A DNA stretch of 64,000 bases from Fibrobacter sp. UWB5 (GTDB lineage Bacteria > Fibrobacterota > Fibrobacteria > Fibrobacterales > Fibrobacteraceae): assembly GCF_002210295.1 (NCBI RefSeq), contig NZ_MWQH01000003.1, forward strand, positions 62,001 through 126,000, given 5' to 3'. The notes below the pieces were generated by a model. The model saw only the letters and a list, made by a program, of their open reading frames with translations. It had not been told where the DNA came from and made no database searches. Positions 1-64,000 of the stretch are shown one piece after another. Numbering within the stretch: the stretch's first letter is position 1; every line of letters begins with the position of its first letter. The position numbers were made by a program, and so were the translations under genes.

Positions 1-1789
1 AATCGTTATGGGAGCAGCCGCACTCAATCATGACGGAACGCTCCGATACCGTACTGGTTTTGGCCATGGCGATGCCATGCATCTTTCTGATATGGATCCT
101 GACCATCCGGGTTTGGAAGTCTACGATGTTCACGAAGAAAAGCAGAATGCGTATAGTGAAGAATACCGCGACAAGGATGGCAAGGTCATCTGGGGAACGA
201 CTCAGACCCAGGCTGGAAATGTGGACAATGGCCGTGGCATGGCTGCCGATGTCGATTCCACGAATCGCGGCTTCGAAATGTGGTCGGGTACCAGTGGTGG
301 AATGCGTACCGTGAAGGGGACTCTTTTGCATGAGACGAAGCCTTCGGTCAATTTCCGCATTTACTTTGATGGTGACTTACAGGATGAATTGCTGGATGCT
401 ACAGGCAGTGGCGGCAGCGGAGGAAAGATTGAAAAGTGGAATTCTGGCAAGAAGACGGTCGATCGCTACTTCAGCTTCTATGAAGTGAATAGTTCGACTC
501 TGAACAACTACACTAAGGCGAATCCCTGCATTGTGGCAGACCTGTTTGGCGACTGGCGCGAAGAATTCATTGCACGTTCCAGCACGGATCCTTCGACAAT
601 CACGATTTTCCAGACTCCCGTGACGACTCCGCACAGGCTCTACACGCTGATGCACGACCCGCAATATCGCGTGAGTGTCGCTTGGCAGAATGTTGCCTAT
701 AACCAGCCGCCTCATGCGAGCTATTACCTGCCCGACATGGTGAAGAACTTGAAGAAACCCGACATTTACATGCTTGGTACCGAAGGTGTCGCGGGCCTCG
801 CTCCTTCTATTTCGAAGGTGGGCGATGGGCTTGAAAACCAGGGAATCCTGCTGGGTAATGCAATCGAGAGCTTCGGCTACAAGTTTATCGGCTGCGACGG
901 CGTGAAGGTGACTGGACTCCCGAAGGGCGTGACCGCGAAGGTAGAGGGTTCGACCGTGACCATTTCGGGAACTCCGACGGAAGCGGGCGTATTTGCCTAC
1001 ACCGTTGTAACCGAAGGTGGTGAGGGTGATGCCGCGTCTGCGAAGGGTGTGCTCTCTGTTGCTGCTCCGGGAAATGCTGAAGAGGTTGCGACGAAGAAGG
1101 AGGCCTCCAAGGTCGATGCTTCTACGCCGGATGCGGGAATCGGCTGGTCCGAGACGACCAATACGGGCTTTGTCGAGAAGGGATACTTCAACTTCGACAA
1201 TTCCACCGCAAGCTACGGGACATGGAACCTGCATTCCGAACATACTGCTTCTACCACCATCAGCATCCGCTTTGCAAACGGTGGCAGTGCCTCACGCGAT
1301 ATGGAACTTGTGGTGAACGGAGTCAAGGTAGGGACAGTCTCTATGGATGCGACCGGCGGCTGGACGACTTGGCTTACGACCGATGCGAAGATTGATTTGG
1401 CGAAGGGACTCAATACGATTACGCTTAAGTCGACGACCGCCGATGGTGGCGCGAATGTGGATATGTTCTACTTCGATATCGAAGGCGTGAGCGCCTATGC
1501 GGGCCAGGTCGACGAGCAGACCACGATAACGCCTGTTGCAGCTTCTGTGCGTGGAATGGTGTTCAACCCCTCGACGGGTGTGTTGTACACCCCGAAGGCA
1601 GGCCTTGCTGAAATTTACTTCTACGACATGTCCGGTGCGATGCGTATGGGAGTGTCGCGGAATGTGAATGCAGGCTCTACGACGATTTCGCTTGACCGCG
1701 AATTGCTCCCGAAGGGCGTGTATATCGTGAAGGTCAGAATCGATGGTAAAAATCTTGCCGTTTCCAAGTTCTGGAAAGGTGACAAGTAG
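1..1789 (+). CDS. Rhamnogalacturonan lyase, PL11 family (5' end outside window)
   Basis: This is the C-terminal part of a secreted lyase that cleaves the rhamnose-galacturonate backbone of rhamnogalacturonan I. The frame is open to base 2 (Ile-Val before the Met at 8), and the complete paralogue downstream has the same residues in its middle, so the Met at 8 is internal. Visible are the PL11 beta-propeller end (GFGHGDAMHLSDMDPDHPG, NFRIYFDGDLQDELLD, FGDWREE, LMHDPQYRVSVAWQN), an Ig-like segment (GVKVTGLPKGVTAKV), a CBM35-like domain (GYFNFDNSTASYGTW to VDMFYFDIEG) and a C-terminal sorting-type domain of about 75 residues ending GVYIVKVRIDGK. It is the first gene of the pectin cluster. PL11 assignment is firm; export route is inferred. 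Confidence 0.93.
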   Translation, partial: IVMGAAALNHDGTLRYRTGFGHGDAMHLSDMDPDHPGLEVYDVHEEKQNAYSEEYRDKDGKVIWGTTQTQAGNVDNGRGMAADVDSTNRGFEMWSGTSGGMRTVKGTLLHETKPSVNFRIYFDGDLQDELLDATGSGGSGGKIEKWNSGKKTVDRYFSFYEVNSSTLNNYTKANPCIVADLFGDWREEFIARSSTDPSTITIFQTPVTTPHRLYTLMHDPQYRVSVAWQNVAYNQPPHASYYLPDMVKNLKKPDIYMLGTEGVAGLAPSISKVGDGLENQGILLGNAIESFGYKFIGCDGVKVTGLPKGVTAKVEGSTVTISGTPTEAGVFAYTVVTEGGEGDAASAKGVLSVAAPGNAEEVATKKEASKVDASTPDAGIGWSETTNTGFVEKGYFNFDNSTASYGTWNLHSEHTASTTISIRFANGGSASRDMELVVNGVKVGTVSMDATGGWTTWLTTDAKIDLAKGLNTITLKSTTADGGANVDMFYFDIEGVSAYAGQVDEQTTITPVAASVRGMVFNPSTGVLYTPKAGLAEIYFYDMSGAMRMGVSRNVNAGSTTISLDRELLPKGVYIVKVRIDGKNLAVSKFWKGDK

Positions 1790-1857
1790 GGTAAAATAGT
1801 ATATTGTGAACGGATACGGATGTTTTGGCAAATAACCCATCAATGTCAGGAGAAATT

Positions 1858-4800
1858 ATGACAAAACATCCTCGTCACGGTTTTCTTGCGGTTATTGCGG
1901 CGCTAGTCCTAGCGCTCCCGCTCCTTTCCTTTGCGTACCCCCGCCAGATGGAGGCCCTGAATAGGGGACTTCTGGTTTCTAGCTTGGGCAAGTCCGGAGT
2001 GCTCGTTTCGTGGCGTCTTCTCGGTACGGAAGACCCTAATACGGAATTCAATCTCTATCGCGACGGCAAGAAGATTGCCTCTGTCGGAAAAACCGATGGG
2101 ACCAATTACTTGGACAAGGATGGGAAAATAACGTCCAAGTATACGGTCGCGAAGGTGGTCGGTGGCAAGGAAGGGACAAAGGAAACTCCGTCTTTAGTCC
2201 TGGATTCGAACGTTACCTATGGTGGACGCTCCTTCCCGTACAAGATGCTCAAGGTGGATGCCCCTGCTTGTCCTCCGTCTAAGGGTGGTGATACCTGTAC
2301 TTATTGGGCCAGTGACATGAGCGTGGCGGACCTTGACGGTGACGGCCAATATGAACTGATTCTGAAATGGGATCCGTCAAACTCCAAGGACAATTCGCAG
2401 AACGGGTATACCAGCCCGACTTTGATCGATGCCTACAAGGTGGATGGGACCAAACTGTGGCGTGTCAATATGGGCTGGAACATCCGTTCCGGAGCGCACT
2501 ATACGCAGTTCCAGGTTTACGACTACGATGGGGACGGCAAGGCCGAAATGATTGTCAAGACGGCTGACGGTACCGTTGATGGGCTGGGTCATGTAATCGG
2601 GGATTCCACCAAGGATTATCTCGATACGGCGGGCCGTCCGATGTCCGGTCCGGAATACTTGACGGTTTTCCGTGGAATTGATGGCGCTGAAATTACGACG
2701 GTGGATTATCTTCCTACGCGCGATGTCAGAAGGCTCGGCCCGGCAAATGATTCGGGTACTACTTGGGGCGATAATTACGGAAACCGCGGCGAACGCTATC
2801 TGGCGGCAACGGCTTACCTTGACGGCGTGCATCCGAGTGCCGTTTTTGCCCGCGGTTACTATACGGCGGCTTATGTAGCTGCCTATGATTTCGATGGAAA
2901 GGATTTGAAATTACGTTGGCTCCACAAGTCCGAAACACCGGGCGAGGGCCTCTATGGTCAGGGCAACCATAATATTTTTGTCGGCGACTTGGATGGCGAT
3001 GGCTTTGATGAAGTTGTCTATGGCGCTGCGGCTCTGAATCATGACGGAACGGTCCGCTATTCGACTGGTTTTGGGCATGGTGATGCCGGACATTTGACCG
3101 ATATTGATCCGGACCATCCGGGGCTTGAATACTTTGGCGTGCATGAAAACCATACGTCTAAATACATAGAAGAAATGCGTGGTGCCGATGGTACGGTTTT
3201 ATGGGGAACGTTGCAGACGGGTGTTGATAACGGTCGTGGTATCGCTGCCGATATTGATTCTTCGCACCGCGGTCTTGAAATGTGGTCTTCGAAGGGAAAA
3301 TTGATCCGTTCGGCACAGGGTGAACTCATTGATAGTGCCAGATCTCTTGTGTGCGATACGATTGATAGCTTCTACATTGAACAGATTCAAAAGTACTCCT
3401 ACGCGACGGAATGTACCTCCAATTTCTATCCGATTAATTTCCGTATCTACTTTGACGGGGATTTGCAGGACGAGCTGTTGGATGGCCCCGAAATTATCAA
3501 GCCCAATTTGACTGCGCAAACATCCGTAAAGTTCTTTGATGGGGCCGAGACGCTTGGACTTATCGGTTGCAATGGTACCAAGAATACACCGCTCCTTGCT
3601 GCAGACCTCTTTGGTGACTGGCGTGAAGAACTGATTCTTCGTACAGAGAAGGATCCTTCCAAGATCTATATCCTGTCGACCCCGGTCACGTCTCCGTACC
3701 GCCTGTATACGCTGATGCATGATGCGGTGTATCGTACTGCAGTCGCTTGGCAGAATACGGCCTACAACCAGCCGCCTCATACGAGTTACTATTTGCCGGA
3801 CATGGTCAAGAAATTCATGAAACCGAGCGTGTATACCGTGGGCGATAGCGCGTTTACCGTGTATCCGGATGCATCTCTCACCTTGATGGGTGGAAAAGAA
3901 AAGCAGACAGTAACCTTGGGCAATTCGATAAAGAAGATTAGCTACGAATACATGTTCTGTACCGGAGTCAAGGTGGAAGGACTTCCGTCGGGTGTTTCCG
4001 CCAAGGTGGATTCTGCAACGCAGACGGTTGCCATTTCCGGTAAGCCTAAAAAGACGGGTACGTTCAAGTACACCGTAAAGACGGTGGGGAGCAAGGCCGA
4101 AAATGCAACTGCCTCGGGCGAAATTGTCGTGAAGGAAGCCGAAGTCGTTGATACGGCTAAGACCGATTCGTCTAAGACGGTTCCGACGGGATCTTCCATT
4201 GTGGATGCGGCCTATCCTGACGAGGGCGAGGGCTCCACGGAAAATGAAAGCAAGGATTATATTGAAAAGGGCTATTTCGATTTCAAGAACGCGAAGTCTA
4301 GCTATGGTACTTGGCTGATCAAGTCCGCAAAGGCTTCTTCGACAACGATGTCCGTGCGCTTTGCTAACGGCGATAGCGTCGCGCGCGATATGATTCTGGT
4401 CGTGAATGACGAAGAAATCGGAACGGTCAAGATGGACGAGACGGGTAGCTGGTCTGCATGGAATACGTTTGATATCGAAATCACGCTGAAGAAGGGCAAG
4501 AATACCATTACGCTAAAGTCTACGACAAAGAATGGCGGCGCAGATGTGGATGCATTCTTGTTTGACATTGCAGGCGTGGAATCCTATACGGACAAAAAGT
4601 CTGAAGCACTTCCTGTTGCCCGTTTGGATGGGGGTTTCATGTACCGTCCGTCGACGGGTACGCTTTTCACCTCGGTTCCGGGATTTGTAGAAATCTTGTT
4701 CTACGATGCTTCCGGTACCATGCGTGGCGCTGTCTCGGGTTACGTGACGGCAGGCGAGTCTGTGCTGGCACTTGAACGCGGTGTGCTTCCGGAAGGAATG

Positions 4801-4860
4801 TACATCGTGAATGTGAAACTGGACGGAAAGGTTAAACAGAAATCTCTGTTTAAGAGATAA
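1858..4860 (+). CDS. Rhamnogalacturonan lyase, PL11 family, complete
   Basis: Secreted lyase of about 1000 residues, acting on pectin rhamnogalacturonan I. I place the start at ATG 1858, behind AGGAGA at 1848-1853 and directly before a signal peptide (AVIAALVLALPLLSFA); a TTG at 1825 is in frame but adds a non-signal extension. Domains in order: FN3-like lead (about 30-110), PL11 beta-propeller (about 110-660) with repeated Ca-binding-type loops (DLDGDGQYE, DYDGDGKAE, DLDGDGFDE), Ig-like segment (about 690-760), CBM35-like domain (about 795-900) and a C-terminal sorting-type domain (about 920-1000). It shares this architecture with the truncated gene upstream, so the pair is a tandem duplication, but it has a longer insert around residues 490-520. 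Confidence 0.95.
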   Translation: MTKHPRHGFLAVIAALVLALPLLSFAYPRQMEALNRGLLVSSLGKSGVLVSWRLLGTEDPNTEFNLYRDGKKIASVGKTDGTNYLDKDGKITSKYTVAKVVGGKEGTKETPSLVLDSNVTYGGRSFPYKMLKVDAPACPPSKGGDTCTYWASDMSVADLDGDGQYELILKWDPSNSKDNSQNGYTSPTLIDAYKVDGTKLWRVNMGWNIRSGAHYTQFQVYDYDGDGKAEMIVKTADGTVDGLGHVIGDSTKDYLDTAGRPMSGPEYLTVFRGIDGAEITTVDYLPTRDVRRLGPANDSGTTWGDNYGNRGERYLAATAYLDGVHPSAVFARGYYTAAYVAAYDFDGKDLKLRWLHKSETPGEGLYGQGNHNIFVGDLDGDGFDEVVYGAAALNHDGTVRYSTGFGHGDAGHLTDIDPDHPGLEYFGVHENHTSKYIEEMRGADGTVLWGTLQTGVDNGRGIAADIDSSHRGLEMWSSKGKLIRSAQGELIDSARSLVCDTIDSFYIEQIQKYSYATECTSNFYPINFRIYFDGDLQDELLDGPEIIKPNLTAQTSVKFFDGAETLGLIGCNGTKNTPLLAADLFGDWREELILRTEKDPSKIYILSTPVTSPYRLYTLMHDAVYRTAVAWQNTAYNQPPHTSYYLPDMVKKFMKPSVYTVGDSAFTVYPDASLTLMGGKEKQTVTLGNSIKKISYEYMFCTGVKVEGLPSGVSAKVDSATQTVAISGKPKKTGTFKYTVKTVGSKAENATASGEIVVKEAEVVDTAKTDSSKTVPTGSSIVDAAYPDEGEGSTENESKDYIEKGYFDFKNAKSSYGTWLIKSAKASSTTMSVRFANGDSVARDMILVVNDEEIGTVKMDETGSWSAWNTFDIEITLKKGKNTITLKSTTKNGGADVDAFLFDIAGVESYTDKKSEALPVARLDGGFMYRPSTGTLFTSVPGFVEILFYDASGTMRGAVSGYVTAGESVLALERGVLPEGMYIVNVKLDGKVKQKSLFKR

Positions 4861-4886
4861 ATAAAATTGGAAATGGATGGGATGTT

Positions 4887-6746
4887 ATGAATATATTCAC
4901 CAAGGTTTGGCAATCTGCCGTAATCGCATCGATGGTCGTCGCTCCGCTCACATGGTCGGCGGTGACCATCTACATGTGTGGCGACTCCACCATGCAGGAC
5001 TGGAACGAGGGCTACTATCCCAAGCAGGGGCAGGGTCAGGATTTCCATTACTGGTTCGACCCGACCAAGGCGGCGGTGGTGAACCGTGGCCAGGGCGGCA
5101 TGTCGCTCGGTGGCGGTGGTAAGGCCAAGGATGGCAGCACTGCTGTCGGTTATTACGATATGTTCTTCAAGAAAGGTTGCTCCAATGGCAACTGCATCGC
5201 TGAAAAACTCAAGGCGGGCGACTACGTCGTGATCCAGTTCGGAATCAATGACGTGAACTACAGTACTGAGGATTTCTTCGCTTCCAACATGAAGAAGATG
5301 GTGAGCGATGTCCGCGCGAAGGGCGCGTACCCGATTATCATGAGCCCAATTCGCCGCCTGTATTACGATTCCCCGACGCAGATTCATAACAGCTACCGCG
5401 GTTATCCGGCGCTCAACAAGAGCCTCGCCGAAGAACTCAACGTGCCGTTTATCGACATGAGCGAGATGGTCGCGAACTACATGATTTCGGTGGGCGAGCA
5501 GTATGCGGCTCAGTTCATCTTCAACTATGCGACCAAGGCAGAATACAGCAATCTTGGCAGTGACCAGACGGACCAGGTGCACTTGCAGATGAACGGTGCG
5601 AACGCTTTCGGGCGTATCATTACCGAACAGATGCGTGCGCATACGGACCCGATTGTGAAAAAGCTCGGCGACTACATGGCGCCCATGTACCAGGTCGATG
5701 TCAAGGTGAGCCCCGAAGGTGCTGCCGATGCGACATCCCTCGGCGCGTATTACCCGCAGGGAATGACCGTGATGCTCAAGACCATGCCGAAGAGCGGCAA
5801 GAAATTCCTCGGCTGGTACGACGGCAACGGCAATAAGGTGGGTGCCCCGAGCCGCTCCAATGTGAAGTCTCCCTACATCCATACGTTCGTGATGGGCTCT
5901 GCTGCCACTCAGTTTACCGCAGTATATGAAGGCGGTACGGCGCAGAAGTATACCGGTGACGGCAAGGCGTTGACGGCATTCCCGACGACGACTCCGAAGA
6001 GCCTTGCCGATGTGACGTTCGTTCCGTTTACTCCGATTGAAGGTACCGAGCAGATTGATGTCGATGTCGACAAGAACATCAAGAAGTTCTTCGATGCCTA
6101 TAGCCCCGATACGGGCGTCGGCTACAAGGAAAACAACTGGACCGGCTTTATGGGCGATGGCTTCTTCAATCTCGAAAACTCGCAGACGTCTTTCGCTTCT
6201 TACAAGGTCAAGTTCCCGGCGGCGGGTTACGTGACGCTTGCCGTGCGCTACGCCAATGGCGGAAATTCCGACCGCATGTTCAATGCTTATCTGGACCACG
6301 ACTACCTCGTGAGTGCGCCGCCTACGGGTGCCTGGGACAAGTGGGATACGGCCTACGTGGTGATGGATGCCCCGCAGGGTGAAACGGAACTCAAGATTAT
6401 GTCGCTTACAAGCGATGGCGCTCCGAATCTAGATGCCTTTGGTTTCAGTATCGACGGCGTTTGCCGCGTAAGCGAAGGCTGCACCGAAGATACGTCGACG
6501 ACTATTTTGAATAAGGTTCGCGATGTGACTGGTTTTGCTTTGCATGGCGAAATGCTGCGCCTTGTTGGTACGGAACGTGCTCATGTGAATGTGTTCGATA
6601 TGGGTGGTCGTCTGGTGGCAAAGCGAATTGTCGAAAACGCATCAGAAGTTTCGCTTGCAACGATAGTGAAGTCTGCCGGACTCTACCGCGTTGTGGTCCG
6701 CCAGGGCAGTGCCAAGTTTATCGCTAATTATGCGAAGGTGAGGTAG
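4887..6746 (+). CDS. Rhamnogalacturonan acetylesterase-like SGNH hydrolase (CE12), multidomain
   Basis: Secreted esterase expected to remove acetyl groups from rhamnogalacturonan so that the neighbouring PL11 lyases can act. A signal peptide is followed by an SGNH domain: block I GDSTMQDW (nucleophile Ser near 33), block III FGINDVN (near 117) and the C-terminal Asp/His pair in TDQVHLQMN (near 230). Block III has Ile where most CE12 enzymes have His (FGHND). After the catalytic domain come an InlB-like repeat (about 270-350, KKFLGWYDGNG), a CBM35-like domain (about 400-525, GFFNLENSQTSFASYKVKF) and a C-terminal sorting-type domain (about 540-619). It follows the lyase by 26 bases and precedes a second CE12 by 3 bases, so one transcript is likely. 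Confidence 0.9.
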   Translation: MNIFTKVWQSAVIASMVVAPLTWSAVTIYMCGDSTMQDWNEGYYPKQGQGQDFHYWFDPTKAAVVNRGQGGMSLGGGGKAKDGSTAVGYYDMFFKKGCSNGNCIAEKLKAGDYVVIQFGINDVNYSTEDFFASNMKKMVSDVRAKGAYPIIMSPIRRLYYDSPTQIHNSYRGYPALNKSLAEELNVPFIDMSEMVANYMISVGEQYAAQFIFNYATKAEYSNLGSDQTDQVHLQMNGANAFGRIITEQMRAHTDPIVKKLGDYMAPMYQVDVKVSPEGAADATSLGAYYPQGMTVMLKTMPKSGKKFLGWYDGNGNKVGAPSRSNVKSPYIHTFVMGSAATQFTAVYEGGTAQKYTGDGKALTAFPTTTPKSLADVTFVPFTPIEGTEQIDVDVDKNIKKFFDAYSPDTGVGYKENNWTGFMGDGFFNLENSQTSFASYKVKFPAAGYVTLAVRYANGGNSDRMFNAYLDHDYLVSAPPTGAWDKWDTAYVVMDAPQGETELKIMSLTSDGAPNLDAFGFSIDGVCRVSEGCTEDTSTTILNKVRDVTGFALHGEMLRLVGTERAHVNVFDMGGRLVAKRIVENASEVSLATIVKSAGLYRVVVRQGSAKFIANYAKVR

Positions 6747-6749
6747 TAT

Positions 6750-8624
6750 ATGAAGGGAATTTTAAAATTCTTCGTTGCTGCCGCCATTTTTGCTGGCGTT
6801 GCCGTGAGTGATTCCACCAGTTTCTCGATTTATGTGGTGGGCGATTCCACCGTTTGCACCTACAAGGATAACGCTTATCCGCAAACGGGTTGGGGTCAGG
6901 TACTTGGTTATTTCTTTGACGCATCTCGCGTGAAGGTGAATAACTATGCCATTGGTGGCCGCAGTTCTAGAACTTTTATTGAAGAAGGCCGCTTGGATGA
7001 AGTCAAGGGCAAACTCCAAACGGGCGATTACCTTTTCGTGCAGTTCGGCCATAATGACCGTGATTACAGTAAGGAAGCTCGCTATGTTCCGCCCGCAGAT
7101 TTCCCGGGATATATTCAGAAATATGTGGACGCCGCTAAGGCAAAGGGCGCCAATGTCATCTTGATTTCGCCGATGAACCTGAACGGTAGCCGTAACGTGT
7201 TCTCTACCGGCGACAAAAATTACGATGCCCGCGGCATGATGCAGACGGTGGCGAAGAACAACAAGGTCCCGTTTGTGGATTTGAACATGAAGTCGTACAA
7301 TACCTACAATACTACTTACAAGAACATGCCGGATTACGTGACACGTTATCTGTACAAGAAACTGGAGAAGGGCGAATATCCGAATTACCCGGATGGCGTG
7401 AACGATGGTACTACGCATTTCCAGGAAATGGGCTCCATGGGCCATGCCCAGATGATTTGCGAAGAACTTGAAGATAACCTTAAGAACAATTCGAATCTCT
7501 CTGCCGATGCCAAGGCTGCGCTCACCACGCTTGTTTCTGCTATCAAGAAGCGTTATTCCATCAAGGTGCAGACCAACCTTTCGAACTACAGCGGCCTCAT
7601 TACGCAGACCCAGTATTTCCCGGCGGGTTCCCCGATGACGCTCCGCGTGACGCCGAACGGCCAGACCTTTGAAAAGTGGGTGGACGACGACTGTAACGAA
7701 ATCTCGAAGAATATGATTTATTACGGCTTCAAGACCAAGGCTCGCAACATCACTTATACGGCCATGTTCAAGGGCGGTTCCGAATGCAAGAAGATTGCTC
7801 ACGATAGCGAAGAATCCGGCAACGAAAATCCCACGTCCTCTAGTTCCGAGGGTCCGGAATCTTCGAGTTCCATTGACCCGAAGCTTTGCTTCGATGGTAC
7901 AGCCGACGCAGCCTGGCCTTCTCCGATTGATATGGCGAACCCCGAAATTGCAGATGGCTTGACGGAAACGAACCACGAAGGCTATACGGGTCAGGGATTC
8001 TTCAATATTGAAAATAGCGCCTACAGCACTGCGACTTACAAGCTGACGTCTGACCAGTCGGCCTCCAATGCCCGCGTCATGATCCGCTATTCATTCCAGG
8101 GAAATACCAATCGCGACATGAAAATCACGATTGACAACGGAACGTATGATGTGGCATTCCCCTCGACGGGTAGCTGGGACAAGTGGGATACCGCCTACAT
8201 TGAAGATGTCTGGGTGGACGCTCTCGATTTCAAGATGAAGATCGCCTCGACGACAAGTGACGGCGGCCCGAATATCGACATGATTGCCTTTGACATGAAG
8301 GGAGTGTACCGCACCGGTTGCAAGCCGGCTAAGGTTGAAAACGACGTGGAATCGTCTTCGAGCGGCACGACGATTGTCAATGTACGTCCGGCTCCGAGCC
8401 TGCATTTTGATGCCCGAAACCAGACAATCACGACAGCCGGTGGAATGTTGATGGTTCAGGTGTCCGATGCGATGGGCAAGGTGGTTGCCCAAGAAACGCG
8501 CCATGTCGCTCTCGGAACGGTTTCGTTGCTGCAAAATCAGTCGAAAATGACGTCTGGGCGTTATTTCGTGCGGGTTCAGCTCAATGGACAGGTCTTGATG
8601 TCTTCATTTTTGTATATTAAGTAA
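6750..8624 (+). CDS. Rhamnogalacturonan acetylesterase (CE12), multidomain
   Basis: Second secreted CE12-type esterase, 624 residues. Signal peptide, then SGNH blocks GDSTVCTY (about 31), GGRSSRTF (about 69), FGHNDRD (about 97) and DGTTHFQEMG (about 222), all canonical. An InlB-like repeat (about 268-345) leads to a short polyserine linker (TSSSSEGPESSSSID), then a CBM35-like domain (about 395-522, GFFNIENSAYSTATYKL) and a C-terminal sorting-type domain ending VQLNGQVLMSSFLYIK. Polyserine linkers of this kind are usual in Fibrobacter secreted enzymes. Only about 30 percent of the catalytic region resembles the preceding CE12 by eye, so the two probably act on different acetyl positions or substrates; that is inference. 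Confidence 0.92.
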   Translation: MKGILKFFVAAAIFAGVAVSDSTSFSIYVVGDSTVCTYKDNAYPQTGWGQVLGYFFDASRVKVNNYAIGGRSSRTFIEEGRLDEVKGKLQTGDYLFVQFGHNDRDYSKEARYVPPADFPGYIQKYVDAAKAKGANVILISPMNLNGSRNVFSTGDKNYDARGMMQTVAKNNKVPFVDLNMKSYNTYNTTYKNMPDYVTRYLYKKLEKGEYPNYPDGVNDGTTHFQEMGSMGHAQMICEELEDNLKNNSNLSADAKAALTTLVSAIKKRYSIKVQTNLSNYSGLITQTQYFPAGSPMTLRVTPNGQTFEKWVDDDCNEISKNMIYYGFKTKARNITYTAMFKGGSECKKIAHDSEESGNENPTSSSSEGPESSSSIDPKLCFDGTADAAWPSPIDMANPEIADGLTETNHEGYTGQGFFNIENSAYSTATYKLTSDQSASNARVMIRYSFQGNTNRDMKITIDNGTYDVAFPSTGSWDKWDTAYIEDVWVDALDFKMKIASTTSDGGPNIDMIAFDMKGVYRTGCKPAKVENDVESSSSGTTIVNVRPAPSLHFDARNQTITTAGGMLMVQVSDAMGKVVAQETRHVALGTVSLLQNQSKMTSGRYFVRVQLNGQVLMSSFLYIK

Positions 8625-8638
8625 AAAATGGAGGCTTT

Positions 8639-9082
8639 ATGAAGCTTTTTAAATTGATGGCATCTGTATGCGCTGTGTCCGCTGCATTTATGTTTGCTGC
8701 TTGCGATGATTCTTCGTCTGCAAGCTCCAATGACGAACCCTCTGCATCCAATGATTGCTCCGTCGAAGATGGCGTGAAGGTCGTTTCTCCCAAGAAGGGC
8801 GATTCCTTCAAAATGGGCGATACCATCACCGTGATTTATGGTTCTGACGTGCAAGGTTCCGGTTACCGTTTCGTCTTCAAGACTTCTGAAGAAGACGGCG
8901 GCCTCGACATGCTCGAAGAATCTGCCGGTCCCATGAAACCGGATGGCAAGAAGTGCTATGAACAGAAGGTCGTGCTGACCGACGACGTGGCAGAACCGAC
9001 CAAGACGGCAATCATTCGCGTGGTTCCGTACGAACAGACTGCCAAGGGCGCAAATTCCGGTACCTTCAAGGTGACCGAGTAA
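8639..9082 (+). CDS. Small lipoprotein of unknown function
   Basis: 147-residue predicted lipoprotein: basic start, hydrophobic stretch and lipobox FAAC with lipid-bearing Cys22, followed by a Ser/Asp-rich spacer (DDSSSASSNDEPSASND). The folded part (about 40-147) begins VVSPKKGDSFKMGDTITVIYGSD, resembling the start of Ser/Thr-rich GPI-anchor (Kre9/KNH-like) Ig-type domains. GGAGG at 8630 sets the start. It lies 14 bases after the second esterase and may be co-transcribed with the pectin genes as a surface-exposed accessory, but no function is recognisable. Confidence 0.85.
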   Translation: MKLFKLMASVCAVSAAFMFAACDDSSSASSNDEPSASNDCSVEDGVKVVSPKKGDSFKMGDTITVIYGSDVQGSGYRFVFKTSEEDGGLDMLEESAGPMKPDGKKCYEQKVVLTDDVAEPTKTAIIRVVPYEQTAKGANSGTFKVTE

Positions 9083-9083
9083 T

Positions 9084-10124
9084 TTGAACTCGACTCTCGA
9101 ATTTAACGATTCTTCAATCACCGTAGCCCTCGTGGGTTGCGGTGGTTTTATTGGTAGTCACCTTTTGCGTGCTATTTTTGAACGCACGAGTTGGCGCGTT
9201 TTTGGTGTTGATCTTGATTCCTACCGCATTCAGGAGCACTTGGCGAACCCTCGCTTTGAATTCCTGAGCGCAGACCTTGCAGACCCCGAGGTGGTAAAGC
9301 GTATTGCGCAGTATCCTGTAGTGGTCAACTTGGCGGCGATTTGTACGCCAGGGCGCTACATGGCCGAATCTGCCGAAGTCATTCGCAGCAATTACGACCA
9401 TCCGCGGGCACTTGCCGATGCCTGCGCCCAAAGCGGTAGCTGGTTGATTCATTTTTCGACGTCCGAGATTTACGGCAAGACGGCTGCAAATTCCGGTGCG
9501 CTTGTAGAAGATGAATCGGAAATTGTGTTTGGGCCAGTGGCGGCAAGCCGCTGGAGCTATGCGACGGCAAAACTCTTGACCGAACGCTACTTGGCCGGTC
9601 TGGACGGACTCCATTGGACGGTGGTTCGACCCTTTAATTTCGTGGGCCCGTTTATGGACTTTATGCCGGGTGTCGACGGCGATGGGATTCCTCGCGTACT
9701 TGCGAATTTCTCGACGGCACTTGTTCGTGGGGAATCGCTAAAACTTGTAAATGGAGGTGTTGCGAAACGCTGCTTTACCTCGGTGCACGATGCGGTGGAC
9801 TTTATGTTCTGCGTGTTTGCGTCGGGTGAAAAGGCCCTTTCGCAAGCGTTCAATGTGGGCAACGCGGCAAACGAAGTTTCGATTGCAGAGCTTGCCCAAC
9901 TGATGCGCTCCGTGTATGCCGCAATTAAGGGTGTGCATGAAAACGAAGTGTCCGGAGTCGAGGTGATTTCGGGCGAAGAATACTATGGGAAGGGCTATGA
10001 CGATTCCTTGCGCCGTATGCCTTCTGTCGAAAAAGCGGAACGCCTTGTTGGTTTCAAGGCTAAAATTCCGTTGAAGACTGCCCTAGAAGAATCCTTAACA
10101 TGGTTTGCACACCATTATGGCTAA
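9084..10124 (+). CDS. NAD-dependent epimerase/dehydratase, ArnA C-terminal-domain-like
   Basis: 346-residue short-chain (extended SDR) sugar-nucleotide enzyme. The Rossmann motif GCGGFIGS sits at about residue 18 and the catalytic YxxxK appears as SYATAKLLTER. The stretch GPVAASRWSYATAK, then RPFNFVGP and LVNGGVAKRCFTSVHDA, closely follows the UDP-glucuronate C4 decarboxylase half of ArnA, so a sugar-nucleotide decarboxylase or 4-keto-sugar role is likely. The start is a TTG one base after the previous stop, with little upstream choice because the nucleotide-binding strand begins at residue 13. The 3' end overlaps the next glycosyltransferase by 8 bases, suggesting translational coupling and a joint role in modifying lipid-linked or surface sugars. 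Confidence 0.82.
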   Translation: MNSTLEFNDSSITVALVGCGGFIGSHLLRAIFERTSWRVFGVDLDSYRIQEHLANPRFEFLSADLADPEVVKRIAQYPVVVNLAAICTPGRYMAESAEVIRSNYDHPRALADACAQSGSWLIHFSTSEIYGKTAANSGALVEDESEIVFGPVAASRWSYATAKLLTERYLAGLDGLHWTVVRPFNFVGPFMDFMPGVDGDGIPRVLANFSTALVRGESLKLVNGGVAKRCFTSVHDAVDFMFCVFASGEKALSQAFNVGNAANEVSIAELAQLMRSVYAAIKGVHENEVSGVEVISGEEYYGKGYDDSLRRMPSVEKAERLVGFKAKIPLKTALEESLTWFAHHYG

Positions 10125-10872
10125 CGACTTCTTTATATTTATCCCCGCTTACAATGTTGCCGGTACGCTTGCATCGGTTTTGCAAAAAATTTCCGATGAG
10201 GTCTGGAATAAGTCTATCATCTTGATTATTGATGACGGTTCTACCGACGATACTCGTGGCGCCTTCGAGAATTTTGCGGGTTCGCTTGCCGAAGAACGAA
10301 AGAGCCGTTTGCGCTACATGCGTTTTGAACAGAATTCGGGTTATGGAGCCGTGGTGAAGAAAGGCCTTGCCGAAGGGCTGCGTTCCGGTGCAGAGCTGGT
10401 TGCCTGTTTGCATGGCGATGGGCAGTACCCGGCTGAGCAACTGGATGAATTTTTTGACTATCTCAAGACAGTCAACAATGTGGACCACGGAGACGAAAGA
10501 AAGTTTGCCTTGGTGCAGGGCTCTCGTCATTTGACCCGCGGCGGTGCCAAGGCTGGAAACATGCCCTTGTACAAGCGCTTGGGTGGCGCCTTCTTGACGG
10601 CGATTGAAAACTTTGCCTTTTACCAGAAACTCACGGACCGCCACAGCGGATTTATCGTGTATGATTCCGAGTTCTTGAGAACGCTTGAATTCGATAAATT
10701 GAGCTCGTCGTTCGATATTGATCTCGAGATTATTTCGATTGCGGATTCTTTGGGCTACAAGCTCGCGGAACTTCCGATTCCGACGCGTTATGCCGATGAA
10801 AAATCGAACTTGAACGTCGTTACGTATGGCTTGAGAGTTTTAAGGCAAGTCGCAAGAAGATTGTTTGCGTAA
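10117..10872 (+). CDS. Glycosyltransferase family 2, dolichyl-phosphate-mannose synthase-like
   Basis: GT2 enzyme of 251 residues with the GT-A motifs FIPAYNVAGTLASVLQ, LIIDDGSTDDT and CLHGDGQYP (the DxD-like metal site). The overall pattern matches polyprenyl-phosphate sugar transferases (DPM1/ArnC-type), but it has no C-terminal membrane helices. I chose ATG 10117, which overlaps the upstream epimerase by 8 bases; an in-frame TTG at 10105 is an alternative. Because of the coupling with the ArnA-like gene, transfer of the sugar made by that enzyme to a lipid carrier is a reasonable inference. Confidence 0.85.
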   Translation: MANDFFIFIPAYNVAGTLASVLQKISDEVWNKSIILIIDDGSTDDTRGAFENFAGSLAEERKSRLRYMRFEQNSGYGAVVKKGLAEGLRSGAELVACLHGDGQYPAEQLDEFFDYLKTVNNVDHGDERKFALVQGSRHLTRGGAKAGNMPLYKRLGGAFLTAIENFAFYQKLTDRHSGFIVYDSEFLRTLEFDKLSSSFDIDLEIISIADSLGYKLAELPIPTRYADEKSNLNVVTYGLRVLRQVARRLFA

Positions 10873-10873
10873 A

Positions 10874-10894
10874 ATATTAACGAAATTAATATTA
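10874..10894. terminator. Perfect 8-bp palindrome after the GT2 gene
   Basis: AATATTAA and TTAATATT flank a five-base loop immediately after the glycosyltransferase stop. There is no T tract, so it may be a weak bidirectional terminator or an mRNA 3' stabiliser rather than a strong rho-independent terminator. Confidence 0.4.
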
Positions 10895-10953
10895 CAAAAA
10901 GCTGTCTAAAAGTTTATTTTGTTATATTTTCGGCCTTAATTCAAGGAGAATAT

Positions 10954-12381
10954 ATGAAAAAGAAGTTTTTAGGCTTGGTTGCGCTTTCTTGCGTAATAAC
11001 CTTTATGTCGTCCTGCTCTGACGAATCCTCGTCGTCTAGTACGAATTCTGGAGATGTTGAAAATCTGGATCCCGCAAAAGAGACTCCGGCATACAAAGAG
11101 TTGAATACCAATTTTACATTGCTTGACCTTCTTTACTTTTATGGGCATTCTCGTGATGAACTTGCTGATGATGTCGATGCCTATTTTGGCAAGGGCTCGT
11201 CCAAAGATGCAAAGGATCCTGGTGGACAGACTGCTTGTACAAAGGAATACTACGATGTGTGTTATATGTACAACCAGATGGCTGACGCCTATACTCATTA
11301 TTATGATCCCTCTGTAGCTCCGATGATCGCTGAACAAATGATGGCTTCTGGCGATTATGACCTTGTAGGAATTGAATCGGAACCCAGTGAAATTGAAGAT
11401 GGACTTTTCGTTATTACCAGCGTGAGTGATGAAGCCAAGGAACTTGGACTTAGGGTTGGAGACGTCTATGGCTTAGGGGATGTCTATCAGGGCATGGAAG
11501 ATGCCGAAAGCGATACCATTTCTATGTATGTTCTCAGAGATGGTGAAATCGCAGAAGTCAAAGCTGTTGTCGGTTTTGTAAGTAAACCGACCGTCTATTT
11601 GCATTACGAAAAAAATGAAAAGGGAGATTCTATTCCCGTTATCCAAATTACGGAATTTTCCAGCCAATCGATTGATGGTGCTGGAACCTATGAGGAATTT
11701 AAAAAAGCTCTGAAACAAACAGAAAAATACAAGTCCCTTATCATTGACCTTCGTGAAAATGGCGGTGGTGATATTGAAGAGTGCTACCCTATGACTGCTG
11801 AGTTCCTTGCAAAAGGTGACACGAGTGTTATTGACGTGGTGACCGATGTTGATTCTGTCAAGAAGGATGGTAAGACAAAGCTCGTTCAAATTTTTGATAC
11901 GACAGCCGTTGTTGCTGAAAAAGACGGAAGTGCAAAAGACCGTTACCTGGTCATGCTTGAAAATGATTGGTCTGCAAGCTGCTCGGAAGTCCTTCTTTCT
12001 GCTCTAGGTATCAGCAAAAAGGCTCCGATTGTTGGTGAATTGTCTTATGGAAAGCAGATAGGACAATTTTATGTCTTTGGAAACGAAGAAGGACTTATGC
12101 CGGACTTCTTGGTTCCCGAAGGCCTGGCTATTATTACAACAATTGTTTCCTATGACAAAAACTGGGGACTTTTCCAAGATGTAGGTATTGTCCCTGACTT
12201 TGAAATTTCGGATCCGGATGAGCAGATGGCAAAGGCTGTGGAACTTGCAACGGAAGCGAAATACGAACGTACAGCCGGTTATGGTAAAGAAAAACTCGGA
12301 CATTTTTCGAAAGAAGCTGAGCGCGCTGGCGGTAAGCTTGGACATAAGGTTGTAAAGCCAAAGTACAGAATTATTCGATAA
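10954..12381 (+). CDS. S41-family (C-terminal processing type) protease, lipoprotein
   Basis: 475-residue serine protease anchored as a lipoprotein: lipobox FMSSC with Cys21, then a Ser-rich tether (SDESSSSSTNSG). A PDZ-like region spans about 130-215 (VTSVSDEAKELGLRVGDVYG). The catalytic core has LIIDLRENGGGDIEE, the Ser-bearing NDWSASCSE near residue 340 and the Lys-bearing YGKQIGQ near 368, as expected for the Ser-Lys dyad of this family. AAGGAG at 10943 precedes ATG 10954. It is monocistronic, ending at a clear terminator. Substrate is unknown; periplasmic or surface proteolysis is inferred. Confidence 0.9.
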   Translation: MKKKFLGLVALSCVITFMSSCSDESSSSSTNSGDVENLDPAKETPAYKELNTNFTLLDLLYFYGHSRDELADDVDAYFGKGSSKDAKDPGGQTACTKEYYDVCYMYNQMADAYTHYYDPSVAPMIAEQMMASGDYDLVGIESEPSEIEDGLFVITSVSDEAKELGLRVGDVYGLGDVYQGMEDAESDTISMYVLRDGEIAEVKAVVGFVSKPTVYLHYEKNEKGDSIPVIQITEFSSQSIDGAGTYEEFKKALKQTEKYKSLIIDLRENGGGDIEECYPMTAEFLAKGDTSVIDVVTDVDSVKKDGKTKLVQIFDTTAVVAEKDGSAKDRYLVMLENDWSASCSEVLLSALGISKKAPIVGELSYGKQIGQFYVFGNEEGLMPDFLVPEGLAIITTIVSYDKNWGLFQDVGIVPDFEISDPDEQMAKAVELATEAKYERTAGYGKEKLGHFSKEAERAGGKLGHKVVKPKYRIIR

Positions 12382-12390
12382 ATAAGACTT

Positions 12391-12415
12391 GGGGTTCGAA
12401 AACGAACCCCTTTTT
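12391..12415 (+). terminator. Rho-independent terminator after the S41 protease
   Basis: Stem GGGGTTCG / CGAACCCC with an AAAA loop followed by five T residues, located 9 bases after the protease stop codon. Confidence 0.93.
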
Positions 12416-12442
12416 CTTTGGTATAGAGCTAAATTTTATTCT

Positions 12443-13270
12443 ATGCATATCGGTTGTCATTTATCATCTTCGGCGGGCTTTTTGGCCATGGGGCAGACGG
12501 CGCTTTCGATTGGCGCTGATACTTTTCAGTTTTTTACGCGGAATCCTCGCGGCGGCTCGGCAAAGCCCTTTGACGCGGCCGACGCAAATGCGCTTGTCAA
12601 GTTGCTGAATGACAATCATTTTGCCCCGATTTTGGCGCATGCTCCTTATACGCTGAATGCTTGCGCTGCTGACGAAGGCTTGCGGCAGTATGCGGTTGAC
12701 GTGATGATCGATGACATCTGGCGCATGGATCACTTTCCGGGGGCGATGTACAATTTTCACCCTGGAAGCCATGTGAAGCAAGGTGTCGAAGTGGGCGTGG
12801 ACTTGATATCTCGCGCGCTGAACCAGATTTTAAAGCCGGAACAAAAGACGCTTGTGCTGCTTGAAACGATGGCGGGCAAGGGCTCCGAGGTGGGCCGTAC
12901 TTTTGAGGAACTGCGTGCCATTATTGACCGCGTTGAATTGAGCGATAAACTGGGTGTATGCCTGGACACGTGCCATGTTTTTGATGGCGGCTATGATATT
13001 ATTGACAACCTGGATGGAGTTCTTGAACAATTTGACAAGGTGATAGGCCTGAAACGTTTGAAGGCGATTCACTTGAATGATAGCAAGAACCCCATGGGTA
13101 GCCATAAGGATCGTCATGAGGTGTTGGGCGCGGGCTATATCGGCTTGGATGCGTTGACACGGGTGGTGAACCATGCGGCGCTGAAGAATTTGCCGTTTTA
13201 CTTGGAAACGCCGAATGAATTGCCCGGCTACGCAAAAGAAATTGCCATGATGCGCGAAAGGGCGAAGTAA
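12443..13270 (+). CDS. nfo: Endonuclease IV (AP endonuclease)
   Basis: Metal-dependent AP endonuclease of base-excision repair, 275 residues, the usual length. Start at ATG 12443 gives the canonical N-terminus [13 protein letters not shown]; the frame is open further upstream but that would run through the preceding terminator. Zinc-ligand motifs are visible in order: [56 protein letters not shown] and ETPNE. It stands alone between two terminators. Confidence 0.97.
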
Positions 13271-13282
13271 ATAGCCTTAGGC

Positions 13283-13319
13283 CACACGGATTTGGAATCA
13301 CTAACGTGATTCCTTTTTT
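13283..13319 (+). terminator. Terminator, copy 1 of the CACACGGATT/TAAC stem-loop family
   Basis: CACACGGATT at 13283-13292 leads into stem GGAATCAC / GTGATTCC (13294-13301 and 13306-13313) with loop TAAC, followed by six T residues. It terminates nfo and resembles elements at 19439 and 55452. Confidence 0.9.
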
Positions 13320-13335
13320 ATTATATATTTAGAAT

Positions 13336-14247
13336 ATGGTAAAAGAGCTGATAGATTCTTTAAATGGGGTTCTGCTGGGTAAATCGGACACGGTGGAACT
13401 TTTGGTGATGGCGCTATTGGCCGATGGCCATGTGCTGGTGGAAGATGTTCCCGGTACGGGCAAGACCACGCTTTCAAAGGCGCTTGCGGCTGCAATTGGG
13501 GCCGACTTTGCACGAATCCAGTTTACGCCGGATTTGCTGCCCGCTGATGTAACGGGCGGTGCCGTATTCAAGGCGAATACGGGTGAATTTGAAATTCGTA
13601 AAGGGCCTGTATTTACGCAGGTGCTCCTGGCAGACGAAATCAACCGAGCTTCGCCGCGAACGCAGAGTGCTTTGCTCGAGGCTATGGAAGAACGCCAAGT
13701 GTCGCTGGAGGGCGAACGCTATAAGTTGCCGGAACTCTTTATGGTGCTTGCGACTGAAAATCCGGTGGAATTCCACGGCGTGTTCCCGCTGCCCGAAGCG
13801 CAGATGGACCGCTTTATGGTGCGCATTTCCGTGGGCTACCCGAGTGCAGAAACGGAACTTGAAATTTTGCGGGCGCACCGTACGAGCCGACCGATTGATT
13901 CGGTGCGGGCGGTGACGGTTCCCGGAGAAATCTTGACGGCACGCGGCCAAGTGCAGCGGGTTCACATTGATGAATCGCTGGAACGCTACATTGTGAGTTT
14001 GGTGCAGGCAACGCGTAACGACGGCGGCGTGCGTCTCGCGGCAAGTCCACGAGCGGGCATGAACCTGGTGCGCATGGCGCAGGCGTGTGCGTATGTGAAT
14101 GGCCGCGATTTTGTGAATCCCGATGACATTCAGCGCGTGTTCTTCCCGGTGATGGAACACCGCGTGTTCGCCAAAGATAGCGGTGACCCTGACGCCAGCA
14201 AGAAGATTTTGCAGGGAATTCTGAAGCAGGTGGCGATTCCTAAGTAA
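13336..14247 (+). CDS. MoxR-family AAA+ ATPase
   Basis: 303-residue MoxR ATPase, a chaperone-like AAA+ protein usually working with DUF58 and vWA/transglutaminase partners. Walker A is GTGKTT (near 41), Walker B LADEINRASP (near 97), sensor region LATENPVEFHG, and the conserved EAMEERQVSLEG and DRFMVRISVGYP segments are present. It opens a three-gene operon (8-base gap to the DUF58 gene, then a 4-base overlap), the widespread moxR-DUF58-TgpA arrangement linked to envelope maturation. Confidence 0.95.
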   Translation: MVKELIDSLNGVLLGKSDTVELLVMALLADGHVLVEDVPGTGKTTLSKALAAAIGADFARIQFTPDLLPADVTGGAVFKANTGEFEIRKGPVFTQVLLADEINRASPRTQSALLEAMEERQVSLEGERYKLPELFMVLATENPVEFHGVFPLPEAQMDRFMVRISVGYPSAETELEILRAHRTSRPIDSVRAVTVPGEILTARGQVQRVHIDESLERYIVSLVQATRNDGGVRLAASPRAGMNLVRMAQACAYVNGRDFVNPDDIQRVFFPVMEHRVFAKDSGDPDASKKILQGILKQVAIPK

Positions 14248-14255
14248 GGACGCGA

Positions 14256-15455
14256 ATGTCTTCCTTTGCTAAATGGCTGTTGAACGCGATTCCGCGGACC
14301 CCGAAAAAATCGGGGATTTTGATGGCTGTTTACTTTTGGTGGCTGGATTACTTTACTCCGGCGGGTCGTGCGTTTGCATCGCTGTTTTTGCTCGCGATGT
14401 TTGCGGGCGCAGTGCCGGGATTTTGGGCGGCCTGGATTTTTGCGGGCATTGATTTTCTGCTGTTCTTGGGGCTTGTCTTTAGCCTGTTCGTGACAGCGAA
14501 GCGGAGCAAGATTTGGGTTGAAAGCGTGTCGGTGAATTGTGTGCGCGAAGGCGAAACGGCTACAGTGACCGCTTATGTGGCGGTGCGCTCGACGATTGAT
14601 TGCGTGACTTTGGGGGCGAATCGTTTGCCGCCCTCGCTTACAGGCTTTGAATCGGACCGCGAAAAGATTAAGAAGGGCGAGCCGCCGCGCAAGATGGAAT
14701 GCCAAGTGCGTACGACGCGCCGCGGCTCCTTTATGCTCAACAAGGTCTCGGCGAATGTGCCCGAAATCATGGGACTTTTGCGCTGGCCTTATGGCTTTAA
14801 CGGCTCGGTAGAATTGCTGGTTTACCCGCGGGCGCTCAAGGTGCAAGAATTCCCATTCCTGACGCAGGGCGCTTCGGGCATGGCGTTTGCTCCATTCCTG
14901 ATGCCAAGCCTTACGCGGGGTATGAATTTTATCGGCGTGCGGCCTTACCGCGAAGGCGATTCTCTGCGTGACTTGCACCATAAGGCTTTTGCCCGCTACG
15001 GAAAGCCTTTCACGAAAGAATTTGAAATTGAGCGTGGCGCTGGCATTATTTTGCTCCTGGATACGGCGACTCCGAATTTCAAGTCGCGGCAGTACCTGGA
15101 ACATGCGATTCGTATGACGGCGGCGGTGGGCGAGTGGCTCCTGGACCGCGAAATTCTCGGACGATTTTTTATCGATAGTGAAGAAATTGCCTTGGATGGC
15201 GGTAGCGAAAGCCGCAAAAATTTGCTGGATGCCCTGGCGAGAATTCCGCCGGCATCGCTTGCGCATGCAAAACAGCCTACACCCTGGGCGCCTGCGGCGC
15301 GTCCGATGGATCCGGTGCTTCGCATTGGACTTTACGAAAACGAAGAACCGCTTGTGAACAAGCATATCGTGGTCGGAACGCAGCCTGCTTCGACCGAAGA
15401 TAAATTGCTGGTGGTTTCGCCTGAAGATTTGAATGGCGAGAGGGTGACATTATGA
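14256..15455 (+). CDS. DUF58-domain membrane protein
   Basis: 399-residue protein with two membrane helices near residues 30-75 and a C-terminal DUF58 domain identified by FIGVRPYREGDSLRDLHHKA (near 225), a diagnostic motif of this family, leading into a vWA-like fold. No enzymatic activity is known for the family. It sits between moxR and the transglutaminase gene; its stop overlaps the following start (ATGA), so translation is coupled. Confidence 0.93.
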   Translation: MSSFAKWLLNAIPRTPKKSGILMAVYFWWLDYFTPAGRAFASLFLLAMFAGAVPGFWAAWIFAGIDFLLFLGLVFSLFVTAKRSKIWVESVSVNCVREGETATVTAYVAVRSTIDCVTLGANRLPPSLTGFESDREKIKKGEPPRKMECQVRTTRRGSFMLNKVSANVPEIMGLLRWPYGFNGSVELLVYPRALKVQEFPFLTQGASGMAFAPFLMPSLTRGMNFIGVRPYREGDSLRDLHHKAFARYGKPFTKEFEIERGAGIILLLDTATPNFKSRQYLEHAIRMTAAVGEWLLDREILGRFFIDSEEIALDGGSESRKNLLDALARIPPASLAHAKQPTPWAPAARPMDPVLRIGLYENEEPLVNKHIVVGTQPASTEDKLLVVSPEDLNGERVTL

Positions 15456-17494
15456 TGGCGAGCGAGAAGGTAGACATCCGCTACGCCTTCAAGGTGTTGT
15501 TCCTTTGCCTGGCCTCGGTGAATCTGGGCCATACTTTTGATTTCTTGTGGCTTGGCCTTTTATTTGCAATCTACTTTGTAGTTGTCGGCGTGTTGAATGC
15601 AACTCGTCGTCGAGAGTTTGCGAAGCGCCCGCGTTACAATAAGATTTTGGCGTATGGAGCGATAGTCCCGCTTGCACTTTTTTGGGTGATGACGCCTTCG
15701 GTTGAAAACGGGGTGTCGCCTTATTTGATTTTCTTGCCGGGAATCTACTTGCTGTATTTGGCGGCGTTGCAGGAACGGAGTCGCGGGAATGGTGGTTTTG
15801 AAGTCTTTGTCGCCTTCGATGGCGTGGGCGCGTTACTCTTTGGAATGTACATGGTGCCGCATGGTTGGGGCTTTGTCGGACTTGTCGGATTTTTGCTTGC
15901 GCTTTGTGCTTATAGCCGCCGCGGTACGGCACCTTACAAGTACGGGCTCTTTTTGCTCGTGATTGCAGTGCTCAGCGCAATCTCTTACGGTGGTTGGCAA
16001 TACTGGAAAACGCAGCGTTACCGCTATGGGGCGCAAATGGCCGAAAACTATTACCAGCGCGAACGAATGATGGGCTTTGATCCGGTCGCGGCACTGGGTA
16101 GCTTTGGGAGTAATTACAATTCCCGCTACAATAGCCAGGTCGTGTTGCGTGTATGGGATAAGCAACCGTCAAGGTACTTTAAGGCGGCCAGCTACGAAAA
16201 GTATGCGGCGGGTATCTGGAAATTGCCGACATCGTTTGCGAAACGGCTTTATCCAGCTTACTACCAGGTGGACTACGCCGTGCTCGAAGTGGCGGATTCG
16301 CTGACGAAGGCCGATTCCCTGCGTGAAGTGGAACAAATCTGGGTGCAGTCGACGCTCAATAATTTTGGATTTGTGTTTGCGCCGTACGGTGTCGTGGGTT
16401 TTGCGGCGAAAGATGTGGATTCGCTGACTTACTATTCGGGCGGCATGGTGCAGGGGTTGGACGGAAACGGAAAACGCTCCGACTGGCATTATTTTAAATG
16501 CAGACCGGTCTCGGCGGAGAATGTACCGGAGGCTTGCAAATTGCCTGATTCCTTGCTGGTTCCGGGTGCGGGCGACTTGATGGTGGGCGAGCGGTACTTG
16601 CCGCTGATTGATACCGTGATTGCGGCGATGGAATTGCGCGACACGGTTGCGGATTCGGTTGCTGCGGATTCGACTGCAGCGGATTCTCTGGTGTTGCAGA
16701 AAATGTTGGCATATTACCTCGCAAATTTCACCTACTCGCTCTCGGTGCCGGGAATTACGCGCTGGAATGGAGCGAAGAATGAACCGCTGGCCGTCTTCTG
16801 GCGCGAAAAGCAGGGCTTTTGCGAATACTATGCGACTTTGGCGACTCTGGTGTTGCGCCGGTTGAATATTCCGGCGCGGTATGTGACGGGCTTTGCAAAT
16901 CCTGAAGTGGTTGAAGGACTGCCTTATAGCATTTTCCGGCGCAAGCATTCACATGCATGGGTCGAAGCGTATGTAGATAACCGCTGGGTAATCTTCGACC
17001 CGACGCCTCCCATTTTGCCGCAGTTTGCACAGGCACCCAGCTGGTGGAGCGTCAAATGGGAGGGCGTGCGCGGGCGTTTCGCCCGCGTGATGCATGCTCT
17101 TAAAGAAGGCGAGTGGCGCCGCGTCGTCGACAATTGGCAAAATCAATCGACCGCATTATTAGAAAGTCCGATTCTGTATGCGGTACTTGTCATTCTTGTA
17201 GCAGGCTTTGCTGGCCGCAAGATTTACGTTGCGTATAAATTAAATTCAAAGAGCCACGCCTTTGTTTCGACACGGTCTCTGGAATGGGTGAAAAAACTTG
17301 ACCGCGCTGAGCGGGATTTGGCCCGAGTAGGACTCCGCCGCGAACCTGGCGAAACTGTCGGCAAATTTGCAGAACGCTGCCGGATTGCGCTTTCACACCT
17401 CGCCGAGGACCAAACCACTCTCAAAAAGATTCAAAGAGCGCGCCACGCTTTGCTCGTTCTCGACGAGTATGAATCAAACCGCTGGAAATTCTAA
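15452..17494 (+). CDS. Transglutaminase-like membrane protein, TgpA type
   Basis: 680-residue protein with several N-terminal membrane helices (about 10-195), a periplasmic transglutaminase-like domain and a final helix near 570-590 followed by a cytoplasmic tail, the TgpA/DUF3488 layout. The Cys-His-Asp triad is visible: REKQGFCEYYATLATLVLRR (Cys near 456), HSHAWVEAYVDNRW (His near 499) and IFDPTPP (Asp near 516). Peptide crosslinking or cleavage in the envelope is likely, with MoxR and the DUF58 protein as partners; substrate unknown. A small repeat of the form ADSVAADSTAADSL occurs near 395-410. Confidence 0.93.
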   Translation: MMASEKVDIRYAFKVLFLCLASVNLGHTFDFLWLGLLFAIYFVVVGVLNATRRREFAKRPRYNKILAYGAIVPLALFWVMTPSVENGVSPYLIFLPGIYLLYLAALQERSRGNGGFEVFVAFDGVGALLFGMYMVPHGWGFVGLVGFLLALCAYSRRGTAPYKYGLFLLVIAVLSAISYGGWQYWKTQRYRYGAQMAENYYQRERMMGFDPVAALGSFGSNYNSRYNSQVVLRVWDKQPSRYFKAASYEKYAAGIWKLPTSFAKRLYPAYYQVDYAVLEVADSLTKADSLREVEQIWVQSTLNNFGFVFAPYGVVGFAAKDVDSLTYYSGGMVQGLDGNGKRSDWHYFKCRPVSAENVPEACKLPDSLLVPGAGDLMVGERYLPLIDTVIAAMELRDTVADSVAADSTAADSLVLQKMLAYYLANFTYSLSVPGITRWNGAKNEPLAVFWREKQGFCEYYATLATLVLRRLNIPARYVTGFANPEVVEGLPYSIFRRKHSHAWVEAYVDNRWVIFDPTPPILPQFAQAPSWWSVKWEGVRGRFARVMHALKEGEWRRVVDNWQNQSTALLESPILYAVLVILVAGFAGRKIYVAYKLNSKSHAFVSTRSLEWVKKLDRAERDLARVGLRREPGETVGKFAERCRIALSHLAEDQTTLKKIQRARHALLVLDEYESNRWKF

Positions 17495-17525
17495 GTTTTA
17501 AGTTCTTTCAACTAAGTTCTTTTTC
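17491..17525. repeat. 7-bp periodic repeat, CTAAGTT type
   Basis: Read in sevens from 17491: CTAAGTT, TTAAGTT, CTTTCAA, CTAAGTT, CTTTTTC. The array begins on the stop codon of the transglutaminase gene and ends before dapB. Only three of the five units match well, so this is the weakest of three such sites in the window. Confidence 0.5.
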
Positions 17526-17555
17526 TATCTTTCCTCCCAAAAACTAGGAGTTATT

Positions 17556-18386
17556 ATGTCTGTACAAGTGATGGTAAATGGTATTCCGGGTAACATGGGC
17601 CGTATTGTGGCCGAAACCTGCGTGGCTCGCGGCTTGGAACTCGTCCCGTATTCTCTGACGGGTGAAATTATTGTGGAAAACGAAGCCGAAGTCGCCGGCA
17701 AGACCATCCAACTTTTGAAGCCGAGCAATCGCGAAGCTCGCATTGGCGAAGTTCTCGAAAAGTACCCGAACGTCATTTGCATCGATTACACGCACCCGAC
17801 GGCTGTGAACGACAACGCCGCCTTCTACGTCAAACACAAGATTCCGTTCGTGATGGGCACCACCGGCGGTGACCGCGAAGCGCTCGCCAAGCTCGTTGCC
17901 GACGCAAATCACCCCAGCGTGATTGCCCCGAACATGGCAAAGCAGATTGTCGCTTTCCAGACGATGATTGAATTCTTGGCTAAGGAATTCCCGACGGCAT
18001 TCAGCGGCTACAAGCTCTCCGTGGTGGAAAGCCACCAGAAGACCAAGGCTGACACCAGCGGTACCGCACGCGCCGTGGTGGGTGACTTCCAGAAGATGGG
18101 TTTTGATTTCACCGTCGACGATATCGAAAAGGTCCGCGACGAGAAGGAACAGATGGAACGCATGCACGTGCCCGAAGAATATCTCGGCGGTCACGCCTTC
18201 CACACCTACAGTCTCGACAGCGCTGACGGTACGGTTCACTTTGAATTCCAGCACAATGTATGCGGCCGCAAGATTTACGCCGAAGGCACTGTGGACGCTG
18301 TGAACTTCCTCGCTTGCCACATTGCAAACGGAACGGCAAGACCCTTCAACATGATGGACGTGCTCCGCTCCGGCAAGATGCGTTAA
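17556..18386 (+). CDS. dapB: 4-hydroxy-tetrahydrodipicolinate reductase, plant-type
   Basis: DapB reduces hydroxy-tetrahydrodipicolinate in the diaminopimelate/lysine pathway. The 276-residue protein has the nucleotide motif NGIPGNMGR near residue 8, GTTGGDREA, the catalytic region VVESHQKTKADTSGTA (His-Lys near 157-160) and the C-terminal QHNVCGRKIYAEGT. The lead GIPGNMGR and overall sequence match the plant/Chlamydia-type rather than the E. coli type. AGGAG at 17547 precedes ATG. It starts a short operon with a permease gene 15 bases downstream. Confidence 0.95.
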   Translation: MSVQVMVNGIPGNMGRIVAETCVARGLELVPYSLTGEIIVENEAEVAGKTIQLLKPSNREARIGEVLEKYPNVICIDYTHPTAVNDNAAFYVKHKIPFVMGTTGGDREALAKLVADANHPSVIAPNMAKQIVAFQTMIEFLAKEFPTAFSGYKLSVVESHQKTKADTSGTARAVVGDFQKMGFDFTVDDIEKVRDEKEQMERMHVPEEYLGGHAFHTYSLDSADGTVHFEFQHNVCGRKIYAEGTVDAVNFLACHIANGTARPFNMMDVLRSGKMR

Positions 18387-18401
18387 TCGCATTGTAAGGT
18401 C

Positions 18402-19418
18402 ATGCGTTCTTATATCCTCCGCCGCTTACTTTTGATGATCCCGACTCTCATCGGGATTTCATTGGTATGCTTTATCCTTATCCAGCTGTTGCCGGGTGGA
18501 CCTGTGGAGGAAATGATTTCGCGTGCGCAGCAAGCCGCGGCCATGAAGGGCGGGGTAGATGCCTCCAAGGCTCTTTCGCCTGATCAGATTGCGCAAATCC
18601 AGGCGTACTTCGGTTTTGACCAACCCGCCTGGAAACGTTACCTGACTTGGCTCTGGAACGTTCTGCACTTGGACTTGGGCTCTAGCTATACTTATGGCCT
18701 CCCCGTGTGGGACGTGATTACGAGTCGTTTCCCGATTTCGCTGTTCTTTGGAATTACTTCGTTTTTCTTGAGCTACCTTGTCTGCATTCCGCTGGGCCTT
18801 TGGAAGGCGGTGCATCACGGCAGCAAGTTGGATTCCCTTTCTTCGGGCGTGATTTTCTCGGGCTACGTGATGCCGGGTTACGCTCTCGGTATCTTGCTCA
18901 TTATCTTCCTCGCAGGCGGTTCGTACCTCGACATTTTCCCGCTGGGTGGCCTCACGAGCGATGACTTCGAAGACTTTACCTTCTTCGAAAAGATTGTGGA
19001 CCTCGGGCACCATTTGATTCTGCCGATTTTCTGCTACATGATCAGCGAATTCGCGTTCCTCACGTTCCTGATGAAGAACTCCGCGCTCGAAGAACTCGGC
19101 AAAGATTATATGCGTACCGCGCTTGCGAAGGGCATGAGCTTTAACCAGGCGCTCGTTCGCCATGCACTCCGTAACGCCCTGATTCCCATTGCCACGCGTC
19201 TTTCTGAAATCTGCACTTTGATGTTTGCGGGCGCGCTCCTTATCGAAAAGGTCTTCGATATCGATGGCATGGGCCTACTTTACTACAACTCCATGGTGAA
19301 TCGCGACTACAACGTGGTCATGGGCGTCATCTTCCTCAGCAGCTTGATGGCAATGATTGGCCGCCTTTTCAGCGATATCCTCTACACGCTCGTAGACCCG
19401 AGAATTAAGTTCTCGTAA
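18402..19418 (+). CDS. ABC transporter permease, YejB/DppB-like
   Basis: 338-residue inner-membrane permease of the peptide-importer class. It begins MRSYILRRLLLMIPTLIGIS followed by LLPGGPVEEMI, the typical YejB/DppB opening, has about six membrane helices, and carries the EAA-type loop GKDYMRTALAKGMSFNQALVRH (split here as AKGMSFNQALVRHALRN). AAGG precedes ATG. No second permease, ATPase or binding protein gene lies nearby, so its partners must be encoded elsewhere. It follows dapB closely, probably on one mRNA. Confidence 0.9.
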   Translation: MRSYILRRLLLMIPTLIGISLVCFILIQLLPGGPVEEMISRAQQAAAMKGGVDASKALSPDQIAQIQAYFGFDQPAWKRYLTWLWNVLHLDLGSSYTYGLPVWDVITSRFPISLFFGITSFFLSYLVCIPLGLWKAVHHGSKLDSLSSGVIFSGYVMPGYALGILLIIFLAGGSYLDIFPLGGLTSDDFEDFTFFEKIVDLGHHLILPIFCYMISEFAFLTFLMKNSALEELGKDYMRTALAKGMSFNQALVRHALRNALIPIATRLSEICTLMFAGALLIEKVFDIDGMGLLYYNSMVNRDYNVVMGVIFLSSLMAMIGRLFSDILYTLVDPRIKFS

Positions 19419-19438
19419 TAATAAAGCTTTTTTATTAC

Positions 19439-19478
19439 CACACGGATTCGATTCCACTAACGTGGAATCATTTTTTTT
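19439..19478 (+). terminator. Terminator, copy 2 of the CACACGGATT/TAAC stem-loop family
   Basis: CACACGGATT at 19439-19448, stem GATTCCAC / GTGGAATC (19450-19457 and 19462-19469), loop TAAC, then eight T residues. The outer arms are exchanged relative to copies at 13283 and 55452, while the central ACTAACGT is identical. Confidence 0.92.
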
Positions 19479-19490
19479 ATATTGGAAGGC

Positions 19491-20504
19491 ATGAGTAACG
19501 AAATTGTTTCGCCTGTTATTGAAAAGTATTTGAAGTCCCGCGGCTATGCCGATTACGAAATAACCCCTATTGCCGGTGCCGGTTCGGGTCGTAAGTATTA
19601 CCGAATTGCCTCCGGTAAGCAGAGCGCCGTGTTGCAGGTTTCTGCCTCGGTCGATGAAGATTTTAAGCGTTTTGTGGATTATGCCGAAGCATTCAACTCT
19701 TTCGGACTTCCGGTTCCTAAGATTTATTGCGTGGACGAAGCTTCTTGCTCTGTGCTTCAAGAAGACCTAGGTGCACACAATTTGCTCGACAATATTGTTT
19801 CGCCGGGTTCCGAAAAGAAGACGGGCAACGTTCGTATTCTCTACCCCGAAGTCATCGATTCCTTGATCAAGTGGCAAAACATTTCCCGCTCGCTGTTCAG
19901 CTCTCGCTCTGACCTTTGGCTGCGTCGTTTCGATTTCGCTGCTCTCAAGTGGGAAACCGACTACTTTACTGAAAACTACCTGAAGAATTTCAAGGGCATT
20001 GCTGAAATCCCTGAATACGTGCGTCAGTTCTATTCCCTGATTGCGGTTTCTGTGGAAGCCCAGCACAAGGTGTTGATGCACCGCGATTTCCAGAGCCAGA
20101 ACATCATGGTCAAGCCGAATTCCGAAATCGCTTTCGTGGATTTCCAGGGCGCCCGCCGCGGTGCCATGTTCTATGACTTGGCCTCTCTCTTGTGGGACCC
20201 GTACGTAGAACTTTCTCTGACCGAAATCAAGGACTTCTTTGAATACTGGCGTGTTTCTTATCGCGAAACCAAGACCTACACCAAGGAAGACGCTTGGGAA
20301 GCCTTTATTCACGCTAGCTTGCAGCGCGTGATGCAGGCCATGGGCGCCTATTGCTTCTTGAGCAAGGTCAAGGGAATCCAGAAATTTGAACAGTACATTG
20401 AACCGGGTAAGCGTCAGCTGCGTGTTGTCTTTGATGAATTCAAGAAGATGGCCAAGGCTACTTCGCCGAAGGTCTTTGACTTCATGGACAACGCGTTGGT
20501 ATAA
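19491..20504 (+). CDS. Phosphotransferase (APH fold), AmgK-like sugar kinase candidate
   Basis: 337-residue kinase-fold protein. The catalytic loop LMHRDFQSQNIMV (near 195) carries the HxD and Asn, and FVDFQGARRGAMFYDLASLL (near 214) has Asp in the metal-binding position. This FQ-type motif is characteristic of AmgK-like anomeric MurNAc/GlcNAc kinases of cell-wall recycling rather than of aminoglycoside-resistance enzymes. No MurU-like nucleotidyltransferase lies alongside. The start is ATG 19491; an upstream in-frame TTG at 19482 is less likely. The stop abuts the EIIA gene, implying coupling. Confidence 0.8.
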   Translation: MSNEIVSPVIEKYLKSRGYADYEITPIAGAGSGRKYYRIASGKQSAVLQVSASVDEDFKRFVDYAEAFNSFGLPVPKIYCVDEASCSVLQEDLGAHNLLDNIVSPGSEKKTGNVRILYPEVIDSLIKWQNISRSLFSSRSDLWLRRFDFAALKWETDYFTENYLKNFKGIAEIPEYVRQFYSLIAVSVEAQHKVLMHRDFQSQNIMVKPNSEIAFVDFQGARRGAMFYDLASLLWDPYVELSLTEIKDFFEYWRVSYRETKTYTKEDAWEAFIHASLQRVMQAMGAYCFLSKVKGIQKFEQYIEPGKRQLRVVFDEFKKMAKATSPKVFDFMDNALV

Positions 20505-20933
20505 ATGCAGCCCATCTACGTAAAACATTATGCGGAACCCGAGTCCTTCGCAAGGGCTTTGGGCTTTGCTTACGATGCCCTGGTGCATGGCCCGGTCAAG
20601 TTTGATGCCATGGAAACATGGAAGTCCTTGTCGGAACGCGTGTCCCAGGGAATCTACATGGGCGAGGGCTTGCTCTTGCCGCATACGCGTGTGCCGGGAC
20701 TTCCGCAGCCGCTGTTTGCTTTTGCGGTTTGTCCCAAGGGTTTTACTGACATTGCTGTAAAGCAGGGCCAAGTGCCGCAATACATTTGTCTATTGCTTTC
20801 GCCGGCAGAGTCTGCCAATTGTCATACACAGTTCATCGCAAATATTGCGCGTAAGCTGCTGAACCCGCAGTGGCGTGCGCAGGCGTTGGATGCAAAAACC
20901 CCCGAACAGCTGAATGCGCTGTTCGAGGAATAA
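20505..20933 (+). CDS. PTS EIIA domain protein (fructose/nitrogen type)
   Basis: 142-residue stand-alone EIIA domain. The phosphorylatable His lies in GLLLPHTRVPGLPQPLFAF (near 59), the usual context for mannitol/fructose-class EIIA and PtsN. The ATG follows the kinase stop with no gap. No EIIB/EIIC is nearby, so a regulatory role like PtsN is more likely than sugar transport; pairing with an AmgK-like kinase is unusual. Confidence 0.85.
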   Translation: MQPIYVKHYAEPESFARALGFAYDALVHGPVKFDAMETWKSLSERVSQGIYMGEGLLLPHTRVPGLPQPLFAFAVCPKGFTDIAVKQGQVPQYICLLLSPAESANCHTQFIANIARKLLNPQWRAQALDAKTPEQLNALFEE

Positions 20934-20951
20934 AAAGTTTTCGCAAAATTA

Positions 20952-22412
20952 TTAGTACTGGAAGCTTCCGCCTACCATAGCGCGGAAGCCTTCGTAATCA
21001 CCGAAGTAACGGTCATAGCCTGCGCGGATGGTCATCCAATCCCAGGGCTTGATTTCGATTTTACCGCCAACTTCTACGTAGTGCAAGGTGGTCTTGTCAT
21101 TCAAGAACTTCTTGTCGGTGGCGCTTTCGGGCGTGTGCATGTCGGTGATGTTGCCGCCGAAGGCCGTGTCTTTGGCGACGGCGCTTGCATGCAGCGTTCC
21201 CTTGAACAAGGCGTCTTTCAAGAGTCCGCTTTCGACTTTATAAAGTCCGCTGACTTCGCTGTAGATTTCCTGACTGTTCGGGCCGAGATCGGTGCCGAGG
21301 CTCTGGGAATAGCTGCGGTATGTGTAGCCGCCGCCTTTGTGGTGCGTGTAGACCCAAGGCTCTACGCGGGTGTATTCCAAGTACCAGTTCCAAAGCGAGC
21401 TGCCGAGTTTAAGGCTGTCGCGAGCGATGCCGACAGAGGTGGCCCACTTGTTGCCCCACCAGCCGTCATCAAACATAGATGTGGGGGACTTCATATCGTC
21501 CCACAAGAGTTCTCCGTAGAATTCCCAGTTTGGAATCGTCTTTACGCTCAAATCGAACGCGAGCGAAATGTTGTCCTGGTCGCCCTGCAGGTGTTCCTGG
21601 AAAACATAAGGAATGAATGGAATCACGTAAGCCCATTCGAATTCGCGGCCGGTGCTGTCGGCGTCTTCGTTCGGGTTCGGGAATTCCTCGGTGGTGCTTC
21701 CGTAGAGCGCCGTTTCAGAAAGGCCGAATGTAATGTTCTTGGGCAAGTTTAAGTCCAAACGGTGTACGTGCATGTACTTGCCAAAGTTTTTCTTCTCGAA
21801 AAGCTTCATGGCGTACTGCGAGTAGACAATCGGGCCTAATTCAAACTGGTAGCCGAAATAGGGTGTAGGCGCCGGTTCGTAAATGCGGCTCGTTGAATCT
21901 TGCCACGGGCGGTAATTGCTCTGTTCGCCGCGCAGAATCACGTGGTTGCGGCGAGCGGGGCCCATGCTCAGGTAATCGAATCCGGCGAGAAGCTTTACGG
22001 CGTCCAAGTCGTAGCTGGCGTTAGCTGCGAAAATATCCCAAGTACGCTTGTTGTCGCTCTGCTTGTTGTAGGGAATTCCTTCGCTCGGATTGTAAAAGTT
22101 GTCGTAGATTTCTTTATTCGTGTGATCCGTGCTCACCTTGACGCTGGCGTTGAACAGGAATCGTTCGGTAAAGTGTCCGTTCAAGAACAGGCGAACCGAG
22201 GCCGAATTGTCGTAATGCGTCGGGGCATTCGTCAAGTTCGTAATCGCAAGGGAATCCACCAACTGTGCGCCGATATTCACCTCGTGGTGGCGGGCGGAAT
22301 CGGTAAACGTGAAGTGGGCGGGACTTTCGTTGAAAGAATTTGTGGCACTTGCTGCATTTACAGAGACTGCAAAAAACAGTCCCCAATAAAGATTCTTATT
22401 CATGAATTTCAT
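20952..22412 (-). CDS. Outer membrane beta-barrel protein, Wzi-like capsule assembly family
   Basis: About 486 residues with a signal peptide (NLYWGLFFAVSVNAASA) and alternating beta-strand pattern ending in an aromatic residue (VGGSFQY), as outer membrane barrels do. Features such as DYLSMGPARRNHVILRGEQ and YFGYQFELGPIVYSQYAMKL resemble the Wzi/capsule-assembly barrel family. I chose the Met at 22412, behind a GGTGG; Met at 22403 is also possible and both overlap the glycosyltransferase gene upstream. With the glycosyltransferases behind it in the same operon, attachment of a surface polysaccharide is a plausible role. Confidence 0.72.
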   Translation of the reverse strand: MKFMNKNLYWGLFFAVSVNAASATNSFNESPAHFTFTDSARHHEVNIGAQLVDSLAITNLTNAPTHYDNSASVRLFLNGHFTERFLFNASVKVSTDHTNKEIYDNFYNPSEGIPYNKQSDNKRTWDIFAANASYDLDAVKLLAGFDYLSMGPARRNHVILRGEQSNYRPWQDSTSRIYEPAPTPYFGYQFELGPIVYSQYAMKLFEKKNFGKYMHVHRLDLNLPKNITFGLSETALYGSTTEEFPNPNEDADSTGREFEWAYVIPFIPYVFQEHLQGDQDNISLAFDLSVKTIPNWEFYGELLWDDMKSPTSMFDDGWWGNKWATSVGIARDSLKLGSSLWNWYLEYTRVEPWVYTHHKGGGYTYRSYSQSLGTDLGPNSQEIYSEVSGLYKVESGLLKDALFKGTLHASAVAKDTAFGGNITDMHTPESATDKKFLNDKTTLHYVEVGGKIEIKPWDWMTIRAGYDRYFGDYEGFRAMVGGSFQY

Positions 22413-23298
22413 AGTAGCCACCGTTGCTTTCAATGAATTTCTTAAGCCTTTTCGTAGAAAAGGTAATCTCGATAATTTTCAGGACTCGATTGAGCTGGCG
22501 ACGCTTGATGCGTATGGCAAGCGAAATCAGAAACCCGGCCCAAATGCCGACTGCGGGGAATCCGTTACGCTTGGCGAAATGAATGCGATTGCGGATCATC
22601 AGGCAATCGATAAAGAAGGGAACGCAGCCTTTGGCGTTTTCGCTTCCGGTACTTGAACCGATTCTATGACTGACAACGCTTTCGGTTGCCCAGGCGAGCG
22701 AGAATCCCGCTTTCTTTGCCCTATAGCAGTAATCGCTTTCTTCAAAATACAAGAAAAAATCTTCGCTCAACAAACCGACTTTCTTAATGCATTCGGGCGA
22801 AATGAGGAACGAAGCGCCTTCGATATAATCAAAATGCGGAACGTTAGAACCTTGGGGTGCTTGAGGGCGGCCGACCGATGCAAACTTTGCGTGTGCCGTT
22901 CCAGCGCCACCGATGTAGTTGCCTTTTTCGTCTACAATCAGCGAACCTGTAATGCCTGCGCCCGATTCTTTTGCTTTCTGCAAGAGCATTTCGAGGGCAG
23001 TTCCCTTGGGTTCGGTGTCGTTATTGATCAGCCAAACAAAGCCTTCGAAACCTTCTGCAAGTGCCGCACGCACGCCTTGGTTGTTGGCTGCGGCAAAGCC
23101 TACATTGTGCTTATTCCAAATAAACTTTACTGGAATCGAAAAATCTTCGCTTTGGAAAACCTTTTGGGATTCTTCGCAAGTGGCGTTGTCAATCACATAA
23201 ATAAGATCGGGCTTGACAGTGCCCTGTGCCAGGGCGTGCAGGCATCGTACCGTCAAGGCCGCATTCTTATAGTTGACAAGGACTGCGCAGGTTTGCAT
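22396..23298 (-). CDS. Glycosyltransferase family 2, rhamnosyltransferase-like
   Basis: 300-residue GT2 enzyme. GT-A motifs: VLVNYKNAALTVRCLHAL (N-terminal), VIDNAT, the acceptor loop FVWLINNDTEP and EGASFLISPE, followed by FFLYFEESDYCYRAKKAGF, typical of WbbL-type rhamnosyltransferases. The start codon overlaps the stop of the preceding glycosyltransferase (TAATG) and its own end overlaps the barrel gene, so these three minus-strand genes form a coupled operon for surface glycan. Confidence 0.9.
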   Translation of the reverse strand: MQTCAVLVNYKNAALTVRCLHALAQGTVKPDLIYVIDNATCEESQKVFQSEDFSIPVKFIWNKHNVGFAAANNQGVRAALAEGFEGFVWLINNDTEPKGTALEMLLQKAKESGAGITGSLIVDEKGNYIGGAGTAHAKFASVGRPQAPQGSNVPHFDYIEGASFLISPECIKKVGLLSEDFFLYFEESDYCYRAKKAGFSLAWATESVVSHRIGSSTGSENAKGCVPFFIDCLMIRNRIHFAKRNGFPAVGIWAGFLISLAIRIKRRQLNRVLKIIEITFSTKRLKKFIESNGGYYEIHE

Positions 23299-24248
23299 TA
23301 CGACCTTCCCATGAACTTGGCTGCAAATTTTGCCCCGATGATTCCGTACAGGATTCGCGGAAGCATCGCCGTTTTCGACGATACATGCGGGTAAAGCGCC
23401 TTAGCGTTCTTTATAATCCAGAAAAGGTAACCGGGCAGAATAAACTTTGTGAGTCTGCTTTCGACGTACGAAATGTAGACGTTCAAAAATTTCTGGTCGG
23501 TAGCGCTTAGCTTCTGGTAATGTGGCGTTTCACGCAACATTTTGGCCCAGCCCAAGTTCAACTTCAGGTTTCCGGTCCAAGTGTGCGTGTGACCAAGCCC
23601 GATGGCGTTTGAACCGTGAATGCGGTATTGAATGACAGGAGCCTTGATGGAGGCGTAGCCGTTCCTTGCAGACGCACAGAATGTAATCCATTGGTCGTGG
23701 ACAGGAACTGCAACGGGAATCGGGAGAATATCCTTGAGCAGGCTTGCGCGGAAGAGGACCATGCAACCGGTCACGTTGGTAAAGCCGGTCATGATTGCTT
23801 GCAAAGAAAGGTGCTCGGGAATCTGCCCGAGGGCGCGCCAAGAATCGGCCGTCTTGTTTCCGTCGGCATCGATGACTTCGGCATCGCCAAAAACAAGATC
23901 CACGTCGCGGCTTTCAATTTCCTTAATCAATAGCTCATGCTTTTGCGGAAGCCAAATGTCGTCTTGGTCGGCCAGCGCAATATAATCGTTTTCGGCAAGA
24001 ATCTTCTGCGCTTCTTCGAGCGCCCTTGAAAATGCGGCGCGGTGCCCCTGGTTGTGTTCAAACTTGATAATCTTTAAGGGGAGCCTGTCGGCGTAGCTTT
24101 CGAGGATTGCTACGGTCGAATCGGCAGAGCCGTCATCAACGACAATGATAGAGTCCGCGGGCCGAGTCTGGTTGACTAGCGAATCTAGCATTTGCGAAAG
24201 ATATTTTTCGCCGTTGTACGTTGCCATTACGATGCAGAGTTTTGCCAT
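23298..24248 (-). CDS. Glycosyltransferase family 2
   Basis: 316-residue GT2 enzyme: CIVMATYNGEKYLSQMLDSL, IIVVDDGSADST, the metal motif YIALADQDDIWLPQKHELL and the late VPVHDQWITF. It resembles the other HDQW-containing transferase at 33796, so the two are paralogues. ATG at 24248 is preferred over an upstream TTG at 24257. First gene of the three-gene minus operon; the 55-base gap to the divergent GT4 gene is AT-rich and probably holds both promoters. Confidence 0.9.
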   Translation of the reverse strand: MAKLCIVMATYNGEKYLSQMLDSLVNQTRPADSIIVVDDGSADSTVAILESYADRLPLKIIKFEHNQGHRAAFSRALEEAQKILAENDYIALADQDDIWLPQKHELLIKEIESRDVDLVFGDAEVIDADGNKTADSWRALGQIPEHLSLQAIMTGFTNVTGCMVLFRASLLKDILPIPVAVPVHDQWITFCASARNGYASIKAPVIQYRIHGSNAIGLGHTHTWTGNLKLNLGWAKMLRETPHYQKLSATDQKFLNVYISYVESRLTKFILPGYLFWIIKNAKALYPHVSSKTAMLPRILYGIIGAKFAAKFMGRS

Positions 24249-24303
24249 AGCCCACAATATATAAATATAATGTTATATTTTAAGCCATTACCGGAATTTG
24301 ACT

Positions 24304-25479
24304 ATGAAGAAAATCCTGTTTATTTGCGATAAGAACGAATGTACCAGTTTTGGCCGCCTGACGTTGAACTTGGTGAGGTCTGTAGCCAAGGAATTTGATA
24401 CGCATGTTCTGTGGATGAAGACTCCCAAGTTTTTCCCGAATCCGGAACATACGGCCGAAGGCGGCAAGATTGTGGCCGATCCGAGCACGTATACGGCTCA
24501 CGAAGTCTGGGTGAAGTCGCTTTATACAGGTTTTCTTAGCTTGCGCAAGCCCGTTTACGATTGCGTCAGAAAAGTCAAGCCCGATGTCGTTTTCTTTATT
24601 CGCCCGGAACTCGGTTTCTTGATTTCGTCTGCCAAGAAGGCAATTGAAAAGAACAAGCGCGAAGGCGGTCCTGATGCAAAGTCTGTCTTGTACCTGCATG
24701 ATGATTTTGCCGAAACCCAGTACCCGCACAGCATCAAGTTTATCTTGCTGAACAAGTTCTATATCGATCCGACAATCAATGCTGACTGCTTCGTGTTCAA
24801 TTCCGAATGGACCAAGAACGCCGTGTGCAAGCACTTTGGCCCGCGCATGGCGAATGCTCCGGGCGCAGTCATTGGCTGCCCAATCGATGGAACCGTATTC
24901 AAGCGTCTTGAAAAACCGAAGACTGCCGAAGAACGCGAAGCCTTCCGCCGCAGCTACGGAATCAAGAACTACAAGGCCATGTGCGTGCATGTGGGCCTTG
25001 CCGAACCGCGAAAGAATGTGGAAACGTACTACGAAATGGCCCGCTTGCGCCCCGATGTCGCATTTGTCCGCGTGGGTAAGTTGACTCAGCATTATCGCGA
25101 TATTATCAATGCGAAAAAGCTTTACAACGTTTTCCATTTCCCTGAATTTAACGCCCCGGAACTGCGTGAATTCTACTACCATGCCGAACTCATGGTGTAC
25201 CCGAGCCTTCTTGAAGGCTTTGGCCTTCCGCCTGTCGAGGCAATCAGCTGCGGTACTCCTGCCGTTGCCGGTGGTACGACTTCGCTTCTCGAAAACTTGG
25301 ATGGCGTATGTCCGCTCATTGATCCGCCGACTGATGCCGAGGCTTACGCCAAGGTTTTGGACCGCGTGCTCGCTGGCGAAAAGGTCGTAAACGAAGAAAA
25401 GGCCCAAGCGCTTTTGGACCGTGTTTCTATCGAAGCTTATTCGAAGCGCGTTGTGGATTTCCTGAATTCAATCGTTTAA
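24304..25479 (+). CDS. Glycosyltransferase family 4
   Basis: 391-residue GT-B retaining transferase. The C-terminal donor site EGFGLPPVEAISCGTPAVAGG carries the EX7E-type motif, here written in two parts, and VHVGLAEPRKNVETYYEMA is the usual phosphate-binding segment. The N-terminal half starts KKILFICDKNECTSFGRLTL. ATG 24304 is preferred over TTG 24298. Transcribed away from the neighbouring GT2 operon. Confidence 0.88.
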   Translation: MKKILFICDKNECTSFGRLTLNLVRSVAKEFDTHVLWMKTPKFFPNPEHTAEGGKIVADPSTYTAHEVWVKSLYTGFLSLRKPVYDCVRKVKPDVVFFIRPELGFLISSAKKAIEKNKREGGPDAKSVLYLHDDFAETQYPHSIKFILLNKFYIDPTINADCFVFNSEWTKNAVCKHFGPRMANAPGAVIGCPIDGTVFKRLEKPKTAEEREAFRRSYGIKNYKAMCVHVGLAEPRKNVETYYEMARLRPDVAFVRVGKLTQHYRDIINAKKLYNVFHFPEFNAPELREFYYHAELMVYPSLLEGFGLPPVEAISCGTPAVAGGTTSLLENLDGVCPLIDPPTDAEAYAKVLDRVLAGEKVVNEEKAQALLDRVSIEAYSKRVVDFLNSIV

Positions 25480-25489
25480 ATTCAGGAAA
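25458..25489. terminator. 11-bp inverted repeat spanning the GT4 stop codon
   Basis: TTTCCTGAATT (25458-25468) and AATTCAGGAAA (25479-25489) are perfectly complementary around a ten-base loop that contains the TAA of the glycosyltransferase gene. No T tract follows. It separates convergent genes and may stop transcription or protect mRNA ends. Confidence 0.55.
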
Positions 25490-25502
25490 CTTATCACGAA
25501 AT

Positions 25503-26189
25503 TTATTTCCTGCGCCACACCTTGATCAGGCTGTGGTTCTTTCTAGTAGCAAGCCAGAGCGTGGGCCAAATCAGGATCAAGTCGCGAATCAGGCTTGTCC
25601 AGGCTTCGGCCTTGTCGTGGGCGTCGCCGTCTTCAAGCTCGAAGCAGCCGCAAGTGATTCCGAGGTCGTTGCCCAAGGCCCAGGTGAGGGCGATGATAAA
25701 GCTTACGAACATCCAGAAAATGGCGAAGGCCGATTCACGCACGAACGGCGTGACAATCATGGCGAGGCCAAACCAAAATTCAAACTGCGGGTAAACCAGC
25801 GCAAAGAAATTGTTCACGCTTTCCAGGTGCAAAGCGGGGAAGAACTGGTACTGGGCCACCAGAACCGCAAACTGGTGCGGGTCTTGAATCTTGTAGATGC
25901 TGGCGAAAATGAACATGCCGCCGATGCCCACGCGGAACAAGGTTTCGAGCGCACGGATGGCAAAGTCCTTTTGCAGGCGGTAAGCCGGAACGCAAATGCC
26001 CGTGGCGACGATGATGGCGGCAAGTCCCACATGAATATTGTAGCGGTAAGCCTTGGGCCAAATGTCAATCAGCCAATCTTGGTCGGTAAAAGTCAAGAAA
26101 GATTCCGGGAACGAAATTTCGGCAACGCCAATCGCTACCAAAATTGAGGCCACCACAAGGAGAGCTGCAGAGATAATCGTCTTCTTCAT
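25503..26189 (-). CDS. DoxX/MauE-like membrane protein
   Basis: 228-residue protein with four or five membrane helices. GGMFIFASIYKIQDPHQFA and VNNFFALVYPQFEFWFGLA fit the DoxX/MauE redox-associated family. A Cys pair in GITCGCFELEDGDAHD lies in a hydrophilic loop and could be redox-active. The gene overlaps the small upstream gene by one base (ATG within the preceding TAATG) and belongs to the same minus-strand unit. Function in disulfide or quinone redox is inference from the family. Confidence 0.78.
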   Translation of the reverse strand: MKKTIISAALLVVASILVAIGVAEISFPESFLTFTDQDWLIDIWPKAYRYNIHVGLAAIIVATGICVPAYRLQKDFAIRALETLFRVGIGGMFIFASIYKIQDPHQFAVLVAQYQFFPALHLESVNNFFALVYPQFEFWFGLAMIVTPFVRESAFAIFWMFVSFIIALTWALGNDLGITCGCFELEDGDAHDKAEAWTSLIRDLILIWPTLWLATRKNHSLIKVWRRK

Positions 26190-26383
26190 TACAGCACCTC
26201 GTCCGGCTTGGCAAGGATTTCCTGGCTGCCGATCCAGTCGACAGACTTGGAATCTTCAACGCGAATGTTGTTGATTACGGCAAGCGCAATGCAGAATGCG
26301 GCAATCCCCAAAAGGACAATCCAGTTCAGGGATTTTAAATAACTTTTGAGATAATCGAATACTTTAAGAGCAATAGATTTCAT
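26189..26383 (-). CDS. Small membrane protein, possible truncated rhodanese-type protein
   Basis: 64 residues with one membrane helix (WIVLLGIAAFCIALAVINNI) and a tail VDWIGSQEILAKPDEVL that stops abruptly. The tail looks like the start of a rhodanese domain, where a Leu-Phe-Ile-Asp-Ala-Arg strand would normally follow. It is translationally coupled to the DoxX-like gene. Either it is a genuine short partner or the remnant of a larger protein whose enzymatic part is lost. Confidence 0.6.
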   Translation of the reverse strand: MKSIALKVFDYLKSYLKSLNWIVLLGIAAFCIALAVINNIRVEDSKSVDWIGSQEILAKPDEVL

Positions 26384-26409
26384 ATCCACAAGATACAAAA
26401 TCTTCGGTC

Positions 26410-28098
26410 TTACTTAGTCCACAGGCTCTTTTCTTTTTCAATAAACTTGGCGAAATCCTCAGGCGCCACCGGTTTCGAAAAGAAATAGCCCTGAATTACG
26501 TCGCAACCCATTCTTCTGAGTGCGCGCAGCTGAGATTCAGTTTCGACACCTTCGGCAACGCAAGGAACCTTCAAGAACTTGGCGATGTCGATAATCAGTT
26601 CCACCATCCTCTTGTTCTTTTCGTGCTTTTCCATGCTGCGGACAAAAGACATATCGATTTTCAGAATATCGATAGGAATTTCGGTCAGCATGCCGAGCGA
26701 AGAATAGCCGGTACCAAAGTCGTCCATTTCGATTTTAAACCCTTTCTTGCGCATGCTGTCGAGCACTTCGATTAAGCCCTGTGCGTTTTCGGCGTAGGCG
26801 CTTTCGGTAATTTCGATCATGTACTCGCTGGGCGAAAGGTTGTTCTCTTTCAAAATGTTGCAGAATTTGTTCTCAAGATCCGGATCGTAAATGTCAATAC
26901 GCGAAACGTTTACCGACACGGGAACGGTAAAGTCATATTCGTCCTTCCAGCGGCGGATTTGGGCGGCGGCTTCTTTCCACACGTAGTAGTCCACCATCTG
27001 GATCAGGCCGTTCGATTCGAACAAAGGAATAAAGTCGCCCGGGCTGATAAAGCCGAGTGTCGGGTGAATCCAGCGGATGAGCGCCTCGGCACTGCGCAGG
27101 TGCGGCTTGTCGCCTTGAATAGCATACTTGGGCTGATAGTACACCCTCAAGTCCTTGCGTTCAATCGCTTCGTAAACGTCCCTGATCAAGCGTTCTTCGC
27201 GAAGATGCTTACTGTGTAGTCCACTGTTGTATGTGGATACAGAAATCGTAAAGTTTCCGCTAATGCGGTCGCAAGCGCTCTTGGCACGGTCAAACCATGT
27301 TTCGGGGTCAATCATTCCTCGTTCTACGTAATGCCATACGCCCACACGGACTCGGATATTGCTTACTTTGATATAATGGGTAAGAATAGTCTGAAGCGCT
27401 GTCTGAAGCTCTTGGTAGTCATCTTGGTGAATGCAGTATACGTAGAAAACGTCTGCGCTTGCGCGGCAGGCAATCGCGTTCAGGTTGGTAAGCACTTGCT
27501 GCAAGTAGGCGCCGATTTCCGCCAAGACCTGGTCTCCGGTACCGCGTCCGTAAATCTCGTTGATCAGGCGGAAATGCTCCACGTCAATCACGATGGCATC
27601 ACGATCAGACCCCATGTCCAGCGGGAGTATCTGCTTCAGGTATTCAAAGAAATAGTCAATGGTATAAAGTCCCGAGAGCTTGTCCCTTTCGGTCTGTTGC
27701 ACCAGGTTCTTGCTTTCGTATAAAGCCATGGTGCGCTCGCAGCGGGCGAGAATAATATCGGGGGTGTTCAGGGGCTTTCGTATGAATTCGTCGGCGCCCA
27801 GTTTGTAACACCCGTTGTCATCGCCTTCTCCTGTAATGACGATAACGGGAATGTTCTGCAAAAAGCTTTGGGCGCTTCGTTGCTTTAAAAATTCGATGCA
27901 GGCATCGTCGGGCAGTTCCAGCTCTAGTAAAATAAGGGAATAGGTCGTGGGGGCGTCCATCAACAAAAGCAAGGCTTCTTGCGTGTTGCCGACTACGGTG
28001 ATATTGTAAGACTCTTCCAGGACGTTCTGGAGAATTTCCTGGCAATTCGGATCGTCTTCGATCACCATTATATTTTGTCTACTCTTAAACGAGGCCAT
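26410..28098 (-). CDS. Response-regulator-like REC-GGDEF-EAL protein, c-di-GMP phosphodiesterase candidate
   Basis: 562 residues: receiver domain (about 8-125), degenerate GGDEF (about 135-285), EAL (about 300-555). In the receiver, acidic pocket Glu14-Asp15-Asp16 and the Lys of FIRKPL are kept, but the phospho-acceptor position in LILLELELPD is Glu59, not Asp. The GGDEF signature is replaced by RASADVF, so cyclase activity is unlikely. The EAL domain keeps EALIRW, NVSR, EITES, DDFGTGYSSL, ILKIDMSF and AEGVE, so it should hydrolyse c-di-GMP. It follows no histidine kinase. Proximity to polysaccharide genes suggests, but does not prove, a link to surface glycan control. Confidence 0.92.
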   Translation of the reverse strand: MASFKSRQNIMVIEDDPNCQEILQNVLEESYNITVVGNTQEALLLLMDAPTTYSLILLELELPDDACIEFLKQRSAQSFLQNIPVIVITGEGDDNGCYKLGADEFIRKPLNTPDIILARCERTMALYESKNLVQQTERDKLSGLYTIDYFFEYLKQILPLDMGSDRDAIVIDVEHFRLINEIYGRGTGDQVLAEIGAYLQQVLTNLNAIACRASADVFYVYCIHQDDYQELQTALQTILTHYIKVSNIRVRVGVWHYVERGMIDPETWFDRAKSACDRISGNFTISVSTYNSGLHSKHLREERLIRDVYEAIERKDLRVYYQPKYAIQGDKPHLRSAEALIRWIHPTLGFISPGDFIPLFESNGLIQMVDYYVWKEAAAQIRRWKDEYDFTVPVSVNVSRIDIYDPDLENKFCNILKENNLSPSEYMIEITESAYAENAQGLIEVLDSMRKKGFKIEMDDFGTGYSSLGMLTEIPIDILKIDMSFVRSMEKHEKNKRMVELIIDIAKFLKVPCVAEGVETESQLRALRRMGCDVIQGYFFSKPVAPEDFAKFIEKEKSLWTK

Positions 28099-28160
28099 CG
28101 TATTTTCTCACTTCGTAAGATAAATATATGTTTTTGACGGCCGTCTGTTTTTGTGAATGC

Positions 28161-28190
28161 AAAAAAAAACACCCTGCTGAAGCAGGGTGT
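28161..28190 (-). terminator. Rho-independent terminator of rpsD
   Basis: Stem CACCCTGCT / AGCAGGGTG (28170-28189) with a two-base apex; on the minus strand it is followed by nine U residues (A run at 28161-28169). Confidence 0.95.
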
Positions 28191-28214
28191 CCAAACTCTT
28201 GGTTTGAGTGGTTA

Positions 28215-28820
28215 CTACCTGGAGTAGTATTCCACGACGAGCTGTTCTTCGAGCTTGACCGGGATCTGGTCGCGGAGCGGGAGCTTCACGAGAGAGCCTT
28301 CCATCTTGCCAGCGTCAACAGTCACGTATTCAGGGGTAGCCGGAGCGTTAGCAATGGCTTCCTTGATCTGAACGTGTTCCTTAGAGCCTTCGCGAACTGC
28401 AATCACGTCACCGGCCTTGATCTGGCGAGACGGAGAGTAGCTGCGAACACCGTTCACGGTGAAGTGGCCGTGAGCGACATACTGACGAGCAGCGAAAATC
28501 GTGCGAGCAAAGCCCATGCGGTAGACGAGGGCGTCCAGACGGGTTTCGAGCAAGATCATCAGGTTGTCACCAGCAGAACCGGCGCGACGGTTGGCTTCGT
28601 CATAAGCCTTGGCCAACTGAGCTTCGGAAATGTTGTAGGTGAAACGCAGACGCTGCTTTTCAACGAGCTGCTGCTTGTACACAGAAGAAGACTTCTTGCG
28701 GGTCTGGCCATGCTGGCCGGGTGCAAAGTTGCGGCGATCGAGAGCCTTCTGAGTCTTCTGAGAGACGGCGAGTCCGAGAGAACGGGCTACCTTACCTTTT
28801 GGTCCACGGAAAGAGGACAT
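28215..28820 (-). CDS. rpsD: 30S ribosomal protein S4
   Basis: S4 is a primary 16S rRNA-binding protein and in many bacteria a translational repressor. The 201-residue protein begins MSSFRGPKGKVARSLGLA, has the ribosomal S4 N-domain and an S4 RNA-binding domain (LETRLDALVYRMGFARTIF, HGHFTVNGVRSYSPS) and ends LEEQLVVEYYSR. It has no Cys, so it is the zinc-free type. ATG 28820 has GAGG upstream; longer frames run into the 5' leader. It is alone, away from the ribosomal operons where rpsD is often found (with rpsM-rpsK-rpoA), and has its own promoter and terminator. Confidence 0.97.
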   Translation of the reverse strand: MSSFRGPKGKVARSLGLAVSQKTQKALDRRNFAPGQHGQTRKKSSSVYKQQLVEKQRLRFTYNISEAQLAKAYDEANRRAGSAGDNLMILLETRLDALVYRMGFARTIFAARQYVAHGHFTVNGVRSYSPSRQIKAGDVIAVREGSKEHVQIKEAIANAPATPEYVTVDAGKMEGSLVKLPLRDQIPVKLEEQLVVEYYSR

Positions 28821-28854
28821 GTTTACCTCGTTAAAGGAAGCTCTTTGGTTAACA

Positions 28855-28885
28855 TGCATGTTGGCAGAGCTTGGCGCGACATGCA
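28855..28885 (-). promoter_or_regulatory. Stem-loop in the rpsD 5' leader
   Basis: TGCATGT and ACATGCA (28855-28861 and 28879-28885) can form a 7-bp stem with a 17-base loop near the 5' end of the rpsD mRNA. Its position would suit autogenous regulation by S4, but no S4 pseudoknot was traced. Confidence 0.35.
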
Positions 28886-28901
28886 CTAGTTTGGAGTCCC
28901 A

Positions 28902-28929
28902 TATATAGCAATTTTTGGAGTTTTTTCAA
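28902..28929 (-). promoter_or_regulatory. Sigma-70-like promoter of rpsD
   Basis: On the minus strand TTGAAA (28924-28929), 16-base spacer, TATATA (28902-28907), about 80 bases before the rpsD start. This near-consensus site suggests that the organism uses a conventional housekeeping promoter. Confidence 0.65.
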
Positions 28930-28970
28930 GCCGAACCTCCTTCCGAGGTCGGTTTTGTTATATTAGGGGC

Positions 28971-29396
28971 ATGGATTGGACCGAAAAACAGCTGAAAGAA
29001 CCCCGTTTGATCGATATTCCCATTGCCCATGACCAGCGTGGCAACCTGAGCGTCGTGGAAGGGGGCGAATTGATTCCGTTTGACATCAAACGCCTGTACT
29101 ACCTGTACGATGTCCCCGGTGGCACTACCCGTGGGGGTCATGCCCACAGGAATCTCCGTCAGCTGATCATTGCCGCAAGCGGTAGTTTCGATGTGGTTCT
29201 GGACGACGGCAAGACCCGTACCAAGTACTCGCTGAACCGCTCCTACCATGGTCTCTATATTCCGACCATGCATTGGCGTGAAATCGAGAATTTCTCGTCG
29301 GGTGCGGTTTGCATGGTCCTTGCGTCCGAACATTACGACGAATCGGACTACATCTACGAATACGAAGACTTTATAAAAGAAGTGAACGGAAAATAA
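28971..29396 (+). CDS. fdtA: dTDP-4-keto-6-deoxy-glucose 3,4-ketoisomerase, FdtA-like cupin
   Basis: 141-residue cupin of the FdtA/QdtA/WxcM family, converting dTDP-4-keto-6-deoxyglucose to the 3-keto sugar for dTDP-3-amino-3,6-dideoxyhexose synthesis. The active-site pair is in GGTTRGGHAHRNLRQ (His57 and His59), and the flanks HDQRGNLSVVE, FDIKRLYYLYDVP and PTMHWREIENFS are typical. AGGGG precedes ATG. A matching aminotransferase lies 1 kb downstream beyond an oppositely oriented acyltransferase. Whether the product is the galacto (Fdt) or gluco (Qdt) epimer cannot be told by eye. Confidence 0.9.
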   Translation: MDWTEKQLKEPRLIDIPIAHDQRGNLSVVEGGELIPFDIKRLYYLYDVPGGTTRGGHAHRNLRQLIIAASGSFDVVLDDGKTRTKYSLNRSYHGLYIPTMHWREIENFSSGAVCMVLASEHYDESDYIYEYEDFIKEVNGK

Positions 29397-29404
29397 GACC
29401 GGAA

Positions 29405-30361
29405 TTACTTCTCGAATCTAGCGTTCAGGCAGGGGAGCGCTCCGAAGTTTTCCTTGAACCGGTAAAGGTTCTCGTTCAGGTATTTACCTCCGTCTTCTGT
29501 CGAAATTCCCCAGGAGAATCTTTCAAACTCGTTCTGGGCGGCTTCGCGCATGACGTTTACGTACAATGCCGTCGTGGCATTGGTTTCTCGCTGGTTGTCG
29601 TCAGGTGCGAGGTACTGAAAGTGGTAAGTCTTTGCCTGCCTGAAAACAAAAATCATCATGCCCGAAAGGTAAACGCCGCCTTTCCAGATTCCGCGGAAAA
29701 GAATCTCTTCGGGGAACCTTCCCTTGAGGTCTCGCAGTTCAGACAAAGTATGAACGGGCTTGGTGTTGTGGCGAGCCTTCGAAAGGACCAGAAATTCGTA
29801 GAACTTTTCCATTTCGCTGTCGGGAATTTCGCCGTAGGTGAGGTTCAGTTTTTCGGCTTGCCTATAATTGTGGCGGCATTCGCGCTTGCAGTTTTCAAGC
29901 GGGTCAACATCCTTGCTCAGCGGCGTGTAGCAGCTGAGTTCGGTGTGCCGCGTAAAACCTTTGTTTTCTAGTGCGTATTCCAACAGCTCTGTGGGGGCGG
30001 TCGCAAAAATCGGGGCGGTGGGCTTGAGGCGGATTCCCTTGAAATTCTTTTCGATATGGTCGTTCATGACCTGGATGATTTCAAGAATCTTGTTTCCGGA
30101 ATAAAAATCCCTGGAAATAACGGGACCGCCAAAAGTAGAACCCTGGTGCGAAATAAAATTGCCCTCGACGTTGCAACCGGGAACGACTGCGACAACGATT
30201 CCGCTCTTTTCGATCAGGAACGAGGCGTCAGAAAACCTGCCTTCCGGATGGTAGTTCAGGAATTTGCGAGTCTGCAAAAATGTCCCGTTCATGGATTCAT
30301 CCATGACGAATCGGTCCCAGCGCGATTCTTTTTCGGGGCTGTAGGGCAAAATTTCGTACAT
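29405..30361 (-). CDS. FemAB/GNAT-type acyltransferase
   Basis: 318-residue protein with two GNAT-like halves, as in FemAB/FemX and related acyl transferases: ESRWDRFVMDESMNGTFLQ at the start and GIWKGGVYLSGMMIFVFRQ, YLNENLYRFKENFGA near the end. It lies between the FdtA-like and FdtB-like genes on the opposite strand. N-acylation of the amino sugar they make would explain its location, although known FdtC/QdtC enzymes are of a different hexapeptide type; peptidoglycan or other amino-acyl transfer is the alternative. Confidence 0.72.
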   Translation of the reverse strand: MYEILPYSPEKESRWDRFVMDESMNGTFLQTRKFLNYHPEGRFSDASFLIEKSGIVVAVVPGCNVEGNFISHQGSTFGGPVISRDFYSGNKILEIIQVMNDHIEKNFKGIRLKPTAPIFATAPTELLEYALENKGFTRHTELSCYTPLSKDVDPLENCKRECRHNYRQAEKLNLTYGEIPDSEMEKFYEFLVLSKARHNTKPVHTLSELRDLKGRFPEEILFRGIWKGGVYLSGMMIFVFRQAKTYHFQYLAPDDNQRETNATTALYVNVMREAAQNEFERFSWGISTEDGGKYLNENLYRFKENFGALPCLNARFEK

Positions 30362-30450
30362 GCCTGTAAAATAGCAAATGATAAAGCAAAAAAGTGGATT
30401 GTTCTGCGTTACTGGTTATTTGAGGTACTAATTTTACTATTTTCCTATTG

Positions 30451-31566
30451 ATGATTCAGGTTCCTTTTTATTCGCTAGACTACGTGGAACGCGACTTGGG
30501 CTCGTCTTTGGCGGAGTCCGTTGATGCTGTTATAAAGTCAAACTGGTATATTCGCGGTTCGCGTTGCTCGGCCTTTGAAGAGGCTTTTGCCGCTTATTGC
30601 GGTGCAAAGGTCTGTGTCGGTGTAGGCAATGGCCTCGATGCGCTGACTTTGATGTTGAGGGCTTCTATTCAACTGGGTCGCTTGCAACAGGGCGATGAGG
30701 TGATTGTTCCGGCGAATACTTTTGTGGCGACCGTTTTGGCGGTGCGTGCGGCAGGGCTTGTGCCAGTGCTGGTAGAACCGAATCCTGAAACTTGTGTGCT
30801 GGATGTGTCCCGATTGGCGGAATCTTGCTCGGAAAAGACCCGTGCCATTTTGGTGGTCCACTTGTACGGCCGCTTGACGGATATGCCCGCCGTTTGTGAA
30901 TTTGCAAAATCACGCGGGTTGCTTGTGTTTGAAGATGCCGCCCAGGCTCACGGAGCTTGTGGCGTGCCCTATTCGTCCAACGCGGCGGCTTACAGCTTTT
31001 ATCCGACCAAAAACCTCGGCGCCATGGGTGACGGGGGTGCTGTCGTGACCGACGACTTGGAACTTGCCCAAGTGGTAAGGTCCCTCGGCAATTATGGCTC
31101 TGTCGAGAAGTATGTGAATAAGTATGTAGGCGTGAATTCCCGTCTGGACGAAATCCAGGCTGCCATACTGCTTGCAAAACTCCCGCATCTGGATTCCTGG
31201 AATGCGCGCCGTCAGCAAATTGCGGCCCGCTACTGTGCCGAAATAAAGAACCCGCTGGTGCGAGTAACGCCTGGTCCTCAAAATCCGAAGTCGCATGTAT
31301 GGCATGTTTTCCCGGTGTTCTGTGAACGCCGAGACGAACTGCAAAAGTTTTTGAAGGCTCGCGGAGTCGAAACATTGATTCATTATCCGATTCCGCCGCA
31401 TTTGCAAGAGGCTTTTTCCGGAGCGGTTGTCCGCGGTGAACTCCGTCATAGCGCGTTACCCATTGCCGAAAAATTGGCAAAGACCGAACTCAGCATTCCC
31501 ATGGGACCGTCCCTGACCGACGATCAAGTTTCTTACGTCATTGAATCCTTGAACGAATTTGCCTAA
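30451..31566 (+). CDS. fdtB: DegT/DnrJ/EryC1/StrS aminotransferase, FdtB-like
   Basis: 371-residue PLP enzyme that would aminate a dTDP-3-keto-6-deoxyhexose. It begins IQVPFYSLDYVERDLG, has GVGNGLDALTLMLRA, EDAAQAHGA and the PLP-lysine segment SFYPTKNLGAMGDGG (Lys near 186), and a C-terminal substrate region YPIPPHLQEAFSG. Co-occurrence with an FdtA-like ketoisomerase supports a 3-amino sugar. I use ATG 30451 over TTG 30448. The next gene, the flippase, starts at the base after its stop. Confidence 0.88.
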   Translation: MIQVPFYSLDYVERDLGSSLAESVDAVIKSNWYIRGSRCSAFEEAFAAYCGAKVCVGVGNGLDALTLMLRASIQLGRLQQGDEVIVPANTFVATVLAVRAAGLVPVLVEPNPETCVLDVSRLAESCSEKTRAILVVHLYGRLTDMPAVCEFAKSRGLLVFEDAAQAHGACGVPYSSNAAAYSFYPTKNLGAMGDGGAVVTDDLELAQVVRSLGNYGSVEKYVNKYVGVNSRLDEIQAAILLAKLPHLDSWNARRQQIAARYCAEIKNPLVRVTPGPQNPKSHVWHVFPVFCERRDELQKFLKARGVETLIHYPIPPHLQEAFSGAVVRGELRHSALPIAEKLAKTELSIPMGPSLTDDQVSYVIESLNEFA

Positions 31567-32835
31567 ATGCAGTCTGATTTGAACTTTACAAAACTTTTTG
31601 CCGGCTCCGGTGCAGTCACGTTGTTCAACGCGCTGCGTGCTTTTGCGATCAACAAGTTGCTTGCGATATTCCTGCCGCCGGCGGCATTTGCATGCGTAGG
31701 GCAGTTCCTGAATTTCATGAGCATTGGCTCGGCGACGTCTTCGCTTGCCTTGCAGAACGGCTGGACTGCTCTGACGGCGCAGAATAAGGACAATCGTGAA
31801 AAATTGCTGGGCATTTGGCGTGGCGGTTTTCGTCTAACTACTTTTGCTAGCCTTTTCACGTTTGTTGTAGCTGTCCTGTTTTGCTTTATGGCGCCTTTGC
31901 AAACCCTGTTGCCGGGTGTTCCGACGCGTCTTGCACAGGCGGCGATTCTCTTTGCGTTGCCGGGTATCTTGTCGACAAACATCATTACGATTACAGCTGC
32001 CGTTATGAACGGCCTTGGCGAAAATCACAAGTGGGCACTGATCAATATCGTAACGTCGGTGTGGCAAGTGATTTGGGTGGCGTTTTTCCTTTATACGGGG
32101 CGACTGTCGGTGCTTTCAATTATTGCGACCCAGTCGATTGTGGCGGCCATTTTTGCGGGTAGAATTTCTAGCCGAGCCGGTTTTAGCATCAATCAAATTT
32201 GGAAAACGGCGCTTGATACGCGTGAACCGTGGCTTTCGTATGCCTTAATGGGCCTGATTCCGATGGTGATGACGCCCGTGGTGCTCACTTTGATGCGTAC
32301 TATGGTGGCTTACCATTTTGGAAACGATGCGGCTGGCATCTGGCAGAGCGTATGGAAAGTTTCTGACTTTTTGTTCATGGCGATGTCTGCCATTTTGACG
32401 GTCATTATCTTGCCGCGGGTTTCTGCAAGCATGAGCCGCGGAGATTTTTTCAAGATGTTTAATCCGTTGCTGCTTCGCATTATGGGAATTTCGCTTGCGA
32501 TGATTGCTGCCCTGTACTTTGGCCGTAGTATCCTGGTACAAGTGCTGTTTTCGCAGGCGTACATGGGTGCGGTCGATTACTTGCCTTTGCAACTGGTGGG
32601 CGATTTCTTTAGGGCTGGTGGCTTTGCGCTTGCGCTCGTGCTGATTGCCCGTCGTGAAACGGTGGCGTTTCTGTCTGTAGAAGTGGGCTCAGAATTGTTG
32701 CTGGCCGCAGGCACTTTTGTGGGAATCAAGTTCGTTGAATTTAACGGCCCGATGGCTTCTTACGCGTTTGAAAATTTCGTCTATTTTGTGGTGCTTTACA
32801 TTTTGGTAAGGAGGCTTAAATGGAATACTCCGTAA
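31567..32835 (+). CDS. Polysaccharide/O-antigen flippase, WzxE-like
   Basis: 422-residue membrane protein with about 12 helices and no soluble domain, of the MOP/Wzx exporter class. The start NFTKLFAGSGAVTLFNALRA and the segment LQNGWTALTAQNKDN resemble WzxE, which flips lipid-linked repeat units containing amino-dideoxy sugars; that agrees with the FdtAB-like enzymes upstream. It abuts the aminotransferase stop and overlaps the following glycosyltransferase by 16 bases. Confidence 0.85.
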   Translation: MQSDLNFTKLFAGSGAVTLFNALRAFAINKLLAIFLPPAAFACVGQFLNFMSIGSATSSLALQNGWTALTAQNKDNREKLLGIWRGGFRLTTFASLFTFVVAVLFCFMAPLQTLLPGVPTRLAQAAILFALPGILSTNIITITAAVMNGLGENHKWALINIVTSVWQVIWVAFFLYTGRLSVLSIIATQSIVAAIFAGRISSRAGFSINQIWKTALDTREPWLSYALMGLIPMVMTPVVLTLMRTMVAYHFGNDAAGIWQSVWKVSDFLFMAMSAILTVIILPRVSASMSRGDFFKMFNPLLLRIMGISLAMIAALYFGRSILVQVLFSQAYMGAVDYLPLQLVGDFFRAGGFALALVLIARRETVAFLSVEVGSELLLAAGTFVGIKFVEFNGPMASYAFENFVYFVVLYILVRRLKWNTP

Positions 32836-33788
32836 CGAACATGTTTGCACAGAAGATGACCGAAAACGTTTACGTGAAGGCTTTCGCGCAGGGGGTAGAA
32901 ACCGAACAGCGTGAGCTTCCGCCTGTTGTTTCGGTGCTCCTGACGAGTTATAATCACGAGAAATATGTTGAAGTGGCAGTTCGTTCTATTCTTTCGCAAA
33001 AGGGTGTCGCTTTTGAACTGATAGCTCTTGACGATGGTAGCAAGGATAGCTCTCCCGAAATCTTGAAAAAGCTTTCCGAAGAATTCAAGTTCCGCTTTAT
33101 TCATCGTGAAAACAGGGGCGTTATCGCGACGTTGAATGAATTGCTGGAACATGCTCGCGGCAAGTATTTCTGTACGTTTGCGTCCGATGATATCATGCCG
33201 CCGGACCGTTTGAGAAAACAGTCGGAATTTTTGCAAGCCCATCCGAATGCAGTGGCCTGCTTCGGGCAGGTAAAGCCCATGAGCGAAGACGGTGTCGTGG
33301 CCGAACAAGTGGATCCGGCTTACTTGAAAGCGGTGCCCGAAATCCATTTTGAAGAATTCCTGTTAGGGCTCAAGCCGCTGCATGGTTGCGCCGAGATGCT
33401 TTCGGTCGAGGCGGTACGCCGCGTGGGCGGGTACGATTCCAGATTCTTCTTTGAAGACTATCCGCTGTTCCTGAAATTGCTTTATGAGTACGGTCCGCAG
33501 CCTGTGACGCCCGATGTCGTGTGTTGCCATTATCGCACTCACGGGAACAACTTGCATGCCAATCACAATCGCATGTATGCAGAGTTCTTGCGCATTATTG
33601 AATTGTACAAGGATCATAAGCTTTACCCGCAGGCAGTCAAGAACTGGAAGGCGAACTGGTTCTCGATGCTGGCGTACGCGCAAAAGGGCGAAGCGCTCAG
33701 ACGCTTGCCGCAATTGGCTTCGTTCAGTCCGGCATTCCTCAAACGCCTGCCCAAATTATTCATTCCGAAGTTCCTGTTAAAACGGTAG
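32820..33788 (+). CDS. Glycosyltransferase family 2
   Basis: 322-residue GT2 enzyme. VSVLLTSYNHEKYVEVAVRS, LIALDDGSKDSSPE, YFCTFASDDIMPPDRL and VGGYDSRFFFEDYPLFLKLL are the expected GT-A segments. A strong AAGGAGG at 32808-32814 lies inside the end of the flippase gene, so translation is coupled to it. It probably adds a sugar to the unit exported by that flippase. Confidence 0.9.
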   Translation: MEYSVTNMFAQKMTENVYVKAFAQGVETEQRELPPVVSVLLTSYNHEKYVEVAVRSILSQKGVAFELIALDDGSKDSSPEILKKLSEEFKFRFIHRENRGVIATLNELLEHARGKYFCTFASDDIMPPDRLRKQSEFLQAHPNAVACFGQVKPMSEDGVVAEQVDPAYLKAVPEIHFEEFLLGLKPLHGCAEMLSVEAVRRVGGYDSRFFFEDYPLFLKLLYEYGPQPVTPDVVCCHYRTHGNNLHANHNRMYAEFLRIIELYKDHKLYPQAVKNWKANWFSMLAYAQKGEALRRLPQLASFSPAFLKRLPKLFIPKFLLKR

Positions 33789-33795
33789 GGCGAAA

Positions 33796-34503
33796 ATGAT
33801 TTCAGTCTGCATGGCGACATACAATGGCGGCAAGTTTATCCGCGAACAGCTCGAAAGCATTCTTTCGCAGTTGTCGCCTGATGCCGAAATTGTCATTGCT
33901 GACGACGGTTCTACTGACGATACGCTCGCTGTAGTGGAATCTCTCGGAGATTCTCGAATCTGCGTGCTGCCTGCCGAAAAGCATTTGGGCGTTATCTACA
34001 ATTACGAGCGTGCGCTGCAGGCGTCCAAGGGTGAAATCGTTTTCCTTGCAGACCAAGATGATATCTGGCTTTCGGGAAAAGTGGAGAAGACTCTTGCGGC
34101 GCTGAATGAGGCTGACCTGGTGACTCATGACGCGTGGATGCTTCGCCCTTCCGGCGAGTCAGATTCTTCTTGGGTTTGCTCCGGCAAATTGAGCGATATT
34201 CGCGCCTACAGGAGTGGGGTAGTCGCCAACTGGTGGAAGAATACCTTTACGGGTTGCTGCATGGCGTTCCGTCGAAATATCCTGGACAAGGCACTTCCGT
34301 TCCCCAAGAATCTTCCGATGCACGATCAATGGCTTGGCGTTGTGGCCGAAAAGAATTTCAAGGTGAAGTCTATGGACGAACCGCTGGTGGAATACCGTCA
34401 ACATTCTACCAATGCGACGCATATCGGAAATTCTCCTGCAGGCGTTTTCCAGAAAATCAAATGGCGGTTGAATCTAGCGAAAGCACTCTTTTTAAATGTG
34501 TAA
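33796..34503 (+). CDS. Glycosyltransferase family 2, short
   Basis: 235-residue GT2 enzyme: SVCMATYNGGKFIREQLES, IVIADDGSTDDT, IVFLADQDDIWLSGKVEKT and MHDQWLGVVAEKN. It is a paralogue of the transferase at 23298-24248 but lacks that protein's C-terminal 70 residues. Last gene of the fdtB-wzx-GT-GT unit; a 7-bp periodic repeat begins at its stop. Confidence 0.9.
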   Translation: MISVCMATYNGGKFIREQLESILSQLSPDAEIVIADDGSTDDTLAVVESLGDSRICVLPAEKHLGVIYNYERALQASKGEIVFLADQDDIWLSGKVEKTLAALNEADLVTHDAWMLRPSGESDSSWVCSGKLSDIRAYRSGVVANWWKNTFTGCCMAFRRNILDKALPFPKNLPMHDQWLGVVAEKNFKVKSMDEPLVEYRQHSTNATHIGNSPAGVFQKIKWRLNLAKALFLNV

Positions 34504-34556
34504 TGTGTGATGTGTGATGTGTAATTTGTCATTCCACATTCCACATTCCACATCAT
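34494..34556. repeat. 7-bp periodic repeat, two opposed arrays
   Basis: Read in sevens from 34494: AAATGTG, TAATGTG, TGATGTG, TGATGTG, TAATTTG, TCATTCC, ACATTCC, ACATTCC, ACATCAT. The first half (TRATGTG) and second half (ACATTCC) are partly complementary (AATGTG with CACATT), so the whole may fold into a long imperfect hairpin between two convergent genes. Confidence 0.8.
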
Positions 34557-35062
34557 TTACAGCTTGTAGCCTGAATAATTTCGCCCCAGCCCATTTGCAC
34601 AATGGCGCCGGCGCGAACCAGGTTGCCTTGTGCATCTTCATATTCCTTCAGGATTCGGCTCCATTCCGACACGTCGCGGCGGAGCTTGACATCTTTGTGG
34701 ATTTTCTTCATCAGCATGTCCTGCTTCCATTGGGCGGCGGCAGAGAGTTTCTGGCAAGAAATATCGAGAGCGTCCAGGTAAGCGGGAACCGCGTTCAGGA
34801 ATGTCTTTTCAAAATCCTTCGCCTTGCCTTGAGCTTGTAGTACAAGATTCTTCTGGTTGATGGCGTTCTTGCGGATTTCGCTCATGAGTCGAACGATACG
34901 TTCGAAATCCACTTGCGGCCAGAACAGGCTGAACGGCCACATCTTTTTCCAGTGGAATTTGAACATGGATTCGTGGGCTGTATTTTTAGCCCTGATAAGC
35001 TCCTTCAGGTTTTCGAAAATGACCTGCGATGGGAGCATTTCTTTGTTTTCTTGTTCGCTCAT
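34553..35062 (-). CDS. Hypothetical cytoplasmic helical protein
   Basis: 169 residues from the Met at 35062 (SEQENKEMLPSQVIFENLKE). Mostly charged and predicted helical, rich in Lys, Gln and Trp (FHWKKMWPFSLFWPQ, QWKQDMLMKKIHKDVKLRR), with no signal peptide and only a short hydrophobic patch. Not recognised. It ends at the heptad repeat and is transcribed alone. Confidence 0.7.
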   Translation of the reverse strand: MSEQENKEMLPSQVIFENLKELIRAKNTAHESMFKFHWKKMWPFSLFWPQVDFERIVRLMSEIRKNAINQKNLVLQAQGKAKDFEKTFLNAVPAYLDALDISCQKLSAAAQWKQDMLMKKIHKDVKLRRDVSEWSRILKEYEDAQGNLVRAGAIVQMGWGEIIQATSCK

Positions 35063-35186
35063 GGGCTGCAATATACTAAAAAAGGGGGTGTTTTCTGTAA
35101 AAAAGCCTTAAAATTCGGAAAGTTTGCTTGTTTTTTTTTATTTTGGAAGTAAATTCTATATGCAAAAAACTTGCAAAAGGATACCT

Positions 35187-35744
35187 ATGGACAAAAAGAA
35201 ATTCAAAATTTTGATGATTGTCGATATTGTGCTCATTATCGGCTTGTTTGCCTTGATGATGGTTCTGAAGGGCCAGTACAACGATCAGGCACAGAAGACT
35301 GTGAAGGAACAGGTGGATGCTTACCTTGAACTTTCCAACGGTGCCGTTCAGGAACAGTGGAAGGCCGTGGACCAGTACGGTATGGCATGGCGTCTTGTCT
35401 ATGCAACCTTGACCTCAGCAAAGACCGAAGCCGCTTTTGATGCCGCCGTCAAGGCTATCGAAGGCGATAAGGATGCCCGTTTCAAGCAACTTTCCTACAT
35501 GTATGAAGCTGCCGGCATTCCGGCTCAGGCTCAGAATTCCATTTACGAAAAGGCCGGCCTTGCCGACAAGTTCCTCTTGAAGAGCGAAGGTGGCGTCAAG
35601 GAAGTGGCTTGCGGTAAGAACTGCGTCATTTCGTTCACGTTTGCAAAGGGCAAGCTCAAGTCCAGTGACTATAGCGCTCTTGCCAACTACAATATGGCCG
35701 AACACTTTAAGCTCGAAGCCCCCGCGGCCTACCATTTCGAATAA
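35187..35744 (+). CDS. Hypothetical single-pass membrane protein, first of a pair
   Basis: 185 residues. Basic start, one helix (ILMIVDIVLIIGLFALMMVL) and an extracytoplasmic domain of about 155 residues, with a Cys pair in VACGKNCVIS that could form a disulfide. AAAAGG at 35175-35180 points to ATG 35187. Codon choice is as biased as in the ribosomal-protein and purL genes nearby, so expression may be high. The next gene starts 12 bases downstream with the same topology. Not recognised. Confidence 0.78.
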   Translation: MDKKKFKILMIVDIVLIIGLFALMMVLKGQYNDQAQKTVKEQVDAYLELSNGAVQEQWKAVDQYGMAWRLVYATLTSAKTEAAFDAAVKAIEGDKDARFKQLSYMYEAAGIPAQAQNSIYEKAGLADKFLLKSEGGVKEVACGKNCVISFTFAKGKLKSSDYSALANYNMAEHFKLEAPAAYHFE

Positions 35745-35756
35745 GGAGTTGTGAAA

Positions 35757-36332
35757 ATGAACGTAAAGAATATTTCTATTGCACTCACCGTTCTGGTTAT
35801 CGCTCTCCTTGCAACGCTTTTAATGCAGAAGGGTAGCTACGTGTCTCAGGCTACGGAACACTACACCAAGACCACCACCAACTCCTACAAGGGGGCCTCC
35901 AAGATCATCGAATACGTGAATAACTCTATCGATGTGAACAAGGGCGTGTGGTCCTTGGCTTGCGAAACCGTGCAGTCTGTAAAGACTTCTCAGGATCAGG
36001 CTCGCCTGGAATCCAAGTATTTCCCGTCTACCAAGGGCTCCATGAGCATTGCGAACATGACTCGCCGCTTTGAAGCTACGGGCGCCTACTACATCATCTC
36101 CAAGTTCTCCAAGGTCGAAGTCGACAAGAAGACCGAAGTCAAGTCTCTTGCAGGCCTCGTCTCCGTGAACGTGAACGCTCTCGTCGGTAATCCGGGCGAA
36201 GAAATCGAAGAAGCTGAAGAAGGCGAAGAAGGCGCAGAAGAAGCCGTCGAAGAAGCTCCGGCTCCGAAGAAGGCTGCAAAGCCCGCCAAGGCTGCCAAGG
36301 GCAAAAAAGGCAAGAAGGGTAAAAAGCGCTAA
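35757..36332 (+). CDS. Hypothetical single-pass membrane protein with acidic then Lys-rich tail
   Basis: 191 residues. N-terminal helix (ISIALTVLVIALLATLLM), a globular region of about 120 residues, then an acidic block (EEIEEAEEGEEGAEEAVEE) and a tail rich in Ala-Lys/Pro ending KKGKKGKKGKKR. AAGGAG at 35743 fits ATG 35757 better than GTG 35751. Operon partner of the preceding membrane protein; followed by a terminator. The polylysine tail would face outside the membrane if topology is N-in, and might bind anionic envelope polymers; that is inference. Confidence 0.78.
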   Translation: MNVKNISIALTVLVIALLATLLMQKGSYVSQATEHYTKTTTNSYKGASKIIEYVNNSIDVNKGVWSLACETVQSVKTSQDQARLESKYFPSTKGSMSIANMTRRFEATGAYYIISKFSKVEVDKKTEVKSLAGLVSVNVNALVGNPGEEIEEAEEGEEGAEEAVEEAPAPKKAAKPAKAAKGKKGKKGKKR

Positions 36333-36369
36333 TCGCTTGACTCTCAACGAGTTAGAAAATTGTAAGAAA

Positions 36370-36395
36370 CGACCCGCCCGGCGGGCCGTTTTTTG
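36370..36395 (+). terminator. Rho-independent terminator after the membrane-protein pair
   Basis: CGACCCGCC and GGCGGGCCG form a GC-rich hairpin followed by six T residues. Confidence 0.9.
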
Positions 36396-36408
36396 TTGCG
36401 ATTATTTC

Positions 36409-36450
36409 TGTCTACTTCCTACTTCCTACTGTCTACTAATTTCTAAATTT
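36409..36450. repeat. 7-bp periodic repeat, TTCCTAC type
   Basis: Read in sevens from 36409: TGTCTAC, TTCCTAC, TTCCTAC, TGTCTAC, TAATTTC, TAAATTT. It lies between a terminator and the purL leader. Confidence 0.75.
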
Positions 36451-36479
36451 TGCGCGTAAAAAACAAATAGAGGTTAATA

Positions 36480-39400
36480 ATGCTCATTTTACGTGGTACG
36501 CCGGCTCTGTCGGATTTCCGTCTCCAGAAACTTTCTTCCGATTTCAAGAGCGCAGGCCTTTCTGTCGCTACTGTTTACGCTGAATTCCTGCACGTGGTGG
36601 ATTTGTCCGCCGACCTGACCGATGCAGAAACCGAAACTTTGAAGAAGGTGCTGCATTACGGTCCGGCCCGCGAACCCAAGGCTCTCGAAGGCGAACTCTT
36701 TGTGGTGTGCCCGCGTCCGGGTACCATCAGCCCGTGGAGCTCCAAGGCTACCGATATCGCTCACATTTGCGGTCTCCCGGCCATCAAGCGCATTGAACGC
36801 GCTATTGCATATTATGTAAAGTTTGAAGGTGCTGTTCCCGCCGGTGCCCGCGAAAAAATCTCCGCCAAGATTCACGACCGCATGACCCAGGCCGTTTTCG
36901 CCGACACCGCCTCCTTGGAAGTTCTCTTCAGCAAGGAAGAACCGCGTCCGCTGAATGTGATTCCGGTGCTCACCGAAGGCCGCGACGCCCTCGTGAAGGC
37001 CGACAAGGAAATGGGCCTCGCTCTTTCCTCCGACGAAATCGATTACTTGGTCAAGAATTTCACCGAACTCAAGCGCAATCCGACCGACGTGGAACTCTAC
37101 ATGTTCGCACAGGCCAACTCGGAACACTGCCGCCACAAGGTGTTCGGTGCCGAATGGACGATTGATGGTGTCAAGCAGGACAAGTCCCTGTTCCAGATGA
37201 TCAAGAACACCTACCAGCTCCACAACAGCAACATCTTTAGCGCCTACAAGGACAACGCCGCCGTGATGAAGGGCGCTGTCGCTGGCCGCTACTACGCTGA
37301 CCCGCGCAACAACAAGTACGACTTCCACCACGAAGAAGTCGACATCTTGATGAAGGTCGAAACCCACAACCACCCGACGGCTATTTCTCCGTTCCCGGGT
37401 GCCGCTACCGGTAGTGGTGGCGAAATCCGTGACGAAGGTGCCACGGGTAAGGGTTCCAAGCCGAAGGCCGGTCTCACGGGCTTTAGCGTTTCGAACTTGA
37501 AACTGCCGGGTGCAGTCCAACCTTGGGAAAAGGACTTTGGTAGCCCGTCCCGTATTGCTTCTGCCCTCGACATTATGATTGAAGGCCCGCTGGGAGGCGC
37601 TGCATTCAACAACGAATACGGCCGTCCGAACATCCTCGGTTACTTCCGTACTTTCGAACAGGAAGTCGATGCCCAGAACGGCAAGGAAGTCCGCGGTTAC
37701 CACAAGCCGATTATGTTGGCTGGTGGTCTCGGCAACATCAAGCATGAACATATCGAAAAGGGCCACATCGATCCGGGTGACCACCTGATCGTGCTCGGCG
37801 GTCCGGCCATGCTCATTGGTCTTGGTGGTGGTGCTGCTAGCTCTGTGGCTAACGGTGCCGGTAATGAATCTCTCGACTTTGCCTCTGTGCAGCGTGAAAA
37901 CCCCGAAATGGAACGCCGCTGCCAGGAAGTCATCGACCGCTGCTGGGCGATGAACGATGAAAACCCGATTACCTTCATTCACGACGTGGGTGCAGGTGGA
38001 CTTTCCAACGCCTTCCCGGAACTCGTGAACGATGGCGGTCTCGGCGGTAAGTTTGAACTGCGTAACGTGCCGAACGACGAACCGGGTATGAGCCCGTTCG
38101 AAATCTGGAGTAACGAATCCCAGGAACGTTATGTGATCGCTATTGCAGGCGACAAGCTTGACGTGTTCGACGCTATCTGTAAGCGTGAACGCTGCCCGTA
38201 CGCTGTGGTGGGCGAGGCTATTCCTGAAAAGCACTTGACTCTGACCGACAAACACTTCGGTACGACTCCGATCGACATGCCGCTCGGCGTGCTCCTTGGC
38301 AAGCCGCCCCGCATGATCCGTAACGAAAAGAGCCAGAAGCGCCCGCTTTCTTCCACGGTGGTTCCGGCTGATGCTTCCATCAAGGATGTGGCTCACCGCG
38401 TGCTTGCAAACCCGACCGTTGCCGATAAGACGTTCTTGATTTCTATCGGTGACCGTTCTGTGACGGGTATGATTTGCCGTGACCAGATGGTTGGCCCGTG
38501 GCAGGTTCCGGTTGCTGACTGCGCCGTGACCTCTGCAACTCTCGATACTTATGAAGGTGAAGTCATGAGCATGGGCGAACGCGCTCCGATTGCTTTGATT
38601 TCTCCGGCTGCTGCCGCTCGTATGACGGTGGCTGAATCCCTCACGAACATGGCTGCCGCCTGCGTGCCTGATATGGGCCGCGTGAACTTGTCCGCAAACT
38701 GGATGGCTACGCCGAACTACGAAGGCGATGGCGCCGACCTTTACGAAGCTGTGAAGTCCATCGGTATGGAACTCTGCCCGGATCTCGGCATTACGATTCC
38801 GGTGGGTAAGGACTCCATGAGCATGAGCACTGTGTGGAAGGACGACAAGGGTAGCCACCGCGTGACGGCTCCGATTTCGCTCGTTATCAGTGCCTTTGCT
38901 CCGTGTGCCGACGTGCGCAAGACGCTTACCCCGCAGCTGTTGCAGGATAAGGATTCGACGCTCGTGCTCGTTGATTTGGCCCGCGGTCAGAACCGTATGG
39001 GCGCATCCATCGCCGCTCAGGTTTACAACAACCTCGGCAACAAGGCTCCGGATGTCGATTCCGCTCAGGAACTCCGCGCCTTCTTCGAAACCATCCAGAA
39101 ACTCAATGCCGCAGGCAAGATTATGGCCTACCACGACAAGAGCGATGGCGGTCTCTACACGACGGTTGCCGAAATGGCATTCGCCGGTCACGTGGGTGTC
39201 ACGCTCAATGCCGGTGCCCTCAAGGGTAACCTGATTGACGCCCTGTTCAACGAAGAACTCGGTGCCGTACTCCAGGTCAAGAAGGCTGATTTGAAGGCCG
39301 TGTTCGAAGCATTCGCTGCTGTCGGCCTGGGCGATACCGTTTCTGAAATCGGTACGCTCAACGATACTTACAACTTAATCATCGGCGACTACGCTGAAGG

Positions 39401-40355
39401 TCTTTCCGACCTGCGCGCCATCTGGAGCGACACGACCCGCCGCATCGCGGCTCTCCGCGATAACCCGGATTGTGCCGAAAGCGAATACAAGCTCAAGTTG
39501 GAACAGGACGATCCGGGTATCACGCCGAAGGTCACCTTCGACGTGGCGGCGTCTGCAAAGATTATCAAGGACTACGCTAGCCGTCCGAAGATGGCAATTC
39601 TGCGCGAACAGGGCGTCAACGGCGAACTCGAAATGGCCGCCGCCTTCCAGAATGCAGGCTTTGAATCCATCGACGTCCACATGACCGATATTCTCGAAGG
39701 CCGCATTTCCCTGAAGGACTTCAACGGTCTCGTGGCTTGCGGTGGCTTTAGCTACGGTGACGTGCTCGGTGCCGGCGAAGGCTGGGCCAAGAGCATCCTC
39801 TTCAACCCGAAGGCCCGCGCCGAATTCGAAGCTTACTTCAACCGCAAGGACACCTTCACTCTCGGCGTCTGCAACGGCTGCCAGATGGTCTCTAACCTCA
39901 AGGACTTGATTCCGGGCGCCAAGCACTGGCCGCGCTTTGTGCAGAACCTCTCCGAACGTTTCGAAGCTCGCTTTGCAAGCCTCAAGGTCGAAGATACTCC
40001 GGCTGTGCTCCTCAAGGGGATGGCAGGCTCCGTGCTTCCGATCGCAGTGGCCCACGGTGAAGGCCGTGCGGAATTCGCTAGCCGCGAAGCTGCCGAAGCA
40101 TGCCTCAAGACCGGTCTCGTGGCGCTCCGCTATGTGGATGGCAAGCACGAATACACCGAACGCTACCCGCTGAACCCCAACGGCTCTCCCTTCGGTATCA
40201 ACGGTCTCTGCTCCGAAGACGGTCGCGCCCTCGTGATGATGCCGCACCCGGAACGCGTGTTCCGTACCTGCCAGTACTCCTGGCACCCGGCAGACTGGGG
40301 CGAAGACGGTCCGTGGATGCAGTTGTTCCGCAACGGACGTATCTTTGTGGGCTAA
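36480..40355 (+). CDS. purL: Phosphoribosylformylglycinamidine synthase, PurL-PurQ fusion
   Basis: FGAM synthase of de novo purine synthesis, 1291 residues, the long single-chain form. FGAR-binding and ATP-binding regions show [34 protein letters not shown] and [10 protein letters not shown]; the C-terminal glutaminase has its nucleophile Cys in [13 protein letters not shown] (near 1131) and His/Glu in [10 protein letters not shown] (near 1257). GAGG precedes ATG 36480. Codons are strongly biased. Monocistronic by spacing (54 bases to the next gene, different start context). Confidence 0.98.
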
Positions 40356-40409
40356 TTTTTGTAGCTTAGTGTCGAAAATTGCTGTCTTGAAATCTTAACC
40401 AGAGGAATT

Positions 40410-42479
40410 ATGAAGGCAAAACTCCTGGCTCTTGTTTCATTGGCTTCGCTGTTTGTTTTGAACGGCTGTAACGGTATCGGCGACAAGGATACAATCCTTG
40501 CTCGCATCGATGGCGAAAAAGTCTATCAAGAAGATTACGCATTGCTGTTGAAAAATGGCGGGCTCAAGGGCGTCAAGAATCAGTACCTCTATGACAATCT
40601 GTATTCAAAGGCAGCGCTTTCGGCTAAGGCTGTTGAAGAATATCCCGAGCTGGAAGACGAATGGAAGGCTTACTACGCCGACCTTGACGCTCGCGTGCTG
40701 ACGATGGTTTACCAGCGCTATTACGTCTCTGAAAACATGACTTATAGCGATGCCGAACTCCGCCAGTTCTACGACGCCAACCGTAGCATGTTCCCCGAAG
40801 ATTCTACCGGAGATTTCTTGTCGGTGCGTCCTCTGGTGGCAAGCTACTATTACGCTTCCAAGAATGCCGAAGCTTTCGCAGCCTATATCAAGGATACTCT
40901 CAAGCTTGAAAATCCGACTGCCGAAGATTCCCTGAAGGCGAAAAAGTCTTTTGCCGATGTCCGCCGAGTTGCCCTGCAGCAGGAATTGTCTACGGATCTT
41001 CTCGCGAAGCACAATATCGAAATCAAGGAACTTCCTCCCGTTGATCCGAAGGTGTATTACAACAAGCACCAGGATCAGTTCATGACGGTTCCCGGCTATG
41101 AACTTTACCATGTGCAAGCGGATTCCGCGAAACTTGCAGGCCTGTTTACTGAAACGCCGACCCTTGATCAGTTCAAGTCGGTGGCTGCAGCAAATAGCAA
41201 GAATGCAAAAACGGCCAAGGATAGCGGCTACGTTGGACACGTCAAGGTCGATTACGTGTTGCCTTATGGCATTGGAGTCGTGCCTCAGCTGATGCCGACG
41301 CTCAAGGATAAGGAGCCGGGCTTTGTAACGCCTGTGCTCAAGGCTAGCGACAATACGTTCCATGTCTTCTACCTGGCCGGTATCGATGCTTCTCGCTTAA
41401 AACCGTTTGACCGCGTCGACGTGGGTATTGCCAATGCAATCAAGGATGGCTATTACTTTGATGTCGATACCTCTGTCGTGTTGATTACCAAGGCAGGGGA
41501 GCCCGTGTTCACGGAAGCGGATATGATCCGCTTTAACGAAAAGTTTATCCACCGTACAATGAACCGCAACATTCACGACCGTGTCGTGTCGATGCTTGCC
41601 GAAGCGTTTGCCTTTGCTGATGCTGCAAAAGAAGCTCATTTGAACCATAGCTGGGAATACAGGGCCATGGTCCGCCAGTCCCGCTGGGATTACTTGAGCG
41701 AACATTACATCCAGAAAAAACTCGGTGGCGAAAACATCCCCGAAGATACCCTTAAGGCTTTGTTCGACCGTGTAGGTTCCCCGATTCATGTAGGTTACAA
41801 TTACGAACAAGCTAAGGAAGACCTTCGTAAGGTGGCGGCCTTCCCGGTAAATATGTACAAGCATGAATATTACATGGGATACCGCATGCTTTATGTCGGC
41901 AAGACTTTTGAGGAAAGCGTTCCCGTAATCTATGCCCGCCGTTCCGACGAAGTCGAAAGACTCATGTCTCAGAGATTTGCTGCAGAAGCCTATTCCAAGG
42001 CAACGGTTCACCTTTACGATACGGGCGTTTCCGAATATAAGCCGACTATGATTGCGAACGTCCTGCTGGCTCGAGCCGATTCTCTCTACCAGGCTGGCAA
42101 GAAGTCTGACGCTTACTACGAATACCGCAAGGTCATGTTCGCCTATGCCGATAACGACAGCCTATTCGAACATGTCGCTTATGAAATGGCTCAGATCGAG
42201 AGCGAAAATGAAGAATTCCTGGATGCCGAAGGTGACTATTACGCCTTCTACACCATGTGGCCGGATAGCCCGAATGCAGAAAAGGCCATGTTCAGCCGCG
42301 GCTTTATGCTCAACGAAAATTTGGGCCAGAATGACCAGGCTCTCGAAGTTTTAGAAACATTCCTCCAGAAGTATCCGAACAGTGAACTCAAGGAATCTGC
42401 CCAGTGGCTTGTCGATAACATCAAGAGCAACGGAAAACTTGCCGAAGACTTGATGAAAAAGATCGAAGCCGAGGAATAA
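40410..42479 (+). CDS. Lipoprotein with SurA/parvulin-like and TPR-like regions
   Basis: 689 residues. Lipobox LNGC with Cys20, then a SurA-N-like helix region (ARIDGEKVYQEDYALLLKN), a segment resembling a degenerate parvulin domain (about 205-335, ELYHVQADSAKL to FHVFYLAGI), and a C-terminal tetratricopeptide-like part (NVLLARADSLYQAGKKSDA, AEKAMFSRGFMLNENLG, LEVLETFLQKYPNSELKE) as in BamD. Chaperone-type handling of outer membrane or secreted proteins is inferred. It shares codon bias with ndk and sdh genes downstream but has its own AGAGG. Confidence 0.8.
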   Translation: MKAKLLALVSLASLFVLNGCNGIGDKDTILARIDGEKVYQEDYALLLKNGGLKGVKNQYLYDNLYSKAALSAKAVEEYPELEDEWKAYYADLDARVLTMVYQRYYVSENMTYSDAELRQFYDANRSMFPEDSTGDFLSVRPLVASYYYASKNAEAFAAYIKDTLKLENPTAEDSLKAKKSFADVRRVALQQELSTDLLAKHNIEIKELPPVDPKVYYNKHQDQFMTVPGYELYHVQADSAKLAGLFTETPTLDQFKSVAAANSKNAKTAKDSGYVGHVKVDYVLPYGIGVVPQLMPTLKDKEPGFVTPVLKASDNTFHVFYLAGIDASRLKPFDRVDVGIANAIKDGYYFDVDTSVVLITKAGEPVFTEADMIRFNEKFIHRTMNRNIHDRVVSMLAEAFAFADAAKEAHLNHSWEYRAMVRQSRWDYLSEHYIQKKLGGENIPEDTLKALFDRVGSPIHVGYNYEQAKEDLRKVAAFPVNMYKHEYYMGYRMLYVGKTFEESVPVIYARRSDEVERLMSQRFAAEAYSKATVHLYDTGVSEYKPTMIANVLLARADSLYQAGKKSDAYYEYRKVMFAYADNDSLFEHVAYEMAQIESENEEFLDAEGDYYAFYTMWPDSPNAEKAMFSRGFMLNENLGQNDQALEVLETFLQKYPNSELKESAQWLVDNIKSNGKLAEDLMKKIEAEE

Positions 42480-42521
42480 AAATCCTATATTTCCCACATC
42501 TTAAAACAAAAGGTACCTACT

Positions 42522-42974
42522 ATGGAAATGACATTTGCAATGATCAAGCCCAATGCGGTCAAGTCTGGCCTCATCGGACGCATTATCGACCGTTACATCG
42601 CTGCAGGCCTCTCCGTCTGCGCCGTGAAGATGCACCAGATGACCTCTGCCGATGCTCGCGGTTTCTACGCCGAACACGTGGAAAAGCCGTTCTTCCCGGA
42701 ACTCGAAGCCTACATGACCAAGGGCCCGTCCGTGATGCTCGCCCTCGGCGGCGAAAATGCCATTGCCAAGGTTCGTGCCATCAACGGCGCTACCAATCCG
42801 GCTAAGGCGGAACCCGGTACCCTCCGCTACGACTTTGCCCCTTCCATGACCGAAAACGTCGTGCACAGCTCCGACAGCCCCGAATCCGCCAAGCGCGAAC
42901 TGGACTTCTGGTTCAAGGAAGACGAACGCTACGCCTACGAAATGCCGAGCCTCAAGGCCTGCTGCGTCCTCTAA
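42522..42974 (+). CDS. ndk: Nucleoside diphosphate kinase
   Basis: NDK transfers phosphate between nucleoside di- and triphosphates. 150 residues; MEMTFAMIKPNAVKSG is the usual start and the phospho-His lies in NVVHSSDSPESAKRE (near 117). AAAAGG precedes ATG 42522. It lies 42 bases after the chaperone-like lipoprotein and 37 bases before sdhC. Confidence 0.97.
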   Translation: MEMTFAMIKPNAVKSGLIGRIIDRYIAAGLSVCAVKMHQMTSADARGFYAEHVEKPFFPELEAYMTKGPSVMLALGGENAIAKVRAINGATNPAKAEPGTLRYDFAPSMTENVVHSSDSPESAKRELDFWFKEDERYAYEMPSLKACCVL

Positions 42975-43011
42975 GTTTCAAAAATAACCCCCCTCAAGGA
43001 GACACAACTCA

Positions 43012-43857
43012 ATGCAATGGATCGTCAAGTATCTTACCTCTTCCATCGGTAAGAAGCAGATCATGGGATGCACAGGCGCGTTCCTCGCCCTGTTCATCTT
43101 CGGCCACATGTGTGGTAACTTCCAGCTCTTGAATTTCGATCAGGCCGCGGCTCAGGCGTCTTACAATGCCTACACCGAATTCCTGACCGGATTCAACCCG
43201 CTCCACTTCCCGATCAAGATGATTTATCTTGTTGAACTGGTGCTGGTGGCTGCTTTCGCTCTCCACATCTTCCTCGCTGTTAAGCTTAAGATCGAAAACA
43301 AGGTCGCCCGCGGTGGCATCGACTACGAAGTCAACGCTCGCAAGGGCAAGAAGACTTTCGCGACCTTCACCATGATCTGGTCCGGTCTCTTCATTCTCGG
43401 CTTCCTCGTGCAGCACCTCATGATGCTCAAGTTCGGCGAACACTACCTCTATGTGAATGCCGAAGGCGAAATCGTCCGCGACATGTGGCTCACCACCATC
43501 CAGATGTTTGCTAACCCGGCTTGGGCTGCATTCTACGTGGTCAGCATGTTCGTGATTGGCATGCACCTCTTCCACGCTATTTCTTCTGCCTTCCAGACCA
43601 TGGGCATTGCTCACCAGAAGTGGACCCCGATTATCGACATCGCCGGTATCGCTTACAGCATTATCGTTGCCCTTGGTTTCGGTATCACCGCCGTTGCAGC
43701 CTTCTACCTCGCTAACCAGCCGGGTACCCAGGCCCTCATCGAAAAGTCCCGCAGCCTCCAGCCGCAGTACGAACAGATGAAGAAGGAAAAGGAAGCCGCC
43801 AAGACTTCTTTCGTGATTCCTTCTGTTGGCACCGTCGAAGTTTCTTTTAACGCTTAA
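43012..43857 (+). CDS. sdhC: Succinate dehydrogenase/fumarate reductase cytochrome b subunit
   Basis: 281-residue membrane anchor with five helices, of the B-type (single-subunit, two-haem, menaquinone-linked) as in Bacteroidota and Bacillus. His residues in [27 protein letters not shown] and [12 protein letters not shown] are the candidate haem ligands. First gene of sdhCAB with AAGGAG before ATG. In a succinate-producing fermenter it most likely runs as fumarate reductase; direction cannot be shown from sequence. Confidence 0.95.
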
Positions 43858-43874
43858 TTTTAAGGAGCCCACTA

Positions 43875-45788
43875 ATGATTCTTGATTCTAAAATCCCCGG
43901 TGGTTCCATCGAAGAAAAGTGGACCAAGCACAAGTTCGAACTCAAGCTCGTGAACCCCGCCAACAAGCGTAAGTTCACGGTGATCGTGGTTGGTACTGGC
44001 CTTGCCGGTGCTTCTGCCGCTGCATCCCTCGCCGAACTTGGTTACAATGTCAAGTCTTTCTGCATCCAGGATAGCCCCCGCCGCGCACACTCCATTGCTG
44101 CCCAGGGTGGTATCAACGCTGCCAAGAACTACAAGAACGACGGCGACTCCGTTTACCGCCTGTTCTACGATACCGTGAAGGGCGGTGACTTCCGCGCTCG
44201 CGAAGCCAACGTGCACCGCTTGGCCGAAAACTCCAACCTCATCATCGACCAGTGCGTCGCCCAGGGTGTTCCGTTCGGTCGTGAATACGGTGGCCTCCTC
44301 GACAACCGTTCCTTTGGTGGTACGCAGGTTTCCCGTACGTTCTACGCCCGCGGTCAGACGGGTCAGCAGCTCTTGCTCGGTGCCTACCAGGCCCTCATGC
44401 GCCAGGTTGCCGCCGGTAAGGTGAAGATGTTCCCGCGTCGCGAAATGATGGACCTCGTCGTGATCGACGGCAAGGCTCGCGGTATCATCGTGCGTAACCT
44501 CATCACCGGCGAACTCGAAAGCCACGTGGGTGACGCTGTGTGCCTTTGCACCGGTGGTTACGGTAACGTCTACTACCTTTCTACCAACGCCCAGGGTTCT
44601 AACGTGACGGCTGCTTTCCGTGCCTACAAGCGCGGCGCCCTGTTCGCTAACCCCTGCTACACGCAGATTCACCCGACTTGCATTCCTCGCCACGGCGACC
44701 TGCAGTCCAAGCTCACCTTGATGAGCGAATCTCTCCGTAACGACGGCCGTATTTGGGTTCCGCGCAAGGCTGGCGACACTCGCAGCCCGGACCAGATCCC
44801 CGAAGAAGACCGTTACTACTACCTCGAAGAAAAGTACCCGAGCTTCGGTAACCTCGTTCCGCGTGACGTGGCATCCCGTAACGCCAAGCAGGTCTGCGAC
44901 GCAGGTCTCGGCGTGGGTAACACCAAGCAGGCTGTGTACCTCGACTTCGCCGACGCTATCCAGCGCATGGGCGTTGCCGGCGTGTCTGCCAAGTACGGCA
45001 ACCTCTTCCAGATGTACGAAAAGATTACCGACGAAGACCCGTACAAGGTCCCGATGCGTATCTTCCCGGCCATCCACTATACCATGGGCGGCCTCTGGGT
45101 TGACTACGACCTGATGTCCACGATTCCGGGCTGCTTCGTTCTCGGTGAAGCCAACTTCTCCGACCACGGTGCAAACCGCCTCGGCGCTTCTGCTCTTATG
45201 CAGGGCCTCTCCGACGGTTACTTCGTCATTCCGTTCACCATCGGCGGCTACTTCGCGGGCACCAAGCTCGAGAAGGTTTCCGAATCCGATGCCGCGTTCG
45301 AAGACTGCAAGAAGCAGACCGAAGAACGCATCCACAAGCTCCTCTCCATCAAGGGTCACCGCACTGTTAACGATATCCATCGTGAACTCGGTAACATCAT
45401 GTGGGAATACGTGGGCATGGCTCGTAACGAAGCCGGCCTGAAGACCGCCCTCGAGAAGATTCCGGCCCTCCGTGCCGAATTCTGGGAAAACGTCAACGTG
45501 CTCGGTTCCGAAGGTTCCTTCAACCAGAACCTCGAACGTGCCGGCCGCGTGGCTGACTTCCTCGAATTCGCCGAAGTCCTCACTCTTGACGCCCTGCACC
45601 GCAAGGAATCTTGCGGCGGCCACTTCCGCGAAGAAAGCCAGACTCCGGAAGGCGAAGCCAAGCGCGACGACGAGAACTTCTGCTACGTGGGTGCCTGGGA
45701 ATACAAGGGCGACGGTGTCGCACCGGAACTTTCCAAGGAACCTCTTACCTTTGATAACGTCCACCTCGCTACTAGGAGCTACAAATAA
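43875..45788 (+). CDS. sdhA: Succinate dehydrogenase/fumarate reductase flavoprotein subunit
   Basis: 637 residues. FAD motif [20 protein letters not shown], covalent-FAD region [20 protein letters not shown], and substrate region [17 protein letters not shown] with its Arg. The presence of [20 protein letters not shown] and a long C-terminal region is typical of the Bacteroides-type enzyme. Overlaps the stop/start of sdhB by one base (TAATG). Confidence 0.97.
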
Positions 45789-46564
45789 TGAGCGGACTGA
45801 ATTTGACTTTGAAGATTTGGCGTCAGAAGGATGCCAAGACCAAGGGACAGTTCGAAACTGTCAAGATCAACGATGTTTCTCCGGACATGTCCTTCCTGGA
45901 AATGCTCGACATCGTGAACGAAGAACAGATGAAGCAGGGCAAGGAAGGCTTCGCCTTCGACCACGACTGCCGCGAAGGTATTTGTGGTATGTGCTCCCTC
46001 GTCATCAACGGTATGCCGCACGGTCCTGACCATGCAACGACTACCTGCCAGCTTCACATGCGCAAGTTCAAGGATGGCGACACCATCGTGATCGAACCGT
46101 GGCGCGCCGCCGCATTCCCGGTTATCCGTGACTGCGCCGTTGACCGTACCGCCTTCGACCGCATCATCCAGGCTGGCGGCTTCGTTTCTGTGAACACTGG
46201 TGCCGCTCCTGAAGCATCCACGATTCCGGTTCCCAAGGCTGATGCCGACCGCGCCTTTGACGCTGCCGCCTGTATCGGTTGCGGTGCCTGCGTGGCCGCT
46301 TGTAAGAACGCTTCTGCAATGCTCTTCGTTTCTGCGAAGGTCTCTCACCTCAGCTTCTTGCCGCAGGGCAAGGTCGAGGCCAAGAAGCGCGTTCTCGCCA
46401 TGGTCGCTCAGATGGACAAGGAAGGCTTCGGCAACTGCACGAACCTTTACGAATGCCAGGCTGCATGCCCGAAGGGTATCACCGTGGATTACATCGCCAA
46501 GATGAACCGCGAATACCTCGGCGCTACCGTGACCTACGCCGAAAAGGTGTACGGCAAGGATTAA
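45788..46564 (+). CDS. sdhB: Succinate dehydrogenase/fumarate reductase iron-sulfur subunit
   Basis: 258 residues with three cluster sites: [15 protein letters not shown] for [2Fe-2S], [15 protein letters not shown] for [4Fe-4S] and [15 protein letters not shown] for [3Fe-4S] or [4Fe-4S]. Ends the sdhCAB operon at a strong terminator. Electron wire between SdhA and the haem subunit. Confidence 0.97.
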
Positions 46565-46588
46565 TTCCTAACCAAACCAGCATTAAAA

Positions 46589-46615
46589 AGGACCGCAGCA
46601 ATGCGGCCCTTTTTT
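46589..46615 (+). terminator. Terminator of sdhCAB
   Basis: AGGACCGCA / TGCGGCCCT stem with a GCAA loop and one A/C mismatch, followed by six T. Near-identical to the terminator at 50256. Confidence 0.93.
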
Positions 46616-46631
46616 AATTCGTTTTTTTTTT

Positions 46632-46702
46632 GCACCGAAGGTGCCCACGAAGAAACTTGTTTCGAGTGCAGGGAGGGTTTTAGGGAGGGCTGAGCCCTCC
46701 CT
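46632..46702. repeat. Cluster of intergenic palindromes
   Basis: GCACC GAA GGTGC (46632-46644) is followed by GGGAGGGTTTTAGGGAGGG, whose second half forms the stem AGGGAGGG / CCCTCCCT (46682-46689, 46695-46702). A similar GGGTTTTAGGG plus hairpin arrangement occurs on the other strand near 55410-55445. No T tract on either side is adequate for a terminator. Confidence 0.65.
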
Positions 46703-46709
46703 TGTCATT

Positions 46710-47156
46710 TTAGTTGGTGTTCAAGGTTCTTCCGTCTGAACAGTAGTATGATGTGAGTGAACCTTCTGCTTGCAGGTTTTTCATGTCGCAGGTTTCGGCA
46801 ATTTCTCTGATCTTGCGCCGCGTTTCGCTCCAAGTCTCAAGGGTGGCGTCTTCGCGCTTGCCAAGGTTGACTTGTAGGTCGTGAGCAATCAAGGCTTGTT
46901 CGACAATTTGTTTTTCACAGTCGGTGTAGCCCTCGTTTTTGAATTTTTCGACGTCGAATACCGGGTCGCAATCGTATGAATAATCATAGGGGTCTTCGCC
47001 GCCGTATGCGCAGGCAATCATCTGGATGGCGACAGAAGAAAGGAGCAGTTGAGCCCAGTATTTGCGAATGAATTTGAATGGATTGCCGATTTTGGCGTTG
47101 TTGCTCCAGAAAAGCGAACAAGCGAATATGCTGATGTGGCGGAATAAATTTCTCAT
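46710..47156 (-). CDS. Hypothetical membrane-anchored or lipoprotein
   Basis: 148 residues from Met 47156, with a GAGG before it. A hydrophobic stretch (WAQLLLSSVAIQMIACAYGG) ends in a lipobox-like MIAC, so it could be a lipoprotein translated from a later start. The mature part is acidic with five Cys (YDCDPVFD, YTDCEKQI, AETCDMKN, YYCSDGRT) that suggest disulfides outside the cytoplasm. Not recognised. Divergent from the barrel gene 63 bases away. Confidence 0.65.
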   Translation of the reverse strand: MRNLFRHISIFACSLFWSNNAKIGNPFKFIRKYWAQLLLSSVAIQMIACAYGGEDPYDYSYDCDPVFDVEKFKNEGYTDCEKQIVEQALIAHDLQVNLGKREDATLETWSETRRKIREIAETCDMKNLQAEGSLTSYYCSDGRTLNTN

Positions 47157-47219
47157 GCCAGTGTCCTCGACCCTTTGTTTACAATTTAGAAATAGTTTAT
47201 ATTTGCTGTAGGAGCCGAG

Positions 47220-47936
47220 ATGAAAAGAATTCAAATTTGCCTTTTTGCGCTATTGCTGGCGTCGCTTGCTTTTGCAGAAGAAGCGTCGTCTTTAAAATCG
47301 CATTATTGGGGTGGTCACCTGATGTGGGGCTTTGACTACGTGTGGGATAATGCGCCGGTAAAGGGAACTTTCGGCTCGTCCAAAGAAGGCGTTACAAAAT
47401 TGAGTTTGGCTTCTGGGCCGGGATTTGCCTTTGAACTTGGGACTTCGTATTGGTATCGTTTGAACCCAATCGTCGGATTTGTGGGCGAGGCTGCTTTTAG
47501 ATTCTACGCTATTTCTCTAGAGGGGGATGTTTACAGCCTTCCGCCAGAGGACCCTTATGAAGATGAAGCAAGATTTAACCTATATGCGTATAGCTTTGTG
47601 TTTCCGGTATTGGTACGCGTTTTGCCATCGTCGAAGTTTTATGTAGAAGCGGGCCCTCAATTTAACTTGAATGTGGGGGGATCCATTGTGGGTGTAGAGG
47701 TCGATGATTCTTTTGACTTTGATGCGGACGACTTTGGCTGGGCGCTTATTTTGGGCTTGGGATGTCCTATGGTCACTAGTGAGGGCGGGCTTACTTTGGG
47801 AGTGCGCTTTGCCATCGATATGACCCGCATCGAAAAAGAGGGAATTGTCGAGATGACAAAAGGGGCCGCTTACCGAGAAGCGTCCCCAATGAAGATTTGG
47901 AGCCTGCAGTTTAACGTTACAGCCTATTTCTTGTAG
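47220..47936 (+). CDS. Outer membrane beta-barrel protein, unknown role
   Basis: 238 residues. Signal peptide (QICLFALLLASLAFA), then alternating strands with Gly/aromatic spacing (FYVEAGPQFNLNVGG, LTLGVRFAIDMTRIEKEG) and a terminal strand ending in Leu (SLQFNVTAYFL), the pattern of small porin-like barrels. Contains acidic loops (PPEDPYEDEARFN, DSFDFDADDFG). Not assignable to a specific family. Confidence 0.78.
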   Translation: MKRIQICLFALLLASLAFAEEASSLKSHYWGGHLMWGFDYVWDNAPVKGTFGSSKEGVTKLSLASGPGFAFELGTSYWYRLNPIVGFVGEAAFRFYAISLEGDVYSLPPEDPYEDEARFNLYAYSFVFPVLVRVLPSSKFYVEAGPQFNLNVGGSIVGVEVDDSFDFDADDFGWALILGLGCPMVTSEGGLTLGVRFAIDMTRIEKEGIVEMTKGAAYREASPMKIWSLQFNVTAYFL

Positions 47937-47988
47937 GTTTAATTCTAACGTTTTTTTTCTATTTTTAGCTCCATAAAAGGAGTTTTCT

Positions 47989-48777
47989 ATGAAAAAGTTT
48001 TTTGCAATGCTTGCGGCGTTTGCTTGTGCCGCTGTATTCTCTGCCTGTAACGACCAAAAGGCAGAACAGCCTACTGCTGATGAATCCCTGAACAAGGTGA
48101 AGGCTGCAGGCGAGTTCGTGCTCGGCCTCGATGACTCTTTCCCGCCGATGGGGTTCCGCGACAAAGACAACAACATCGTTGGCTTTGATATTGACCTTGC
48201 TACAGAAGTTTGCGCTCGCCTGGGCGTGAAGCTCAAGACGCAGCCGATTTCCTGGGATGCGAAGGAACAGGAACTGAACACCGGCAAGATTGACTGCATC
48301 TGGAACGGCATGAGCGTGGACAGCGCCCGCGCCGCCGCGATGAACTTGAGTGACGCCTACCTCAAGAACCGCATGATTTTCACGGTGAAGGACAAGGCTC
48401 TTGCAAATCTCGCTGCCCTCGCCGGCAAGAAGATTGCCGTGCAGAACGGTTCTACCGCCCAGAAGTTGCTGGATGCCTCCGAAGCGGGCAAGGCCGCCAA
48501 GGAAATCGTCCCGTTTGACGACAACCAGACGGCGCTCATGGATTTGGACAAGGGCGGCGTGGATGCCGTGTTCCTGGACGAAATCGTGGCCAAGTACTGG
48601 ATTGTGACGAATGCGAAGGACTACACTGTGCTCGAGGAAGGCCTCTCCGACGAAGTCTATGCCGTGGGTTTCCGCAAGAAGGACCAGGCCCTGCGTGATG
48701 CCGTGAACTCTACCCTGGCTGCCATGAAGGCCGACGGCAAGTTCGACGAAATCTCTGCCAAGTGGTTTGGCAAGTAA
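47989..48777 (+). CDS. Amino acid ABC transporter substrate-binding lipoprotein 1
   Basis: 262 residues, family 3 binding protein. Lipobox FSAC with Cys20; ligand-binding landmarks are FVLGLDDSFPPMGF, NIVGFDIDLATEVCARLGV, IDCIWNGMSVDSARA and VDAVFLDEIVAKYW. The stop overlaps the permease start (TAATG). It heads the operon binding protein-permease-ATPase. Polar amino acid (perhaps cystine or basic residue) import inferred from family. Confidence 0.93.
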   Translation: MKKFFAMLAAFACAAVFSACNDQKAEQPTADESLNKVKAAGEFVLGLDDSFPPMGFRDKDNNIVGFDIDLATEVCARLGVKLKTQPISWDAKEQELNTGKIDCIWNGMSVDSARAAAMNLSDAYLKNRMIFTVKDKALANLAALAGKKIAVQNGSTAQKLLDASEAGKAAKEIVPFDDNQTALMDLDKGGVDAVFLDEIVAKYWIVTNAKDYTVLEEGLSDEVYAVGFRKKDQALRDAVNSTLAAMKADGKFDEISAKWFGK

Positions 48778-49436
48778 TGTCGGAATTGTCAACGCTTTTG
48801 CCTATCCTTTGGGGCGGCTTCTGCACGACGCTCGCCATTTTCGGGCTTACGCTCCTGTTCTCGATTCCGTTGGGTCTGCTCATTGCGGTTCTCAAGATGA
48901 GCAAGTGGCGCGTGGTGCGTTACCCGGTGTCTTTCTACATCTCGGTGATGCGCGGAACGCCGCTCTTGTTGCAGATTGTGGCCATTTATTTCGGCTCGTA
49001 TTACCTGAGCGAATATTCGGGACTAGGCTTTTCGTTTGACCGTTTCCCGGCGGTGATTGTCGCATTCTCGATAAACTATGCGGCGTACTTTGCCGAAATT
49101 TTCCGCGGCGGAATCCAGTCGATTCCTAAAGGACAGTACGAGGCCGCCTACATGCTCGGCATGACCCGTACGCAGACATTCTTCCGCATCATTTTACCGC
49201 AGGTGGTAAAGCGTGTGGTGCCCGCGAGTGCAAACGAAGTGATTACCTTGGTGAAGGATACATCGCTTGCGCAGGTGATTGCGGTGACGGAACTTTTTGC
49301 ATTGGCCAAGAAACAGCAGGCGGCATATGCCAGCATTTATCCGCTGTTTGTGGCAGGTGTGTTCTACTATGTGGCAAACCTTTTGCTGAGCGTGCTTTTC
49401 GCCTATCTGGAACGCAAGCTCAATTACTATAAGTGA
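48777..49436 (+). CDS. Amino acid ABC transporter permease
   Basis: 219 residues with about five helices. The HisM/ArtQ-type features VMRGTPLLLQIVAIYFGSYY and the EAA loop QYEAAYMLGMTRTQTFFRII are present. ATG 48777 lies inside the previous stop codon. Single permease gene, so a homodimer is expected. Confidence 0.93.
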   Translation: MSELSTLLPILWGGFCTTLAIFGLTLLFSIPLGLLIAVLKMSKWRVVRYPVSFYISVMRGTPLLLQIVAIYFGSYYLSEYSGLGFSFDRFPAVIVAFSINYAAYFAEIFRGGIQSIPKGQYEAAYMLGMTRTQTFFRIILPQVVKRVVPASANEVITLVKDTSLAQVIAVTELFALAKKQQAAYASIYPLFVAGVFYYVANLLLSVLFAYLERKLNYYK

Positions 49437-49444
49437 GGCGTGGA

Positions 49445-50239
49445 ATGGAAAACGTGAATGAATCTGCGCCGATCCTCAAGGTAGAACACGTCAAGAAGTC
49501 CTTTGGCGACTTGCATGTGCTCAAGGATATTTCTTTTGACCTGAAGGCGGGCGAGGTGCTCTCGATTATCGGACCCAGCGGCTCCGGCAAGAGTACGCTG
49601 TTGCGCTGCCTTACCCAGCTCGAAGCGGTTGACGGCGGCCTGGTGCAGGTCGACGGCAAGGACATGGTAGTCCCCAACACATCGGCGAAGGGCTCAGCAG
49701 TCAAGTACGCGCCGGCGAAAACGCTCCGCGATATTCGACTTTCTACGGGGCTCGTGTTCCAGAACTTCAACTTGTTCCCGCATTTGACGGTGCTTCAGAA
49801 CCTTTGCCTCGCTCCGGTGCGTGTGCTTGGGGACGAACGCAAAGAAGCCCGCGCCATGGGTCGATTCTTGCTCAAGCGCATGGGCCTCGAAGGCAAGGAG
49901 AAGGCTTACCCCTGCGAACTCAGCGGCGGCCAGCAGCAGCGCGTGTCCATTGCCCGCGCACTCGCGATGAACCCTAAGATTCTTTTCTTCGACGAGCCGA
50001 CCTCTGCGCTAGACCCGGAACTCACTGGCGAAGTGCTCAAGATTATCAAGAAACTTGCCGAAGACAAGATGACCATGGTCATCGTGACGCATGAAATGGC
50101 TTTTGCCCGTGATGTGGCGGATAAGGTCATCTTTATGGATGGTGGCGTTATCGTGGAGCAGGGAAGCCCTGATTTCGTGTTCAACCAGTCCGGGAACGAA
50201 CGCTTGTCGCAATTCTTGTCAAGATTTTCTAAAAATTGA
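49445..50239 (+). CDS. Amino acid ABC transporter ATP-binding protein
   Basis: 264 residues. Walker A GPSGSGKSTLLR (near 42), Q-loop FQNFNLFPHLTV, signature LSGGQQQRVSIARAL, Walker B ILFFDEPTSALDPEL and switch His in VTHEMAFARDVA. Start ATG 49445 with GGCGTGG upstream. Followed by a terminator, so it ends the transporter operon proper. Confidence 0.96.
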   Translation: MENVNESAPILKVEHVKKSFGDLHVLKDISFDLKAGEVLSIIGPSGSGKSTLLRCLTQLEAVDGGLVQVDGKDMVVPNTSAKGSAVKYAPAKTLRDIRLSTGLVFQNFNLFPHLTVLQNLCLAPVRVLGDERKEARAMGRFLLKRMGLEGKEKAYPCELSGGQQQRVSIARALAMNPKILFFDEPTSALDPELTGEVLKIIKKLAEDKMTMVIVTHEMAFARDVADKVIFMDGGVIVEQGSPDFVFNQSGNERLSQFLSRFSKN

Positions 50240-50255
50240 TTTCTTGTAACATAAA

Positions 50256-50284
50256 AAGGGACCGCGGCGATGCGGCCCTTTTTA
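50256..50284 (+). terminator. Terminator of the ABC transporter operon
   Basis: AAGGG(A)CCGC and GCGGCCCTT form a hairpin with a single bulge, followed by T residues; the core GGACCGC-GCGGCCC is shared with the terminator at 46589. Confidence 0.93.
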
Positions 50285-50355
50285 CATTTTTTAGCAGTTA
50301 GCTTGCTCCTGTCGCTTTTTTTTTCTTATTTTTTAAGGCGAAGAAGGATTGTAAA

Positions 50356-51123
50356 GTGAAAAAGATTTTTGCGTTTATAGCCTTTATCGCCTTTGTTGTG
50401 GCTATCATCGGTTGTGAAAAAAGAGATGATTCCTACAAGAAGGTTATTGAAAAGGGGGAATTAACCATTGGCCTCGATGCCTATTATCCGCCAATGGGTT
50501 TTTATGACCAAGATGGCGACATCGTTGGCTTTGATATAGATCTCGCCGTAGAGGTTTGTGCCCGTATGGGTATCAAACTCAAGACGGTTCCGATTAATTG
50601 GGACAACAAGGAACATGAATTGAATTCGGGTGCAATTGACTGCATCTGGAATGGCATGAGTGTCGATAGTTCCCGCGCTTCGACCATGAGCTTGAGCGAT
50701 CCGTACTTTAATAATGGCATGTTTTTTGTAGTGAAGGATTCTTCGCTTGCGAATATGGATTCCCTTAAAAATAGGAGAATTGCCTTGCAGAAGGGCTCCA
50801 CTTCGCAAGACCATTTGGTCACATCCGAGATAGGGATGTCCGCTAAGGAAATCGTTGCTTTTGAAGACAACCTCAAGGCGCTTGCGGCATTGGACAGCGG
50901 CGATGTCGATGTTGTGTACATGGATAAAGTCATCGCAGAGTATTTGATTTTTAAATCCAAGAAAGAATACTTCTTGTGGGCGGATCCTCATATTAAAGAA
51001 AAGCTTGCTATCGGTTTCCGCAAGAACGACCTTGCTCTCCGCGATGCCGTAAATGATATGATGAAGGCGATGAAGGTCGATGGTCGTTTTGTGAAAATTT
51101 CAATGAAATGGTTTGGCAAATAA
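50356..51123 (+). CDS. Amino acid ABC transporter substrate-binding lipoprotein 2
   Basis: 255 residues, paralogue of the protein at 47989. Lipobox IIGC with Cys20, then GELTIGLDAYYPPMGFYDQD, IVGFDIDLAVEVCARMG and IDCIWNGMSVDSSRASTM. GTG start at 50356 with AAGAAGGA before it. No permease or ATPase of its own; it probably docks on the transporter upstream with a changed ligand range. Confidence 0.92.
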   Translation: MKKIFAFIAFIAFVVAIIGCEKRDDSYKKVIEKGELTIGLDAYYPPMGFYDQDGDIVGFDIDLAVEVCARMGIKLKTVPINWDNKEHELNSGAIDCIWNGMSVDSSRASTMSLSDPYFNNGMFFVVKDSSLANMDSLKNRRIALQKGSTSQDHLVTSEIGMSAKEIVAFEDNLKALAALDSGDVDVVYMDKVIAEYLIFKSKKEYFLWADPHIKEKLAIGFRKNDLALRDAVNDMMKAMKVDGRFVKISMKWFGK

Positions 51124-51142
51124 GTTTGAAAAGGAAAACGTC

Positions 51143-51928
51143 ATGAACAAGTTTTTCACGGTTATATCTGCCATTGCCTGCGCTGTTGCGCTTTCTGGCT
51201 GCAATGAGAAAAAACAATCCCTGCATTCGGATTATTCATTCGATAGGGTAAAGGCTTCTGGTATTTTGGTCATGGGGCACATGGGTGATTTCCCTCCCAT
51301 GGTCTTTACCGATAAGGACAGCAACGTCGTGGGTTTCGACGTGGACCTGGCGCGTGAAGTATGCTCCCGCTTGGGAGTGAAACTTAAATTGCACTTGATC
51401 CCTTGGGCCGACAAGGAAAAAGAATTGTATACCGGAAATATCGACTGCATCTGGAACGGCATGAGTGTCGATAGCGCCCGTGCTTCTTCCATGAACTTGA
51501 GCGATCCTTACCTTACCAACAGACTGGTTTTCATGGTGAAGAACGAGTCCTACAATAGCTTGGATTCTTTGAAGGGTAAAAGGATCGGCGTTCAGAATGC
51601 ATCGACTGCTTGGTCAATGATTGAACAGTCTGAAATTAAAAAGGATGTCAAGGAAATCGTGCAGTTTGAAACTATGAACCTTGCGCTGGACGCCATGGTG
51701 CAAGATTCTGTCGATGCCGTGTTTATGGATGAAGTCGCTGCCAAGTACTGGAATGTCTTGAACAATAAAAAATATGCCATTTTGGAAGATGGCGTGTTCA
51801 ATGAGTTTTATGCGGTCGGATTCCGCAAAGCTGACAAGGCTCTCCGCGATACAATAAATGCCGTCCTTGCTTCGATGAAGAAAGACGGCAAATTCGTTGA
51901 TGTTACGGTCAAGTGGTTCGGTAAGTAG
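51143..51928 (+). CDS. Amino acid ABC transporter substrate-binding lipoprotein 3
   Basis: 261 residues, third paralogue. Lipobox LSGC with Cys20, then ILVMGHMGDFPPMVFTDKD, VVGFDVDLAREVCSRLG and IDCIWNGMSVDSARASSM. Compared with the other two it has His-Met-Gly in place of the Leu-Asp-Asp/Ala at the first ligand-contact position, hinting at a different specificity. AAAAGG before ATG 51143. It is 19 bases from the second paralogue and convergent with the minus-strand unit that follows. Confidence 0.92.
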   Translation: MNKFFTVISAIACAVALSGCNEKKQSLHSDYSFDRVKASGILVMGHMGDFPPMVFTDKDSNVVGFDVDLAREVCSRLGVKLKLHLIPWADKEKELYTGNIDCIWNGMSVDSARASSMNLSDPYLTNRLVFMVKNESYNSLDSLKGKRIGVQNASTAWSMIEQSEIKKDVKEIVQFETMNLALDAMVQDSVDAVFMDEVAAKYWNVLNNKKYAILEDGVFNEFYAVGFRKADKALRDTINAVLASMKKDGKFVDVTVKWFGK

Positions 51929-52726
51929 TTACCGGTACTGAGCGCTCCAGCGGCGCTTGAAGCGGGGCTCGTCCAGGACTTTAGCCCAGATGAATCCCTT
52001 ACGCACGTCGGTAAGGTTTTTAGTCGAAACAAGGGGTGCGCGGCGCGGAGCCTGTTCGGTTCCACTCACGACATCATTTCCCATGAATGCGGCGGCAGAT
52101 TCACGTGCAGACTTGGCGCGTTCTTCGAGAGCGTTCAGCTCACGCTGGCGCTCCAGTTCCTTGCGGCGCAACTCGTCCATTTCGGCTTCGTGATGCTTGC
52201 GAGCGGCGGATTCTCTTTCTTGCTCGGCACGCTTTTCGTGGAGCAGCAAGTTGTCGAGTTCTTCCATGTCGTGCACTAAAACGTCGCAGTCGCCTTCGCC
52301 CATGTCGCGGCCCACGATGCGGTGGGCTTGCAAATCCATGAGCATTTCGGCGGCGGTGTTTTCGTCAACGTCGAATTCTTCCATCAAGAATTCCAGGTCG
52401 ATAAAATCTACGCCGATAACGACTTCGGCAATGTCGCGAAGCGTCAGCTGCTCTGCGTGCTTACGTTGCACCGGGGGAGTGGGCGGCTCGATATTGCCTT
52501 GCGTCGCTTGGCGCTGGGCGTTTTCGAACTGGCGGATCAAATCTTGCAACGAGCGCGGAGGGGTGTGCCCTTGCGCCGGTTCTTCGGATTCGTCCAGTTC
52601 GTCGTCATCGGTCTGGTATTGCGGCGGCACCTGTTGTTGCTGCTGTTGCTCCCTTCGGTTGGCCGCGACCTTCTTAATGACGATATCGAGAACCCATATT
52701 CCTATGAGAATGAGTAGTCCTTCCAT
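51929..52726 (-). CDS. Membrane-anchored protein with FtsK-gamma-like winged-helix segment
   Basis: 265 residues. N-terminal helix (GLLILIGIWVLDIVIKK), Gln-rich and acidic linker (about 25-60), a segment FIDLEFLMEEFDVDENTAAE with MLMDLQAHRIVG (about 107-140) that resembles the winged-helix gamma domain of FtsK/SpoIIIE, then a charged coiled coil (about 160-215, ERESAARKHHEAEMDELRRK). It starts 5 bases after the floA stop, as the last gene of nfeD-floA. The FtsK likeness is by eye only; role unknown. Confidence 0.72.
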   Translation of the reverse strand: MEGLLILIGIWVLDIVIKKVAANRREQQQQQQVPPQYQTDDDELDESEEPAQGHTPPRSLQDLIRQFENAQRQATQGNIEPPTPPVQRKHAEQLTLRDIAEVVIGVDFIDLEFLMEEFDVDENTAAEMLMDLQAHRIVGRDMGEGDCDVLVHDMEELDNLLLHEKRAEQERESAARKHHEAEMDELRRKELERQRELNALEERAKSARESAAAFMGNDVVSGTEQAPRRAPLVSTKNLTDVRKGFIWAKVLDEPRFKRRWSAQYR

Positions 52727-52731
52727 GGTTA

Positions 52732-53703
52732 CTACTTAGTCTCCGGGGCAGCTCCGATTTCCTTGCGCATCTGCGTGTCGGCTTCGATATTCTTGAGGTT
52801 GTAATAGTCCATTACGCCGAGCTTGCCGTCGCGAAGGGCCGATGCCATAGCCATCGGAATCTGGGCTTCGGCTTCCACGAGTTTCGCCTTCATTTCCATG
52901 ACCTTTGCCTTCATTTCCTGTTCGGCGGCGTATGCCATGGCGCGGCGTTCTTCTGCCTTGGCCTGTGCAATCTTCTTGTCGGCTTCGGCACGGTCGGTTT
53001 CAAGGATAGCGCCAATGTTTTGACCCACGTCCACGTCGGCGATATCGATCGAAAGAATTTCGAATGCGGTGCCGGCGTCAAGGCCGGAGGCAAGTACCTT
53101 TTTAGAAATCATGTTCGGATTTTCGAGCACGTCCTTGTGGCTCTTTGCAGAACCGATCGAAGAAACGATACCTTCGCCCACGCGGGCGACCACAGTGTCT
53201 TCGCCTGCGCCACCCACAAGCTTCTGGATGCTGGCGCGCACGGTAATGCGGGTCACGGCATGCAGCTGAATACCGTCGAGAGCCACGGCGGAAACCTTCG
53301 GCGTTTCAATCACCTTCGGGTTCACGGACATCTGCACGGCTTCGAGCACGTTACGGCCGGCAAGGTCGATGGCGGCGGCTTCCTTGAAGTCGAGCTTGAT
53401 GTTTGCCTTGTTGGCGGCAATCAAAGCCTGGATCACGCGGAGCACGTTACCGCGGGAAAGGTAGTGGGCTTCGAGTAAGTTGGTATCAACCGGGAGGCCA
53501 GCCTTGCAGCTAAGAATGCGGGCTTCCACAATCACCTGCGGCGGCACCTTACGCAGGCGCATACCGATAAGCTGGAAAATGCTCACGTTTGCCTTGGAGA
53601 ACAAGGCCTGCAGCCATAGGCTGAAGAACTTGCCAATAAAGGCGAGCAAGATGATAACGGCAATCGCCGCGATGATGATTCCAACGATAAGGAGTGTATC
53701 CAT
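52732..53703 (-). CDS. floA: Flotillin-like protein FloA (UPF0365)
   Basis: 323 residues. One N-terminal helix, [21 protein letters not shown], an SPFH/PHB-like core ([27 protein letters not shown]-type [15 protein letters not shown]) and a C-terminal coiled coil ([20 protein letters not shown]). FloA organises functional membrane microdomains and is normally encoded with an NfeD protease, as here. Codon use is even with its neighbours. Confidence 0.95.
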
Positions 53704-53748
53704 TATTTGTCTCCGTTTTTTTTGTTTTAAAATTCTTGTTTGACGAAA

Positions 53749-55302
53749 CTAGCCTTCCATTTCAGTTTTAGCAACCGTCACCCAGATGTGGCCTTCTTGT
53801 ACGGCGGTCACCTTGATGCGGGTGCTTGCTTCGATGATTTCGCCGTGGGTCTGCACGTCAAATAGCTTGCCGTTAATGAGCGCTTGGCCCACAGGGCGCA
53901 GGAACGTCTTGGCGATACCTTCGTCGCCGACAGAAACTTCTTGAACAGCTTCGGTGGGCGAGGCAGCGGTTTCCAAATCGGTCTTGAGCATAGGCGTCCA
54001 ACCTTCGGGCAAAAGCGGAATCAGGTACTTGCTTGCGGCGATCGGGAATACGAGCGCGATTGCCGCGCAGCTTAACATGTAGAGTAACCCGAGTAGCCAG
54101 GGCGTGGCGTCAAAAGTCGTTTCGATGGTTTCGGGCACGTATTCGGGCATTTCCGAGGGCTCGAACGAAAGCGCGAGTGCAAGAATCATGCACACGATGC
54201 CGCCGATGCCGAACAGGAACGTTCCCGGCATCACGAAGATTTCGACCAGGAACAGCACCACGCCGGCCACCAGCAGAATCGCCGGAATGTAGCCATCAAG
54301 CTGCGGGGCGAACTGTCCGAGGAACACGATGCCAATCAGGATGAGGCCGATGATTCCGAATAAGCCAAATCCCGGCGTCTTGAATTCGATGTAGAGCGCG
54401 CCGAAGCCGAGAATCAGGAGAATGCCCGAAATAGCGGCAATTGCGGAGGCGATGTCTTCGCCGAGGGTCGTTTCGACTTCGCTCCTGCTTTCGATAGCGA
54501 GCTTGGTTTCAAATTCGTCGCGGCTTTTGAAGGTTCCCTGCGAGAATCCGAGTTCCTGCGCTTCCTTGTCGGTCATGGTCAGGAGTTCGCCTTCTTTCAC
54601 GAGAATCTTCGGGGCGCCCCAGAATGCCTTGGCGGCGCTGTCGAGGACGCTGTACTTGGAGCCTTCGATAATGAGCGTGGTGTCGCGCTGAGACTTTTTA
54701 CCCTTGTCGAGCGTGGCGGTGAGTTCGAGAATTTCGAGTTCCGGCGTAACGAAGGCGGAACTCAGAAGTTCCGGGTAACCGTTACGCTGGGCAAGGTTCC
54801 TGAATTTGGCACGGAGCGGAGACTGGATTTTTTCGCCGACGATTTGCGGAGTGCCGTCGCCGCCCTGCACGATGGGGGCGCAGTCGCCGATCGTGGTGGC
54901 TTCGAGCATGTAAAGCTTTTGGCAGGCGAGCGCGATAAGACTGCCCGCACTGATCGCTTTCTTTTTCACGAGCGCGATAGTGGTTGGGCCCTTGACGGCC
55001 ATAATGGTGTCCACCAGGTCGAAGGCTGCGTCGAGGCGTCCGCCGAAGGTGTTGATTTCGAAGACGATGTAGTCCGGATTTTCCTGGAGCGCGTCATCGA
55101 TGGCGCGGGCGCAGAAATCGTACATCGACGGTTCTACGTCACCTTCCAGCTTAATCCAGACTGCATGCTTTTTAGTTTCTTGTGTAATGACCGAATCGGT
55201 TGCCGTTTTTGCGGAATCGACGGGGGCGATCGATGTGGTGTCGGCAAGACAGAACGCCGCAAGCACCAAAAGGGTAGAAAAAATACGCTCAAACAACTTC
55301 AT
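53749..55302 (-). CDS. NfeD-family membrane serine protease (long form)
   Basis: 517 residues from Met 55302: signal peptide, ClpP/SppA-like protease domain (VFEINTFGGRLDAAFDLVDT, nucleophile Ser in KKAISAGSLIALACQKLY near 119), four or five membrane helices (about 235-390) and the C-terminal NfeD OB-fold (EGIAKTFLRPVGQALINGKL). Family members cleave stomatin/flotillin-type proteins, and floA follows 45 bases downstream. A longer open frame upstream would run through the palindromic intergenic element, so the Met at 55302 just before the signal peptide is used. Confidence 0.93.
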   Translation of the reverse strand: MKLFERIFSTLLVLAAFCLADTTSIAPVDSAKTATDSVITQETKKHAVWIKLEGDVEPSMYDFCARAIDDALQENPDYIVFEINTFGGRLDAAFDLVDTIMAVKGPTTIALVKKKAISAGSLIALACQKLYMLEATTIGDCAPIVQGGDGTPQIVGEKIQSPLRAKFRNLAQRNGYPELLSSAFVTPELEILELTATLDKGKKSQRDTTLIIEGSKYSVLDSAAKAFWGAPKILVKEGELLTMTDKEAQELGFSQGTFKSRDEFETKLAIESRSEVETTLGEDIASAIAAISGILLILGFGALYIEFKTPGFGLFGIIGLILIGIVFLGQFAPQLDGYIPAILLVAGVVLFLVEIFVMPGTFLFGIGGIVCMILALALSFEPSEMPEYVPETIETTFDATPWLLGLLYMLSCAAIALVFPIAASKYLIPLLPEGWTPMLKTDLETAASPTEAVQEVSVGDEGIAKTFLRPVGQALINGKLFDVQTHGEIIEASTRIKVTAVQEGHIWVTVAKTEMEG

Positions 55303-55741
55303 ACCTTCAATATATGAAGATTTTAGCCTAAAAAGTGCAAAATTTCGCGAAAAACTCTTTAAAATGAGTGAGGGGGAGGTTTCCCCCTGGTTCGCACTAC
55401 GTTGCTCTCCACTCCCTCGCCTAGGGGCTTCGCCCCTAAAACCCCAATTGTCACACGGATTGGGAATCACTAACGTGATTCCTGTTATGATAACCCAAAA
55501 GAGATAAAAATGCCGTTAGGCATTTCGAATCAGTGTGACAGTCAAGTTTTCTTTTTCAGATCGAAAAAGTCTGTAGATCGCTTGTATTGTCAAAAAATTA
55601 AGGATTTTTATATTTTTGAGAACATTTTAAATTGTAAAATCTTTAAAAATATCAAATAAATATTGATTTTTGTATTGCTTTTGTCAAATTTTAAGTGTAT
55701 ATTTTGAGAAGAAATTTGAGAACATTTTCAAAAAGGGATGG
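55303..55741. promoter_or_regulatory. Divergent intergenic region between nfeD and pectate lyase
   Basis: No gene is seen here. It contains the hairpins AGGGGGA / TCCCCCT (55370-55387) and AGGGGC / GCCCCT (55422-55437), the third CACACGGATT/TAAC element (55452-55482), ATGCC GTTA GGCAT (55509-55522), and a very AT-rich stretch ahead of the lyase with two copies of TTTGAGAACATTTT exactly 100 bp apart (55615 and 55715). Confidence 0.7.
55452..55482. repeat. Copy 3 of the CACACGGATT/TAAC stem-loop family
   Basis: CACACGGATT (55452-55461), stem GGAATCAC / GTGATTCC (55463-55470 and 55475-55482), loop TAAC. Unlike the other two copies it has no T tract and is not next to a 3' gene end on the plus strand. 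Confidence 0.88.
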
Positions 55742-57868
55742 ATGAATATGGTTTCAACAGGTTCCAAAATGGTTTCTAGAGTGGCGCTCGGTGTGGCGCT
55801 TCTCGGATTTGCCGGGGCTTATGCCCAGGTGTCGATCAACAAGGCCGAAGGCTGGCTCGAATCGGCTTTTGCCGAATGGGCTTCCGATGGTTCGGACAGC
55901 TACAATGTTTACTATTCGGGCGCTGGCGCAAGCAACGTCAAGGTAGACGGTCAGCTCATTCGCAAGTACGGCTCCAAGTACCGTGTTGACGTGGTCGGCC
56001 TCAAGGCCGGTAGCTACACGCTCAAGGTGGCCTCTGTCAAGGGCGGCAAAGAAGGTGCTTCCACCACTTCGAAGTCCCTGACCGTTAAGGCCCATGATCG
56101 CGCGGGCTTCGCTTTTAGCAACGGCCATGTTCCGGGTGCTTACAAGACCGATGGTACGCTCAAGAGCGGCGCCGTGGTTCTCTATGTGACCGAATCGACC
56201 AAGAATACCATCAAGCTTGATGTGGTGACGAGCAGCAAGGGTGCTGTAACGGAATGCGTGGGCCTCCAGAATATCTTGACGGCATTCAAGAAGGGCTACG
56301 ATACGCGTCCGCTCGCCATTCGCTTGATTGGCAACGTGACCGACCCCGAAGTGACCGACAAGGGTGACATTCTGATTGACATGGGCAAAAAGGAAGGTGG
56401 CGCCATGACGATCGAAGGTATCGGTAACGACGCTACGGCAAACGGCTGGGGCATTCGTATCAAGAACGCTTTCGATGTTGAAATCCGCAACATCGGTGTT
56501 ATGAATGTCGATTCCGACGAAGGCGACAACATTGGCCTGCAGCAGGATAACCAGTACATTTGGGTGCACAACTGCGACTTCTTCTACGGCCATGCGGGTA
56601 GCGATAAGGACCAGGTCAAGGGCGATGGTGCCTTGGACTGCAAAAAGTCCACCTACGTGACCTTCAGCTACAACCATTTCTGGGATAACGGCAAGTCGAA
56701 CTTGCTCGGCCTTTCCGAAGGTACGACTGACGGTCTCTACATCACTTATCACCACAACTGGTACGACCATTCCGATAGCCGCCACCCGCGCGTGCGCTTC
56801 TACAGCGCCCATGTGTACAATAACTACTACGATGGCGTGGCCAAATACGGCGCTGGTTCTACGAAGGGCTCTTCCGTGTTTATGGAAGCGAACTACTTCC
56901 GTAATTGCAAGTACCCGATGATGACGTCTATGCAGGGAAGCGACGTGTATGCTGGCGGCACCACTCGCGATACCAAGAACAATCCGACATTCAGCAGCGA
57001 AGATGGCGGTACGATCAAGGCTTATAACAACCACATGGAAGGTTCTTACACGTTCATTCCGTATGGTGCAAGCAAGTATGTGCTCAAGGGCTCTGAAACG
57101 GCTGCTGGCTCCATCGATACCAAGGCCGACTTTGACGCCTACGTGGTTTCTAGCCGCAACGACAAGGTTCCGAATACGGTCAAGTCTTATGCCGGTGCGA
57201 ATACCTACAACAACTTTGATACCGACAATTCCGTGATGTACAGCTACACGGCGGATTCTCCGGCGCAGGCCATGGCGAATGTGCGTGCCTATGCGGGCCG
57301 CGTGCAGGGTGGCGATTTCAAGTGGGCGTTCGACAACTCGGTGGACGATGCCGCCTACGAAGTGAACCAGAAGTTGAAAGATGCCCTGATGGCTTACAAG
57401 GGAAGCAACGGCGAAGTTATGGAATATGCAAGCTCCAGTTCTGTGGCGCCGGCATCCAGCAGTTCCGTGGAATCCAGCTCGTCGGTGCAGTCTTCCAGCT
57501 CTGAGGCGAAGTCTTCAAGTTCCGAAGCCAAGTCCTCTAGCTCCGAAGAGGTTTCGTCTAGTTCCGAGGCAAAGTCCTCCAGCTCTCAGGAAGAAGTGGA
57601 TAGTTCTTCGAGCGAACAATCCCAGGCGATTGCCGTTAAGATGCAGGTTGCTTCTCCGATGCGCTACATTGCTAGCGAAAGCCGTCTTGAAATCAATGTG
57701 GATGTGCGCCGCCTGAACATTTTCGATGTGAATGGCCATGTCGTAAAGGTGTCGACCGAGGCGGTATCGCAGTCGAGTGTTGATTTGAGTAGCCTTAAGC
57801 CGGGAATTTACCTGGTTCGTCTAGTGGCGGGCGGCAAGGCCTACCAGCAGAAAATTGTGAAACGGTAA
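55742..57868 (+). CDS. Pectate lyase, PL1 family, multidomain
   Basis: About 708 residues. Signal peptide ending GAYA, FN3-like region (about 30-115), PL1 right-handed beta-helix (about 130-560) with the Ca-binding Asp in GDGALDCKKSTYVTFSYNHF and the catalytic Arg in SDSRHPRVRF (near 350), VYNNYYDGVAKYG; then a polyserine linker made of repeats like SSSSEAKSSSSEA, and a C-terminal sorting-type domain ending GIYLVRLVAGGKAYQQKIVK. Cleaves polygalacturonate, complementing the rhamnogalacturonan module at the other end. AAAAAGGG precedes ATG 55742 (a second ATG lies two codons on). Strong terminator follows. Confidence 0.95.
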   Translation: MNMVSTGSKMVSRVALGVALLGFAGAYAQVSINKAEGWLESAFAEWASDGSDSYNVYYSGAGASNVKVDGQLIRKYGSKYRVDVVGLKAGSYTLKVASVKGGKEGASTTSKSLTVKAHDRAGFAFSNGHVPGAYKTDGTLKSGAVVLYVTESTKNTIKLDVVTSSKGAVTECVGLQNILTAFKKGYDTRPLAIRLIGNVTDPEVTDKGDILIDMGKKEGGAMTIEGIGNDATANGWGIRIKNAFDVEIRNIGVMNVDSDEGDNIGLQQDNQYIWVHNCDFFYGHAGSDKDQVKGDGALDCKKSTYVTFSYNHFWDNGKSNLLGLSEGTTDGLYITYHHNWYDHSDSRHPRVRFYSAHVYNNYYDGVAKYGAGSTKGSSVFMEANYFRNCKYPMMTSMQGSDVYAGGTTRDTKNNPTFSSEDGGTIKAYNNHMEGSYTFIPYGASKYVLKGSETAAGSIDTKADFDAYVVSSRNDKVPNTVKSYAGANTYNNFDTDNSVMYSYTADSPAQAMANVRAYAGRVQGGDFKWAFDNSVDDAAYEVNQKLKDALMAYKGSNGEVMEYASSSSVAPASSSSVESSSSVQSSSSEAKSSSSEAKSSSSEEVSSSSEAKSSSSQEEVDSSSSEQSQAIAVKMQVASPMRYIASESRLEINVDVRRLNIFDVNGHVVKVSTEAVSQSSVDLSSLKPGIYLVRLVAGGKAYQQKIVKR

Positions 57869-57950
57869 AACCCCGTTTCGCTAAAGAGTCGCATAGTTCT
57901 TGCCGCGTTTTCTGAGGTGTTCGGGACGGCGAGAACTTTGTGTGGAGTAG

Positions 57951-57978
57951 CTCCCGGGCGTGCACGCCCGGGAGTTTT
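57951..57978 (+). terminator. Terminator of the pectate lyase gene
   Basis: Perfect 10-bp stem CTCCCGGGCG / CGCCCGGGAG with TGCA loop (57951-57974), then TTTT. Confidence 0.92.
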
Positions 57979-57987
57979 CAATTACTC

Positions 57988-58016
57988 TTGCCAAAAATCC
58001 CTACTTTTATTACCTT
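57988..58016 (+). promoter_or_regulatory. Candidate leuA promoter
   Basis: TTGCCA (57988-57993), 17-base spacer, TACCTT (58011-58016). Transcription would begin near 58022-58024, at or next to the start codon of the leader peptide, which has no ribosome binding site. Confidence 0.5.
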
Positions 58017-58023
58017 TCTGCAT

Positions 58024-58095
58024 ATGAACAAGATTCTGGATCTACGACTTATTAACCTACTAGGACATTGCGCTGGAGCGCAAGCCGGTTTTTAA
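58024..58095 (+). CDS. leuL: Leucine-rich leader peptide of leuA (probably leaderless)
   Basis: 23 codons beginning MNKILDLRLINLLG and ending CAGAQAGF. Five Leu (CTG, CTA, CTT, CTA, CTA) and two Ile lie in the first thirteen codons, including an adjacent CTA-CTA pair at 58057-58062. CTA is otherwise uncommon in this window. The last codons overlap a pause hairpin. It is followed by an intrinsic terminator and an alternative antiterminator, so it fits the leu leader of transcription attenuation. No Shine-Dalgarno is visible, and the inferred promoter would put transcription start at the ATG. Confidence 0.82.
   Translation: MNKILDLRLINLLGHCAGAQAGF
58068..58083 (+). promoter_or_regulatory. Pause hairpin of the leuA attenuator
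   Basis: TTGCGC / GCGCAA stem with TGGA loop inside the end of the leader-peptide gene. It sequesters the same bases that begin the antiterminator. Confidence 0.75.
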
Positions 58096-58157
58096 GCATA
58101 GGTTCAAGACGATTTTAGAGTTTTAACCCAAGGATTTAAACCATAAGGCCCGCTCCA
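58074..58157 (+). promoter_or_regulatory. Antiterminator of the leuA attenuator
   Basis: Three blocks can pair in register: TGGAGCG (58074-58080) with CGCTCCA (58151-58157), GCC (58084-58086) with GGC (58147-58149), GGTTT (58087-58091) with AAACC (58138-58142). This 15-bp structure excludes both the pause hairpin and the terminator. Confidence 0.75.
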
Positions 58158-58181
58158 ATAAGGACGCGGGCTTTCGTTTTT
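58148..58181 (+). terminator. Attenuator terminator upstream of leuA
   Basis: GCCCGCTCC (58148-58156) pairs with GGA-C-GCGGGC (58162-58171, one bulged C) around an AATAA loop, followed by TTTCGTTTTT. Confidence 0.88.
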
Positions 58182-58215
58182 GAGTCAAATTTCTATTTTT
58201 TAGACGAAAAATGAG

Positions 58216-58243
58216 CTTGCCGCCTTGTTGGACCGGCAAGGAG
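58216..58243 (+). promoter_or_regulatory. Stem-loop covering the leuA ribosome binding site
   Basis: CTTGCCG (58216-58222) and CGGCAAG (58234-58240) form a 7-bp stem whose 3' arm includes the first bases of the Shine-Dalgarno AAGGAG (58238-58243). It may add translational control downstream of the attenuator. Confidence 0.5.
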
Positions 58244-58250
58244 ATAAAAA

Positions 58251-59822
58251 ATGAGCGAAAATAAGAACACGATTGAAAGACAACCCTTCTTTTACGACGT
58301 CACGCTGCGTGACGGTAACCAGGCTCTTCCGAAGCCCTGGAACAATGCCCAGAAAAAGGACGTGTACCTGCAACTCTTGAAACTCGGCGTGCAGGGTGCC
58401 GAAGTTGGTTTCCCGGCTTCGTCCGAGATGGATTTCGAATCGTGTAAGGAACTTGCCCAGCTGACCGCCAAGATGGCTGAAGAAGGCGACGAAGTCGCCA
58501 AGCGCATCGTGGTCTCTGGCTTGGCCCGCTGCGTGGAAAGCGATATCCAGCGCTGCTGGGAAGCGGTGCAGTATGCTCCGCATCCGCGTATCCACACCTT
58601 CCTTGCCACAAGCCCGCTCTCTATGGAACATGTGCTGCACATGACTCCGGAACAGGTGAAGGAAAAGGCCGTTCATTGTGTGAAGTTTGCCAAGTCGCTC
58701 GTGGGTAGCAAGGGCGATGTGGAATTCAGTGCCGAACATTTCGGTGACTGCCTCGAAAACATGGATTTTGTGATTGACGTGCTGAAGGCCGTGGTCGAAG
58801 CCGGTGCGACGACCATCAACCTGCCGAATACGGTCGAACGTTATCGTCCGTTCCTGTACGTGAATCAAATCAAGCAGGTGTACGAAGCCCTGCCGAAGAA
58901 TATCACGATTTCAGTCCACTGCCACAACGACTTGGGTATGGCAACGGCTGCGACCGTCGAAAGTTTCTTCGTGGGTGCGACCCAGCTGGAAGTTGCCCTG
59001 AACGGTCTCGGTGAACGTTGCGGCAACACGAACTTCTACGAAGTCGCAGTCGCGCTGCATAACTCCGGCGTGAATACGGGCCTGCACATGGAACGCATTT
59101 ATGAAACGGCAATCTTGATTTCTCAGTGGTCCGGCATCAGCATTTACAGCCGCGCCCCGTTGATCGGTGCCGAAGCGATCGTGCACCGTAGCGGCATCCA
59201 CCAGGATGGCGCCTCTAAGACGAAGGACATGAAGAAGGGCGCATACCGCCCGATTGACTACTCGATTATCGGTCGTCACCAGAACGATTCGCTCAGCTTT
59301 ACGAGCCAGAGTGGCCGTACCGCCGTGTACGAAATCATCACGAAGTTCGGCTACAAGATGTCTCTTGCCGAAGCCGCCGAACTGCAGCCGATTCTGAAGG
59401 CTTGCAGCGAAAAAGAAGGTGAACTGTCTGCCGAACGCGTGCTGGATGTGTTCCGCGAACATTTCGTGAATGTGAACGGTCGCCTGATTTTCAACAACAT
59501 CGAAGTCGTGCCCGACGAAAACCGCTTTATCTTCCACTTCAAGAAGGATGGCGAATCTTTGGTGAAGTCCGTGACGGCCGAAGGTCCGATCGAGGCGGCC
59601 CTCATGCTCATGCGTGAAATCGGCATGCCGGTGGAACTCGTCAAATACCGTCAGCTCGTGGTGCCTGAAAAGGACAAGGTCTGGGCAGGCCGAGGCCTCA
59701 GTCGCATAGTGCTGAAGGCGAACAACGTCGAAGTCGAAGGCCGCGGTGTGTCGAGCGATACGCTCAAGGCAAACATGCGTGCCCTCTTCGGTGGCGTGAA
59801 CCTGCTGTATAAAAAGCAGTAG
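58251..59822 (+). CDS. leuA: 2-isopropylmalate synthase
   Basis: First committed enzyme of leucine synthesis. 523 residues: catalytic TIM barrel starting FYDVTLRDGNQALPKPWNNA, the metal-binding HCHNDLGMATAATVES, and GLGERCGNTNFYEVAV; a C-terminal regulatory domain (about 400-523). The LPKPWN context resembles the long LeuA2-type rather than the short form. AAGGAG at 58238 gives ATG 58251. Controlled by the leucine attenuator just upstream. No other leu gene is near. Confidence 0.95.
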   Translation: MSENKNTIERQPFFYDVTLRDGNQALPKPWNNAQKKDVYLQLLKLGVQGAEVGFPASSEMDFESCKELAQLTAKMAEEGDEVAKRIVVSGLARCVESDIQRCWEAVQYAPHPRIHTFLATSPLSMEHVLHMTPEQVKEKAVHCVKFAKSLVGSKGDVEFSAEHFGDCLENMDFVIDVLKAVVEAGATTINLPNTVERYRPFLYVNQIKQVYEALPKNITISVHCHNDLGMATAATVESFFVGATQLEVALNGLGERCGNTNFYEVAVALHNSGVNTGLHMERIYETAILISQWSGISIYSRAPLIGAEAIVHRSGIHQDGASKTKDMKKGAYRPIDYSIIGRHQNDSLSFTSQSGRTAVYEIITKFGYKMSLAEAAELQPILKACSEKEGELSAERVLDVFREHFVNVNGRLIFNNIEVVPDENRFIFHFKKDGESLVKSVTAEGPIEAALMLMREIGMPVELVKYRQLVVPEKDKVWAGRGLSRIVLKANNVEVEGRGVSSDTLKANMRALFGGVNLLYKKQ

Positions 59823-59864
59823 CAGTCTTTAAAAACTCTAGGGCAATGAAAAGAAGGAGGATTT

Positions 59865-61964
59865 GTGCTACGAGTAATACTATCTATTATGGCAGTAGCC
59901 GTGGGGGTCTTTGCTGCAGAGTGGACTGATTTTGCCGCTCAACCGGCAGAAGTTTCTTTAGGCGGGAAATCTTATTACGAGATTTCTTCGGCTAAGGAAC
60001 TGGCCTGGTTCTCGAAACAGGTCGCTTCGGGCAAAACCGCAATTAATGCTGTCCTGAAAAACGATATCGTCCTTTGGGATTCGGTGTCGGGCGATACCAA
60101 TTATTGGAACCCTATCGGTCCGTCTGATTCTCTTGCGTTCGAAGGTATCTTCGATGGCGCGGGCAAGACGATTTTGGGGGCGCATTCCGAGTATTCGCAA
60201 GAAAATGTGGATTCCGTCTTTAACGGGTTCTTCAGGTTTGTCGGCGAAAACGGCGTCGTCAAGAATTTCACGCTAGAAAAGAGTGTCCTTCAGGTGGAAC
60301 ACCTTGGCTCTGATACGGTCTACTCTTTTGATGAAATTGCGAATATGCCGCTCTTCTATCCTTTTGTCGGGAACGTGGTTGGGGAAAACCGAGGCCTTGT
60401 CGATAGTGTCCGTGTGATTGATTGTGAGGCTGTTGCCATAGGAACCTTTTCTTCGAGAGTGGTGAACTCCGGTTCTACGGCAGCCTCGATAATGGTGAAT
60501 GCTTATACGATGTATTTATATGTGGGCGGAGTTGTTGGACACAATCGTGGTTCGGTGACTCATGCTTACGTGAAAGATTTGATTGTGCCCCCTCATGGTT
60601 CGATGATTTCGTTGTTCATGGGGGGCGTCGTGGGTGCAAACGAAGGAACCGTTTCGGAATCTCGTGTTGAAGGCGACCTGAAGGATGATTCTCCTTTGGT
60701 GCTGGGAGGCATTTGTGGCTTTAACAAGGGTACGCTTGACCATGTCAAGATGGTCGGCGACATGGAGACTGTTACTGGACTTGTTGCGGGCATTGTCGGC
60801 GAAAATCGTGGCCTTGTAGAGTGGGCGGAATATACGGGCTCTTTGGGACGTGCCGGTGATGGTGGCGTGACGATTGGCGGTATTGCAGCCTATAATTTGG
60901 GAAAGATTTCTAAATCCTACTACGGTTCTATCGATGACTCCAAAGCGCTTCGATTGTCTGCAAGTCTTACGGACCCTTCGGATATGGGGATTAGCCCCGC
61001 AGCCTATGCAGGTGGCATTGTGGCGAAACAATCTAATGACGGTGTTGTAGAGGATTGTGGTGTTCGCGCTTCATGGATTACTCTTAGATCCAATGTTTCT
61101 AACAATGTTGGCGTATATACGGGTGGCCTTGTCGGAGCCGATTCGGGTAGCGTCTATAATTCGTACGCAGTGTTTTATAAAATCTCGGATGTTGGGAACA
61201 AGGCTCCGCTTTACAATGTAATCCTAGGTGGTGAGCATGTAGGCAATCATTATGATTCCGTGATGCTGGAAAAAGCTTTTCCAGGCGATACGACTGGGCT
61301 TGAAGAGTCCCTGATGGAGTCTCCGCAATTTGCGTGGATGTTGAATACGAAGTATCAAACGGTATCTAACCGGAATATTTGGTGCCACAACGGGCGTTTC
61401 CCGGTGCTTGCCCTTGATGGCCGCAAATCTACATACGGCATTGTGCGCTATGTGAATGATCTTGTGCTCGATACGGTCTTTACCGATTGTAGTGGCCTTG
61501 CGGTTTGGGGCGATAGTATTTCTGACCCCAATACGGGAAAGAAGATTGGTAACTGGCTCCTCAAAAATGGTGACAAGACCCAGAATGTTGGACCGCAGTA
61601 CGTGTTCTCTCGTGATACGAGCATATACACATCTGTAGAAAATGCCGACTGGCTCTTGAAAGAAAAGAGCTCCAGTTCCTCGCTGGTAGAAAGTTCGTCG
61701 AGTTCTGCGGAATCGGGGTCTTCGTCGGGAACGATTTCGGTTCAGGTGCCTTTGGCAAGTGCTTCGTTGAGATATTCAGTGGAAAGAGGTCGAATCTATC
61801 TTAGAGGTTTGACTTTTGCAGAACCGGTTGCTCTGTTTGATGTGCAGGGGAATCTGGTAAAGCGAGAAATTTCCTCGGGAAGTGATTTGTCTATTGCGCT
61901 TGAACACCGAGGAATGTATATTTTGAAGTATATGGGAACAAGTTACAGGGTCTTTGTTCCTTAA
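59865..61964 (+). CDS. Secreted GLUG-repeat surface protein with C-terminal sorting domain
   Basis: 699 residues from GTG 59865 behind AAGGAGG. Signal peptide (LSIMAVAVGVFA), then repeats of the GLUG type (GGVVGHNRGSVTHAYV, GGVVGANEGTVSESRVEG, GGICGFNKGTLDHVKMVG, AGIVGENRGLVEW) from about 50 to 470, a region of unknown fold, a Ser linker (KSSSSSLVESSSSSAESG) and a C-terminal sorting-type domain ending RGMYILKYMGTSYRVFVP. GLUG repeats form beta-solenoid-like adhesin or binding regions. Function is not known. Confidence 0.85.
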   Translation: MLRVILSIMAVAVGVFAAEWTDFAAQPAEVSLGGKSYYEISSAKELAWFSKQVASGKTAINAVLKNDIVLWDSVSGDTNYWNPIGPSDSLAFEGIFDGAGKTILGAHSEYSQENVDSVFNGFFRFVGENGVVKNFTLEKSVLQVEHLGSDTVYSFDEIANMPLFYPFVGNVVGENRGLVDSVRVIDCEAVAIGTFSSRVVNSGSTAASIMVNAYTMYLYVGGVVGHNRGSVTHAYVKDLIVPPHGSMISLFMGGVVGANEGTVSESRVEGDLKDDSPLVLGGICGFNKGTLDHVKMVGDMETVTGLVAGIVGENRGLVEWAEYTGSLGRAGDGGVTIGGIAAYNLGKISKSYYGSIDDSKALRLSASLTDPSDMGISPAAYAGGIVAKQSNDGVVEDCGVRASWITLRSNVSNNVGVYTGGLVGADSGSVYNSYAVFYKISDVGNKAPLYNVILGGEHVGNHYDSVMLEKAFPGDTTGLEESLMESPQFAWMLNTKYQTVSNRNIWCHNGRFPVLALDGRKSTYGIVRYVNDLVLDTVFTDCSGLAVWGDSISDPNTGKKIGNWLLKNGDKTQNVGPQYVFSRDTSIYTSVENADWLLKEKSSSSSLVESSSSSAESGSSSGTISVQVPLASASLRYSVERGRIYLRGLTFAEPVALFDVQGNLVKREISSGSDLSIALEHRGMYILKYMGTSYRVFVP

Positions 61965-61989
61965 ACGAACAAATGCCTAGAGGTGACCG

Positions 61990-62349
61990 ATGCTTGAACA
62001 ACTGAAACGTCCTTTTAAGAAACGCTACGACAAGGTTCGCTCTTATGCGGGAAACTTTGTCGGGCCTGTAAAGGAATCTGCGTCCAAGTTGTTCGCGTTG
62101 TTCCCGAAACTGGAAGCCTTTGCTGGTTTAGAAGACCGTGCTGAAGCTCCGGCTGAAGGAGCCGTCGTTGAAGGTACTGAGGGGACCGTAAAACCCGGCC
62201 TGAAAGCGAAACTCAAGGAATTCAAGGCCTCTCTCAAGGGGCTCACGGATTTTCAAAAGCTGATTCTCCTTACGATTGCAGTGGTGCTTCCCGCGGGTAT
62301 TTTTATTGCCGTGGTGCTCGCCGGCATTTTGCATAGACATAGAAAATAA
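61990..62349 (+). CDS. Small membrane protein of unknown function
   Basis: 119 residues: amphipathic, Lys-rich N-terminal part (EQLKRPFKKRYDKVRSYAG), an acidic/Ala-Gly linker, a second basic helix, and a C-terminal membrane helix (LILLTIAVVLPAGIFIAVVL) ending HRHRK. AGAGG before ATG. Its stop overlaps the aminotransferase start (TAATG), so the two are coupled. Not recognised. Confidence 0.75.
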   Translation: MLEQLKRPFKKRYDKVRSYAGNFVGPVKESASKLFALFPKLEAFAGLEDRAEAPAEGAVVEGTEGTVKPGLKAKLKEFKASLKGLTDFQKLILLTIAVVLPAGIFIAVVLAGILHRHRK

Positions 62350-63602
62350 TGCTTTCTTCTCGACTTCCTAAAGATCTATCTCCGTCTCCGTTCTTTGCCG
62401 AACTGGAGCGTGCGAAGGCTGGGTCAGCGCCGTTTATTGACATGACGGTTTCTTCGCCTGTGAAGGCAGGGCTGCCGATTGATTTGGATGCGGCGGTGGA
62501 GTCGGCTCGAAGCGGCTTCGGTTGCTGGAATCCGGATGCAGCAGGCTGGAAGTCTGCACGAGAGGCGGTGGTGGAGTACTACCGTGAACGTGGCGGCGAC
62601 TTTACGGCGGGGCAGATTATTCTGACGGCGAGTACGAGCGAAGCCTACTCGGTGCTGTTCAAGACGTTCTGCGACCCGGGTGACGTGATTCTGACGCCGA
62701 TGCCGGGCTATCCGCTCTTGGATACGCTTGCGCAACTTGAACACTTGGAATGTGCACCGTATTTTCTGCAACTGAAGCGAGAGAAGTCTTCTTTTAGATT
62801 CGTTCTCGATTCCGACAGTTTGCTTGCGGCTCCGGAGAAAGCTAAGATTTTGTTGCTGGTTTCGCCGCATAACCCGACGGGCCATTGCGTCTCCCGCGAA
62901 GAATGGAATATTGCGGTCCGCTTCTGCGAAGAAAACGGCATGATTCTCGTGGTCGACGAAGTCTTCGGTGATTACGGCTTTTCAAATAAAGTTTCGCGGA
63001 CTTGGCAATATGTTTTCGGAGCGTGTCATCCTGGGCCCCGAAACAAGTTCGGGGTAAACTCCGAACATCTCTGGGATGCGGGCGGAAACGACCTCATCAA
63101 TCTGCCGGAGAATGGTCCCAAGTGTCCGATATTCTGGCTGAACGGCTTAAGCAAGGCCGTAGGCTCGCCGCAGCTCAAGCTCGGCTGGATGGCTTTCTAC
63201 GCCCCGCGTGAACGCTTCGAAGAAATCCGCGCGGCTCTTGAATTTGTGGAAGATGCCTACCTGAGTGTGTCCGCTCCGGCGCAGGCGCTGGGTACGTCGC
63301 TATTGCCCAAGGCCGCAGCTTACGAAGCTCAAGTCAAGGAACGCTTGCTTGCCAACTGGCAGACGCTCCGCGATGCATTCCCGGCCAAGTACTGCCCCGA
63401 GGTTTTGGGCGGCTGGTATGCAGTCGTGCGCCTCGGCGAAGACGACGAGGAACTCACGCTTCGCTTGCTCAAAGAAAAGCATGTACTGGTGCAGCCCGGA
63501 TTCTTCTTCGATTTTGACGAAGACGGCTGGGTGGTGATTAGCTTGCTGCAAGAACCCGCAACCTTCAAGGAAGCGGTGCAGCGAATGAAAGAACTGCAAT
63601 AG
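62349..63602 (+). CDS. Class I/II aminotransferase (PLP), with in-frame insert
   Basis: 417 residues, fold-type I. Landmarks: LTASTSEAYSVLFKTFCDPG, PMPGYPLL, VSPHNPTGHCVSREEW, VVDEVFGDYGF, the PLP-Lys in WLNGLSKAVGSPQLKLGW (near 267) and the C-terminal Arg/Gly region VLGGWYAVVRL. Between DEVFGDYGF and FWLNGLSK there are about 40 extra residues (about 218-258) encoded by a palindromic sequence, where related enzymes have a short loop. Specific substrate unknown; aspartate/aromatic-type transaminase likely. Confidence 0.88.
   Translation: MLSSRLPKDLSPSPFFAELERAKAGSAPFIDMTVSSPVKAGLPIDLDAAVESARSGFGCWNPDAAGWKSAREAVVEYYRERGGDFTAGQIILTASTSEAYSVLFKTFCDPGDVILTPMPGYPLLDTLAQLEHLECAPYFLQLKREKSSFRFVLDSDSLLAAPEKAKILLLVSPHNPTGHCVSREEWNIAVRFCEENGMILVVDEVFGDYGFSNKVSRTWQYVFGACHPGPRNKFGVNSEHLWDAGGNDLINLPENGPKCPIFWLNGLSKAVGSPQLKLGWMAFYAPRERFEEIRAALEFVEDAYLSVSAPAQALGTSLLPKAAAYEAQVKERLLANWQTLRDAFPAKYCPEVLGGWYAVVRLGEDDEELTLRLLKEKHVLVQPGFFFDFDEDGWVVISLLQEPATFKEAVQRMKELQ
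63022..63078. repeat. REP-like palindrome inside the aminotransferase gene
   Basis: CCCCGAA / TTCGGGG stem (63036-63042 and 63048-63054) with ACAAG loop, bounded by GTCATCCTGGG and CTGGGATG, which are themselves roughly inverted. It is translated in frame without a stop as the loop CHPGPRNKFGVNSEHLWD. Confidence 0.6.
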
Positions 63603-63614
63603 CAGGCTTTAGGG

Positions 63615-64000
63615 CTACAGGTGAGCCTTTAGCTTTTCGATAATTTCCGCAACATCGGTGAAGGCGCAAACAGGCAGGCTGATAGCCTTCCTGGAGACCT
63701 TAACCGAATTCGGATCAGGGTGGTCTTCTTCGATCCAAATGATGCCGCCCAGGGGCTCCTGGTAAAATTGCCTAAAGCAAGGCTGGTTCCGCAGGGCGCT
63801 GGGGTAGTGAATGCAGTAGGGAATTTCGGCTGCTTTCAGTTTTTGGATGAACCCTTCGCGATTCTCGGCCAAAACCGTATACTGGGCGTAGGTGCACTTG
63901 CATCCGGTTTCGATTTTTTGCGGAACAATCTTTTCGTCGGCGGTTGCGGTGCGGTTGTATTCGGCAAAAAAGGCGTCGTACTTGGCCGCATTTTGGCGCC
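63615..64000 (-). CDS. DegT/DnrJ/EryC1/StrS aminotransferase, C-terminal part (5' end outside window)
   Basis: The frame is open to the window edge. Visible residues include RQNAAKYDAFFAEYNRTA, CKCTYAQYTVLAENREGFI and YCIHYPSALRNQPCFRQF, the standard C-terminal of sugar aminotransferases (the QYTV and HYP segments). A second sugar-aminotransferase besides the one at 30451, convergent with the class I enzyme. Its start and partners lie outside the window. Confidence 0.87.
   Translation of the reverse strand, partial: RQNAAKYDAFFAEYNRTATADEKIVPQKIETGCKCTYAQYTVLAENREGFIQKLKAAEIPYCIHYPSALRNQPCFRQFYQEPLGGIIWIEEDHPDPNSVKVSRKAISLPVCAFTDVAEIIEKLKAHL

Follow-up and report, generated by a model that had tools for sequence, protein, structure and literature searches.

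Features upstream of leuA

The window analysed here is a stretch of 64,000 nucleotides from Fibrobacter sp. UWB5, in which leuA is preceded by a short leucine-rich reading frame, promoter-like hexamers and several hairpins. The next gene upstream (55670-57868) encodes a protein with a T9SS sorting domain and is followed at 57951-57978 by a perfect hairpin, CTCCCGGGCG-TGCA-CGCCCGGGAG, and then by TTTT, which is probably the terminator of that gene. The features between this hairpin and leuA, and leuA itself, are the following:

57988..57993, plus strand: -35 element TTGCCA, conserved as TTG(C/A)CA in the 60 homologues left after thinning, at about -36 from the leader ATG
58011..58016, plus strand: -10 element TACCTT (TATATT consensus in relatives), 17 bp from the -35 element and 7 bp before the ATG
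58024..58095, plus strand: leader peptide ORF MNKILDLRLINLLGHCAGAQAGF*, a Leu-run ORF at the homologous place in relatives, putatively leaderless
58042-58044 (CTA), 58048-58050 (CTT) and 58057-58062 (tandem CTA), plus strand: control codons of the leuA leader
58068..58083, plus strand: 1:2 (pause/protector) hairpin TTGCGC-TGGA-GCGCAA, -7.9 kcal/mol, in close relatives only
58074..58091, plus strand: region 2, antiterminator 5' arm, from the minimum free energy (MFE) fold and covariation with region 3
58138..58157, plus strand: region 3, antiterminator 3' arm, overlapping the terminator 5' arm, from fold and covariation
58148..58171, plus strand: 3:4 intrinsic terminator hairpin, -17.9 kcal/mol, z -4.6, with its U-tract at 58172-58181
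58216..58240, plus strand: second hairpin, kept throughout Fibrobacter, with a 3' arm that extends into the leuA Shine-Dalgarno sequence (AAGGAG, 58238-58243)
58251..59822, plus strand: leuA, 2-isopropylmalate synthase of LeuA2 type (NCBIfam NF042434, 542.6 bits, cut-off 500)

The 23-codon frame with five Leu codons, two Ile codons and a tandem CTA pair that a preliminary description had reported at 58024-58095 is indeed present there, and its Leu codons (CTG, CTA, CTT, CTA, CTA) and both Ile codons fall within codons 4-13. Some of the loci are duplicates from the same genome; statistics on leaders were computed on distinct sequences only. Leu accounts for 26% of codons in leaders versus 8.6% in window genes, and CTA makes up 37% of the Leu codons of 67 distinct leaders versus 2.1% in 38 window ORFs, leuA itself containing none. 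Rare control codons are also one of the features of the enterobacterial leu leader.

Homologous loci were gathered by LeuA, and the upstream stretch was read in the window, in about 60 loci (nearly all Fibrobacter) and in 40 further loci. A Leu-run ORF precedes leuA in the Fibrobacter loci whose sequence extends far enough upstream. Beyond the genus it recurs in 8 of the 10 other f1 genera (f1 being the family of Fibrobacter), in families f2 and f5, and in all f3 genomes carrying this LeuA; examples from relatives are MRKILNLLLLLSIATEARF, MKQIKNLLLILGNHC, MINQNILLGLLLYRN and MSKAHAQLLLLGLSG. Homologous leaders devoid of the frame or of its Leu codons had been named beforehand as evidence against the element, but of the 14 further genera of the class that were read, 12 have the Leu-rich leader ORF together with the antiterminator/terminator pair and a promoter lying 6-7 bp ahead of the ATG. 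The leader is absent before leuA in two f1 genera, at loci L105 (G083) and L108 (G086). No leader was found upstream of the more distant leuA genes (about 33% identity) of f8, f10 and f12, nor upstream of the leuA relatives in other phyla (L092-L094).

Promoter geometry and the start of the leader

Upstream of the leader, the window reads TTGCCA (57988), 17 nucleotides, TACCTT (58011), 7 nucleotides and ATG. After thinning to less than 85% identity, 60 sequences remain; in these, conservation falls on the -35 element (TTGCCA), the -10 element (TTTGTATATT) and the start-codon region, the spacer being near random with columns mostly near 0 bits. The two hexamers are 17 bp apart in almost all loci, and the -10 element precedes the ATG by 7 bp in 68 loci and by 6 bp in 17; counted as pairs, spacings of 17/7 and 17/6 occur in 68 and 14 of the tallied loci. 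A pyrimidine (C or T) occupies position -1 in 59 of the 60 thinned sequences and the A of the ATG is +1, a pyrimidine-purine step that is the usual signature of a transcription start. No Shine-Dalgarno sequence was found before the leader ATG at 58000-58023, nor any purine-rich column in the 60 thinned homologues, in contrast to leuA with its AAGGAG. PMC10783764 records a normal anti-Shine-Dalgarno sequence for the class Fibrobacteria.

Because the hexamers are conserved at a fixed distance from the ATG, the spacers drift and a pyrimidine occupies -1 in all but one thinned sequence, the leader is very probably translated leaderless from a 5'-terminal AUG. This reading had already been proposed from the missing Shine-Dalgarno sequence and a promoter candidate at the ATG, and the conserved spacing lends it comparative support. 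The in-frame TTG at 57988 was also considered as an upstream initiation codon and was rejected, since it is the -35 element itself. In two Fibrobacter MAGs from horse faeces (L074, L076), the leader and terminator are kept, the leader lies close behind the upstream gene and a promoter is not recognisable.

The same attenuator could be served by a longer, leadered transcript starting upstream, in which case the TTGCCA/TATATT motif would not be the promoter used. We consider this improbable. Such a transcript would suit the two horse-faeces loci, whose leaders follow a gene closely without the motif, as well as a frame that stays open up to the TTG at 57988; but that TTG belongs to the -35 element, the hairpin and T-tract at 57951-57978 separate the preceding gene, and a longer transcript fits poorly with hexamers held at 17 bp and 6-7 bp spacing amid drifting spacers, with the pyrimidine at -1 and A at +1, and with the missing Shine-Dalgarno sequence.

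Leader RNA structures and control of leuA

The terminator at 58148-58171 and the 15-bp antiterminator, both described earlier from the window, hold up in their positions, their fold scores and their covariation. None of 200 shuffles matched the terminator (0/200), and TTTCGTTTTT stands directly 3' of it. Pairing of 58074-58091 with 58138-58157, 15 bp between the arms, is the MFE structure of 58074-58160 (-25.7 versus -14.8 +/- 2.7 for shuffles; z -4.1; 0/200), and the entire leader at 58024-58176 folds with a z of -4.05.

For the comparison among relatives, region 2 was located through a motif near the leader stop, and region 3 was not used in placing it. In 34 distinct arm pairs, 92.4% of the 2:3 cells are paired versus 84.4 +/- 1.3 when shuffled, and 26 cells have changed on both sides versus 12 +/- 2.8 expected (0/500 shuffles), with controls that keep relatedness and with motif-based placement of regions 2 and 3, a choice biased towards conserved arms. 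Sliding the register lowers pairing to 37-58%. In the compensated changes GGAG:CTCC becomes GAAG:CTTC, and GCG:CGC becomes GTG:CAC with a matching change in region 4; in an f2 locus outside the motif set (L114), the two arms have other sequences, GGCGGGTT:AACCCGCC, with pairing retained. The core 3:4 stem is paired at 6 of 6 positions in every tabulated leader, with 10 arm types showing compensation. The duplex between the leader end and the terminator arm is likewise stronger than in shuffles (mean z -1.9; window -3.0). In homologous leaders the centre of region 2 always lies between -24 and +10 nt relative to the last base of the leader stop, within the predicted footprint of a ribosome that has reached this codon.

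Of the three mutually exclusive structures claimed for the window, the two built on 2:3 and 3:4 pairing are thus borne out by fold and covariation, and the 1:2 hairpin of the window is shared with close relatives only. The alignment across Fibrobacter that had been proposed as a check gives the same picture: the Leu codons are conserved and 2:3 and 3:4 covary, but the third helix is limited to close relatives. The hairpin at 58068-58083 (TTGCGC/GCGCAA) has a modest z of -1.8 on its own. Its region 1, TTGCGC at 58068, belongs to the clade of the window; in most relatives the Leu codons themselves pair with region 2. Against codon-shuffled leaders, 1:2 pairing probability shows a small excess (0.79 versus 0.73), and fold energy gives a mean z of -0.5 (window -0.1; f3 and f5 leaders -1.3). 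The hairpin was therefore set aside as a conserved element, being clade-specific and with 1:2 pairing in no clear excess over the controls.

The hairpin at 58216-58240 has nearly invariant outer arms and little covariation, so covariation is not decisive for it. Its 3' arm, GGCAAGGAG, occurs before an ATG at 8 places in the genome versus 5 for the reversed pattern, and it is therefore not a general element. This hairpin might add a translational layer to leuA control. That it is the real switch, with control chiefly translational and loosely like that of the actinobacterial LEU element, seems to us very unlikely: the hairpin is conserved in Fibrobacter with a variable inner stem, and the LEU element works without an obvious terminator (PMC1262725), but at Fibrobacter leuA a U-tract intrinsic terminator and a covarying antiterminator are present, no pairing of the hairpin with the leader was noticed in passing, and the attenuator reaches beyond Fibrobacter, the genus to which the demonstrated occurrence of the hairpin is restricted. 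It is extremely unlikely that a fixed partial terminator merely sets the basal leuA level beside a small functional peptide unrelated to attenuation, though a pN/pS of 0.40 among 19-codon leaders also fits selection on the peptide: between genera the peptide outside the Leu run varies freely as the Leu codons, rare CTA use and region 2/3 complementarity persist, and the three-way complementarity would be left unexplained.

The anatomy, conservation, 2:3 and 3:4 covariation and promoter geometry observed here belong, we are confident, to a ribosome-mediated transcription attenuator of leuA with a very probably leaderless leader, for which a transcription start, ribosome stalling and a leucine response can be predicted. 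As judged from the promoter geometry, RNA polymerase would start at the leader ATG or a base or two from it, and a ribosome would initiate at the 5'-terminal AUG with no Shine-Dalgarno sequence. When leucyl-tRNA is ample, the ribosome would reach the leader stop and cover region 2, allowing 3:4 to form and transcription to end before leuA. When leucyl-tRNA is scarce, it would stall at the CTA/CTT run and leave region 2 free to pair with region 3, a pairing seen in fold and covariation; the terminator would then be blocked and leuA transcribed. Use of the rare CTA codon would probably make the response sharper. In the clade of the window, the local hairpin at 58068-58083 may sequester region 2 as long as no ribosome has stalled. 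A broader scheme, in which the Shine-Dalgarno hairpin gives leuA a second, translational check and leaderless attenuation is a standing mode across the class that arose independently of Actinobacteria, is speculative and on balance unlikely; if true, transcription and translation of leuA would both answer to leucine.

Relation to known attenuators and a second leader before trpB

Searches against Rfam leader families, T-box included, gave no relevant match to the leuA leader at the gathering threshold or E<=1. The element resembles the enterobacterial leu attenuator in its Leu-run leader with rare CTA codons and its exclusive antiterminator and terminator before leuA. It differs in its predicted start at the ATG and in lacking a Shine-Dalgarno sequence, which the enterobacterial leader possesses along with a 5' UTR. 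Actinobacteria, by comparison, make leaderless transcripts for the trp, leuA, ilvB and leuS leader peptides (PMC8079986; see also PMC4046766). The actinobacterial leuA LEU element has a leaderless Leu-run leader before leuA, as Fibrobacter very probably does, but has no obvious terminator and a predicted pseudoknot pairing Leu codons with the Shine-Dalgarno sequence (PMC1262725), and leuL1 of S. lividans, also leaderless, is missing a typical terminator (PMC8079986). Before Fibrobacter leuA, in contrast, lie an intrinsic terminator and an antiterminator. The ilvBNC attenuator of C. glutamicum, as Morbach et al. (2000) are cited in PMC4046766, has a leader peptide that is likewise translated without a ribosome-binding site, but that leader contains valine and serves another operon.

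With a Leu-run leader ORF, an intrinsic terminator and 2:3 pairing exclusive with 3:4, the Fibrobacter leuA element is, on largely supportive evidence, a classical terminator/antiterminator attenuator with, very probably, a leaderless start as in Actinobacteria. Leaderless leader peptides in attenuators are thus not new as such, having been known mainly from that phylum. Their occurrence in Fibrobacterota is apparently unreported: the preliminary description knew of no leu attenuation in the phylum, and we likewise found no report of attenuation or of such leader peptides in Fibrobacter or Fibrobacterota in the open-access literature. Leaderless leader-peptide attenuation appears to reach into Fibrobacterota, where four families provide evolutionary evidence for it.

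A genome scan with the pattern TTGNCA-N17-TANNNT-N7-ATG returned five places, one being the leuA leader and another a leader, MKMNSAIRFNRWWWGSTK, about 250 bp before trpB:

G000:C2:279665-279884 (L142 1501-1720; L186): trpB attenuator with WWW leader MKMNSAIRFNRWWWGSTK

The trpB leader recurs in about 50 Fibrobacter genomes, with promoter elements spaced as before the leuA leader. Its 1:2 hairpin, GGCTCTA/TAGAGTCC, lies over the stop codon, the antiterminator is GAGTCCG/CGGACTC and the terminator AAAGGCTTTCGG/CCGAAGGCCTTT. Judging from its sequence, this is a putative second leaderless attenuator in the same genome, and its WWW leader, shared promoter spacing and 1:2, 2:3 and 3:4 hairpins support the attenuator reading of leuA. 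Its closest counterpart is the actinobacterial trp attenuator, which likewise combines a leaderless leader (as for trpL1 of S. lividans, MFAHSTRNWWWTAHPAAH; PMC8079986), tandem control codons and an intrinsic terminator, but belongs to another phylum, has an unrelated peptide and arms, and lies before trpE instead of trpB. Outside Fibrobacter, no trp leader was found next to trpB, save weak WW candidates far upstream (G089, G080). No similar leader lies directly upstream of ilvB, hisG or pheA in this genome and a few relatives, where the first gene of the operon may differ.

Relaxing the pattern to TTG-N20-TANNNT-N7-ATG gave 53 places, about 2.4 times the 22 found with the pattern reversed as a control, and the matches include genuine gene starts (dnaX, fabF, an rsmA-like gene and several genes of the TIGR02147 family). 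Leaderless starts are therefore probably ordinary in this genome, and Fibrobacter probably has many leaderless mRNAs. The leuA and trpB leaders in one genome offer a system for asking how ribosomes loaded at a 5'-terminal AUG keep pace with RNA polymerase over ~150 nt, and a testable model for the control of leucine and tryptophan synthesis in a major rumen cellulose degrader. Several genomes carry extra partial copies of the trpB terminator part nearby.
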